From Lineus longissimus (Eukaryota > Nemertea > Pilidiophora > Heteronemertea > Lineidae), in NCBI RefSeq assembly GCF_910592395.1, contig NC_088308.1, positions 558,001 through 622,000 on the forward strand: a stretch of DNA of 64,000 bases, given 5' to 3'. This document shows positions 1 to 64,000 of this stretch, one piece after another. Position 1 is the first letter of the stretch; each line of letters opens with the position of its first letter. The notes beneath the pieces were generated by a model that saw nothing but the letters and a program-made list of their open reading frames with translations, was not told where the DNA came from and did not search any database. A program made the translations under genes and the position numbers.

Positions 1-471
1 TTCTTTCAATACACGTGATGTATGTGTTGCGAGGACCATACTATTACGATGCAAAAAAAACTTCTCAATAACTGAAGGTGAAAGGAAATTGCGGCTGAAC
101 TTATATTGGCTAAGTATCCCTCGTCACGTCAGCAGAACATGCATTTCTCAGGTTTTCCAAGTCACCGCGGAGCGTCTCTCGAGTTTCACAGTTAACGCAA
201 ATGATCAGGGCTAAGAAGATTAATTCCTGTGTATTGATCATTCAACACTCCTACTGAGGCTCGTGATAAAAAAGAACAGTTAAAACATGATATCCACAAT
301 TGAATGTTTTCAATTTAGTGGACGTTTTGACACATCCAAGTAACTCTGCTCCTTTTTTCAGGAACTTTTCAATAGAAGGTTATAACATTCCTCCTTGGTG
401 ACTTCGCTCCGTCGATTAAAGACTCAGCCATAATCTCGTACCTATATTGTCATCTTCAATCTTTCTTTCAG
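1..471 (+). other. Intron upstream of the GPCR exon (gene enters from outside the window)
   Basis: No coding segment is supported here. The first recognisable exon begins at 472, after a pyrimidine-rich tract ending in CAG, already inside transmembrane helix 3. The N-terminus, TM1 and TM2 must therefore lie in exons left of the window, and this stretch is read as intron. Confidence 0.7.
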
Positions 472-3400
472 TGCTCTCCATGGTATCAAGTGTTCTAACA
501 CTAACAGTCATAGCCTGCGATCGTTTCTTTGGCATCGTATTCGCCATGAAGGCACACATGACAGAACGCCGAGCCAGCGTCTTCATAACCCTGGTATGGG
601 TGGTCTCCATCGCCGTCAGCAGCCCATTGCTATACTTCCGCAGAATCACCACCAGAGAATGGAAAGATTACACTGAGATTTTCTGTCAGGACCACTGGCC
701 GTTCGTAACGAGTAGAAATGAGCAAGGAATGGTAATGGCATTCACGCCGTCCCGTGTCGCCTACTATACCACTGTTTCCATTATTTTGTTCTTCCTCCCA
801 GTACTCATTATGTCCATAGCCTACAGTCTGATCATCATGAGGCTCCGGTCAAGCCGGATGCCTGGGGTGCACCTGGACACGGAGATGAGCGTTCAGGACA
901 AGTTGAAAAAGAAGGTATGAACTGACTAATAATGCAACACACAAGTCCCCTGCCTCTTTCAGAGCGACCTCCGACGCTCATTGTACTGAAGTGGTCCTAA
1001 GACACTACAAATGTCTCTTTCCGATGCCGAAACCGACTCAGCATTCGGTGATTTTCTCGTTATACCTTTCAATTCCGCCCACTGCACCCATTGCACAACC
1101 AATGCGAGGCCATTATCCGCAAGTACCATGGTGTAGACTTCGAGTACAGTAAAAGCTTCTAGCAAAACAATCTGAATGAAGCAGCACCCTGGTAAAACAC
1201 ATTCCACCAGCAACAACTCTCTCTACTCATCCCCTCAACTGATGTTCCCATTCATTGCAGGTCGTGGTGATGTTGGTAATGATACTATCCGTGTTTGTAA
1301 TATGCTGGCTGCCATATCAGGTCATCCTAGTCTACGGGGAACACCGCACAGAACAATCTGAGGTAAGTTTTCGGCAATGCGATCTTGTCAGACAGATGCA
1401 AATGCCAATATTCAATAGCAATACTCCGTTAGAGAGGAATGTTAGAAGCGTTCAATGAAGAAACGCGTATAAAATAAAGTATTTAGACTGGCTTCACCGG
1501 AATCCTCAAGCATTATAAGCTTGCATTCATATCTTACCAATTGCACGCAGTTAGTTTCGGAGGCAATACCTCTGGAAGTTCAGAGCACTGTTCAGTGAGT
1601 TGCGAATGAGTAATCTGTGAACCAATGAGATTCACTGCTGGTATGAATAAGAAGTTGGGGCTCATGAGGTGTTCCCTGTTCAGTTCAACATGTTCCCACA
1701 CATACGACTCAACTGAGGGTGATAACAGAATTCCATATTACGTATCTAGTTGTTGATATCTGTGCTAGCTTTGCACTGTCCAGGCAGTACCGCTGAAATA
1801 CTCTGCCCCCGGCAAATTTCATTACCTAGTACACAGAACAGTTTACGAATATTGACAATTATTAGCCATAAATTTACGTCAGATACAGGTCGCTTTATTG
1901 TGATGTCATCATCTCTGGATGCGGCGCGCACAGAACACGCAAAATAAATTGAAACTATACCAGATGGCAATTCCCATATATGTTCCTTTGTTGACATTGG
2001 ACAATTTGGAAGATGGATAGTATGACATGAACTAGGCCCAATTGTTTCGTGTACCAGAACGAGGGGTGGCTGGTGGGGCGAACGAGGGGTGGCTGGTGGG
2101 GCGAACGAGAGGTGGCTGATGGGGCGAACAAAGCTGGAAGAATATCCACGGGAGCAGATATAAGAACGCCATATTCCATAGCCGTAGAAGATATTAAGAC
2201 GTTAAATCTGATTAAGTCATCCAACTAGACTCTAATGTAAACTTGACTCAGGCACAGTTCTGTGTCATTTTAAGTCGTTTGGTACTTTACTCGGAGAGGT
2301 TCAGTTCATCGCTTCAACAAAGCCGTAATACATTAAAGCATTACTGACTTGGTGACAGGTTAAACGTAAACATGATTGATATCGTCTGCTAATAATCCCA
2401 CCCTAGAACACATGAGCGTCCAAAAAACAAATGATAGAAACATGAACTTTTTATACGACACTTCTACAATTAATTAGTTTTTAAATAAGTTGTTTTCAAT
2501 TTAAACCTTTATCAACACAAAGTGTCTTTCTACAGTCATCGATCAATGTTTTAGTGTATTTGTGTTCATTAATGTAGCGCTTGAAAAAAACCTATCGACG
2601 TATCTTTTCAGCTCCCCGCATGGTATCGCCAACTCCAATTCTACGCCATCTACATCGGATACACCAATAGTGCAGTTAATCCTATCATATACGCTGGGTT
2701 CAATGAAAACTTTCAAAAAGGTAATTATGGTTTTAAAAAAACATGCTCTCGATGCGGCTGACCAGAGTAGCAAATGAAAGATGTGGCTGCCTAGCTTATA
2801 GTGTTGATGATTGAAAGCAAACTTATGGGAAAAGTTACCTAAAACTTCGAATTCTACATCTAAAATTGCCAGTACGTCTATGGAATAATAGTGAGGTTTC
2901 GCAACCACCCGTTTAGGCCGTACGACGTCGTTTATCTATTGTGTGAGTTTACCTGAACAATAGATAAACGTCGTCGAAGGGCCTAACCGGGCGGTTGCGA
3001 AACCTCACTATTGTTATTGGTTGTCCGGAAACAAAAAAGGACACTGCACAAAAGAAAGAAATGGTGATCGAAGACACTACATAAAGCCAGAATCGTCGTA
3101 TTCATGTCCAAATTGTCTTGAGACGTACAGCGATGTATGCTGGCGAAAGGCTGTTGGTTGTCTATCATCGTCGTGTTTCCGAACCAAAGATTATAGCTTC
3201 AGCCCAAACAACCCTAAAACGTTAGTTAAGGTAAAAGACTATCTCTGAGTTTTAGCTTGTCCTTGACAGAATAACATTGCAACTGTCAACGGAACCCGTG
3301 GATTCTTTTTGATGACCAAACAAAACCGTAACACATTCAGTTAACCTTTGGTTAAAACATCATTTATAGGTTTAAAAAACGTTTCTTTGAGAAAGGTAGG

Positions 3401-4695
3401 GTTTGTGTAAGATAACCCAAAGTATTAAGCATGATTTTTTAGAGCCTGGGACACGTACATTGGTTGCTCTATTGATACTTTGCTTTATGCAAATACACAA
3501 GAGATGAACAGTAGAATTGAGGATTTACTCTAAAACGGCAGGGAAATGTGATACCAGTTTCATGATTCGTGAATCAACATTGAAATTTGCGTATCAAGAT
3601 CCCAGTGGATAAGAGGCAGTGTTAAAGATGGTTCTTGAGTAGGTTGATTTCTCTAAGCAGGAACTGACAAGAAATTGCTCTAGGGAATGTGTGTCATATC
3701 ATGGATTAACTGACAATCCAACCTAGCTGGAAATATGATAACCACGTGATCATGACAAATGTTTGTTGGACCTGTCACTTGCATGCAAGAAGCATGTTTA
3801 CATTTCTGGTTTCTAGGGCCATCACGAAAGGCAATTATCGAAGCTAAGATGACAACATGATGCAGAAGGTTCTTTCTAAAATATTCCATTTCCAATGACT
3901 ATAAGTTCTTTATTCTGTAAATAGTTCAGAAACATGCTTGGTCAATGGAAAAGTGAATCGGAAATAGTCATAGAAGTATTCAAAAGCGAATGGCTTTGTT
4001 CCTATGTTTTGCATGTCTGCTTGATTGGCCAATCGGTGCGTAGTTATAGATTATGAATTGAGCCGGTGTAGAAGAAGTAAATTTCCCCTGTAAATGGTGC
4101 TACAGAGGCGTGACCTTCAACAGCTCAGAGTTTAAAGCGCAAAATGGAATCCTTTGTTCACCAGACATTCTGTCCTGGGACATTTCAAGGTTTCACAACG
4201 GTTGAGGCGCGCCTGTACACAGGCCTGTTACCGGAAATATTGGCATTTGGCTCCAGCGCCCCTCGACTGGTTAAATGGGGCCTAAACAGTACAATAGTTA
4301 CATGGCCTAATAAGCATCTTGGAGGCATCATCAGTATATCATGGCTGCATATAAAAGTGCAAAAGCAACATTTCATGTTTTGACGTGAATTCGAAAATTC
4401 ATGCTTTTACGGGAACAGTGACTGGTAATAATTCAGCAAAACAACGATTCTATGGTGGGTATTCCTAACAAATATATATCACTTGTCTTATGAATCGCTG
4501 ACTTGACCTACTTCTCAAAGCGGACTGACCTTTTATCTTAATTTTTCAGGCTTCAAGGACTCTCTGAGCTGCCTAGCTTGTTTCAAGGACAAACGGCGAT
4601 ACAGTGCAATAGAACTCCGCCAAGATTCGTATCACAGTCAATCACTGATGTCACACACGCAAGTTACATCCACATCCGTCATGACCAAAGTATAA
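472..4695 (+). CDS. Class A neuropeptide-type G-protein-coupled receptor, 3' part (TM3 to C-terminus)
   Basis: Exons 472-914, 1261-1362, 2612-2720 and 4550-4695 join in frame with GT/AG introns (phases 0, 0, 1); stop TAA at 4693-4695. About 266 residues are present. Exon 1 begins inside TM3 and carries CDRFFGIV, the DRY-motif position with Tyr replaced by Phe. It then runs through TM4, extracellular loop 2 with a Cys (EIFCQDHWP), TM5 and a basic third loop (KLKKK). Exon 2 has TM6 with VICWLPYQ (CWxP). Exon 3 has TM7 with NPIIY (NPxxY) and the start of helix 8 (FNENFQK). Exon 4 has a Cys pair (CLACF, possible palmitoylation) and a Ser/Thr-rich tail ending TKV. This is a plasma-membrane peptide receptor of the broad NPY/NPFF/tachykinin-like group; the ligand cannot be assigned. 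The 5' exons lie outside the window. Confidence 0.9.
2057..2129. repeat. 23-bp tandem repeat, three units, in a GPCR intron
   Basis: Three consecutive 23-bp units starting at 2057, 2080 and 2103, each beginning GAACGAG and containing GGTGGCTGGTGGGG. The third unit has two substitutions. It is a G-rich minisatellite within the intron between GPCR exons 2 and 3. Confidence 0.85.
2887..3012. mobile_element. Foldback (hairpin) element, about 126 bp, in a GPCR intron
   Basis: Arms at 2887-2943 and 2955-3012 are inverted copies of about 57 bp, both starting AATAGTGAGGTTTCGCAACC, with only a few mismatches (for example ACCCGTT against GCCCGGT). An 11-bp spacer separates them. This looks like a foldback MITE inserted between GPCR exons 3 and 4. 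No convincing target-site duplication is visible. Confidence 0.75.
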
Positions 4696-4975
4696 CGTCA
4701 TGGCGAGATACATCCGTCATGGCCGAAGTGTAAACCTCTGCATGTGAGACGGAACCATCCGTCATGGCCAAAGCGCAAGGCTCGTGGTGTCAGACGGAAA
4801 TTTCCGATTGGACTAAAGTCAAACCGCATGGTGTCAGACGAAAATATTCGTCATCGAAGTATGAACCTCATTGTGTTAACATGATCAAAGTGTGAACCTC
4901 ATTGTGTTAACATGATCGAAGTGTGAACCTCATGGCACCAGATGGAAATATATGTCATGACCAAAGTATAAACGG
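4660..4975 (+). repeat. Degenerate tandem array spanning the GPCR stop codon and 3' UTR
   Basis: About seven degenerate units of roughly 30-47 bp share the core CCGTCATGGCCAAAGTGTAAACCTCATGG and variants. The first recognisable unit includes the last codons and TAA of the receptor (ATGACCAAAGTATAA at 4681-4695). Later units repeat the same ATGACCAAAGTATAA string (for example near 4957-4971) or drift from it. Two 30-bp units with ATTGTGTTAACATGATC lie at 4870-4920. Confidence 0.75.
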
Positions 4976-5715
4976 CCCAAAAGGACGCGGACATTTACTT
5001 CTGAGAAACCCCATAGCTAGCTACGCTTGCAGCACCTTTTCTGGGTGTATGAATGATGGAAAACAATTTGCAAATATGCAAACCATTTCATTATATTATT
5101 TCCTTGTACACATAATCAGGAAGTCTTGTTTTGAATGTGTTCTGAGGAGGAATGACGATGTCCGGCTTCTCTGTACTCATCATGTCAAGCACTGCTGGTG
5201 CTACTGTAAAAATAGAATCATTGATGCACTTTTACAAAGTAATTTTATTTCTCATTGACATTTATAAATCTAACAGGGCTATCTGTCTGTACATTACTGT
5301 TTATCTTATTTTACTCACATGAATGTTGTCCTTGAAGCTAACGACTAGCGGATGTAAGAAGCCCCAATGAGACTCGTTCGACTCCAGTCTCGATCAGCGG
5401 TGGTGCCATCTTCGAAACGATCCAACAGATGCAAAGAAAGGAGAGAGAGAGATGAGATACTGCAAACATGGCATTAGCATCATCACATTAATTAGTCTAC
5501 AATTAGTCTTTAGCAGTGATTTCCTACAATCAAGTAACTGTAATAGCTGTAGATATTCCCATATCGGGAAATAGACATATAGCATCACCGTAAGAATAAC
5601 ACGTTTGGTAGCCACTAAGATTTACATTTAACGCCGAGAGTTGATGTGATCACTCCGTATATTATCATCCTAACAAGATATGTTATATTATAATAAAGTG
5701 TGTACCAGTTCTTGT
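4696..5715 (+). other. Probable 3' UTR of the GPCR gene
   Basis: Downstream of the receptor stop, the first half is the degenerate tandem array and the rest is AT-rich without coding support. The canonical AATAAA at 5692-5697, followed by a GT-rich stretch (gtgtgtaccagttcttg), is a plausible end. No transcript evidence is available here. Confidence 0.45.
5692..5697 (+). terminator. Candidate polyadenylation signal of the GPCR gene
   Basis: Canonical AATAAA with a GT/T-rich downstream element within 20 bases, about 1 kb after the receptor stop codon. Confidence 0.45.
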
Positions 5716-6950
5716 TACAAGTTTATTGTTGGTGCTGATTCCGGATTTTAAATGGCCGCACTTTTGTAATTACAAAGATGGCATTCTTGACCGCTTTGCT
5801 TGGATCTAAACGAAGGTGGCTTTGATTAAAAATGGACAAGTTCATAGGCCATGATACATGCATGCTGGTTTTTCAATCGCAAACCGCTTCTAGTTGGACC
5901 GTTACTTCTCCACACAGGGCCTTTGAAAAATCATCATCGTAGTATCATAGATAAGCTTACTGGTGCTACTATACAAGCGGCAGAGCACGATGGCGAGCAT
6001 GGGTACATTATCCTACCAGCCACCTATAGCCCACGCCCAAGTTGTCCCTTGATGCAATATACCTTACCTTTTTTTCTTCACGTCGAAGATCAGACAGCCG
6101 CTGTAGCCTTGCTGAGTGTTTCCGTTCTTGAGTGTTTCCGTTCTTGAGTGTTTCCCTCATTGTTGGGAACGCTGAAATAAAATTGATAAGTTTTTCAGAC
6201 CCCTATTGAAAGTCATGGTCTTACTAGCTGTTTATTATATGGAAACACTAAAATATGGGTAACAACCACAGATATTACACCGGCCTATGACGTGCATGAA
6301 GGTCAAAGGCCTCATCTGTGACATCAGAGAAGGGATTTTACGGCATACACAGTTTGTCTAATTTTCCCATACGGGGGTGGCATGATGAACAGGAATATAA
6401 TTGATAAGAACATTGGTGGGAATTCTAGGAGGGGTGGGGAAGAAAATCCAGGAGGGGTGGTCCTATTGAAAAACCATAACAAAATCATAACTTTAAGGAA
6501 ATAAGGAGGGGGTTATAAGGGGAGAATTAAAAGAGGGATGCTTCTCCCTTTATTGTAACGGTAGGGAGAAGTTGACTCACTGGTCATAGGCCTACGGGCG
6601 TCCGACAAGTTAGCAGGGCTACCAGGGCATTTGGAGGCCTGGATCCCACTTAAGCCGATGTTGCGAACGCTGACCATCGTGAGGAACTGCCAAAGACGGG
6701 AAGGTGAAGTACCTTATGATCGATGGAGATGTTGAAATCGAAGGAAATGTAATTCGAGGCTACGTAATTTACGAAATGGTGGGTAAGCTCATAAGAAAAT
6801 TACCTGTTTTCTGAACGGTTCCATCTCGCAAAAAATGATTTCTTTGGTCGTTCATTTCCGTTCCGAAACTCAACGTAGCCCTTTTTTCCGTCCCTCAAAA
6901 TACTGATTGCTATGGCCGTTGTGAGTTAGCCAATAGAAGGCATTATTGAG
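5716..6950. other. Non-coding stretch, little structure
   Basis: No coding or RNA gene is supported. A short 17-bp direct repeat (GAGTGTTTCCGTTCTT, about 2.5 units) lies at 6114-6155, and G-rich AGGAGGGGTGG motifs recur at 6428-6462. Confidence 0.5.
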
Positions 6951-6959
6951 GAAATGTTG

Positions 6960-7780
6960 ATGAAAAAAGTTTTGATGTCTGTGGAAAAAAACTAAGTATT
7001 TAAAAATTTCATTTGGCGTTTTTTATGTAGGCGTATGAGTACGATTTTATACAAAAAAATTTCAAAATGTTATAAAAATGAAGTATTTGAAAATTTTACT
7101 TTGCATTTCATTCTTTTACTAGTTTTAGGCCAATGGCAATAAATGGATTTGATACCAACAAAATTAAGTACATGAACATTTTATTTTGTGTGTTAAAGCC
7201 ATAAATTGAATCTTTTTAGGCAGATAAATCGATTTTGCAAAAAACTTTATTCTGTAAAGGCTGTTTTAACATTTCATTTTGAGTTTTAGTGTGATAAGTA
7301 GACTCTTGCTGCCGATGAATGCGATTTTAGGCACAATTAAAAAACAATAGCTGTTACAAACCAAAGTACATGTACATGTATTTGAAAATACACATGTATT
7401 AGTTACCTGTATTAATGCCATGGGTTGCCCCTTTTAGTACAATGAATTTGATTTTAAGAAGAAAAAAATCTCTGTAATAAAAAACAGCATTATAAATGAA
7501 GTATCGAGAAATTTTATTTTGTGGGTTTTTTTAGCTTTTGCTCTTTCAGGCTAATAAGTTAAATGCGTTTTGAAAATCGACTATTTGAACATTTAATTTT
7601 GCGTTTTGATGCCACAGTTTCACTTTAAAGCCAATATGTCAATTTTAATATTTTATGCAGAAAACAAATTTTTTAAAGTCTGAATGGGCTATTTGACTAT
7701 AAAGTATTTGAACATTTTATTTTGCATTTTGATGACATGAATGACCTAATGAATGCGTATTTATGCACAAAATGAAATGG
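6960..7780. repeat. Degenerate AT-rich repeat array
   Basis: The motif AGTATTTGAACATTTTATTTTGCGTTTTGATG and decayed relatives recur at irregular intervals of roughly 60-130 bp (for example near 7083, 7170, 7270, 7500, 7585 and 7705). It reads as an old, decayed tandem repeat and has no coding potential. Confidence 0.5.
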
Positions 7781-7977
7781 TCCAGGGACCATGTGCCCAC
7801 CTTGGGTTATGTAATGCATGTCATTTGCAGTGGATATGGGGAAAACAGTTTCTGGCTAGTTTCACCAGTTTTGATTCCATTGAATAATATTATTATTCTC
7901 GGTTCAATGGCACAAATGAAAATTACCGGTGCCATCTAAGTATAGCATTTTGGTTATGATGTTGACTGAATTTCAGG

Positions 7978-8355
7978 ATTATTGAAGAGTCTACATGTCA
8001 CATGGAAATTGGTTGACATCTGTGCAACAGTTTAGGAGTAATAGGACTTTGTTAGATTTTCAAGATGGCGGCCTGGCGGCCATATTTGTCCTAGGATTTG
8101 ACTGAAAATAAAGTATATTGATAAAAGTACATAGATACATAATCACATGAAGTTTGGTTGCAATCCAATCATTAGTTTCGGAGTAATAGGACTTTGTTCA
8201 ATTTTCAAGATGGCCACCTGGCGGCCATATTGGTCAATGGATTTGACTGAAAATCAGAGATGTTGTAGAGAGTACATAGATATACAATCACATGAAATTT
8301 GGTTGCAATCAAACTTTGTTTAATTTTTAAGATGGCCGCCTGGCGGCCATATTTG
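7978..8355. repeat. 145-bp tandem repeat carrying a GGCGGCC palindrome
   Basis: Units begin GTTTNGGAGTAATAGGACTT at 8030 and 8175 (period 145), with a partial unit before and a truncated one at about 8311-8355. Each has AAGATGG(C/G)(C/G)(G/A)CCTGGCGGCCATATT. In the last copy ATGGCCGCC-T-GGCGGCCAT is a perfect inverted repeat. The flanks ATTTGACTGAAAAT and AATCACATGAA are also conserved between units. Confidence 0.8.
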
Positions 8356-8579
8356 AAGTCCGAGTGGGACAATTTTTTGGGGTATAAAAGAGGGTCCTTA
8401 GATATATGTCCTTACAGGTTTAGCTCAAATAGAAACGAAACGTGCCACCTATCGGTGATTTAGTGAACTTTGACCTCTGTGACCTTGAAAAGTAGGTCAA
8501 ATCAAAAACCCGCGTGACATGTCATTTAACCTTATTAGATACACCCACCATAAAAATGTCATCACTCTACGTAAAAAAT

Positions 8580-8986
8580 GGATCCAGGGGCCATTGTGCT
8601 TACATCGGGAGTGAATGGATCCAAGGGCCATTGTGCTCACATCGATAGTGAATGGATCCAGGGGCCATTGTGCTCACATCAGGAGTGAATGGATCCAGGG
8701 GCCATTGTGCTCACATCAGGAGTGAATGGATCCAGGGGCCATTGTGCTCACATCAGGAGTGAATGGATCCAAGGGCCATTGCGCTCACATCAGGAGTGAA
8801 TGGATCCAGGGGCCATTGTGCTCACATCGATAGTGAATGGATCCAGGGGCCATTGTGCTCACATCAGGAGTGAATGGATCCAGGGGCCATTGTGCTCACA
8901 TCAGGAGTGAATGGATCCAGGGGCCATTGTGCTCACATCAGGAGTGAATGGATCCAAGGGCCATTGCGCTCACATCAGGAGTGAAT
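8580..8986. repeat. 37-bp minisatellite, exactly 11 units, with 5-unit higher-order structure
   Basis: Eleven gap-free 37-bp units begin GGATCC(A/G) and end GAGTGAAT. Variant sites show that units 2-6 and 7-11 repeat the same order. Units 2 and 7 carry CATCGATAG, units 3-5 and 8-10 are the consensus, and units 6 and 11 carry AAGGG with GCGCT. So a 185-bp block of five units was duplicated. The array is non-coding and each unit has a BamHI-type GGATCC. Confidence 0.95.
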
Positions 8987-10524
8987 GGATGCATTGCAAA
9001 TGCATTATAGGTATGAGCTAAGTAAAGTCTCCAGTTGGCACATGTGACTGTACCCTAAAAGCAGAAATGAAATACTCATTCTACAGAGTGGCTCAATATC
9101 TTTATATTGATCTTTCAATCTTTCAAACCACCAAAAATAACACTTGTTTACAGGCCTATACTGATACTTGCTTATTCTTCGAAGATTACGATTTATGAAT
9201 TGGTACGATTGGTAAAAAATAGATCCCTACCTGGTTTTCTTAATTTCATGGAACTTGAGCATCATTCATATTCATAAGTCAAAGTTCTTACTCCTAAATT
9301 CCGTCCAATCTTAGACAGACTGGTTACTCTAAGGTCCAATCCAACACATTTGAAGTCCAATCCATGCTACAGAATTTCATCTATTCGAACACAGTTATAG
9401 TCCATGCTACTGAATCCCATCCACGCGAACACTATTGGTGGTCCATGCTGCTACTCATCCATTTACCTGTAGGCCTACACGACATGCACGACCCGATGCT
9501 ATCGCCTATGTAACTCTTCATCACAACACATCCCCTGCATCTAGACTAATTCCATTCTGTACATGTACCAGCACAGGCGGCAGGCTTTTGGCAGCTCCCA
9601 AAAGTGACTGTACATATATATATTAGGCTATAGTGTTGATTTGATATATACATATCATGATAGGAGTGACCAGTGCCAGCGGACGCCACTTTACCTTAGG
9701 GAATTCCAAAGACGCACTGGTCCTTATTTTGCTTAATTCAAAGTCATTACCTTGCCCGAGTCCTGGAAATACAGCTACAAGGGGCAAAAAACCAAAATAG
9801 ATGCAATCAATTCGTGACATATTTCACATAAATCCAGAGAAATCGTCATATAGCCAACCAAACGATACAGAGAATACCACCACAGAAAGGTCACAACACT
9901 TTATCAAAATCATTTATCCACTCGATGTCTGGGAAATTGCGATTTTGTAAATGTATTTTTTATCAAATAAAGTTAAAACGCGCGTGCAGTCAGTGATAGG
10001 CCTAATATAATAGCGATAGGCTCGTCGTTTGAGTCGTCTCACATTATCGTTTTGAACTAATTATGCGGCGGCCGCTATATCGACACACCTGCAGCTGTGC
10101 TCTTCGAAGACGTCCACAACTCTCCTCTTGTTTGGGCTTTGCAACCAGAAGCCCTTCCCAGTGTAACCGACGACTCTTCAGCATAAACCGTGCACTCAGT
10201 AAAAATAACGAGGGTGTTTGACTAAAACTTCAGGGCGGGGCGAGGCAAGCTTGATAATCGAAATCGACATATCAGGTTTTGGCAAGGATCAGGATTTCGT
10301 CAATCGGGATCAATATCATAGTTGGCCTTAATGCAAGATCAAATCCTTTATTGCGATATGCATGAGCTAATATGCATGAGCCATACGTTGTGTGAGTGAC
10401 AAATAATTCGCCTTTGTAAATCAAACTCATTATCACGGTGTCCAATCAAAGACAAAATTATTTTATTCGTACTAGATTTCGTTCATGCATAACTAATCGT
10501 GGTGATTACTTTTTCAAGTTTTTC
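8987..10524. other. Non-coding stretch with a weak short repeat
   Basis: No gene is supported. At 9325-9460 a degenerate unit AGTCCAATCCATGCTAC ... GAATCCCATCCACGCGAACAC recurs about three times. A GC-richer patch with GCGGCCGC lies near 10065. Confidence 0.45.
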
Positions 10525-10622
10525 GGCAGGCAGCAGGGGTAACAGCGTATTATGTAATCACCCGCCACCCCTTCCATAGGCTTGACAGGCTTCCATTTGC
10601 CAGATTTACTGCGAATACGACG
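10525..10622 (+). repeat. Dispersed repeat A, copy 1 (related copy at 35564-35642)
   Basis: GGCAGGCAGC(A/G)GGGGTAACAGCG through to GCGAATACGAC is shared with 35564-35642 at high identity. This copy has 19 extra bases near 10576-10597 bounded by CTTCCA, a microduplication-like insertion. No terminal repeats are visible. Family unknown. Confidence 0.8.
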
Positions 10623-10790
10623 CATGAGCGATATCGCGTACGAAAAAATAATTTCTTTTGATCAGTAACCGCGGTTACACTGTTTTTGGGAGAGGTGGTT
10701 TTGTTATATCTGGAGGCAGTTGTGAAAGTTCATTTAATGTAATAACGAAGAGTTATCATTTGTTCCAATGTATAGAGTGATTTCACGTGA

Positions 10791-10845
10791 CGTCTTTACC
10801 TGCCATGCTGGAAGGACAAATAAAAGAACTAAACCAAAATGAATA
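10791..10845 (+). repeat. Dispersed repeat B, copy 1 (others at 21278-21337 and 42851-42918)
   Basis: CACGTGACGTC, CCTGCCATGCTGGAAGGACA, AAAAGAA and AAACCAAAATGA occur in order. The same ordered blocks are seen at 42851-42918 and on the opposite strand at 21278-21337, which indicates a dispersed mobile repeat. Confidence 0.65.
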
Positions 10846-11584
10846 TAGTTTTATCACGATTTATTTCAAACACAACAGAAAAATGCCTCACCTTATATAA
10901 GTGACAGTTTTAATAGATGCTTTTTACATTGCATACAATCAAGAATGTATGTACAAACACAATATTTTGTCACGCTATCATACATATATTACATTTAGCG
11001 AAGCCATAAGCATGATACGGTAAATCACATTGTAAACTGGGCATGACAGATTTTGACCTGGCCTTGAATATTCACTGGTGATCACCGGCCATGACCTCAG
11101 TTCACCAGGTATCACATAATTACTGTACCATGGAATTTCTGCCCTTATATGTCCATGGACGAAGATGAATAACCCCGTCGATTAAACCCAGTCACACCCA
11201 GTCACTATTCGTTCAAGTCCAATGAATGTGGAAATCGAAATTAAAAAACGTGACGAGAAATGCTTATATATTTAGAGATAGGCCTTGATATATGCATCCG
11301 GTATAACTTCATCTGTCTCGGTTCAACCTCAATCTGCTCAGTCGATAGCAGTATCAACATGAAACATGAATCAACTTAGGCCCTGTAAATGCTTTCTTAT
11401 CACCTTTGTATCAAAAATGTACAGTTCTGATGCTCTCACCCAAAAGAAGGGAAGACGTCAATATGTGTCAACGAGCTTTCATGCTCTTGCGCGATATAAA
11501 GCTAACACACACACCTCTAAAAGCCACACGGTGGAAATAGTTAGGAAATCTGGATTTCTCAAGTATATAATACTCCAACTAAAT

Positions 11585-12245
11585 CTAATCCTTGAAATGC
11601 AAGCCTGTGTCTATACTATCAGCAATATCATTGATGAAGAAGTCACTATCGTAACTGAGACATTGCGATAAAATGATCGTCGCCTTGACCGTCACTTCGC
11701 CGAAGACTGCCTGCGACTGCTGAAGCAGCCGGTCTCGGAAAGCCCGCTTTGATTCGTAAGCTTCCTCCTGGGACATCGGTATAGATAGAAAGCTGTGGAG
11801 CGGGCCTGCTGGTCCTTCAATGTACCGCCATCGAATCTCCTGGGAGTCGTGTGCCCATATTCTTCCAGCACCCAGTGGGATGCCGTTGATGAGACGAGGT
11901 AGCTTCTTGAAAGCAGTGGTAGGGACGTGACCCTCGCCATATACGGTACGTAATGACACATGCATCAAGTGACAGTGTCGGTTGTCATCACGTTGAGCAC
12001 CGTTGATGTTCTGGACGATCTGACCAGCCTCGCGCGGGCTGACTGTGAAGGGGGACTCCGTGGCCATGCTTCTGCTTTGGGTGAAGGGAAGGTACTGAAT
12101 ATAAGCGGGGAAGCTTCGGATGAAAATGTTATCTAAGTCTGCCAGCTTTATGCTGTATGTTTCCCTGTCGTGGAGTCTCCTTCGAACAATAGTTCGATTA
12201 CCAGAGAGATACTCAAACGAGTCACCTCTTCCCTCAAAGGAAATG
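11585..12245 (-). CDS. Unrecognised coding-like exon (possible gene or decayed gene)
   Basis: Read right to left there is a long open frame ending TAG at 11585. An internal ATG at 12065-12067 in context GAAGCATGG would give 160 aa. The same frame stays open upstream to about 12250, with protein-like sequence (EYLSGNRTIVRRRLHDRE, then IKLADLDNIFIRSFPAY). Third positions are GC-rich compared with the flanks, as in real exons. No transmembrane segment or signal peptide is visible, and I do not recognise a domain. A splice acceptor at 12246-12247 (phase 2) would join the coding-like stretch at 12353-12525, but its pyrimidine tract is poor and an adjacent frame also looks protein-like, so frameshift decay is an alternative. 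The stop is followed by AT-rich sequence. Confidence 0.45.
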
Positions 12246-12352
12246 CTTTCAATAGCTTGATTCCCAACACAGCATTGTCAATGTTACACAGATGAATCAA
12301 GTTGATCTCCGAGAACACGCAACAAGTAGTAGTTCCGCTGAAGAGTATCTAC

Positions 12353-12525
12353 CTGTTTGCATTGAATTTAACTTTGTTCTCTCCTCCGCGCACCAATGAT
12401 GAAACAAGGGAAATATCGTCTGGTATTTGTAATCCTGGTTCGTTTCGACACAAACTGAAGTTTGTGAGGTTCTCTGAGAGATGGTAAAGAAATGTCGACA
12501 ATCCAAAGAAAGATTTGCTGTACTG
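12353..12525 (-). pseudogene. Coding-like stretch upstream of the 11585-12245 frame
   Basis: The minus-strand frame reads KSFFGLSTFLYHLSENLTNF and onward to NKVKFNANR, followed by a GTAGAT donor-like site. It could be an exon joined in phase to 12245. Alternatively, the sequence between (12250-12352) also reads as protein in shifted frames (QRNYYLLRVLGDQ, then IHLCNIDNAVLGIKLLKAF), which suggests a continuous ancestral frame broken by indels. The protein family is unknown. Confidence 0.35.
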
Positions 12526-12599
12526 CTACTGTAATCCCCGCTCCTCTTCTTGCCTGATGCTAGTATCAGGTTCCACAATCGTGCCTGTTCCTTCCTTCG

Positions 12600-15440
12600 T
12601 ATACCAAGCTTACTCTTACAGGAATAACCTTAAAATAGCCTTCCTTCACCTCAGCAGAGCATGCTCAACTTAGCAGTTCATCCTAGGTATAGACAGTGGC
12701 AGTAGGCTAAGGCTAACATTAATGACGTATGGAGTAGCATGCACCTTTTATTAAGAACTTTGTTCAGGCCTATCAGAGCTGTCAGACCGTCCAGCGTGGG
12801 CAAAGTAGGCATAATAAAGTAGTCAATGCATATTTTGTTTGGAGGATTTGCATTGTATATGATTGGTATATTTGTACAAGATTTACTGTAAATGTCGATA
12901 ATTTTTTGTCAACCAGGCCTGCGCTATACGCTTTGGTGGGCCGATAATCGCATCATTGCACGGGGATGGGGCAATTTAGGCCACATGGAGGAATAATGAA
13001 CCTCTCTTAGTGATCACATTTGAAAGATATTAGCTTATACGTTTTATCAGGAAGTACACATTCATTTTGATAAGTCTGTTGTTTTACGGACACCTCGGTA
13101 CATTCGAACTGAAGACAATGATAGTCAGCTTATTAGGTAAACTTTTAGGAGATGTTTTTCTTTAGTTAGTCAAGCAAATATCACAATTTTATTTCACTCA
13201 CTGTATTCAATACATACCTAGTTCACCAGAAAAATGAACTTCTAATTAGCCCCAATACCTCTTTGTCATGTTTGTGTATTTTTTTATGAAAGCCGTGAAG
13301 CTTTTGAAATAGGATATTGGCTTATTCAGTTCACCAGTTTACCAATTTCCTCTGGGCCAAACCAACTTATAAAGAGGCCTCGAAAGAGGAAATACTAAAC
13401 ATTTAACGTCAAAGAAACTTCTGTCATAAATGGAACGTGCCTCATCCAAAAGCATTTGGCATTCTGGTGGTCATCTCCTTTGGTCGTTCAAGTGACATGC
13501 TTTCCTGTAGGTGGCAATAACTGACTCTCTCGGAAGAAAGGGGATGATAATTATAATGATAATAATACAATCCACAGTCTGGATCTGACAGAGAGCAGTA
13601 TCCTCTCCCGCCCCCGAACCTCGACTACTCTGCTGCCACCTCCATCGCGTCGGGATGACCAGGCGTCCCTTGGATGCCAGCTACCAGGAAAAACCGACTT
13701 ATATCAACTGTACATATCCCATAAGACTTTCATGGACTCTATGCTGCACAGAGGAACTGGGATGGGCCAGACAGCGTGTACCAGACTATCAAACTCTCAA
13801 AGTCTCAGCTGTTTTGTATATGTGTGCCTTCTACCCGTGCATAATTCGATAGCGGTATGATACAGCTACCAGAGTTGTATAGCTGTAATTTCTATCCGCG
13901 TTTGCAATCCTGAAATAAGCAAAAATTCAAGTCAAGTATAAATACGTCAAGATTACTTTTTTTCCACAATGTTTAAACTTTTGATACCCATATTATGATT
14001 AGATAACAAATGTCAACCGAAAAATATTATCCCTTCTTAGGCCACTCAAGCAACCTAAACGCCTATTAATTGGAACCCTGCGTTCGCATTGTAGAACTCT
14101 CAATAGCAAATATGTACTTGGTCGGACATGTGGCGAACCTTAAAGCTGACCGGCATGAATAAATGAAACACAAAGGTCCGACCTACATGTTCTGAACGCC
14201 CTCAGCGATATGAAAGATTACAAGCGGTCCGCAGTGGCGCCAAGAGACCGTGAAGGTGACGAAATGGACATCCCCGGGAGTTCACGAATGCGGAGATTCC
14301 ATATTATTCAGCGAAACGACAGTTGCGCCATCGCTGGGTTGTTCGTCGAAAGCGAATACCTCATCATCAGACTGTTCCACACTACGGTCATGGTTTTCAT
14401 ACTAATAAGGAGAAAAATGTTCTGCAGCTTTAAAACTAGGAAAAAGCAGCAGCGCGTTCCTGTTATCCACACAGGGTGTTATGCTTGTCTCTCAATTATC
14501 ATCTTATGAAATCATTTTGCCGATGTCGAAGAAATGGCATTATAAAAGGCCACTTTGGATGGAAAATGATAAGATGGAAAGCCTTATTCTCTGTCGCATA
14601 CGTGGCCTGAACGTTATGGAACCTCGTTATCAGGTGATTTAGAATAGCACGGCTCTGTAGATGTATGTGTATCTGGTCATTGAATGAAATTGCTATCTAC
14701 TCGGGACGAGTTTGATTCGGGTGCAAAATCGCGTGACGTAGCCAACACGTACCAGCTTGGCAAAATAACAAGTTTCAAAGAAGCCTTTTTTAATTGCCGT
14801 TGTAGAATATTTGCAATGTGAATTCATAAGATACATAATGGGGTGGTAAACATGACACCATGGGATGATTTCAGGAAAACGCACAGTTGTTTTCTGGTTT
14901 TAAAGATGCAAATTATTTTCCACTTAACTGGTATTAAAACCATGCGCGTATTGAGGAACTGTCTGATCAAGATGTATTCGCTTTCGGGGAATGGTTACGG
15001 TTGATTGGTGATCACGCTGAATATATTGTGAACTGTCAACTGATCCTGTTCCTCCTTGAGAAATGTGAGGGAGGGGACGGAGCTCGATATGGTACAGAGC
15101 GTTTCATTCGCCAAGCCGAAGGTAAAACGACACCGATTGATTAATTTCCACAGGAAGCCTGACGTTCCTTATCAGCATACACGCTCAGTGATTGGCCGGT
15201 TGGAAACACGTCGTTAAAAACGGCAAAGGGGCGCTTGCCGGCTGGGCCTTTGTGCTTGCATGTCAGCTTTAAACCCATAGTTGTGTGTGAACGCCAGCAA
15301 GACGATTAGGGCCGTCTTTTGTAGACAATTATGATTCGTTGGGTTGAGGAGAGATGATTATTGCCAGGGCAAGCATAGGAGCGCCCCCTGACGGGAAGCA
15401 ACTGCCATTAGTTGCATCGGGGTAAGTACAAGAAAGATAT
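12600..15440. other. Non-coding stretch
   Basis: No exon, RNA gene or clear repeat can be supported. Scattered open frames (for example 14210-14509 on +) lack family resemblance or splice context. Confidence 0.5.
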
Positions 15441-15454
15441 TGTCATGTCTTTTC

Positions 15455-15935
15455 TGATACCACTTCCATCGAAAAGTACTGAAATGCCATTATGAAAAAG
15501 GTACAGACTGAAATGTATTTCTGATTAACCTTCCTATGTGTCGACACCTGATACGCCAATTCTAGAAAAAGTACATTTTAATATATTCCTGGCCAAAAAA
15601 CATTTCAGAAATGTGTCAGTTTGTTAATGACCTTTCTGGAAGAGTACGCATGCCCTTCTAATAGTTGAGTAGTTGAAATGGCATCTGATATCTTTCTTTC
15701 GAGAAAAGTAAATACAAAGTACATGTAATTCCATTTTGGTAACGCCTTTTTTCTAAAGTAACCTGTTACGCACGCAGACCGCCGATATTTGACCATCCTC
15801 TTTCTGAAAGCATATAGTTTGACCAAACTCTTCGAGAAAAGCTGTGATCGTAGTGGAAAAGTCATTGTGCGTGTTGTTTCCTGCTCGACTTGACCAAAAG
15901 GATCTGCTGTGGCTTTTTATGGGTAGGATTTCCGG
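15455..15935. repeat. Degenerate ~66-bp array with TTCNNGAA palindromes
   Basis: TTCTAGAA (15560), TTCTGGAA (15634), TTCGAGAA (15698) and TTCGAGAA (15831) are spaced 74, 64 and 133 bp apart. Each is followed by AAAGTA, GAGTAC or AAGCTG. Decayed relatives lie near 15750, 15801 and 15928. It reads as an old tandem repeat whose best-kept part is the TTCNNGAA core, which resembles a heat-shock-factor half-site pair. Confidence 0.4.
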
Positions 15936-16667
15936 AGAAAAAGCTTTATGTCCTTTCAATTTTCAAATATTGTGACCTTGACCTTCATCGGACCTTCTCA
16001 AGGACTAGAAAGACAGCCTTGGGTGGTCATTCCGGATTGTGTCGTGAAGAAGACACACAGTAGTGTTGAAAATCAGGTTGATCGAAAAAATGGTGCCATA
16101 TTGGTAGTTCAAATTAACGAACACGTGACCTTAGAGAGAATATGCATGAAGTTTATATCTGCGCTGGTGGAGAGTGCGATGACACTGCTACCAACGCCAG
16201 TAGAGCCATATGGCCCACCGATTAGCATCTGCAGCTCTCCAGTTAGTGTCCTTTCCTGAAAATGTCAAAACCACTAAGACATAATCCACACGTTCTAAGT
16301 TTCGTCGAGACGAGCAAGTTTCACACAGAATTATAACAGTGAGTAACATGAGATTACATCTTGGCAAACTCAGATCACTTGGGGATTATCAGTTTAGGTT
16401 TCAACAGCGACACTGGCCATGAAATAATCAATGTATTTGCATGAGGAAGTTAAACAAGCTTGTTTCTTAAGAATTACACGAGATTAATGTGTTTGCTAAT
16501 TGACCGCGGACCATGTCGGTCAGTAAACTACTTGAACTGGCGCTGTGTATAATGTTGATGGCGAAGTTGATACCTGGAATACCCCCGCCCTGACCAATTT
16601 TACAATTGATGCGGAATCATCAGCAGGTAGCCTCACTGCAACATGCCTAGTTATCGGGAATCTCGAT

Positions 16668-17256
16668 AGGCGTTTTTACACGGTGCGGGTTCAAGCCGGA
16701 TCGAGACTAGTTCAGGTACCAGCCGGTTTATTTTCCCTCGTGTAAAAGCGAACCTACCGTCCTGAACCCTCCTGGTCCGAGGCGGGTTCCGATCGCCGGT
16801 CTCGGGTCGGTGCAGGCCGGTGGAGGCCGGTGGAGGAGGGTTTATTTATGCGTGTAAAAGCGAACCGGCTCCGAGCCGGTTTGCACACGGTACTCGCGTG
16901 ACGTCATTCGCGGGAATAGCTGCCGTGTTCCTGGCATGAAATTTTCCGCGGAAAGAAACTGCTGTGAAATCTTCAATTTATCGAGAGCAAGAGCTTTCTC
17001 TCCATACAAATGCTGTGTACAAAGCAAAAACTCTGCATCTCACCGGCGCCATCGTAAACCATTTTGTATTATTTGTTGTTGTGATATTTTCGTAGCTCCA
17101 CCGCCAGCAGGATTGATCAGCGCCACCAATTGACGATGTTAGTGACGAACCGGCCTAACCGTCCCCGTGTAAAAGCGAAATGAACCGTCCTGAACCGAAC
17201 ACGCCTCGTGACGGTTCAGGAGGGTTGTCTTGAACCAGCACCGTGTAAAAAGGCCT
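16668..17256. mobile_element. Non-autonomous DNA transposon, 589 bp, 27-bp terminal inverted repeats
   Basis: The left end AGGCGTTTTTACACGGTGC followed by GGGTTCAA matches the inverted right end AGGCCTTTTTACACGGTGC followed by TGGTTCAA, with two mismatches in 27. Flanking GAT at 16665-16667 and 17257-17259 is a candidate 3-bp target-site duplication. Subterminal GTGTAAAAGCGAA motifs recur inside (16742, 16852, 17167). No transposase frame is present. A 3-bp duplication would fit a PIF/Harbinger-like element, but the superfamily is uncertain. The element is more GC-rich than its surroundings. Confidence 0.85.
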
Positions 17257-17259
17257 GAT

Positions 17260-18705
17260 GTATCCTCAATAACGATTAAAGTCATATACTCTGAGATGAG
17301 TAAGTCGAACCAGGTCGGGTCATAGGAAATATGAATGTTTTACCGAAGATGCAATGCAAATGTATTCAGCATAACCCCCCATTGCGTCACTGCAGCAATA
17401 TGAAAGGTGTCGAGGGTACATGCTTCGCATTATCAAGCTTCTCCCTTTGCCAATCACGGATGGTGGCTCAATCTTCTTCTCTTTTCGCTCCTCCTCCTCC
17501 TCCTTTCGTCTGCATTATGAAGCAGTTTTGAGCCTTCGAGACTGTCCCTTTCGCGACTCCGTCCCTAAAGCATGTAAAGCCCCGTCTGCGGTTCAGAGGA
17601 CGGGTCAAAAACAAGGGTTGAAGGCCTTGAAGAAGGCCGTCTTTTCTCTCAATTTACTAGTACACTCGTGTTTGTGACACAGCTTTAGATCATTATCAAC
17701 AGCACAAAATGCGTATAAATTTGTTATAACGCCGTAAGTATGTCACAGCAATATGTTCGATATTCTATTTGGATAGTTTCCTTTCGGTTGAGCACTACAG
17801 ACTCAACTATTAATCACTTTCACTCAGGCAGTGGTTGGCACATTCATTGTGCGGTTTCTATTCTTTGTATATATCAACAAGAAAATGATCACAATACAAC
17901 ACTCACAGTCGTCAACAGTTGACTGGTGAAAAGGCAAAGGCATAGTACATGTATATACACCGAATATCAGTCGTTCTGAAGGGAATTTCGGGTACATTTT
18001 TGGTGCATCGTTTAGAATAACCCTGATTTTTAAATTGTCCTTTCCAAAATTGAGACTATGACTTGGGTAAGTGATTGCTAGCTTTTATGATATTTCTCTC
18101 GCCCATGCGTTTCGTCACTCAGACCAGAGCGTCTACATATGATATGAAAAGTTACATGTCTTAGGTCAACGGGAAGTAAAGGTCATACTGACTGACATTT
18201 GATTGATAATAAACTACAGTTTTACGAACGAAATGAGATGGCTAAACAATTCTACACCACTCCTGCTAGAGCAAGAAAGAGGTTCGAAAATAGGCTTGAT
18301 GTGCAATATGGGTAATCATCAATACTGGTCACATTGGTAATTATTAACTGATAAACCTGAAGCTATCGGATTGTGGTTCTTTCAACACGTATTCTCGATT
18401 GTTAAGTCGACGTTACAGAAGAATATATCGGTCATGATCATTAAATGTGAGTGACTCGGGATAATGATTTGTTGCCAGCAGATTTGATTCGCATCGACTC
18501 ATAATCAGTGATTAGCTAGCATACATTTATCATAATGCCAGTGTGGTTTCAATAAATAGGCCATACCGGGCTAATACGGACTACTTGCGCTCCTGGTGGG
18601 ACGGTTATCATGGGATCAGTATAACAGTCGTAACCGTGGTAGCAGGTGGTCTTGAAGAATGGCAGGCTTACCACTACTACAAACTAATCAACGTTTCACT
18701 TACAG
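17260..18705. other. Non-coding stretch before the 18.7-kb gene
   Basis: No exon is supported. It may be the upstream intron or promoter region of the gene starting at 18706-18734. Confidence 0.4.
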
Positions 18706-18733
18706 ATCACACCCGCCGGTCCGCGCTGTTTAC

Positions 18734-21148
18734 ATGACGGCGACACATTCCGTCGCGAGTGACCAGAGCGCGATCTACAGGAGTATCCCCGCGAACCCCC
18801 GCGACGACAGCCTGTATGACCTGTACGCCAGGACCGTGATGAACCTAAGCCCACAGCCGTACACTCGCAATCAGGCAGCAGCACCCATATCCTCCATGGA
18901 GTACGCCAAACGGATCAACGCCCGCCCAACCACCACCCCCAAGGTGGTCGGGTTCGACTCGGGCTCCCTCCGACCGCAGCCCCTGAAGCGGGGCATTGAA
19001 GGCTTCTTCCCTTCTGTCAAGTTGTCCGGCTCAGCAAAAAGTACGACGACCACGGGGAGTAAGACACCACTGACACCTACCATACAGGTAAGACTACCTT
19101 TAATCCATTTAGAGAACACTTAGAAGGGATAAGCCAAGCCTTAATTGTAGTACAATATATACGGTTCCTTTGTGGAGTTTTACCATAACGGACAGTCCGA
19201 CTCCCTTTCGATAAAAATCATGCGACAGTTAATTTCTGTTAAATATTCATCTCAATGAAGTTTCATCTATATAAACGTCCCGTTCATCTTTACTTTCTCC
19301 TCTCATATTTCTTGTTGCCAGTGCCAAGGATGTTGCCTTGTGATATGATATGACTATGATATTCAGAGAGTTTCATTTACTTTTGGACAAATTAAGTGGG
19401 TAAAGCCCATGGAACGATTTAATATGTGTGTCGCCTGTTGTCCATGTTCCCTGTGAATATGAAGACTGTCAGACGATACTTAACAATACTGTCCTTTGAT
19501 GAAAGTGCAATTTAACTGTACATATCCCATGTATATATTATATAGGTCTCAGTGCGGCTTCAATGTGTGTACTTAATCTGTTGTATGCTTTTTAAATAAC
19601 ATACTTCGACTGACTGCTTTTCATATACCTTACACAGAAAAAGCAATAAATACAGGCCATGAAAGTTGGTGCTTACTTGAGGTAACATGAGTACGGAGCT
19701 ATAGAAGAACGCAGGGGAAAGTCTACCAGAAAGTTTCTGACAGGAGATGGAATCAAATACGTTCATTCCCGGTGCATGACAAGACGGCTTGATCACCTTT
19801 TTCACCATGTTTATTGGGGTTACACAGCAAATGGCGCCAAAAACTGCGCAATTGAATTGTTTGTAGAAACATAGCGACGATTAGGTGCGATCAAGTATAT
19901 TTGACAAGCCATACTTGGTGCGATGTGTGTGACAAATTGCTATTGTATCTCACATGAGGCCGTTGGAATTGGGTTATGAATCAGTAATGATACTCCAAGC
20001 TGAACTAATTAGCATTAGCATCACGCGTGACGACCAACAAGCACAGAACAAAACCTTTCTCGGGCATGTCCGAGAAATACGATAACGCGATTACACATAG
20101 TCATTGAATCTTAATTATGTTTGATGATATCCTGAGGTTATGAGTTTTTCCTTATTTTCATGTGTAATGTTTAAGAACACCAATATATGAAGCCAAACAC
20201 AACGGCATTTGTTTTTCTAAAGTCTGTCCACTTGGTCTTCTAACACGGCTCCTTGGTTTGAGTAAACTCTCCTTGTTTTCTTTTCATTTGTTGAGCGACA
20301 CTTTTCATATTTTCGGAATGTCACAGCGACTGTGACTTGTACAAATGTTTATTATTTACTTCAGATTATGTTTTAGTATAAACCAAGTGGCAATAGTTGA
20401 TTAGAAGGGCAATATACTTCACCGGGATAAAGTAATTATCTGTGGAACTTTTTCTATTGGTGTCTGTTTAGGCGTGCCGCGCCCACGGACAATCAAAACG
20501 GGTGCTTGATTCATCAAAATATTGTTCAATTCCAAATCAGTTATTGGACTGAATTGAATACGAGAGCGTCATCCTTTTCAGTCGCATATAGAAATCAGTC
20601 TCCTCCATACATATGCCCTTGTCGTTCATCTCCGGTTACACGAGCCTCCTCTCGTTAACTATGCAACTGACAACACCTTTGATACATTTGTATACACAAA
20701 CCTGAACACATGTCTTGATTTCTCTTTTCAGAGTCCGGCCTCCCTGAGCTTTGAAATCGCCCCAAGCCCGGAGCTGACAGCACATTATTACCGAAACAAG
20801 ACAAGGAGAAAGTCAAGCAAATCTAACACAAGTTTCGCTAGTCTGGACAAAGTGGATAGGTCAATCCCTGATATAGCCTTAGCTCCAACAAGTCTGTCTA
20901 CTGAGCCTGATACGTGCATTAGGAGGTATCCTTACTATACTCAGACATATCCTAATGTTTTACCTAAAGAGGACAACAAGCCGGTCGGCGGAGATCTCAG
21001 TTATCTGCCCCGTCCAAAGAACTTCTTGGCGCGAAGAGACGTCCCTTGGATTTATAGATACAAAGTGAAAAAGAACATGAACCAGTTATCAAAGATTATG
21101 GCGAGTAAATCGGACCATTGTCAAGCCGAGGAATTAGTGAAGACTTAA
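18734..21148 (+). CDS. Unrecognised two-exon protein, about 256 aa, Ser/Thr/Pro-rich
   Basis: Exon 1 (from an AG acceptor-like site at 18704-18705, with ATG at 18734) ends at 19087 with CAG|GTAAGA. Exon 2 runs 20732-21148 after TTTTCAG and ends in TAA; the join is phase 0. From the ATG there are 118 + 138 residues. The ATG context is weak (T at -3) and the frame is open back to 18706, so an upstream coding exon is possible. The protein is low-complexity in the middle (SAKSTTTTGSKTPLTPTIQ), with a basic patch (RNKTRRKSSKS) and a charged, aromatic C-terminal part (RRDVPWIYRYKVKKN). No membrane segment or domain is recognised. GC-rich codons and clean splice sites support a real gene. Confidence 0.75.
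19088..20731 (+). other. Intron of the 18.7-21.1 kb gene
   Basis: Bounded by GTAAGA at 19088 and TTTTCAG at 20731. The interior is AT-rich and I see no repeat or RNA gene in it. Confidence 0.75.
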
Positions 21149-21277
21149 CGCATAACGGTGACAGCGTTGATAATGATTGCGAGATTCGTCACTCCGATTT
21201 AATAGAGTGTTTTCACGATCGGCCATTTTGGAGTGCAGAACAATGATTTGTCATGCCTAACTTAACTGAATGAAAGG

Positions 21278-21337
21278 CTGTCATGGTCATTTGGGTTTGC
21301 TTTCTTTCATATGGGCAGGTGATGACGTCACGTGAAA
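21278..21337 (-). repeat. Dispersed repeat B, copy 2 (inverted)
   Basis: The reverse complement reads TTTCACGTGACGTCATCACC, then AAAGAAAGCAAACCC and AAATGACCATGACAGC. It matches 42851-42918 and, more weakly, 10791-10845, and contains a palindromic TGACGTCA. Confidence 0.7.
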
Positions 21338-22090
21338 CCACCGTTTCTGAATGTGCATGCTAAGCCCACGTGTACATTACGAGCGTTGTCGTGCCATGTT
21401 CAGTGCCAATCGGGACGGACAATGGGTGCCGTTGGTGACGCCAATTAGTCTGATGGTTATGACATCATGGTCTGCTTATTCAATTTTGCGTCGATTCCAT
21501 AGTAAGGGTTTAAAAATGACATGGCCACAAGATCTTGATTTTCAGTGCGATTTGTTAATTGACATTGAAATTGATCAACTGCTAAAAGTACATGTGTAGT
21601 CAGTGGTTAGGTCACAAGCATCAGTACATTCCCGAAGCCATTCCACTGTCAAACTGAAAAGACCGACAAGTTTCATCCAATCAGTATGAAAGAACCTTGG
21701 TCTGTTCAATGCAGCACAAGCCTATTGGGATCGGTCATGCCCAAGATTAATGAACCGGTCTCAGTTCACTAGTGAGTCTAGAGCACGTTAACGCATCAGT
21801 TTCAACGACGAATACAGCTATCAAACGGGATCAATCCAATGATAAAGTGAGGCTATAGCAATGTGGTCCTTCGTCAGTCGTCGACAGGTGTCCCAACCAA
21901 CTTACACTGTGCGTAAAGCTTGTACGTCGGTTAATTAATGCTTGTACGATGAATATCAGTTTATCATCAAGTCAAGCATGACCCCGCTCAAGGACCTGAA
22001 GATATACATAATTAGAAAACTTTCCACGTCCTCTGGTGTGGAGAGTCGATTGATAGTGAAAATTGTATATAGTTTATTTTGCATGTCTGT

Positions 22091-22096
22091 AATAAA
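22091..22096 (+). terminator. Candidate polyadenylation signal of the 18.7-21.1 kb gene
   Basis: An AATAAA about 940 bases after the stop. Assignment to this gene is by position only. Confidence 0.35.
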
Positions 22097-22157
22097 TTCA
22101 CATGTGCCAAAAGAAACCAGGTCTTTATTGGTGAATTATTTGTCTTCGAGGTAGTTA

Positions 22158-22205
22158 GTCTCGGTCACACCATGGAGATTTATACCTCCATGGTCACACT
22201 GAGAC
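22158..22205. repeat. 48-bp inverted repeat
   Basis: GTCTCGGTCACACCATGGAG and its inverted partner (17 of 20 positions pairing) are separated by 8 bases. It could be a short hairpin element or a transcript-end structure of the upstream gene. Confidence 0.6.
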
Positions 22206-22570
22206 GAGTTGAGCGGAAATAGTTCACAGCCTGCTGATACCGAGACGGGACCTGAAGAACAGGATAGTGTTCCGAGAAAAAAAAGGGTAACATATTATGC
22301 TCTTGGATGAAAATATTTCAAGAATCCAGCGTGAATTCTGGATGTCTTAGCATAGCAAATGATTAGACCCGCGGCGCGCTTTAACAGGAGGGTTGGCTCC
22401 AGCAATAGTGCTTCTTGGGCTGACTGGAATTGACGCATAAACGCCAAAAAAAACAAGCAAAAGCACAATCTGAGTCACGGACACTGACGTACTACAGGAT
22501 AATATATGTGGTTGTTCCATATTACAGTGCCCCAGGCCATTTTTTGTGAATCAACCATTCTCGAACATTT

Positions 22571-22632
22571 CCGATGAATGCCGACTATTCCCGATGAATG
22601 CAGTCTATTCCCGATGAATCCGACGATTCCCG
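22571..22632. repeat. 20-bp tandem repeat just upstream of LENG8
   Basis: CCGATGAATGC followed by a CTATTC-type segment repeats at 22571, 22591 and 22611, with partial units on both sides. It lies about 70 bp before the first coding exon of LENG8. Confidence 0.7.
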
Positions 22633-22708
22633 AACGTTACGAAGAAAATTCGTCAGCCATTTTTCCGTTTTATTTGTTGACATTGTTTTCTCGTGTTTTC
22701 AGAATAAA

Positions 22709-25700
22709 ATGACAACGTTTCAGTGGAATTCAGGCCCGAATCAACCAAACCAATGGTAATTTGAATATATAAAGCATAAATTGAAACCAGTGTTTTGCGG
22801 TTCATTTAATTGAAAGTTGGTTTATTTTCTCTTAAAAAGTAAGGTGTGTCGTCATCTTTTCAGAAATCTGCGCTGCGTTGCGTGCATTGTGTGTGTTGTG
22901 TGCATGTCGCGTGCATATGCTGAGAAGGCATGGTGGTCAATGCGTAGTGACAGTGTGCATTGCCATTGCATCATCGTTTTCATAACTCATTCGCCTGGAA
23001 AGCACAACTCGCGTACTCTTGTGTGGTGACTGTTGGTGAGCAAGAAACAACAAATTGATGCAATGTGAAACCAACATAAAAATTAAATGTAGGCCTATTT
23101 GTTGAAAGTGCGGAATAAACTAGGCCTATATTGAAAAGGAAAGGATTTTTTAATTGCAGTCAAAATGACTTAAACTCTGTCAAAAAATTGACATGTCTTG
23201 CCCGCCGGTGCAAGCACTAGCAGCTGTGCTTCTGGTACATCGCATTATGCAGAAAACACTGCTGGGAGAGTGTTGGTGCTCTGTTAGTGTTAAGGTTTTA
23301 TTACTTTCACTTCAGGAATCAGTTTGGTAATGCTGGCCAGGACCAACAACAAGAAAACTTCCCAAATCCTGAATGGGAGAAAGCGAAAAAAGCGCTGGAA
23401 GCTGTTCAGAAGGAAATGAAAAAGAGTGGTGACGACAAGTCTGGAAGCCAAGAAAAACAGTCTGAGGTCGATCAGCAGTTGGATAACTCACAACAGAATA
23501 CAAACAACATGAATAATCATGGACCACATGGGAACATGTTTCAGAATCAGAACCAGCAACATTTCAATATGTATCAGCAACAGTATGGCTTCCAGGGGTA
23601 CGCAGTAGACGCTTGAATGTGACCACTCTTATTGTTCTCAGTGATCTACTGACCTTTACATGCATATTCGCTGAATATCTCCGGCTTTTTCAGGCAGCTG
23701 TAGTCAGCTTTGAATTGATTATACCTTATGATGGTAATCAAATGTTTGCCATGTGGCATGGTGAAATCGCTCCAGTGTACATTGTTCTTATAATCCTAAA
23801 TGTAACAGTATATTACTTTCAATTTCAGGTTCAATTATATGCCACCCGGTCCAGGAGGCCCTGGTCCCCGTGGTTTTGGAATGTTTGGTCCAGGCCGTGG
23901 GGGCCCACCTCACATGCAGAATGTAAGTATTTGAATGGAGAGGTCATTGAATATACACGTAAGCAGTATGAACAATATGATGAAGGAAATTTTGTTTTTA
24001 ATCTTTCCATCTGTATCAAGGAGTTAGATTGTATCTGTATCTGATTTACTTTTAGAAAGGGCACAAGAGCAGAGGCAAGAGTTACACATTTGCTTTATAT
24101 AGTAGCGTCTTGTTTTTTTTCAGTTTGGTCCCGGTCCTGGTCCATATCCACATCCTGGGATGGATGAGCCACACATGTTTCAGCAGGGACCTAATGGTCC
24201 CAGAGGTCCACCTCCCCGTCCACCTGGCCCTTGTCCACCACGGTGGGGGTTCAACGGCCCCCCTTTTGGAAATGGAGGTATGTATATGAAAAATCAGGAT
24301 GGAGCATTCTATTGTTTGTGAGTACTGGGTGAGGCCGCGTGAGCTGTTCAAGTATTTGCTATTACAAATTGGTAAAAAAACCCTGCTTGTGTGATCAGCA
24401 GAAAGCCTAAGTGGTGTTCTCACCAGCACTCACTAACAAAATGTCAAACTGAATTGCCAACAGCAATCTGTTTCTGATGGTCATAGGCTTCCATTAACTA
24501 TGTGTAACTGTGGTCTTCGACTGATCTTACCACTTGTTTTCTTGTAGGTCCACCAGGTGGCCAGGGAGGAGGAGTCCGGTTCAACATCAACAAGCCTAAC
24601 AATCATATACAGAATAACAACAATGACAACTTCCCTCAGAATCAAAACAACTTCAGTCAACAACAACAAAACAAATTCTATCAGGGAAAACAACAAAATA
24701 AAAAACGTCAACAACAACAACAGCAATCGCCACAGTTGCCAAAACAGGAGAATCAACAGAATAGAAGCGAGGACCAACAGGATGGGGGAACTGAATCAGC
24801 ACAGAAGAAAAATATCGAACAGATTACTAAACCTCCGGAGAAAGAGGTGGATGATGATGAGAAGAGTACGGGTCACCCTGCAGCTGGAGAGTGGCCTCCT
24901 TCTCTGAAGTAAGTCTTAACATCTAAATGAATCCACCCTGTAAGGTGATTATGTTTAAGAGATTTGTGTATGATTTTGTTCGAAATGCTCTTGAGAATGA
25001 ATATGAAGTTGGTTTGCCAAAGTCGCGACATTTGGTTTCGGACCATACGATAGTAACTGCTTGTCCAAATCCATCTCTAGTATAACTCCTCATTGATCTA
25101 TTCTTGCAGAGATTATGTGCAAAGAGCTTTTGCTAGTGCCATAACAGACAGTCAAAGGGATGAGGTAGAAAAGGTCTTGAAGAACAAATTAACTTCTTCA
25201 TTTAATGATGGCTCTGCATGGACCAAGGACTGGGGCCAGGAACCGCTACCTCTGTAAGTAGATGATCACCTGTATATATCTCGCTATTCAATTCAGTCAC
25301 TTATTCAAAAGTGATGTATGAATGAGGTCCTGAGTTACAGTCCATTAACATGTGTCATATGGGTGGGTAAGGAGTGAGTGCTTAGTGTGCCAACATACTA
25401 GGATATGTACATTGTGACGACATGAATTGTGAGTTGTATGTAGGGGTTCCAGTATGTTGACGGGAATAATGCTGCGGGATCCTGAGCCGTGAGCTATCTA
25501 AAAAATGAGCTGTGTTATGAATGTGACTTAACTGTGTGTTTGTCTGTTTTCAGAACCAATATGATCCCCCTAAACACTCCTGCACCTTCCCATGCATTCA
25601 CACCCTCAGGTAAGTCAGGTGGGATGTCTGGGAAGCTAAGTCGCTGGGATAACATGAGGGGATCACTACAAGCAAAAAGTGGCAGGAACTTTTTCTCGCC

Positions 25701-28700
25701 ACGCACTCCCACTCAGTCACGCATGCGTTCACGGTCCCGGTCTCGCAGTTGGTCACGATCAAGGTCAAGGTCACCCTATAGGAGAAGGGAACGGGGTTCA
25801 TCTCGTAGGAAACGATACAGTAGTGAATCGAGTAGTAGCGTCATCTCTGAAGATAGCATTAGTGGTAGGAGTTCTAGATCGTCAAGGTCACAGAAACTAC
25901 CTGAGAAGTATGGTCGAGGACGTGGGAAGAATCAGCGCGGACGTGGCAGAGGTCGGGGACGTGGACGTGGTTATGATAAGGATGCTGAGAACAAACCTGG
26001 TGAGAAGCCTGCTAGTCAGAAAAAGGCAAAGAGAGGAAAACAAGCTGCGTAAGTATATTTTGATAACCAAAAGTCTGTTTTTTTCTGACATGGCCGCAGT
26101 GTTGCTTTCTGGGTTCTTGCACGCACCCTTCGTTTGAGACAGATCGCGGGTGTTTGATTGGTGTTCCATTCTGTTGAAATGAGTGTTATGAAGACTGAGA
26201 TGTCACCGCCAATGGCCGGGATGGGATCACTTTAATAACAGTTTCATAATATAGTTATATGTTCATGTGAATTTGCTTTCAGTGGTGGCCAGAATCAGTT
26301 TACAGTCGACTACAATGCTGGAGAGAAGCGATTCAAATTGATGAAGCGAGCTGCCAGATTCGTGGAGCATCTGGATGAGACGCCGAACAAGAGACCAAAG
26401 TCAAAACTGGTGCTTACTATCAATGTAAGGTTCTCTGAGGTATTGCATGATCTGTTATAAAACATTCTCGGTGTACGACAGGCTTTTGTCTGTAGGTCTT
26501 GTCACGCTGAATGTTGCAAAACACTGGTGGATACCACTCGGGGGAAGTCGCCCAGTGGTTTCCACCAAACCATTGCACTGTAAAGTCACCAAGGTACAGT
26601 TGTTGTTTGACTATATCTCTTGCATTCTTGTGTACGACAGGCTTTCAACTATAGGTCTTGTCTTGAAGGGCTGAATGCTACAGAAAACTGCTGGACTTCA
26701 CTCTTGGGGCCAGTCTCCTCGACTTGTCACGAAGTGATCTCTACCAAACATTTGCTGTTTTGCAAAACTGCCACCATCGTCAAAACGAAATAAGGTTTTT
26801 CTCATTCCTTATGTCTTCAAAAACATAAGACTAAAGAGCATTCTTGTGTACGACAGGCTTTCTTCAGTAGGTCTTGTCTTGAAGGGCTGAATGCTACAGA
26901 AAAACTGGTGGAATCCGCTGTTTGAGGAAATCAGCCTCAAAAAGTGAATCCACCAAACAATATCTGTATGCTCTGATCAATCACTATCTGTTTTATGCTT
27001 GGAAATCTGTAGATGTGTATATGGTATTGTGTAATTTAGTGGATTCAAGGAGCAGTTGAATGTGTGATTTATACGTATTTTGAGTGAGTGATTGTCTCTT
27101 GGAAGATTTGTTATTTGACTCTATAAGTGCCTTCTTTGTGGATGGTAGGCCTCTTACCATGGTTGCAAAACACTGGTGGCCATGTGTCAGTGGTTTCCAC
27201 CAAACCAGAGCAGGGTTTGGCCTGAATGCCACTGATAACTGATAGAGGCCTTTGTTTGGCAAGTGTTTATCACACGTATCATACAGAAGAGATATTGCAG
27301 TAGTGATGCCCAGGAAAGTTGATACTTCAATCATGATTCACATGTTAGTGTTGACAATCTTTGAAGTCTGCTTGGTACCATGCTGCTTTTTTCTCATTCA
27401 ATATTTTCAAACGAATTTGTAGTTGTGGGGTCGGATGACTTGCCTGAAGTCATTTCCACTGTCATGTTATGTAATCTGTTCATCTTTACAGGACAACAGC
27501 GATGGAGAGGATATCATGGACTTCAATGACAGGAACATCGTAGGAACAAATACGGGCTTGGAAAAACGCTATTTGAGACTTACTGCTGTAAGTATAAGGG
27601 GCAGTTAAGGATATATTCCTGTGTTTCCTCCAGAAACAACTCTGTTGTACAAATTTGATGTTAAGTCTTTCAGCATTCTTTGTGTACGGCTGACTTGTCC
27701 CATAAGTCATTCCTTGAAGGGCCGAATGCTACATCAAAATGGTGGAAATGGTTGGAGAGATGACTGACTTTGTCTCTCTTTTTGGTTCACCAGACATTTC
27801 ATGACTTTAATGTTGGTTGTTTTAGCCTCTCTTGATACTCCTCATCCCTTTGACCGAAATCATTAAGTTACCATCATCCTTGACCACTTAGAGATGAAAT
27901 ATGCATTCTTTGTGTACGGCTGACTTGTCCCATAAGTCATTCCTTGAAGGGCCGAATGCTACATGAAAATGGTGGATTGAGTTGGAGAGATGACTTGTAT
28001 TGTCTCTCTGCGTTGTTCACCAAACATATTGAGCTCACTCACTGAGTTTAGGTCCGGAGTTCTTCAGGGGAAAAGGCGCTTTGAAAGACCTATGATGACT
28101 ATTTGTAGGCCCCAGATCCTTGTACGGTGAGGCCATTAGAGGTACTGAAGGAATCGTTAAAGATGGTGAAGGAGAAATGGTTAAAGAAACAAGACTACCG
28201 CTACGCCTGTGAACAACTCAAGTCAATACGTCAAGATTTAACAGTAAGTTGTCAAGACCCTCTTTGTCTCTGTGTAGCTGGTCAGAGAGGATCTGGACAG
28301 TCTCTGTCTTATTTGAGCATTTTCAATCCTTGTGTTCTTCTCAATGCATTCTTTGTGTACGGCAGGCTTTCTTCAATAGGTCATGCCTTGAAGGGCTGAA
28401 TGCTACATCAAAATGGTGGTTTCTACTGTTGGGGCTAGTCACCCTTGTCTTGTCACAAAGTGGTTTCCACCAGACACTTGCAAGGCCAGACAGTCCTTGA
28501 ATAGAAAGTTGATATCTCAATCCTTATGTCTCATTATCTCATTGAACATGCATTCTTTGTGTACGGCAGGCTTTCTTCAATAGGTCATGCCTTGAAGGGC
28601 TGAATGCTACAGTAAACCAATGGTTTCCATTATTGGGGCTTGTTGCCTTGACTTGTTACATCATGGTCTCCAGCGAACACTTCAACAAATAGATGCAATA

Positions 28701-30365
28701 CAGTCACCCTCATACCTCTGCATGAGTATTTGATTCAGTGTTTGTTTGCAGGTACAATGTGTACGAGATGCGTTCACAGCTCAGGTGTATGAATGTCATG
28801 CCAGAGTAGCCATGGAAAAGTGTGATCACGAAGAATTCAATCAGTGCCAAACTCAGCTGAAAGCTCTCTATACAGAAGGAATAGGAGGAAATAGATTAGA
28901 ATTCACGGCCTATCGACTCCTATACTACATATTCACCAAAAACACTCTTGGTATCCTTTTGTGAGGTTTGTGAGAATGGAAGGGTTTTAGTCAGACTAGT
29001 TCCTTTCATTTCTGTCTGCTTGGGGGCATTGTGTTATGGGTTGTAAAGGTTTTAGTAAATTAACATATCACTAAAGAACTTGTACGGTAAGCCTTTATGG
29101 GTTAGGGCATTAATTACCGGTATGTATCTGAATACTTTCCAAATGATTTCCTTGACCCACATTCTCAGATCTTACCACTGCCTTGGCCTCGCTGTCTCAG
29201 TCAGATAGAGACAACGAATGTATAAAACATGCCCTAGCATTAAGGGCAGCTTGGGGACAAAATAATTTCATCAAGTTTTTCAAATTATATAGGGTAGCTC
29301 CGAAAATGTCCGGGTATCTTATTGACTGGTTCATTTTAAGGGAAAGAAAGAGTGCGTTGAAGGCCATCATCAAATCGTATGTATACTATTTCTTTTTATC
29401 TATATCTTCTGCAATTGCATGTCATTTTCTTGGTTACTGAATCATTTCTTGGCCAAACTGACAGATTCACTTTTGACTTCGATTGAAAATATTTATCACT
29501 CCAACTTGCTTTGGAACTTTGTTCAAGACTTGGACTTGAATGCAAATTGAAGTAAATGGTGCTTTCTTGTGTAAACACTCATGATAAAGTTGGTTAAGAC
29601 ATTCAGTAAATCCTCTGTAAGACTTAGTCTGTTATTGTGTACAGTGCATTGTTTTGCCAAGTCAAACTAGTCGCTAGCTGTTTGCACGGTTATAGAGGTA
29701 AGTTCTGCTCAAGCTACTGTTATGTTAGCAGTTGGTGTGCTGCCCGAGTAAATGAGCACAGCTGCAGCTTAAGTTGTTATGTATTGTCAAAGATTATGAT
29801 TCATGGTGCTTTTGACCAAAGATGGGGGAAGAATTTAGTTAGCTAGTATCTTAGAATAACAAACAAATCAATGCCAAAGTGGGCACAACTTGGTGAGGGT
29901 AGCTGTACGCAGTATGTGACGTACAGCTTCTCCCATCAATTTGATATGATAATAACCAGTCATTGGGCCATGATGTCGAACTCTCTCCTTGTAGGTAAGC
30001 CGTTTTGCTTTCAGCGTTTTCTTTTCAGCTGAAATGGATAAGTATGCGATAGTTATATTGATATGAGCTATTAGTATGTGATTCTGAGCCTCACATTCTA
30101 GATGTGCAATATGTTCAACATGTGATGTACCTCTTTACTTCAGTGTTAAGCTTCATTTCACGACATTTTATAACTGATTTTTCCTTCTTTTTGCTGAACG
30201 TGTAGGTATCGGCCCACGCTTCCTATCTCGCATGTACAGACCTCGCTGGCGTTCTCAAATAGCGAAGATTGTGTGAATTTTCTGAAAGAAGTGGGTGTGA
30301 CCATCTCTGCGGACGGTCTGAAAATCGACTGCAAGCAATCGATGTCTGTGGTACCTGGTTTATAA
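22709..30365 (+). CDS. LENG8: LENG8 orthologue (SAC3/THP3-family mRNA-processing factor), complete
   Basis: Thirteen coding exons with matching phases and GT/AG sites: 22709-22755, 23316-23597, 23829-23922, 24124-24277, 24548-24908, 25110-25253, 25554-26048, 26283-26424, 27492-27587, 28109-28243, 28752-28950, 29169-29376 and 30206-30365. Total 838 aa against about 800 in human. The N-terminus has the conserved [12 protein letters not shown] block and is rich in Q, N, G and P. Exon 5 carries GVRFNINK and exon 6 KDYVQRAF ... DWGQEPLPL. Exon 7 holds SR-type repeats and a GRGRGRGRG segment. Exons 9-13 form the SAC3/PCI-like region: [67 protein letters not shown] and [20 protein letters not shown]. 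The family acts in the nucleus in mRNA transcription, splicing and export. The first CDS exon follows an AG at 22701-22702, so a 5' UTR exon probably lies upstream. Confidence 0.97.
26461..26575 (+). ncRNA. H/ACA snoRNA-like copy 1 (LENG8 intron 8), guide and ACA altered
   Basis: The outer stem AACATTC ... GAATGTT is a compensated version of GCATTC ... GAATGC in the other copies. Upper stem GACAGG ... TTGTC. Hinge GCAAAACAC. The second hairpin GGTGGA ... TCCACC is followed by AAACCATT instead of AAACA. The 3' side of the first pocket reads ACGCT instead of AAGGGC, so it would not guide the shared target. It may be a retargeted or decaying copy. Confidence 0.6.
26622..26753 (+). ncRNA. H/ACA snoRNA copy 2 (LENG8 intron 8)
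   Basis: 132 nt. First hairpin: outer stem GCATTC/GAATGC, 5' pocket TTGTGTAC, upper stem GACA/TGTC, 3' pocket AAGGGC. H box ACAGAA at 26680-26685. Second hairpin, then ACA at 26748-26750, three nt from the end. The pocket complements 18S rRNA GCCCUU-U-G-UACACA, and 14 nt separate AAGGGC's first base from the H box, as the H/ACA rule requires. Confidence 0.85.
26838..26962 (+). ncRNA. H/ACA snoRNA copy 3 (LENG8 intron 8), both pockets well formed
   Basis: 125 nt. The first hairpin is nearly identical to copy 2. The second hairpin is textbook: lower stem GGTGGA/TCCACC, upper stem TTTGAGG/CCTCAAA, left pocket ATCCGCTG, right pocket AAGTGAA, and 15 nt from the upper stem to ACA (26957-26959). 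The first pocket matches 18S; the target of the second pocket was not identified. Confidence 0.9.
27127..27210 (+). ncRNA. Decayed H/ACA snoRNA copy 4 (LENG8 intron 8)
   Basis: GCCTTCTTTGTG aligns with GCATTCTTTGTG of other copies. Then comes a shortened hairpin (ATGGTA ... TACCAT), and GTTGCAAAACACTGGTGG is identical to copy 1. The second hairpin ends CCACCAAACCAGA without an ACA. It lacks AAGGGC and is probably a pseudogene most related to copy 1. Confidence 0.55.
27673..27799 (+). ncRNA. H/ACA snoRNA copy 5 (LENG8 intron 9)
   Basis: 127 nt. First hairpin GCATTC/GAATGC with apical GACTT/AAGTC stem; pocket TTTGTGTAC and AAGGGC intact. Hinge ACATCAAAA. Second hairpin lower stem GGTG/CACC, upper stem GAGAGA/TCTCTC, left pocket GAAATGGTT, right pocket TTTTTGGTT. 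ACA at 27794-27796, 15 nt from the pocket. The first 62 nt are identical to copy 6. Confidence 0.9.
27903..28029 (+). ncRNA. H/ACA snoRNA copy 6 (LENG8 intron 9)
   Basis: 127 nt. Its first hairpin is identical to copy 5. The second hairpin keeps the GAGAGA/TCTCTC upper stem and GGTG/CACC lower stem but has different pocket strands (GATTGAGTT and TGCGTTGTT). ACA at 28024-28026, about 80 nt before the next exon. Confidence 0.9.
28346..28479 (+). ncRNA. H/ACA snoRNA copy 7 (LENG8 intron 10)
   Basis: 134 nt. The first hairpin has upper stem GGCA/TGCC where copies 2 and 3 have GACA/TGTC, a compensatory A-U to G-C change. Pocket TTTGTGTAC and AAGGGC. Hinge ACATCAAAA. Second hairpin GGTGG/CCACC, ACA at 28474-28476. 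Confidence 0.88.
28550..28682 (+). ncRNA. H/ACA snoRNA copy 8 (LENG8 intron 10)
   Basis: 133 nt. The first 62 nt (GCATTC to GCTACA) are identical to copy 7, then the hinge and second hairpin diverge (AATGGTTTCC ... GGTCTCC). ACA at 28677-28679, about 70 nt before exon 11. The pocket matching 18S is intact. Confidence 0.85.
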
Positions 30366-32892
30366 AGATCACCCGAGTATGGTCACCTGTAACGCTGCTC
30401 TATCCGGTGGATGGGGTAGTGTTACCTGCTCCCAAGAGTCTGATCTGTGCCCTGTCTGTGTCTGCCTACGACACATCGAGTGGTGGAGGAGGGGAGACCC
30501 CAGTTGGTTGTGTCAAGCTCATATTGTGGTGGATGGGGACAGTGGTCATCATTGGGTTCATTGGGATGGGACGAGCTGCTGTTAGTGTTGTCCATTAAGC
30601 TTATTGGCCCCTGTTTCGCGTAAAATGCAGACTGTCATATTTTCTCAAACAGACTTAAGATCCAAATTCATCATCAATCATGGCTGTAGAATTGTTTCTG
30701 TGCGTATCTTGCCATCCTTGCTAGCAAGTACATGTATGGCATTACCTTTTATACATCCACTGGACTAGATGTATCGTGCATACCAGATATGTTCTAGCAT
30801 CTCGACTCCCGTCGCCAGTGCTCATGGAGTGTAGCATAAGAACTCTTTATCATTGGGTAACAACCTTTATCATTAACAAGATGTGAGGGCGCGGCAAAAC
30901 AATTGCCCACCGTTTCAATTCGTATTCCAAGCTCGACGAAAAATTGGTTGTGGACTCAAATAGTTCATTTTCATACCTGTCTCTACCATACCTTATCAAA
31001 AACCAAACGCAATGTTTTCAAACTTTATTGAGCTTTAGAAGTTTCCAAAGATGAGTTAGGATGATGTTTAGTCGCTGTTCTAATCCGGTCGCTGCTGTTA
31101 TCTCGCGGAAACATCCCACAGTTGTTGAGGAAAGAATGGAGTTATACTGGACACTCGGGTTGATCGGCAGTTTTCAAATCGCACTGGCACTCCATGTTCC
31201 CAGTAGACGTGTGCACATGCCAGTTTTGCCAGTTGTTGCAGTTACACATTTGTGATGGACACTATGTTATCACCGCACGTACGTAGGGAGGGACTATTGT
31301 TGTGTTTGAAGGGACACACTAAAGCATTTTTTTCAGCTCTGGTCAGTGTTGTCAAATGTTTATTCACGAAATTGCACTGTCATGCTTTCATCCTCACATC
31401 TCGGAGTAAGTTACATTGATTGTGCACCTTCAGGATTCGTGGGATACATCTTTGAAGGATCCGGGGATTTCTACGACGTTAGTAGCGGTATTGAGTCACC
31501 ATGATGAGGCACTCGTATGATTCGCACCTTCAGTTATCTATTTGGGACTGAGCAGGCCAGTTACACGAACTGTGATTTTGCATGAATTCTACTCCGTTAT
31601 CTTACACCACCTGGAAGTCGCAGCCTGAAGATAATGTCGCCAGTTTATGAATGTTCCCTAAACTTCTCTTATGTTGTTGTTGATTTGAATAATAAGCATG
31701 TCTTTTCAGCGTTATTTTTGCAGGTGAATATTTTGTTTTTTCTTCAGAATTTAAATGATGATCAGGTCTGGCTCCTAATATGGGCGATTAAGTTCAACTT
31801 AAGTTGCTTCGAATTGAAATCGTTTGTATTGTTAGTTGTTTTGAGGGTTGAACCTCTCAGTTTGCAGAGCATCCAGAGAGTCCCACACCATTTGAAGTCA
31901 TGATCATTTTAACTTGGCCAGTACCATCTGTTCAGGACTTCACTCCTAACAACACACAATACAGACCTCTAGCCTAAGACGGAGCAAGTTTATGTTCTAA
32001 AGTCTGGTGACTTCAAGTAATGATAATTGTTATTTTTGCATGGCATTTCTAATGTAATGAATTCTCATTTAAAATGTCTCAATGTCATTGATATCTAAAA
32101 AGTTTTATGGCTGCTTTTCCCTAATAACTGATTGCTTTACGCAGTTGGAGGTCATCCTAATCAATTTAGTGTTGAATGTCGGTTTACCAAAGAATCCAGA
32201 TTGGATTTGTGTTAGTCATGCTCACCCTGAAATCAAGTGACCCATGACAAATAACTTGCTCATTATATACATGTGCATGGGACAACGTGATTTCTGTGTA
32301 AACTTAGGTGTAGAAATATTCCTTGGCAACTTCATCAGGAGGAAGTGATAGACTTTGCAGCATAGCTGTCACCACTGGTCTTGGTCCTGCCTTTCAGTCA
32401 TTCAGCATATTTTCACACCAGTAAGATCCTGCAAGGTTCAACAGGTTTATTCAGTTGAGGTTATATGTACTTTGAATGGCCTTGGGCCAAAATTGTGAGT
32501 CGAGTAACTTGTTTCAATTCCAATTGATTATTGTTCAAACCAATTTCACCGTTTTTGCAATAAGCTGTAAGCCTGTTGGCCCTTGCATGTCTGTGTATTG
32601 GGATCCCTTGGTCCCAGCTGAGGTGAAAATACTTGGCTATTTGGAAATCAAACCATTTGCCAAAACCTCCTCGTGTACCTACACGTTTTGTCCGTATTGA
32701 AATAGTAAATTGCCTCGTGGAGGTAAAGTGCCACCTAGTGTCAATTATTGAACTTAAATAACTGATGATAAAAAGGGAAATACTTACAATGGTTTTGTTT
32801 GTTGAACTTTTCATGTTGGATCCCCGTGGGGTCTTGTCGACAGTTAACACTAGATGTGGATTTGTGAATACTAATAGTTAGGTGTAAATAAA
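30366..32892 (+). other. Probable long 3' UTR of LENG8
   Basis: There is no coding support after the LENG8 stop. By eye the first canonical AATAAA after the stop is at 32887-32892, so the 3' UTR could reach about 2.5 kb. A shorter form with a variant signal is possible. Confidence 0.4.
32887..32892 (+). terminator. Candidate polyadenylation signal of LENG8
   Basis: AATAAA followed within 30 bases by T-rich sequence. Assigned by position only. Confidence 0.4.
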
Positions 32893-33187
32893 CTATTTCA
32901 AGGCATTTCTATCTTGGCCCTCTTTTATTTCACTTTTGCTGCAATTGGTAACATCTTTGGAGAAGTTCAGGGCATCTACAGTACTGTCAAGTCGGTCAGG
33001 AGCCAGGAGGCTCAACTTGTTCATTGTGAAGGGCTACTTGCAGTAGCAACGGCTCCTGACGAGTTCACAGTGTGCAAATATAATTGTAGATTTGCTTATA
33101 TACGTTATAGGCCGTCGCAGATCATAGAAAGTTGTTCACTTGATGGTCCCGAGGACAATGCATATCCACATGGACTACTACCCCCCT

Positions 33188-33576
33188 CACAAGTCACAGC
33201 CAGGCGAATCAGTCCTGGCTGCTCCACCATGTCTCATGAAAACGCTAATAAGATAATTTAGAATCATTGGAACTCAAATTCACTTATGACATTGACAAGA
33301 TATAGTAGAGCGATGAGACAGTCACAGCCAGGCCACATCAGTCTTGGCTGCTCTGCCAAGGTGTTAACATGGTGAGAGAGATGAGGAAGTCACAGCCAGG
33401 CCGAATCAGTCCTGGCTGCTCCACCGTGTTGACAACATGGTGAGAGAGATGAGGAAGTCACAGCCAGGCCGAATCAGTCCTGGCTGCTCCACCATGTCTC
33501 ATGAAAACGCTAATAAGATAATTTAGAATCATTGGAACTCAAATTCACTTATGACATTGACAAGATATAGTACTAC
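33188..33576. repeat. Nested tandem duplication with AGCCAGG/CCTGGCT hairpins
   Basis: Four copies of GTCACAGCCAGG ... AATCAGTCCTGGCTGCTC, each with an inverted AGCCAGG/CCTGGCT core, occur at about 33190, 33318, 33388 and 33456. The first and last also share a near-identical downstream block of roughly 85 bp (ATGTCTCATGAAAACGC to CAAGATATAGTA). This points to a recent 266-bp-period duplication around shorter 70-bp units. Confidence 0.85.
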
Positions 33577-34044
33577 ACTTCTGCAAAGTTTGATGAAACT
33601 CCCAGCATTGATTTTTTTTTAAATCACGAAAATGTATGTATACAGAATGTGCACGGACCCTATCGCAGATTTAATTGCGTCCGGAGCCCGCTCCTGGCTC
33701 CCCTGCCGTTGGCCAGCCATACTACATAGTACGCACATGTAACGTCCACACAGGAGTAATGCAGCGAGAATTTGTACTGCATATAAGGGTCCTACCCAGT
33801 AAGTAAGTTCGGAGCAAAGAGACGCTGTGGCCGGCAACGGTCGGCAGTACCATGTTTGGGGTTCATGGAATAATTCGTCCCCCGTTCCCCCCCTAACAAG
33901 GGGGATATTATCACCTCACAATGAGGCAATTTTTAATTTTAAGTAATCGCGTAGTTCCACTTTTTTAGCTCAGATGGCGCTAACTGAGGTCCTGTCAAAA
34001 TCATTGGCCTACCTGAGGCTGATGAGGAAACTCACGAAACTCTA

Positions 34045-34136
34045 CAGGGTGGCCCAGAAAGGTTTTGATCCCTTGCACAATAGAATTCTATTGTGTGTGT
34101 CCATTGTGTGAGGGAAATTAATTCTGGGCCACTCTG
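34045..34136. mobile_element. Short mariner-like MITE, 92 bp, flanked by TA
   Basis: Ends CAGGGTGGCCCAGAA and inverted CAGAGTGGCCCAGAA, with TA at 34043-34044 and 34137-34138. The interior contains palindromic AATAGAATTCTATT. The TA duplication and TIR style fit Tc1/mariner. It has no coding capacity. Confidence 0.85.
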
Positions 34137-34524
34137 TAGTACATGAACTTCTCACCCTGTTCAAAGATATCGGAGCGAAAGTGAAAAACGAGGACATTTC
34201 TATTTTCCACCGCAACGGGCCTGTGTATTTTACCGTCGCTCTATATTGTTACCTGCAGAAATGACTCTCGGCCAATGAGACAGTAGTGCACAATAACTCT
34301 TCTGGATGTGCACTCCCCTTCATTGCTCGCCATGTTGCCAGGGAGTATACCAAGTCTTTGCTGAATGTGCCATGCCCCTTCCCTATGCGTACTCTGTCTG
34401 ATATGTGTACTCTCCCAGCGTACTGCACCATGTTTCTACAGGGTCGACCTTGTCTCCACGCTTAAGAAAACTGTGTCTCATTTTCACATGGTGAATACTG
34501 ATCATTTTCATCAAGGGATTGCAT

Positions 34525-34760
34525 GAAATCAGAACACCAGACCTGAAGAGACAGCAGATATACTGCAACAACCATACCATAATATGCTGCCACAACCAGA
34601 CCTGATAATACAACATATGCTCTCACAACCAGACCTGATAGACAGGAAATGCTGGCACAACCAGACCTGCATGAGATTGCAGATGCTGCCACAATCAGTC
34701 TGATGAGATTGCAGATACTGTCACAACCAGACCTGGCGAGATAACAGATGCTGTTAAACC
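34525..34760. repeat. Degenerate ~35-bp tandem repeat
   Basis: CACAACCAGACCTGATGAGATTGCAGATGCTGC and shortened variants recur about six times. The reverse strand happens to stay open across it, but the units are not a multiple of three and there is no protein-like signal. Confidence 0.65.
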
Positions 34761-34906
34761 CAGAGCCAAGGCCAGCACGAGCAGATCCACACCTGATAAC
34801 CCGCCCCATCACAAAGTAGACCAATGAACGAGCTCGATAGCAAAGATTACTTTGGAGCAATCCTCAACCGTTCATGTTTAATTGAAACATACTGAACCTA
34901 TAATGT

Positions 34907-35172
34907 GACCCGGTTTCTCAAAGAATCTTAAGTGTTTGTCTTAAGTCATAATATTTTGACTAAGCCAAGTCAAAAACTTAAGTACGAATCTCAAAGCATC
35001 TTGTGTCCTTCATTCCGACTTTAGTACGGTAGCTACCGTGCTTAAGTTTTTGTGGTACTTAAGTCGGCTGGGCGAGTTAAGATTCTTTGTGAATCAACTT
35101 AAGACAAAACTTAAGAAATTCTCATACTTAAGTCACCAAAACAGACTTAAGATTCTTTGTGAAACCGGGCCC
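34907..35172. mobile_element. Palindromic MITE, about 266 bp, ends GGGCCCGGTTTCACAAAG-type
   Basis: The left end GACCCGGTTTCTCAAAGAAT and the inverted right end GGGCCCGGTTTCACAAAGAA match closely. CTTAAGT motifs repeat throughout both halves, and the centre is palindromic (ACGGTAGCTACCGT, 35026-35039). It has no coding capacity, is a non-autonomous element, and its superfamily is uncertain. Confidence 0.8.
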
Positions 35173-35563
35173 TGTACTGTACCCTGTGGTTTGCCTAAGG
35201 GTTTGGTATTCACTACACTCTCACTGTCTTGGTGCATGATTCGCTGGTCCTTTCTTCAGCATAATAGGAGATATGTGTGACTCCCCGGGCATATTCCCAG
35301 GGTTGCAACACTGAGTGGATATGAGGGAAACACAGAATCAGAAGATCTAGTGTAAACAAAAGTAATCAAAATTTCACAGCTTGAAATTGTGGGTTGATGA
35401 AGTGAGAACCGGAGAATACTCCCGAGGCTCGTCAGATTTCATCGTATCATTATTTCGTTCATTGTTTTCTGCAAGACAACTCTTTATGAGATCTTTGCAA
35501 TTAAATGTGTCATCAGTATATACAAGTAAGAAAACATGGTCATATCACTTTTACAGTTGTTCA

Positions 35564-35642
35564 GGCAGGCAGCGGGGGTAACAGCGTATTATGTTATCAC
35601 CCGCCTTCCCTTCCATTTACCAGATTAACTGCGAATACGACA
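35564..35642 (+). repeat. Dispersed repeat A, copy 2
   Basis: Matches 10525-10622 from GGCAGGCAGC through GCGAATACGAC with a few substitutions and without the 19-base insertion seen there. Confidence 0.8.
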
Positions 35643-37328
35643 ACCAAGACGTGTTTTGACATTAGCAAAGATAAAGCCAGCTTCATTCCAAATAATCGTG
35701 GGCTTTTGAGTTACATATCTTTGTGCCCCTCGCTCTTAGTCTTGTATGCAATGCGTCTTCTCAATCAGGTTATTGGTCAACACACTGCAGAAAGGCCCTA
35801 AATAGATAGAGATCAATCACTCTTCAAAGGATGAGTTTTTCTCAAACCTCTGAGTGTCCTTTGGGAACGTTCCTAATTGCTACAGATGTGACGAATACTG
35901 TTTACTTGCGGCGTTTAAAACAGATTATTGAGCCGGAAAATCCTAGTTCATTGGATTGTTTTCCTACTAGTGGACTAGAACTGAGTTTAATCAATTTGTG
36001 AATACTCCGCCGATTGAGGGTTATGCATGGCAAATACATTTAGTCAGCTCAAATTGAACGACAGATTGTAATTCAATTTTGAATAATGAACCTAACCCTT
36101 GCTTCAGTGCCAAGCTTTGAACTTGGCAGGAATTATGCATTGCTGCCCGGGGATTGCTGTCTGATGGATAACATGTTTAGTATGCGAGACACATTACAGA
36201 CAATGATACTGGGACAACGATCCAATACCATGAACTGATTTCTGATAACATCCACCGAGACACAACAGGCAATTCATGCCTTTTATCAGCCCCAATGAGA
36301 GTTGGCTGTGCTTTGATCAACTTTCAATTATCCTGCTGATAAGTCGCATCATGTTCCGATATACGCGAGCTGTCAGTAACTTTCAGTGATTCTTAATAGT
36401 ATGACTTTATGGTGGCGGCCACAAACTTAAACAGTCCACAACTTGCATACCGTTCACCAACTTGAACTGTTCACAAACTTGAACAGCCAACAAACGAGTG
36501 AACCGTTATTACCGTAGCTTATCCTTTACCCTTGCCTTAAAGACTCTGATTGTATCTATGTAATGACTATTGCGGCAATTGGGTGGAATATTGTCGATTG
36601 CTGTTGGTGGTGAAGCTGTTTGTGTAACTTTCCCACAATTGTCGATGATCCTGTTGCTATTTCCCATCCGATGGGGACCATTCGCCATTAGACTAGGTCC
36701 AATACCACCAGACGCAATTATTGTCATACTGGCAAATAGTGCCAACTTGGCGGAGGGTTTGAAGGATTCGCAGTCACCTTTTGAAGCGGTATCATCACAT
36801 TGCATTCATGCAATCAAAGCTGGAATAAGTCTGAAGTGTTTTGATGCTAAACCTACTCATTTCTGAGTCACGGGTTACAACACGCCAGAATGATATGTTA
36901 GTATGCATGTGTAGTATGCTAACATTGAAAGGGATGCAAGACCTGCACAATTGAATGAGAGGATCACACATGAAAGGATGCAAATGTCAAAGGTTATGAT
37001 ATGAAACACTGCCATGTTATGTATACTTGGCATGAAGATCTCTTTGTAAGAACTTCAATGAAATAGGCTGCTTTACGCATTTGATACTGAGGTAAAGTGA
37101 GAAGTTGATCTGGATTTCACAGGGTTTGCTGTCAGTAACTTTGTTCACTGTACACACAAATGATGCAAGGAGTCAATGGTCCGTGAAAGAGCAGCGACAA
37201 TTTTCCAGTCAGATATCCATGCAGGATGCGACGTGAATTGAAGTCTTGATAGTGAAAATATGGCATGAATGTTGACCATAGGGCTCTAAAGCGTTTCGCA
37301 AGCGCGAGATATTTTTATCTTCTTTTAG
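35643..37328. other. Non-coding stretch
   Basis: No gene is supported. A minus-strand frame at 36509-36805 ends in a segment (SHYIDTIRVFKARVKDKLR) that faintly recalls LINE C-termini, but this is too weak to call. Confidence 0.4.
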
Positions 37329-37412
37329 CTGCGACCTGCGACAATTTAACTAACCTGCAACTGCTTTCCAATCACAATTTTCATGTTGTTGCTGTGACGT
37401 CGCAGGTCGCAG
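37329..37412. mobile_element. 84-bp inverted-repeat element
   Basis: CTGCGACCTGCGAC and its exact inverted copy GTCGCAGGTCGCAG bound 56 bp. This resembles a very short foldback or MITE. It adjoins the end of the coding-like minus-strand stretch at 37413-37824. Confidence 0.6.
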
Positions 37413-37824
37413 AATGAAGCTACATGTAGCAGCCTCAAATGTGTCCCATTCCATTGACAAGCCTCAATGTACCAACCCTGGTCTCCATGAGTGGTGAACG
37501 TGATTGTTTTGAGAGAACCCCTTGAGTGTTCCTCAATTAGTACCTCATACTGCTTAATTGACATAATTGAGCTTTCCTTGTCTAATTTAATACTAATTTC
37601 CGTTCTCAGCAGTTGCGTCCTATCCTGCCCAATACTCGCACCAGCCAGTTGTACAGCGAGGCTGAAATCCCCTTTCTCTGTGTACGGTTCCTCTTTAGAC
37701 ACACGTGTCATAGGGGACCATTTGGCGTTGATTCTGAGTTGTGCCGCGGCCACCCGGCCTGCATCGAAAAACACGCCCTCAATTTCTGCAGATTCTGCTT
37801 TTATATACAGCCTGATGATGTCCT
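37413..37824 (-). CDS. Possible minus-strand exon, unrecognised protein
   Basis: The minus strand is open from an AG acceptor-like site at 37825-37826 through the 84-bp inverted repeat, to a donor-like CAG|GTTAGT near 37350 and a TAA just beyond. The translated stretch is mixed and protein-like (EGVFFDAGRVAAAQLRINAK, then GDFSLAVQLAGASIGQD and HGDQGWYIEACQWNGTH), with no low complexity. I do not recognise the family; it could be one exon of a minus-strand gene or a decayed copy. The opposite strand is also partly open, which lowers confidence. Confidence 0.35.
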
Positions 37825-37859
37825 CTATGATATATTTATTTGATTAATTTTAAAATCTA

Positions 37860-40800
37860 GGGAACTAGCAACTGTTGCATCTTATACTTCCTGCGGTTTT
37901 CACTTACGCCGCGTGTAATAATAATGCAGGTTCATCAAGTGTTTGAAAAGCTACCATACATAATACATTCCATCACACATATTACACATGTCAAACGTTT
38001 TTCTGTCGTTTTCAAGTATTCTTCAGTAGCATCTACTGTCTTTGAAACTCTATCTAAGTATCGAAAAACAATACAATTATGCGTTCATCAACAAGATCTA
38101 ACAACTCATGAACAAGATGAAGTGGGTCTCGACCGAAATTGCTTCCCCGCAACTGGCGAGGTTTCTAAATGATTCAATTGTCGAAATGTGTGGTCAATAG
38201 CGGTCCCTATCACACATGTACTGGTTACACGAGTGTATGCGCCTGTCAATCTTTTCTGTTAAGTTACCATCATCTAACCGTAAAAGAGGTGATGTTGCTA
38301 CGTTCTGTAGTGATGTTAAGTACAGAATAATAATGTCACATTTTCGTCTATGCAGAATTGCTCTATCTCGGAATCTCATCGCTATCAACAGAACAAACCT
38401 AACAGGTGTCGACAGATCACCACATCATTCTCTTGTGAAATTGAATGCATGTAATGCACCGGTCTTGACTGGTTTGAGTCGGCAAGGGACTTGGGTAGCT
38501 CTTCTCACTCCTCAGGCAAATCTGATAACGTCTGTGTGAGAATCCAACCAGTATTCAGTTAATGGGCTTGACAACTCGTCAAGAAGGTGATACAAAGTCT
38601 TCAGAGGGTAGAGCCCAACGAGTAGAATCGGAAAGAAACTGTCGGTATCATAGTGAAAGCTGTTACAGATGATAACTTTGGAGTGGGTGAAATCGATACG
38701 ATGGCGTACAATGCAGTATATGTCTTCTCCCTTCTTCTGTCATCTGACTTATCTTCGCTTATTTTTATAATTTACCCCTTTTTCTTCCTCTGTCAATATA
38801 TCTTGATATGAGAACTAAAAAAACAAACTCATGGTGACATATTTGTGATGCACTTTCAATCTCCTTCTCCTGGCTAGAATAAGGAATTGGCCTAATATAT
38901 GTGACAATTAGCCTCTGCCCTAAGATCATGAAATATTTTGATTGTGGGCTGTTTTTTTTCAGTCATGTATGCTGAAACATTGAAACTGTATTGTTGGGAT
39001 AATTAGAACAATCTCCAGTGATATTCTGTATTAGTTATTGTGATGACCCACTTATATAGGCATGAATATAGTGCTAACCCACTTAGGCATTGTTTGCCAG
39101 TTGAATGGAAAAGAAGATCGGTTACTTGGAGCTGTCTTGTCATCTGGTCTGTTTGTAGATGGATGTAGTGGGAACTATTTTGTCATCAACCGAGGACTCA
39201 TATCACTTTCTGGATGGCAAGTATACTTTTGTATTGGCATCCGACCTTCTTGGTGATTATAGATAGAGGAGCTGGGGACGAGCTAGCTGTTGCGGAAACT
39301 CTTTAGTTTACGGCAAATTCTGCATGTCTGATCATGCCTGGTGAGTAGGCCTACTTAGGAGTAGAGCATTGAAGTCAGGCCCTAAACGTGCATAGTTGTT
39401 CAAAGCCCGCATCTTCAGTTTAGATTGACAAAAGACCGGCGCTGGCCCCACTACAGCAAGTCGCATATATGACCGAAGCCTATTTCAATGGGCTAACAAT
39501 GAGTGGACAACACTAATTTGCCCGGGACGTCATCTTGTCGATTTCAGCAGCTGTGCGTCAGTTGTCAACAATTCAATTAACGCTATTTTAATGCAATCAC
39601 TATCCACCATATCAATATCATTTCCTCCTCTCATTAGAAACCAGCTGGTTTCTCTCACTTGCTTAGGAGGTAAAGGGATACCATAGGCACGGGTCGCGTG
39701 GGCCAGGTTAAGTTATACCATGTGCCCGATAGGTGTCTCTACTGATATTTAACACCCCTTTCCTCACAAAAACTTGTGCTGATCATCCAGCTACATCCGC
39801 ACTTTCCCACACTCAGACTAACCCAACACTCTATAAAATATAAGAAAACTTCGAGAATATTGGTAGATGTCAGTTGACAGTCGATAGCCGTCAGACTCTC
39901 TGGTGTTGCTAGTCAAATGAGAGCTTATCGGTAAACTGTCCCTTGAGATGTTCTCTCCATAAACATAACAAACCATTATCGATTGAAAAAGCATTAACAG
40001 TATGGGTTTCTTCTCCATCAGCTAAGTGTCCTTTAATTTGCGAGTTGGTCGATAGGTCTATTGGGGAATTAGTGTCCAGGAATCACAAAACATTGGCCGT
40101 AAGTATAGTTGAAGAGATGATGGCTGCTTTTAGTGTAAGGGGTATTGCTCTTGGTAATAAGAGATAGAGTCCAAGTCAATATCGTACCTGTTCCTTACAT
40201 TGCTTTATGAGATTCTCGATAAACATTACCAGACCTCCCTTCCCAATAATGGCATTGCCTTTGTTGACCGATCGCTCAGGCTTGAACTCCACTTTGCCGC
40301 CTTGGACTTCGTTAGTCACTGTTGGAATGCCTCTTGGTGTCTACATAATCATGGCTTATCGCAATAGTATATTCTATCAAGTTTCTTTAAAAGTGTCAAT
40401 GCATCAGTAATTGTGCAGAAGATTAGAAAATCTCCAAAGCATGGTGTATTTAGTTTCTGAAACTGATCATAGAATGGGAATCTAACATGTTCTTAATAAG
40501 CTACAGGCAGAAGATTCAAGCGAATTCTATAATGGTCACTGTCGATTGGTACTGGCATGCAAACGTGCAGACCAAAGCACACGATCGATGTGGTCAACTG
40601 AATAACAACACTTGCTTGCTCAGGTTTGGATTTGCCTTTCCTTGCTGATGGTACTATGTCTTTATGCCAATTGTCCTGCCTTGGATTAGTTTACTCTTGT
40701 CAGCAGTATAGTAACTAATGCAGTCAGCACAGAGAGCAAACTTATCAAAGAAAAACTCACCAAACCAAGGCATTGTGATTATTTAAGAAAAGCTCCTATA

Positions 40801-42850
40801 AACTAAACGGGTTCCAATAAACCTGATCGATGGATACAGACCAACTGAGAGCGTGATGATATTTCCTAAAACAATCCACTTTCTCTGTGAGATTGGATTA
40901 GGACACTGCTGTGACGAATATTACAGCATTGCAGGAGGGACACTAAGTTAGAAGTACAAGCAAAATCGTAATGAGATTTGGAAGGTTTGTGTCTGTCAAT
41001 AAGATTTCTTTCCCGATCTCTGTAGACTTGAGGCGATTATATGAGGGGGATGGGGGATTTAGCTGGCAACAGTTGGTAAAGAAAAAAACTTTTCAGAAAG
41101 CTGTCGAACCCCTCTTTGTTGATGCCTTGGACAGTAGGAAGTTATGGAAAATCCCGTCTAACTCCGTAGCATAGGGACCAAGGTCACGAGTGATGTGTCC
41201 GAGCAGAAGGTTAATCACTGACTTAATTTCTTAGCTACCTTAGCCTTGTGCCTGGTAAGAAAGAAACGTTGTCAGATGAGTGCTAGTTGATCACCTCCAT
41301 GACAAAATACTCAGAAAAGATATTTTCATCCCATTTCTTTTCGGATTCCTCTCATTCCAATACGTGGCTTGCAACCTAGCCATACAGCCCAATTCTGTGG
41401 TATGTTTCTTTAAGCCCTTCCCTTCCGAACTCACACATTGGATTCTTTGGTTTCATTCTTTACGGTGCTTTCTATTGTTTTTACTCCATGTGAAGTTTTG
41501 CCAAGGGACTAATGCCAACATGGGTTGGATTGTTTACAATGTAGACACAGTACTTTTTATTTTTTTCACCTACGAGCAGTGCAGGCCTATCACATTCCTG
41601 ATATAAAGCATATATATAGATAAGGTTGCTATTTTATGAAGCTGTACTGTTAAGTTCTTCCCATGGCGCAGGCAATGGGCTAGACATGACAGTCTGGGAT
41701 TCATTCAGTCCATCAGCCTCACGTGCGAGCTTTATAACTCCAGTGGTGCCTACCTTTTGTTAGAAATTTGGTGTGAATGTTTGGTGCTTTGAGCTGAAGA
41801 GGAGCCTATTGATTTTGGGGCGGTCTTTGAAACAATTTGGTGCGGCAGTAGCCATGTTTACATCAATATTCTGCCTTTTCTGACACCCGATAGTAATTCT
41901 ACATGCACCAGTGACCAGCTTGCGAGCTTCCAAAGAATTAATGAATAATAAAAATTGGCGCAACCATCAATCATGATCCCCTAGGATACGAACAATAAGG
42001 CGGGAGATGGCCACGCACAACTCAGGCAGAAGAGAACAACACGAGTTTGCTTTTGCTGATCATTTGGCTATCTCTGGTGTTGTCCTTGATGGGTTGCTCG
42101 GCTGAGTGTCTGTGGTTTGGTGTGAACTCCAGCTGTCGAGGACCTCCGATGTCTTAGTGAAATCTGATGTGTGTTGCAAATCTTTGAAAACTACCATTGA
42201 GATAGCACTGTTGTTCAGAAGAGAATCACACCCATGACCTCTCAGTCACCGCTATAAACACAACACCATGCAGTCCACCATTCCTTATTTTTTTGTGCGA
42301 AATTCCCTTTAAGGCCGGACTACATCCACCAAGACATTAATACCTTCTCTCTCTGCACCCACAAAGCCCCCCGGGTATCATCAAAGCCCTTGGGCAGATC
42401 CTAACTTTATTACCATTGTCCGATATAATGATGATGATCATGGAAAACGACTATCATTACTCGGATACTTGATACCAAGGGTATTCGCTGCCACCATTTC
42501 CATTAGGTTTAATCGCCGTCTGCCATCCAACATTTGGGATTCTCGTATAACATAGCAATCCTTGCCTTGGAACGTCTCTGGTGGATGTTTACTCGTGCTG
42601 GAACATATTCAATCATCTTATCTTAGAAATAGACTACAGGGTGTAGCAAATGATTTGAATGTATGGCGGTCACCCCATTGCCCGTTCCCCATTGTCAGTT
42701 GTTCTGTGACACTCCAAAATGAAAGCTCTTTACATTCATACACGAGTAAGCGAGAAACCTTTCTGTTGAAACAAAGGAGTCCACATGTTGCGCCTTGACT
42801 TACGATGTTTGAATACAATGGTCATTATGATGATGGCCACTGCACACTAG
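37860..42850. other. Long stretch without supported genes
   Basis: AT-rich, with many stop codons in all frames. Short open frames lack splice context and family resemblance. No repeat array stands out. Confidence 0.5.
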
Positions 42851-42918
42851 GATGACGTCATCACCTGGCATGCTGGAGGGACAGACAAAAGAAAGGAAGC
42901 CAAATGACCATGACAGCA
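42851..42918 (+). repeat. Dispersed repeat B, copy 3
   Basis: GATGACGTCATCACCTGGCA, TGCTGGAGGGACAGACAAAA and CCAAATGACCATGACAGC match copies 1 and 2 in order. Confidence 0.7.
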
Positions 42919-45160
42919 TTTGATTGTTCTGATTACCAATAAATGGCTGACCGTGAAAACACTCTATACTGCGTTACCTTTGGCCATTTCAGGCCAGTTG
43001 TTGTTGTACTTTATCAGGAACAATGGCTGATGGACAAATCGCATGGTGATCAGGTCATTAAATGGACATACACTCTGGCAAATAAAGGTTCCGTTACACC
43101 ATGGAAAATGATAACTATCGTCAAACACATACTGACTGGAAACCATGGCAATTGGATTAGCTTAATCTAAATGGTGATGAAAGATTCACCGGCTTCATCA
43201 ATGGAGTCTGTAGCTTATCTATTATTGGTGCTTAGTGTGATTTATTGCAGTTTGACAGATCATTAATGCATCAAGGTAATGAGAGATAGATGGTAATCAC
43301 GGGATCCAAACATAAACAACGATGGGAGAAATCATCAATCTATTTGAATTGGAGGGGATATGTAAACCCATTAGAGCATGATGTCGCATTGGGATGGAAC
43401 ATATCAAAGTTATAACGGACGGCCATAATTCTACCACCGGAGACCAACATGCAAAGAAAACCAGTGAATCATGTTGAAAGGACAGTTATTGGACTGACGT
43501 GATTAGAGAGGTACATTTTGTAAATAGATAATGTACTGCGCTGTCATTGATGCAGTCCAGACTGAATCTACAGTCCTTGATAAAGATGTCATGCTCACTC
43601 AGGTTTCTTTCATTACACATTTTGAACAAGAAGAAGATTCGAAGTGATCAGATAATGAATGGAGGGAGTGCCGTCATAAGATAGGTTGCCTCTTAGATGT
43701 GATATCGAACTCTTTGATTGTGTGGTATAGAACCAGCTGCCAAAACATCTCCAAACATCGCTCCTCGAAACCCCCGTGAGAAATGAATAAACGGATGTTA
43801 ATTGAATATGATTGGAAAATCATATTTATGAGTAATCACCAGGATGACTGATGATAAATTGACCACTTGGGAAATCCAAACTCTGTAAACTTCAAGTAGC
43901 AAATAGCCATAAACACTCGATGGAGCAGAACGATTCGAAACAAATCTAGAACGTATTCAAGCCAAATTATTCAATTTCCACTGAATTGTGTCTAAAGATG
44001 CAAAGTAATTCAAGCAGAATTGTGATAAAACTTGACTATTCACATTCTCCTTCATATCGGGATGATCTGTGATTGAATTTTGACTGAGCTTTAATTAAAA
44101 ACAGTTGCTTTTCAAATCTATTAACTGGAACATTTGGTGTGATAACGGCGAGCTAGTATACAAGTAGAAATCTGATATCAATTTGATTGTGTTCTGAAGT
44201 GCTCGCGGCCACACCTATACCTCGAACTAGAAGAAAATAATGATTGCTTGCGACTTGACCTTGACTCGCCATTTGACCTCTCTGGCCGATCGAATTGATA
44301 CACAAGCCAATCACAAACTATCAATGTCTGATATGATGGGTTGCCAACATATGAGCAATTATAGGAGAAATAGCGGGACATGGATCTGATGTGGATGTCT
44401 GATTAATCAGTCATGCTTAGCGGTTCCAAGACATTGCCATTCGACAAGAAGGAGAGTGGATATTCTGGAGCCTTGAGACTAGAGGATGGCATCCCCAAGA
44501 GGGCATCTGTGCGTCACTCAACTGGACTATGCCTTCCTGGCTGAAGGTGGAAAACCCTTCTTGGGAGCCCAACGGTAGTAGCACATAACAAATGAGCTCG
44601 CAGAGCCACCGTGGAGGAAGCAGAAGAAGAAGAACCAATCACATTTATTAGGGTTGACCAAATATTTGTCATGAGGCAATTCACCACAGATCCTTCCATG
44701 CCTTGTTTTGTAAGTCTCTTGTTAAGAATTTATTAGACCATGTTTTGCCTTGGCGATGGGCTTCAAGATAAACATTGGTGTAGAGTCAAGTTACGACAGC
44801 TGTTAGGGCTGGGACGTGTTTGGGGGGGGGGGGGGTTCGCGGGGGAGGGGCTATGAGAATTCGTAAGCTTGGGACCAGTGCTATGGTGAGTTTAGCACTG
44901 GAAGCACTGGAAGACGGGACGAGGAATGCATTGGGGCTGCCTGGAAATTGGTATGGTTGGAACAATGCTTATGGAGTAATCTTTTGAATGAAGAATGGGC
45001 CTGCTTGGATTGAATATAGATGTTGACCTATAAATGATCAACACCGCATAGTGGCTGGCTTGTTCACTTTATCAAGTAAGATGGACGCTGACCAGCAGAC
45101 ACTTCAAGATATGGTCCAACTCCTCCACCAAAAGATCGCACGTCTCCACCACCTGTTGGA
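42919..45160. other. Non-coding stretch with a G homopolymer
   Basis: No gene is supported. A run of about 15 G lies at 44821-44835. Confidence 0.5.
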
Positions 45161-45163
45161 GAA

Positions 45164-45303
45164 GTGGGACCATGGTGGAGGAGTGGGACCTTTTGTTGGA
45201 GGAGTGGGACCATGGTGGAGGAGTGGGACCATGGTGGAGGAGTGGGACCATGGTGGAGGAGTGGGGCCTTTTGGTGGAGCAGTGCTACCAGTGGTGGAGC
45301 AGT
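45164..45303. repeat. 19-bp G-rich minisatellite
   Basis: GTGGGACCATGGTGGAGGA repeats about five to seven times with some divergent units (CTTTTGTTGGAGGA). The 19-bp period shifts frame each unit, so the open frames crossing it are not evidence of coding. Confidence 0.85.
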
Positions 45304-45951
45304 TTGACCAGACGTTATAGGTGGCGTTAGGGTCGCTGGTCGAACCCCTCTACGATCAACAAGTGGTTGAATAGTTCCAAAATTTATAAATTCAGCCCTG
45401 GTAACCCTAACCCGCGCGATCGAAACTGGTGGAGTCGTTGGACCTTTTATAACTCTGGCCCCCACATGCAAGTGCAGACCTACTTAGGGTTTGGTTATGC
45501 CTTTATGAAATTGTATGGCATGTCTGTGTTCATTATAGCTACAGTCTACAGCCGTATAACATGATTTCATATGAGAAGCTCGACTAGCTAATCTGATAAG
45601 GGTGTTGCCTTTTCTCATCAGAACCAACCACTCCACCCTCAGAAGGACATGGGTCACTCATCAACTCTCTCTCTCCGCATCATAACATGATTTCCGCTCG
45701 CCCTTCATGTCTAAACCAGTTACCACTTGACCTAACTATTAGGCCGGGTGTGACACTGACCGAGAACATCCTCCTCGAGAATCAAGAGCAGAGCATGTTG
45801 GCCAGGACTATTAGCCCTATTTATAAAGGGAAGACGTTTAAATTAAATGGTAAGTCAGGGAGGATAGCCGGCTGGTGGATGTTTCCCACCCTTTTGCGGT
45901 CCCCAGGTATGATACGTCACTTGATGTGTCCTTTAACTAGTGTTGCTCTCT

Positions 45952-46194
45952 GGTTATGCTACGACCCATACAGTGAGGCTACGACCAACCCAGCGAGGTC
46001 ACAACCCACCCAGAGAGGTTTCCCACTTCTCAGGTTATGCTACGACCCATACAGTGAGGCTACGACCAACCCAGCGAGGCCACAACCCACCCAGAGAGGT
46101 TTCCCACTTCTCAGGTTATGCTACGACCCATACAGTGAGGCTACGACCAACCCAGCGAGGCCACAACCCACCCAGAGAGGTTTCCCACTTCTCA
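45952..46194. repeat. 81-bp tandem repeat, three units
   Basis: Units start at 45952, 46033 and 46114 (GGTTATGCTACGACCCATAC). Units 2 and 3 are identical and unit 1 differs by one visible base (AGGTCAC against AGGCCAC). The 81-bp period is 27 codons, so two forward frames stay open across all units (one containing CYDPYSEATTNPAR). No start, splice or family evidence supports translation. Confidence 0.92.
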
Positions 46195-46274
46195 TTCAAC
46201 TCAATGTCCCCATAACTGCTTATGATACGACTATATGTGTTCTTAAACCCGTCATGCTACGACCAATGTTCTAG

Positions 46275-49200
46275 CGAGGCTTACCCCTTCTCTTGCTCAA
46301 CAGCCTCTATCTCGTGTAGCCGGCCTGACCAGTGTAATTAAGAGCTCAGGCGGCTTCAGCAAATATTGATCTGTCCACCGCCATAATCCTTTTCGAGGCA
46401 AACTGGACATGAAGCATATCCAGGATTAAGTGGATGGTCGTGATCTGCTTAAACAACCACTGACCTTAGGATGGCATGTGACACGCAAGAGGGGCAATCC
46501 TCTTCTGCTTGGAAGACTGTTTACGTATCATGAGATAAGGCTATCTATCTGAATCTGAATTAAACCACTTTATAGCATGGATAATGATGATTACATCAGC
46601 CGAGAGAGATGGGCGAATACCTAACTTCATCCATTGCATGGTCATGTAGGCGGTTGTTGTCGTGGAAGACACTTGCTTTCTTTAGCCAATTTTTTCAAAT
46701 ATATCAACATACATCTAATAGATTTGTGCATTTTTTGGGGTTGGTGTAGTCTTTTGGTTAAGGTGTAGAATTCTGAACCCTCTCCCCTCAAAGATAATTA
46801 ATCAACGTTCCTTACCAGTAATGATGTATGTATGGCACAAGTGGCCAAGCCATATGAATACACAGTCTCCCACTTATAATGACCACATACCAGGATTGCT
46901 ATTTAAGGTCCCTTTCCCTTTCGAAGTCTGTCTTTGGGCAGAATGTAATAACCGTATAAGGATAAGAAACGAGGCAAACCACTGTCTTCACCACGTAATA
47001 CGACGCTGTTCAACATCACTTCACGACCAATTCTATGCAGTTTGTACGAGTTGCTTTGGGCGAGGATGCAACAACATTACAAGATCTTAAAACAATCACT
47101 TATTCAAGCGAGCGAAATCAGTGATCAAAGACACAGCCTTAACCGTATATCGCATTGAAGATTCCATTAAGCTTCATCACAGCATGGATGTGCCTCAAAC
47201 GATTCTTCAAGAAGCCCAATACCTACTGGGATGAATCTAATACACGCACGCCACAATGTGATTATAACGCAGAACATCATCAGAATCCGCTCCAATCCTC
47301 AACTCCTTGAAATACTGCAAGCCCGGGGCTCGATACTAGCAGGAGACATAATCATCCTCTTTCGGCACAACTTGATAATGTCGAAAAACATCCCGATCAG
47401 GCGATGTTCAAGAGAGTGATTTACAGTCTAAAGTGTTTCAATCGTGTTCAAGATTGAATTGAGATGGGCCAAAAGTATGCCTGGCGGCAAAATCAGGATT
47501 GAATTTCATATGAGATACGCCATCGAATCTATTAAAGTGTGTTGCTTCAAGAAATATGATTAGAAAGGTCATAAATGGAAATTTATATTCCACTCGTAAT
47601 TTCAATCTGATTATATTTCCCCTTGCATCTCACGTAACAATGATTAAGACAGCTGAATTCACGAGCAACAAGTAGGGTGTCAGTCAAGGATGAGGACATT
47701 GCTCGGGAGCCGGCAAAATCTTGGAACGTGTTGGGCAATGCGTGGTAAAGTTTTCCACCAAGATGTTCTCTACAGAAGAACCCTGTCGTGAAAGCTACTT
47801 TGAGTCCTACTGATGGATCACCAATCAATCGTGAAAGCTACAGCCCTCAGAGAAATGCAAAATTTGCATTTCCCAATAAGAAAAAAATGCCAGGTTGCCA
47901 CTGCTGTTTGGATCAAAGAAAGACCAGAAAGGTCATATTCTCCACCTTCAAACCATCACCGAGTACAGAAATGGCAATATTTCTTAACTTAATCCCAATT
48001 GATTAGCAGTATAATTGGTGTTAATCCACGAGAGGCAGACAGAAGTCTGCGTACACTTTTTGAGATCGATGACACTCAGTGCCGATTGGATATGCAATGA
48101 AGTTTGAACTTGAACTAAATTCCCTATGTTCAACGTTTCTTTCATTTCGCCAGTGGGGAATATTCTAGCAGGATGTCTGTGTTCGAGAAGTAGGTACCTA
48201 AGAGTAAGATATTATTGTCATGATAGCCTACGTGTAACCCAGTCAACCAACAGTCATATAGCACCATTTTGGTCTCTCTACATTTCTGGCTGTTCTCCAG
48301 TTTTTCAACAAGACATTTCCTCTTCTTTGATTACCCACTACATCCTTTAGTGGCCTATCCGATGTCGTAATATCGCCTATAACAACCACTTCTCTTTATC
48401 ATGATACTCATAATCATGTTTCAAATTATTTCTCTGCCATATAGGAACGAAAACAGATATTTCTTGAGGCAATGTATCAGATGACTCTGTCATAGGACAC
48501 TTGGGGAAAAAGGATCGGTAAAATGGCCTCCAAGTTTATAATGAAACGATTTTTTTGGTAGTTCCTGTGACCTGCGACGGAGCCACGACGACATGACGAG
48601 TGATTGCCATATCATGATACGTCAATCGGCGGCCGAATCTCAACCATAATTGTCACGTGGTCATGGTTCCTTCAGAGGTGGCAGCGACAATGCTCATTTG
48701 CGCGGCGGTTAACCCTTTAAGGACCCAATGGCAACATCGGGATGATGTCGTCATATCTACAGATAACCAGTGCCTAGAAACAATTTAAGCTGTTCATCTT
48801 CCCTGCCTTATCAAGATGTCATCACCAGTTAGCTGAGGAGGAATAGTAAGGTATCATCATGTTTGACATTTGGTGTGACATTAGACTGAGTGCAGGCGTT
48901 CTTCAATCACACTGTTGTAGTTTCCTAACATGACATTCAAGCATTGGTTAGATTGACGAAGCAAAAAGTACTTCGTCATCAACACCATCAGCGCAGCCTA
49001 GAGCAAAATTGGCTTAATTAACAGTCAGACATCAACATCACAAATTGTGTCAGTGTTTTATATCACTCTTCTCCATCTGTTGTTACTGGAAGTCAATCAA
49101 GGTCAGGGTGTATTAGTTGCTGGGTAATGAGAGCTACATGCAGCAGTCGTGTGCGGATGTAATTGGTAAACCACGGTACAGAGCAGTCATTCGTCTACCA

Positions 49201-50185
49201 CTTCAGCCTGTGTCGTGTTCTTTGTGATACTTTCCTTGATGTGACTGGTGGTATATGTGAGTAACTTCGTTTGTGTTGTCCTCTTTGACAGGTTTGGCAT
49301 GTTTGGCATTAGTGGTATGAGATTGATTACTGGAGCTGTGAATACTACCAGGAGTCAATATCGTTCCCAATGTGTGCTGCTGTGGGGGGAGAAGGGTTGG
49401 CAGGTATGGTGTTTCTTTCTCCAAGGTTCCCCTGGAGTGATCATTCTTGGTCTAACGTGGAATAAAGCATATCAAATGAACGTCTGACGCAGACCAAATA
49501 CTCCTTCCAAAATGATTCAAAGTTTCAGGCAGCGTGTTCCATAGCAGATCGGCTGCCTGATCGTGGTTTCCATCGGTTGCTATACTATTCAGTTATTGTC
49601 GATCGTTGGCTGTGCTCGGTTAGGCTGCTCCGTGTGTTAGTTTATTTGGATGTAGCGATTACGAGATTACTGGGGTGACATGAGGAGTCTGTAAGTAAAT
49701 ACAAGCAATAGTGGCTGCCCAGGATGGATCGATCTCAAGTTTCTGTTCGAGTAAATAGTGTTGGTGGAGTATTTAGTTGATGTTGGTTCTTGTATCTCTC
49801 CAAATTGTCTAGTTATTTAGCTCACTTTTTCATACTTATACAAGATATTTCGCCTACTGTTTCTATCGTACAGCTAAACCGACTACTGCTCGAGGATAAT
49901 CAGCCACAGCGCATAATATTTACTTTTCCAGACTTCCTGTGAGACCAGTTGATCATTTTGTGCCAACTTAACTGCTCGTAGGTCACTGCAGTTCAAGTAT
50001 TCATGAGATGTGATCATAAGCATGGGTTTATAGTCTGTTTCCGAGGATTTGGTTTGCTACCATGCCAAATTATGTGAAAAATCTATTGTTTCTTCAGGTT
50101 AGCCATCAGTGATGTGCTGGAAGAATCGGATAATCTGTGCAGAGATATCTCACAACCATAACCAGCCATTTTTGCTTCAGGTAAG
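46275..50185. other. Long stretch without supported genes
   Basis: No exon or RNA gene is supported. A tRNA-like fragment (GTCTTTTGGTTAAGG, near 46749) may be a broken SINE head. A single GACCTGCGACGG arm near 48570 recalls the 84-bp element at 37329-37412. Confidence 0.45.
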
Positions 50186-50189
50186 TTCA

Positions 50190-50715
50190 GTTACAAATTA
50201 CAAATTACAAATTACAAATTACAAAAGTTTATTGAATCCGTATAAAATTTACATTTTACATGGGACGAAAATACAATAAACAGTGCAGTGCAGATAGAGA
50301 GTCAGAAGAAAAGAGAGTAATAAGTAATAAAAGTAATCAAATAATACAGAAATTACTTAAGAGTGCAAGAGAGTTAGTGGGCATTATTACAATGATTGCA
50401 GCAGTATTTTTAATAATTATAGAGCTTTCCTCACCTGAAATGCTAGATAACAGAATTTGCCGGTGAGGCGAGCTACATTGCCTTCAGCAGTTAAAAGATA
50501 TAATAATAGATTTCTATTTGAAAGTTCATTGGTTAACCCAATTCGAGTTTTGTTCAAATATTTATCACGAAGGTTAGAGAGCAAAGGGCATGAACACAAA
50601 AAGTGAGTCTCATCTTCAGTTTCTTTGATTCCCAATGATAAACAGTGAGGGCACCATCTCTCATCCCTGGGGATAATAGGACGAGAGTAGCGGCCTTTCT
50701 CGATTAAAAGACATG
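50190..50715 (-). mobile_element. 5'-truncated non-LTR retrotransposon (LINE) 3' end
   Basis: The minus-strand reading gives the C-terminal end of a LINE ORF2: GRYSRPIIP, then DERWCPHC ... EDETHFLCSCPLLSNLRD, a C-x2-C ... H ... C knuckle typical of these proteins, and a stop near 50417. The 3' UTR (50226-50416) ends in tandem TTTGTAA heptamers (seen on + as ACAAATT at 50191-50224) in place of poly(A). The rest of ORF2 is absent. The clade was not determined. Confidence 0.75.
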
Positions 50716-50719
50716 TTAC

Positions 50720-53700
50720 ATGTTACCCTTACCTTAAGTAGGCAGACAAAATACTCCCCTTCACTGAAGCCTTCCTCAGAGCTTTTACCCCAAGTGTGTG
50801 AGAGGTGTGAAACCATCCCCCGACCAGCCAGCCTGGGCCTGGCTAATGCAGACAAAGACTGCATTTGTCAGTTAATCCTTCATCTTTGATGATATTACTT
50901 CTGTGCTTTTAACACATATCAGTAGAGTTTAAAACAATGAAATGATGAGTTTATTGACCTGGGGAATCAAGCCGAAGTGCAAGCTTTTACCTTTCTCCAC
51001 CTGCTTGTTATTTTACCAGAGTGATGTGTTCTGTACTTTGATTGGTTGTGCAGATTGCCATACAAACATAACACATACACTTGATGTTTTTCAAAGAATT
51101 TCAAATTGGTCTCTTTGGGGATTCTACTGTCGTTGCGGATATTTGTTCTTTAGAGGCTCAAAGGTTGGAAATAGGTTTCTATTTCAATTTGGATGCTGCT
51201 ACAAACGTATAGCAAATCTAATGATTCGATCAGATGGTGTTGTTGCTCAAGAGAATTGTTTGCAGATGGCAGACTCTAACTAAGGTAAATGTAGTGATCA
51301 GCCAAGATCAGGATGACTGGTATGGTGCCAGCTCCACCTCCTGCCATTCTAGTAAGGGGTGTAATCATCCGCTATTGCTCGAAACTTTGCCCAGTCAATC
51401 CTATCCACAGTACCAGTTTATTGTTACACTATGTGGAAACATGTGGACACTCAGGTGACCACCTTATGTCTTTTGTCCAACTACAAAACCTAGTATGGAA
51501 CTGGTATAAACAGGCACGAACTGACTCTCCAGCAATAAACCCATAACTCTGATGACACTTTCGAGTATCTTTCACTGTCCCTTTTACCACTGTCATAAAA
51601 CGATAATCTGCACCGTATCTAAAGTGCTCTAACATCGCCTCCCTGGTGATATTGGCAATTTCATGTTGACATCATTGATGCTCATCGGTGCTGAAAATCG
51701 GAATCAGTGCTGCTTGTTCGTCTTACTTCATGCTAATAATCAGTATTGCGGGGCCGTCCTTTGACCAGCTGCATTCCTGATGTGAAATTGCGTGCTGGAA
51801 AAAAACAGTTGCATTCAGTGGGTGTATTCGGGCTTCCATCAGGTCGTTGTGCATGTCTTCCATACTCCTGGCTTGGATGGCCAGTGGAAACATTGGATGA
51901 CTGCTGCAGGCCAAGCCTTTATTGGATGGTCATTTCGTAAAAACCTTTAGAATATTGAGAACCAAGCATTCCATTGATCCTAAGCAAAGATGTTATCAGT
52001 GTGCCTTGCAGCAGCAGCAACGTTATTCATTGCTAGAACTATTGCATTGTAACAATAAGATAGTTATAAGAAAGTGTTTGTGTGATAACTTGTGGCAAAA
52101 CTGTCTTCCTTCTCCTCCCAGTTTTGTTATGCATTGGCTGATTAGTCATCATCAGGACAGATTGGGTTAACAATCTTATCCAGGTCGTCACTTGGTCATA
52201 GAGCTTGTCAAAGGGACTCGGAGCCTTGTATCAAAATGCAGTGAAAAGTGTCTGCTTTAACTACTCTGTCCGATGAGGAGGTAGTGGTAAAATGTCTAAA
52301 CCTTTGAAGATACATGTACCACAATTGGAAGTTTAAGAAATGGCACTCCAACAGTTTTCATATTGTTTCGTGTTAGGTACTGGTAACAAATATTTTGGAC
52401 AGTTTGGTCGATACTGATACTTTTCTGCCATGTTGTTCAGCATGTCGACCCTTGACCAATAACAGCATTGTTGCTGTTGGCTCCTGTCAGATTTGTTTAC
52501 ATTAGGAAAGAGTTATGAGAAAATGGTCAATAAATTACTCGGGTTATTATGCGTTGCAAATCGGTGAATCCTTCATGGTAACAATGTGGTGACAAATGAC
52601 TTGACCAGTCGATATATCAAGCCGTATTGGTCGTATGGTCGGGCTTGTTTGTATGCAATTCATCAAGATTACTTCCTGAGATGTGCGGCTAGGGTTAGAG
52701 TCCATATTTTGTATACAGTTATCGGGCCTCAGTTGTGCAACTGGGAAAAAATCTGAATGTTTTTTACCGACTTCGGCTGATTCAAAGTCATCAAATGAGT
52801 AAAGGTCGCATTGCTCTGGCTCTGGTTTTGTTCTAACCAATACAATTTTGTCAATTAACTCTGTGAAGGAGATGAAGAGATTTGATAGCTAATGGAAACC
52901 ACAATAACATCAAGATGAGATTCCTCTAATATCAATACTTGCTGTCAGTTCTGTCATCTTGTTGAAGCTGATATTGCCAAAGGAAGATTACCGTCCGGTG
53001 CAATAAGGATGACGCGGCGGATCATATGCGCAGATCATAACCAGGAATCATGAGCAGCTCTTGACGGAGAAGCTCGAGTCCCCAAGGAATGTATGGTGCT
53101 TGATGGTTGTCGGGGAGTGGTATTCGGTAACCCTGGGCAAGGAAATCAAAACCTACTTACTGACTCAAGCTACGTGATTGGGGTCAAGTTTCCTCCATCT
53201 TATATGCGAGTTTGGGAAATATCCAAGCAGCAGCTGGTCGTTCACCAAGACAGATCTTGCCAGAACATGCTCACGTTGCTGTCAATTCCTTCATCTCATT
53301 AAAGCAGATCATGTTCTGCACCCGACCACTTAGACCTGCCCCTCGCGCGTGGTTTCCATCCGAAAATGTTGACAGACTAATACTCACAATATAGTGTCAG
53401 CGAGAAAGCAAATATGATATTGACATTACATGTCGTTGCTGAGATAATGAACACCACTGAAGCAGGATTAGGGTAAGGGAAGATACACACGGCACCTACT
53501 TTGTCATAGACAAACACTGAACAGTTTATCAGTGAAGCCCCCGCCCTCTACCACACCAGGCGGTCTGTGTGGAGTGGCATTTTATGTCACTGTCAGCTGA
53601 TGAAGGGCATTCCCAACGATACTCCTCTCTAGATGTACTTTCAATTGGTGGTTCTGCCATCACCGAGCCGGTCATTTGCCGACACTTTCCGGTCATCTTT

Positions 53701-54175
53701 TTATTTTCGCCCGGATAGTCCCCGCAGAGCCGAGTGCTCTTTGGTACACTTGTCGGTGTTGTACTGTTTCAGCTAGAGAGCGGCACATCGTGGAACTAGT
53801 GGAGCAGCCAGTGTCATTACGCATGGTTCTTGTAGTACAACTACTTGATCAACCTTTGGTGACGTTCCCCTTCAAGCTCTCAAATCTCCGACCAATACCC
53901 AACCTACATGATGGATATCACTCTCTGCCCGCCATTACTTTCATTGAGATCTATAGGAAGCCATAAATCGTATGTGAAAGTCAATTGGTCTGGAGGTTCT
54001 CACTAGTTACAAGAATTTGAAGGTTGCTTGAGTAGGTTGGCGTCGTTTGGACAAATACTATGATTGTTGGTCGTCGTTTGGACGAAGACCATAATCAGAC
54101 GACGTATTGGTATTGGAAGCATATGGTACATGTATTGTTTGATACAAATTGCCAGTCCGTCTTATACTTGTCATC
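50720..54175. other. Long stretch without supported genes
   Basis: No exon, RNA gene or clear repeat. The minus frame at 52547-52840 looks mildly protein-like but has no supporting context. Confidence 0.45.
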
Positions 54176-54177
54176 AG

Positions 54178-54445
54178 TATAGCTTACCAAGTGAGAAGCC
54201 TTATTGCCCATGTTGACATGCACGGCTGACAACCATGCAAAAAGGCCCGGGCTCGATACCGGGCAGAACCCCAAACTGTATTTCTGGATGAATCGGCGTG
54301 GCTTTGAAGGAACTTAAATTCCTGGCTCTTCACAACACAGGGTATGAATATTCGTGGGTCTGTTAGATGAGACTATAAAAGGTCCCTCGTACCTGAGTAT
54401 CTTGCTCAGGGCGAGTAAAAGAACTCGCACAGTCGGCAGCAGTCT
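54178..54445 (+). mobile_element. Probable tRNA-derived SINE
   Basis: A tRNA-like head has an A-box-like TAGCTTACCAAGTG and a T-arm CCGGGCTCGATACCGG containing a B-box-like GGCTCGATACC (about 54248-54258). The body has GTTAGATGAGACTATAAAAG and GGTCCC, a conserved-SINE-like string, ending GGGCGAGTAAAAG. Family not assigned. Confidence 0.5.
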
Positions 54446-55929
54446 ACAGTGGATTCGTGTCCATACCTCCGGCAAAAATCCAGAACGGTAATGAAGCCAA
54501 CTCAGTGTGCATTGCAGAAGACAAAGTGAACGTGACTATAGAGGCATAAAGCTTGACATTATGGTTTGTTGTCATTTGTGTTAGTTTCCCACAAATGTTT
54601 GAATTGGACACAGGCAATGACAATACTGCTAGATCCTGTCGTAGAGGCAGATAATCGCCATGTTCTGTTTGGTGAGGCAGTTTAGCAGACGATGTTGCTA
54701 AATGTTTGCATTGTGTATGAGTCAGGGCCTACGTGTGTCGGCGTACGTGTTGGCTCGAAAATACATGTTCTATGCTGACACCAAAGGAAGTGTGTCGCAT
54801 CAGAGAATGTCATGCTTGGTCTCATTGTGCTTATAATGTAACATTATAGATGTGATTAGTCTGTATCAAATCGCCATCAACGAGCGATGAAGGCCACCTA
54901 ACGGCAACTATCAACAACAGCATATTGTAACTCCATTGAATGAAAGACGATGCAACACGTCATCATCACATTGGTGACATGAGAGTACAGAGGCGTCATG
55001 TTGGCAATTCCTAGGTTCCATCACCATAATTTATCGCCGATGTTTTTCAAACTTTGATTCCACAAGGGATTCAACATAAAACTAACGATCTGTAATCCAA
55101 CATCATCCATTCACAAACCACAACATTGATTATTTGTCAGAAAAGAGCAACTTGTCTATTTCTAAATTTTGCGATAAATTGCAAATGGAAAAACTTTTAA
55201 GTGTTTCGTATCACGATTCCAGTTGATGGCGTATGTGGGGGTTTTCAGATTGATTTTATCAGCGGGGTTTGATGTGTTTTATGTCACTCTGATGCGATCT
55301 TGACGGTGAAATTGTCGGGAACCTGTTTGATCTGACTCGCGTACTTATTTTTATTTCGAGGCAGTTGTGAGAGTGATTTTATCAGCTGTCATTTAATGTG
55401 CTTTTGGAAAATTTATCAATAATATGATTTCTCTTGGGGTTTGATATTGCTGCAAATTCTCGAGTTTAATTAGTGTTTTTTTGTTCCGTTTGCCAGCTTT
55501 ATGAATTCTGACTCAGTTGTATGCCTCTGCTCAACAGAGAAGCGAACGGAAAATAACGTTGGTGATAAAATGGCACCAGCACCAGCACCAGTAATCTTGG
55601 CCATTTTGTGCTAAGATTTCCGTCTCTGCGCTACACTTACGAAACGTAGCAAGTAGGCCTCCTAAACTATCCTCCGGCACGATGAAAAAAGTTATTATGA
55701 GATATCAATGTGATGTTATTTGACTAAAAGCTAAACAACACTGATGAATGTAAAAGTTGAATTGGTGATAATTTTCATGTTTGTACAGCTGCATGGCCCA
55801 GATATCATGACCATACCTCTCGATACAAACCTCCAGGCATGCTCTAAGTTGCATATTTTATACAACTGATAACTTATCTTGTTTATTTTGCAAATAACTC
55901 ACCAACTTTCTGTGTGATTTCTACTGTTG
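54446..55929. other. Non-coding stretch
   Basis: AT-rich. No gene or repeat is supported. Confidence 0.5.
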
Positions 55930-56163
55930 ATGTCACATTTGCCAAGACAAGTTTCTGCCATTGTGGCCGAGTTCGGTATGGACCTGGAGTTGGACCTGAG
56001 CGGGATCGAGTTGACTGCCCAGAAGCTAACTCAAAATTCAGTGTCGTCCTCAAACCGCGACCCTGAATGTATGCTTGACGCCTTTTTCTATCTAATTCGC
56101 AACCCAGGCTCAACACTCAATGACTTGAGGGGTCGACTCGAGGCTGAGAGACGGACCTATTAA
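55930..56163 (+). CDS. Possible terminal exon encoding a death-fold-like domain
   Basis: The frame from ATG 55930 (77 aa), or from an acceptor-like CCAAG|AC at 55946-55947, runs to TAA at 56161-56163. The sequence has the rhythm of a death domain: AIVAEFGMDLELDLSGIE, then ECMLDAFFYLIRNPGSTLND and LRGRLEAERR. That is an initial helix ending in a Leu-rich turn, an Ile-Glu helix, a hydrophobic helix 4/5 and a final L...L...L helix before a basic end. Codon choice is GC-richer than the surroundings. Upstream exons were not found, so this could be the last exon of a gene whose other parts I cannot see, or a relic. Such domains mediate homotypic signalling contacts; function here is inference. Confidence 0.4.
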   Translation: MSHLPRQVSAIVAEFGMDLELDLSGIELTAQKLTQNSVSSSNRDPECMLDAFFYLIRNPGSTLNDLRGRLEAERRTY

Positions 56164-56592
56164 AGATACCTTTCCGATCAAGGGACAGTAAATCCTACAC
56201 GACATGTTCATTTTAGACATGGCGTAATCCCACGTGAAACTCCTGCTCCAGCCTCCGGTCCCAGACTAACCCTGCCTGAGAGTTGGATTCCATACACACT
56301 TTGTATTCCCCAAGCCATACTCAACCAGCAATGGTAAGCTTCTGGAGATGGTAAGTAAAGAGACCATCAATTCAGCCTCTGTTTATTTGTGTTGATTGTT
56401 ATTTTCTCAATGTCACATTTGTGGTAAAACACACTTCCCCTGAGAGCCATTTCACTCATTTTGAATGGATGGCTCGACCAGATTTAGATTTGTAAGCAGA
56501 TCCTGTCGCTTGTGGTTTGGGATTCAGTCTTTTTACAAGTGAGTTGTTGCCTCATTGGTGGATATTTGGTGGAACTCTTCCGAAGATGGGGA

Positions 56593-56715
56593 GGGTTAAG
56601 TGCACAGTGGTTAGAGCTTCGGGCTTATCACCAGAATTATCGCAGTTTCGACTCTTAGACGGATCCGCACAAGCGCTGTTGCATCCACCCAGGAGTAGAT
56701 ACAAAGTGAGTGACC
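56593..56715 (+). mobile_element. tRNA-derived SINE head
   Basis: TGCACAGTGGTTAGAGC (A-box-like, from 56601) and AGTTTCGACTC (B-box-like, 56644-56654) sit at tRNA spacing. They are followed by GTTGCATCCACCCAGGAGTA, which resembles the SINE body motif CCACCCAGG...AAATGGG. It is 3' truncated. Confidence 0.6.
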
Positions 56716-56829
56716 TTTCACCATTCACCCATGTCACTGGCACCGTACAGTATCATGTATTTTGCTGCAGTATTGATTTCCATGGTTCAGTAAAACCTCA
56801 GGAAACTCTGGCAGTTTGATATTGAATTA

Positions 56830-57040
56830 TGTTTATTTAATCATACCAGCAATGTTTGTTTACAACTTCTGGCTGTAATTATACACTTGCTCGTTAGTAA
56901 ACAAATTTGGAGCACACTGTGATAAATGGTTGCCGAGAAGAAACTTTATAGTATTTTTATCGAGTCAATACTCAATAGTTCATGGGGTGAATTGAGGACT
57001 GATTTCAAATTTAAGTAGTCTACGCTACAGGGATGTGTTG
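56830..57040. other. Non-coding stretch
   Basis: No feature is seen. Confidence 0.5.
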
Positions 57041-57041
57041 A

Positions 57042-57230
57042 AGATGTCAATGTCCCCACACAGATGCCACTGAGAATATCCCTGCGCGGGTCCCAACCTC
57101 AACGCCACAGCTGAGATACCAACATCCCTGCACAGATGCCGACATCCCTGCCCAGATGCCGACATCCCTGCTCTGATGTCAACATCCTTGCTGAGATGCC
57201 AACAACCCTACTCAAGAGCATGTGTCCCTA
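57042..57230. repeat. Degenerate ~21-bp tandem repeat
   Basis: AACATCCCTGCNCAGATGCCG repeats about eight times, best preserved at 57120-57200. Indels break the frame in the outer units. Confidence 0.75.
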
Positions 57231-60200
57231 TACTACTTGCAAATCTTCGACATTTCCTCCTTGATTCTTCCAGGAATGAAATGTTAATATCGGAATTTGT
57301 GAGAAGTATTGATATATCATTCCCCAGCAATGTTCATGTCAACTAGAGCCAGCGAGGCTAGCTACATGTATGGCGGCTTCTTTAGCATTAATCGCGCCAA
57401 ACACACATTCTTGTGATTTATATCTGATTGGCGATGCATCTTTTGAGACAGATCAGCTTGCCAAGATGTATCGACCTTTAAAAGGGACATTGATCTGAGC
57501 ATTATGTGGGACTTAAAGGGGCATTGATCTTGACATGATGTCGGAGATAATGGAAGTGTAGCCGCGAATCGAGCGACAATGCTTGAGCGGTGGGTGGTAT
57601 TGGTCTGTTTGAAGATGTGAGAGTTCTTTCATCAACAGTCGTAGTTTTCTATGGAACTGACTGGACTGTTTGCTGCTGCTTTGTACATCAGCAGTGTCTT
57701 CTTGCAAAGACAGCTTGGATAAAAGCTCAGTTTAGTCACCTATTGCAGCTGTATCAGTCATCAGCGTGATACCAGACCATAAACATTTGTGTCGTTCATA
57801 GATTTAAGCGTTACGATCTGATATTGTCCCCTGGGAAGGGGATAGCCAGTCAGCCCAAGGAGGTCTGCTCTAACGTTATCTCGTATCTCCCTCGCCCACA
57901 CCACCATCGAGGCGAAGAGACGGCCCAGCAGTCATATACAACATGTATTGTGAAACTGATTGGTAATCCCGGGGCCGGTTGGGAAGTATCTGGCAATCAC
58001 TTGCAGGGTTATGAAGTATGGTTGCTATCGCCATGTAAAGTTCTTTGACAATTGAATAATTCTTGGAGATGAGATCGGCTTATGATTAGTTTTTATCTCG
58101 AGATTGTCTTTCAGAACTCTTTATTCAGTCCAAGGCTGAGTGGCTTTTATCTGACCTCGCATGGGTTTTAGTTCCCGCCATGCGTTCTTGAGAAGTGACT
58201 TTCTGCTTCCACTTGCACTTCTTTACCTGCAGAAAGAGTGGTCCTTTCTGTATAAAAGAGGATTGTCATGCAGCGTCTATTGAGGCAAACCATCATTATG
58301 AACAAGTGATGACCCCCTTTAACACACACATTAAATCTAGCATAGGATTTAGTTTTTCCCCTGGAAGCTTATCCGCCCTATAGGAATACACCATGTCACT
58401 TATTCATGGAAGCTTTTTAGCTCAGACTGGGTCTCATATTTTATTTTATCATCTCAGTTTTTCATTTGAAATCTGACATGGCTTTTTTGGTTGGCGTCAC
58501 CGTCATGATGTGTCTTGCTGCATTATTGATAAGATGATGTTTATGGCTCATCAAGCTCTTTGATCGAAAGAGAAGTACTGGTAGCAACCTAAAATAAGTC
58601 ATCTGTATAGCATTACAGGTCAGACATAAGACCATCCACTGATTACTGCCCACCAGCAAGAGGGCTTGTCGGCTGTAGGGCTCGACTGAAAGGCTTTTAT
58701 GACCATTCCGTCAGGTCATGAGAAGAATCTTAAGGCTATATGGGTCTACCTCTTCACTCCTAACTGCTTCCACGGGACAGCATCTGACCGGCGTACCACG
58801 TGATTCAGGGAAAGATCAATGATTTTATGCTATTTCTGTGTGATAGTGACAACTGCTAAGTTGGCTTAATTGCCTATCTCTCAGTCTTACTCTGCCACTG
58901 TGATTGTCTGTCTCCAGTGCGTCAGCTGCAGAAAATGAGCTGCACCGATCCTCATCATCAAGGTCATATTGCAGGCAGCTGCCTCGAGCGAGGAGAACAT
59001 CGGAATCCAGGAGAGGACATAATGACTAATCCTCGGATATCAATACTGAGTTGCACCTGTCGATAGCAGCGGTCACTTGTCTGATGCAGCTCCGGTGAAC
59101 AACATCACAGAATGTCACAACCGCATGGCTTCTCCTTCAAGAAGGGAACACTTTTGACCAAGGGCAAGTTGCTCACCATCCAGTTGCCAATCTTGTCTGA
59201 TTTCACTCAGGTGTTCTCAGCATGACCATTCAAAGTATGTCTGCTTCATGCCTCGCCGTAGAGCCCATTAGTATACAGGCATCAGCAACATTGATCAAGG
59301 CTTGGGAATGCGCAACATCGATCTTTTAGGCTGCATGATCCTGGACTGATCACTTGTGAAGCTTTCCTCTGTTCGGGGGCGTGTTACCGTATGACCTGGT
59401 GACGCACCAGACAGAAAATGAGCCTTATTGGACATTCCAATTGGATGCATCCCATGAAAGTACGGTATTCAAAATATGAAAGTTTCAATCACAAAAAATA
59501 AAACTATTTTCTGTTGGAACCATCATAATAGCAATCAACCACACACAACGGTCTTTTTACGGATGTTCTGCTCTCTGACATGTTATAGAAACGTGCAGCA
59601 TGATTTCCCAAGCCTAACATAAAACCAATCCATCTGGCTTTTTTCTGGCCGACGTCCGCAATACCCAGTGTCATACAGAGATGACATTAGGTTATTTTCC
59701 CATTGATTGAGCGTATATCAAATGTTAGGCTGACTCCAATACTCTTGAGTCTAAACGGACTTATTTCCGTTGTTCAGAGAGCGGAGCAGAAGGTTTACAC
59801 GCAGAACGCCGTATTAGCTAAATGTAAGATGAAGCTTCAAAGTTGACAAAGTTGCATTAACTGTAACTTTAAGGAGACGAGCAAGAGCAACTCGTTGCAT
59901 ACTTGATATTGCATTCACGCTAACATAGCTGAAGTAATGTTGGCAGGAGTGTACCGATCGAATTAGAGTAAAGCAGTGAGCAGATTATCATGTACATGTA
60001 TATAGCTTTACTGCCAAACAATGTCCCATAGTTCTTTTCTTTCATAGAATCCATATCTAATCCACCTGTTACAAAATGCATGAGTGAAGCCATTGTAATG
60101 GGCTGCCCTAATTGTTCATCATTCCACCATAGTTATTACCACATCTATAATTGACAACATTAACTGCACAGCGTGTACATTTCATCAGCTAAATGTCTTT

Positions 60201-63200
60201 TATATGCCGGCTAAAAAGCTCTAGTTCCGCATGGTGTGGTTTGATTGTATTTGATGGCAACCAAATTGCAAATCAACCCACAGAATGACATTATCATTCC
60301 ATGTAATGATAAAAATTATTCTATTAATGGCTGCTTTCAGTGGCATTGTGTTTGTCTGTTTGTCCGATGTCCGTACCTTGATGTTTATCGACGGCTTGTA
60401 AGCTGGCATTAGATGACTTGGTCAGGTAGAAGCTATTTGGCGTTTGTATGACTTAACTCATCGTCAAAGGGACCATGTAATTGTCAAATTAGCTCAGTAC
60501 AGATACAGGACAGTCACACGTATCTCAATTGTGCAAATACATAGGTGTATACCACTAAATACATACTGCAGTCCAACTCATGAACTGAAAATGTGCAATA
60601 TCATTATTTGCAATGTAGCTCTTAGTCACACTGGTATAATTCTCACTAATACAGCTAATCATTTGAATTCCTGTGCTATTCTGGGTAGCTCGCAGCCTCT
60701 CATCCATTGCGTTTTTATCACGTTTGCACAACCAGCATATTGTGTTGAAAGGATGATGAATTCCTTGCAGTGAATAACGTGGTTTTTACCCGAGGAAAAG
60801 ATCAGAGAATGCTACACAATGCAACTAGACACTCTGAATAAATCGGCCTTTTTCATAAGGACATGGGTGGACTGCCATTTCTATTAGCGCCACATGAGAA
60901 GGTTATGTCTTCATGGAGAGAAAGAAGTCATTTTAATTTGTCTGCGGTGGCAGTTTGCCTTTCGCTATCCTGTTATGATATGGCGAATGATATCATATGA
61001 TACGATTTGGCTAAAAATAGCAAAAATATCGTTCACTTTATAATTTTTTGTAAGGAGGCACGAAATTTGGCACACTCAGTTTCCTATGATTGCACTTTTC
61101 ATATGGTGATACTCACGGCTGAATGCGCAAAATTGCGTATTGAGAAATGTTGCTTTTATCCCTGTCATGACGCTGTTCCCACCATCCCTGTTGCTTCAGC
61201 TCGAGTTAGCTAATTCAAATTCATGTGTTTTTTCGTGCCATTGCCTAAGTGATGTATGGTTTAGATGGGATTGCCTCTTTTATCTGAATAATGGTTTCTG
61301 TTGTTGAGTGGATCATTGTTGCTTTCTGATCTGTCACTGCGGTGGTTTTTCGTCGCCAGATCGGCTGAGGATGATTGAATGAGGAATGATCCTGAGCATC
61401 ACTAACGTAGACTTTAAGAATGCTGTCAATATAGACCTACTGGCGATAGTTATTAGATGGGTTTCTCCAGGTCAGATGTTGTTGTGAGTTGAAAATGACC
61501 CCGAGTTGTTAAATGAACCTCAAAATGTGCAATTGTGGTGCAAAGAAGTACTTTGACAATGTTTTATCAGGAAGTGAGCACTTCTCTCCTTACAGTAACC
61601 CGTACCCTAGCTTTTTGGAACAATATAACTGTATCTCACACAAGTGGAGAGTTACACACTGTTTATGTTTCCAGAAATGTCTTCAAGTGAACGAGAAATA
61701 TTTCACCGGAAAGGAAGGATTTGATGTGATAATGAATTGTGGCGTTGGCAGAAAGTGTTCAAAACCTTGTGTGCTAAAATCCACTCATGAAAATTGAATT
61801 ATTTTTTTGCCCAGCTCCTCCTGAGAGGAAAGTGAATGCAATGTGCCATCGGCCGTCAACGAGCTTCAGCACATCTCAATGGAGAACGCCACCAGTTTTG
61901 GAATCAACTAAGTGAAATTGAAATTGATGGATTCTTTAGAAATGTATCGATTTGCCTCGTTGCTCTCAATAGAACTGGAAATGTGACAAGACTCTATCAG
62001 TTTCTAATCATCGCACTTGGTTGGCCTAATTTATTGACTGGGAACATTTTCAAAATATCCTATATCGATAAGAAGTAGAAAACATGTCGGCTGTGGATTG
62101 AAGCCTTCCATTGGTAGCCATGCAGTATGTTGTTGGTTCAGCTCCTACAAGAGATTTGGGGGTCACGATATTAGAGATCTTTCATCTCCCGTCTTGGTCC
62201 CTACCACCAAAATACCACAGCGGGACTGTCAGTCTGGAAGGCATCTTGTCAGTCTAAAGGAGTTTTGACTACTTTGAAATTTCAAACTTGTTCCAGGCGG
62301 AACTTTATAATACCAGTCTTGTTTTTACAGCCCAATTAATCACATATAATGAAATAACATACAAGCCTATAACTATTACTGAAATGCGAACACGCTATTA
62401 CAAGATATGTAACAATAGAATTTGTTTTAGAAAGTCACTGGACTCTACATATACATGTTCTTGTACACATATTCTGATGTAGTTTATAGGGTAAAATGGT
62501 GAGACTGACATCTTAAATGAAGACATGAAAATCGTCAGTAGAATGACGCCATGCATATTCAATTCCAGTTTACGAGAGATTTCAAAAGAGAGATTGTGTC
62601 AATTTATTTGCCGACGTAGGTTTGGGTTGGAAAATTTCTCTCTCAAACATATCGATTTGACACCCGCTCATGAAATAAACTAGAAAATGTGTCAGTTCTT
62701 ATCAACCTTCAATGATTTCAATCGGGTTCTCTCTATTGATTTGAACAAGGTCGAATTATTCCTCTTCTATCAAACACATGCTGGGTTCACAGCCAGGCAA
62801 GATAAAGTTCCTGGAGAGATTGAAATGAGTGGCCTAACCGGTAAGGCCAATGAAATGGTTGTCACCTGATTGAACATTGATTTATGATATTCTCATCCAT
62901 CTTTATGTATACACTGATGATGATCATACCTCAATACCAAGTCATTTTACTTCAGCAACAGTTCTTTCCACTTGCCTGACCTTTGTAAGAATCCAACCCT
63001 CAGGTCCAGAGAGTAAGAATACTTAATTGTATTTTGACAAGCACAAAGTCAATCGATTCTAAACTACAGTATCCCTTGATGGCTAATGCTATTATGATTG
63101 TAAAGGCTATCATCGATTACAAGGCAGACAGATGGCCACTTTAAACAAACCAGCTGCGGGCCAACCACTAATTTCTTCTGTAACCTTGTTATAGGATCAT

Positions 63201-64000
63201 CAATGTGTATGGCAGACTCGTCTTTGATAACTGATCTGGAATCACAAACTTCTGCTAATTTGAAGCCTAACGGTTATGGTGTCCATTCACCAACGACGGT
63301 AGATCGGCATGCTGTTGATCTATTCAGTCTTATTCTGCTTATGCCGCCTGATGAAATTGGTATTCTATCACGACTTCCTTCACAAGGACAATGCGGTGTA
63401 ACTATCAAGAAGTATACCAGCAATAATTAATACAACCAAACCGATGTGTTCCGTAAAGAGCCCTCACCTTTTCAATCAGATGAGAAACCGAGTTGAAGTG
63501 TGATTGATATTGACTAAAGCAGTTGACATAGCCGGGAAATGAACTTTTCGTGACGAGTGAACAGCCTAGACGCGAGATGAGGATGATCAGTTTCAGATGG
63601 TGCAAATTTGTATTTAATTTCCTTGACGATGTTGGTAAATTTACAGAGTGAACGATCTCGGTGACGTCATCTTTAAAGTTAATGAATTCAAGCTTAGATA
63701 AGTAAGGCTGTTGATGTCATGACGGGTATGAAAAGGTCAGAAATGTATTACAATTGAGCTAGTTCTCAATCATTTTCAATTAGCACATCAATAATTGTCA
63801 AATATTATTTAGGTTTCCATGTGTTTGCCCGACACCAAGATTATGCGATATCAGCTGTTTGTCCTAGACGTGTTACATAACAGATAAAAGGCTGTTTACA
63901 AAAGGTCACTGACCATGACATTATAATTAATCATGATTTTCAACGAACATGTTTGTCAGTGACATGTACATTTACATACCAATTCAGTAAGGATGGTACA
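57231..64000. other. Long stretch without supported genes
   Basis: Many stops in all frames. Small open frames (for example 61513-61797, Cys-containing) have no splice or family support. No RNA gene, TIR pair or tandem array was recognised. Confidence 0.45.

Follow-up and report, generated by a model that had tools for sequence, protein, structure and literature searches.

Human SNORA70 (U70) is hosted by RPL10 and carries its guide pocket in the 3' hairpin. Pseudouridine 1692 (Psi1692) of human 18S rRNA has been attributed to this snoRNA (PMC9610020); the site sits where neck and head of the small subunit meet and is altered in breast tumours (PMC10227372). A second source gives SNORA64 as the guide of U1692 (PMC7760958), in conflict with that attribution, and in an Arabidopsis comparison (PMC8351944) the site number turns up in the reference list only. 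In Drosophila, snoH1 is located in an intron of mfl and guides 18S U1820, a modification called conserved from yeast to man (PMC1821038). Cis-duplication of snoRNAs has been described for ribosomal protein genes of sponges and for chicken (PMC3412847, PMC2653536), and nematode and platypus cases are cited between these two papers.

The locus presented here, in a 64-kb window of Lineus longissimus DNA, is very probably, judging from its letters, an intronic family of box H/ACA snoRNAs that has multiplied by cis-duplication and whose 5' hairpin would guide 18S Psi1692. It shares its predicted 18S uridine with human SNORA70 (PMC9610020), although the copies have no significant match to Rfam H/ACA families. 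As with snoH1, an 18S uridine would be guided by an H/ACA RNA from an intron, but snoH1 is reported as one H/ACA gene in a pseudouridine synthase gene, in the mfl cluster with a single ncRNA gene for each intron (PMC1821038); LENG8 holds seven copies, two to three per intron, or four with a remnant. With the sponge and chicken cis-duplicates the LENG8 copies have in common the introns of one host, a guide that is kept and a remainder that varies (PMC3412847, PMC2653536), while they differ in the LENG8 host, in the number of seven copies plus a remnant and in the occurrence of several per intron. The kind of RNA, the 18S target and the duplication within one host gene are already known. Apparently new are the LENG8 host and the packing of two to three copies into each intron, and the identity of 5' hairpins within two introns, with diverging 3' hairpins and seemingly unrelated flanks, is new. 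No earlier report of a LENG8 snoRNA cluster was recognised among titles and abstract openings of the open-licence literature on LENG8 and snoRNA, mollusc hosts and cis-duplication. An earlier note on this DNA knew of no such family described for this host gene.

The host gene and the introns concerned are as follows:

25554-30365, + strand: LENG8 host gene, 3' part, joined frame open to the stop
25554-26048, 26283-26424, 27492-27587, 28109-28243, 28752-28950, 29169-29376 and 30206-30365 (stop), + strand: LENG8 exons as read
26425-27491, + strand: intron A, GT..AG, joined frame open, contains c1, c2, c3 and the remnant c4
27588-28108, + strand: intron B, GT..AG, contains c5 and c6
28244-28751, + strand: intron C, GT..AG, contains c7 and c8

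The joined exons, tested with the first piece started two bases before 25554, keep an open frame throughout, to the stop codon at 30363-30365. The host protein matched PDB chains named Leukocyte receptor cluster member 8 (best E-value = 1.3e-96) and contains the SAC3_GANP (SAC3/GANP) Pfam domain (E-value = 6.8e-26). The 120 relatives listed out of 2213 in the database are headed by the LENG8 homologues from Haliotis asinina (64%) and Tubulanus polymorphus (63%), identities that by themselves would point to a mollusc or another lophotrochozoan as the probable source. A long hairpin (GTAGCTGTACG...CGTACAGCTTC) is also present at 29887-29942, in the last large intron of LENG8, with a weak match to the mir-965 model (E-value = 1.8).

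Seven copies of a unit of 114-134 nt and one remnant are found at 26461-28682 of the + strand, in three LENG8 introns; all seven copies (7/7) are intronic and on the LENG8 strand (+), and their 3' ends were placed by assumption at ACA+3:

26461-26574, + strand: c1, 114 nt, diverged H/ACA copy with ACC for ACA, right guide strand lost, fold very stable
26622-26753, + strand: c2, 132 nt, H/ACA snoRNA candidate, 18S guide intact
26838-26962, + strand: c3, 125 nt, H/ACA snoRNA candidate, 18S guide intact
27129-27215, + strand: c4, remnant, of which 27134-27207 aligns to c1, ACC as in c1
27673-27799, + strand: c5, 127 nt, H/ACA snoRNA candidate, 18S guide intact
27903-28029, + strand: c6, 127 nt, H/ACA snoRNA candidate, 18S guide intact, 5' hairpin the same as in c5
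28346-28479, + strand: c7, 134 nt, H/ACA snoRNA candidate, 18S guide intact
28550-28682, + strand: c8, 133 nt, 5' hairpin the same as in c7, guide intact, 3' hairpin degenerate

The remnant c4 is nearest to c1 (local score 66, runner-up 39). Both have ACC and a near-identical 3' stem, and they form a separate sub-line that is decaying or diverging.

An ANANNA hinge (H box) is present in 7/7 copies, in c1 via AAAACA and shifted by a few nt, and ACA is seen at the base of the 3' stem in 6/7, with ACC in c1, the 3' ends themselves being assumed. Alignment of all seven units (mean column identity 76%) gave a consensus structure comprising two 5' stems (lower and upper) and a lower stem on the 3' side, in which standard pairs occupy 94.1% of 152 cells; sliding one side of the structure reduced this to 32-46%. 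The lower-stem gap in c2 and c3 comes from the alignment, and the pair counts exclude the cells of these two copies at the pair concerned. The two hairpins with a hinge that the earlier note had described are thereby borne out, with the exception of the 3' hairpin of c8, and the ACA that it gave for all copies but the first recurs at the base of that stem. The two stem differences in the note were also recovered: the outermost pair is changed on both sides in c1, from G-C to A-U, and the upper-stem pair said to differ between copies 2-3 and 7-8 is A-U in three copies (c1-c3) and G-C in four (c5-c8). Furthermore, the outer pair of the 3' stem changes from U-A to C-G in c8. Three two-sided pair changes were matched by 27/500 shuffles and the covariation score by 1/500, and the further pair types (n = 8) were not above shuffles (500/500 attain 8). 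Given these results, and since related copies inherit changes, the covariation is real but modest; compensatory evolution, as claimed before, stands for three pairs changed on both sides, at that modest strength.

Folding each copy, as the earlier note had proposed, gave a mixed outcome. The minimum fold of the whole sequence is the two-hairpin form in c1, c2, c3 and c5, while c6 and c7 adopt a different minimum fold within 1 kcal/mol of it. The exception to the two-hairpin anatomy is c8, which is no more stable than shuffles and lacks the family hairpin in its 3' half. The fold z-scores are -4.76 (c1), -3.29 (c3), -2.15 (c6), -1.59 (c7), -1.49 (c5), -1.45 (c2) and 0.00 (c8). Of the seven near-intact copies and one decayed copy reported previously, all seven are in place and c4 is indeed a remnant, but c1 and c8 are less intact than was thought. 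In c1 ACA and half of the guide are gone, though the fold is very stable; in c8 the z-score is 0.00 and the 3' hairpin does not form canonically.

Two 18S records and two stretches of 28S (spacers included) were searched for targets of pockets that lie 12 to 16 nt from the boxes, with our own simple stacking sums as scores; these records and stretches represent the rRNA of other organisms rather than the host's own; the 18S records were retrieved by a pattern that includes the target site. Eleven contigs (L002-L012) filed under prokaryote genomes contain the eukaryotic 18S string GCCCTTTGTACACACCGCCCGTC and are therefore probably contaminants. The best 5'-pocket site in c2, c3, c5, c6, c7 and c8 is CUGCCCUUUGUACACACC, in both 18S records, and the predicted 18S target in 6/7 copies reads GCCCUU[U]GUACACACC, with the target U in brackets. 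The guide strands, exemplified by c7, are:

28354-28359, + strand: left guide strand of c7, TGTGTA, 6 pairs to 18S UACACA, same letters in c2, c3, c5, c6 and c8
28391-28396, + strand: right guide strand of c7, AAGGGC, 6 pairs to 18S GCCCUU, same letters in c2, c3, c5, c6 and c8

The right guide strand begins 14 nt ahead of the H box (6+6 register, 6/7 copies). In this register the target is the last U, directly before GUACACACC; in a 7+5 register, one nt upstream, it is the middle U, and the stacking sum is slightly better (-24.29 vs -22.98 for 6+6). Among 150 dinucleotide shuffles (one 18S, one 28S stretch), the observed best score was matched by 0 for c2, 1 for c5 and 4 for c7. This control was run on c1, c2, c5 and c7; c3, c6 and c8 have the same guide letters as c2, c5 and c7. 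Copy c1 does not fit the 18S site, and its own best score was attained in 48/150 of the same shuffles, which is not significant. Counting against the prediction, the upper stem is separated from the right guide strand by three to four unpaired nt, and the pocket is not the tightest. A shared target of the 3' pocket was rejected: the best scores differ among copies, and 17 to 138 of 150 shuffles equal them (4/7 copies run).

The predicted target uridine most likely corresponds to human 18S Psi1692, as far as sequence comparison can tell. By a count over the fly sequence, fly 18S U1820 would be the Psi1692 site or its neighbour. A CMC stop falls one base 3' of a pseudouridine. The oligo used for mapping Psi1692 contains GTACACACCGCCCGT and starts GTACACACC after its adaptor part (PMC9610020), and this one-base offset would put Psi1692 at the U immediately ahead of the mapping-oligo stretch. 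The SNORA70 primer of PMC7760958 includes the reverse complement of GTGTACGC, which resembles the left guide of the LENG8 copies, where GTGTACG is found. SNORA70 is preferred here over SNORA64 as the U1692 guide because of these primer letters and the attribution in PMC9610020.

Covariance searches identified no described family. In the 64-kb window no Rfam family, SNORA70 included, reached its gathering score; at 25000-31000 no H/ACA family appeared up to an E-value of 10, and at 26049-28760 the sole H/ACA match was SNORA42 (15.3 bits, cut-off 70, E-value = 5.5), which is not significant. Weaker Rfam matches, for example to mir-5360, OmrA-B and SNORD101, are far under their cut-offs and were taken as chance. 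A model built from the seven copies (R1) was searched against the window with default filters and E-values up to 10. By construction it recovers its seven source copies, at 100 to 151 bits. Beyond these, nothing in the 64 kb was better than the c4 region (20.2 bits, E-value = 0.015), where the register does not coincide with the c1-like part; the only weaker matches were an antisense partial one inside c3 (E-value = 0.057) and one at 54569-54694 (E-value = 0.25). Since R1 gives no other clear copy, the family is local within the window. The anatomy, the PDB and Pfam matches and the R1 search together uphold the earlier reading of locally amplified H/ACA snoRNAs hosted by LENG8.

A scan for H/ACA-like motifs and folding energy gave eight + strand hits below -30 kcal/mol, five of which are c2, c3, c5, c6 and c7; c1 and c8 are absent from the listed hits. 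At the same threshold there were two hits on the - strand and 1 to 4 per shuffled window (six windows, one strand each). On these counts the energy of a fold is by itself weak evidence. The top three hits of the scan fall in a 37-nt tandem repeat at 8577-8990 (11.2 copies), the units of which pair mutually and mimic strong H/ACA-like folds. Another tandem repeat, of 81 nt (3.1 copies, 98% match), is located at 45947-46194 within a 195-aa open frame.

Divergence is distributed unevenly along the units. In c5/c6 and in c7/c8 the 5' hairpins agree at every position (100%), also in the terminal loops, and in c2/c3 they are 93% identical, while the 3' hairpins of c5/c6, c7/c8 and c2/c3 reach 80, 71 and 61%. 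For the 40-nt flanks of these pairs, identity is 48, 54 and 35% upstream and 46, 53 and 47% downstream, where random flanks have a median of 47 and a 95% point of 54.5. Across all 21 copy pairs only the upstream flanks of c3/c8 (63.6%) and c6/c8 (57.8%) exceed this 95% point, and no downstream flanks do. The 3' hairpins of c2 and c7 (76%) are closer than those of c7 and c8 (71%). Among the six guide-bearing copies the 3' hairpins are 50-80% identical and the guide strands unchanged. The 5' half may have been homogenised within introns, or else it is kept by selection while the 3' half is relaxed; gene conversion may be the source of the identical 5' hairpins, but a 3' half under relaxed selection, that of c8 in particular, gives the same pattern.

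That homology ends sharply at the snoRNA ends, between flanks that look unrelated, is also what retroposed units would present, and the copies might belong to a dispersed snoRNA-derived retroposon or SINE, dense here by chance and mostly non-functional. We consider this very improbable, as the seven copies all occur in one gene and on the host strand, R1 gives no further clear copy in 64 kb, the 40 nt after each copy's end hold no long A-tract, and the guide letters are retained in 6/7. The units could otherwise be pre-mRNA hairpins serving LENG8 splicing or decay and not free guide RNAs. In human cells the LENG8 protein forms a link between early splicing factors and the exosome, which makes an intron-based feedback conceivable (PMC13322074); H and ACA boxes together with an 18S-matched pocket are not expected of such hairpins, and this explanation is extremely unlikely.

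A possible, if doubtful, case is that no more than one or two of the copies are expressed as snoRNAs, the remainder being fading cis-duplicates. The loss of ACA and guide in c1 and c4, the broken 3' stem of c8 and the weak fold z-scores of c2, c5 and c7 agree with it, but six copies have preserved their guide strands unchanged despite 3' hairpins of such limited identity (50-80%).

For a cis-duplicated family of guide snoRNAs, which we favour, the following course can be proposed. The LENG8 transcript would be spliced and the intron debranched and trimmed to the snoRNP-protected unit. The 5' hairpin would then offer UGUGUA and AAGGGC to 18S rRNA, according to the computed pairing, and dyskerin would be directed to the uridine between GCCCUU and GUACACACC, the presumed equivalent of human Psi1692. 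As the guide is unchanged in 6/7, the copies may be redundant isoforms that raise dosage, and as no target is common to the copies in the 3' pocket, the 3' hairpin may mainly complete the two-hairpin particle. The copies would have arisen within LENG8, diverging most outside the guide hairpin, and the c1/c4 sub-line would have lost box ACA and guide, and be decaying or have changed its role. It is a speculative and rather improbable extension that the LENG8 introns act as a snoRNA factory, with 5' guide hairpins homogenised per intron, 3' hairpins and flanks free, c1/c4 in another role and the host protein maybe tied by feedback to the maturation of its own intronic RNAs. A predicted rRNA target is hereby supplied for a snoRNA family missed by Rfam models, and the cluster would permit testing whether copy number raises Psi1692 modification.
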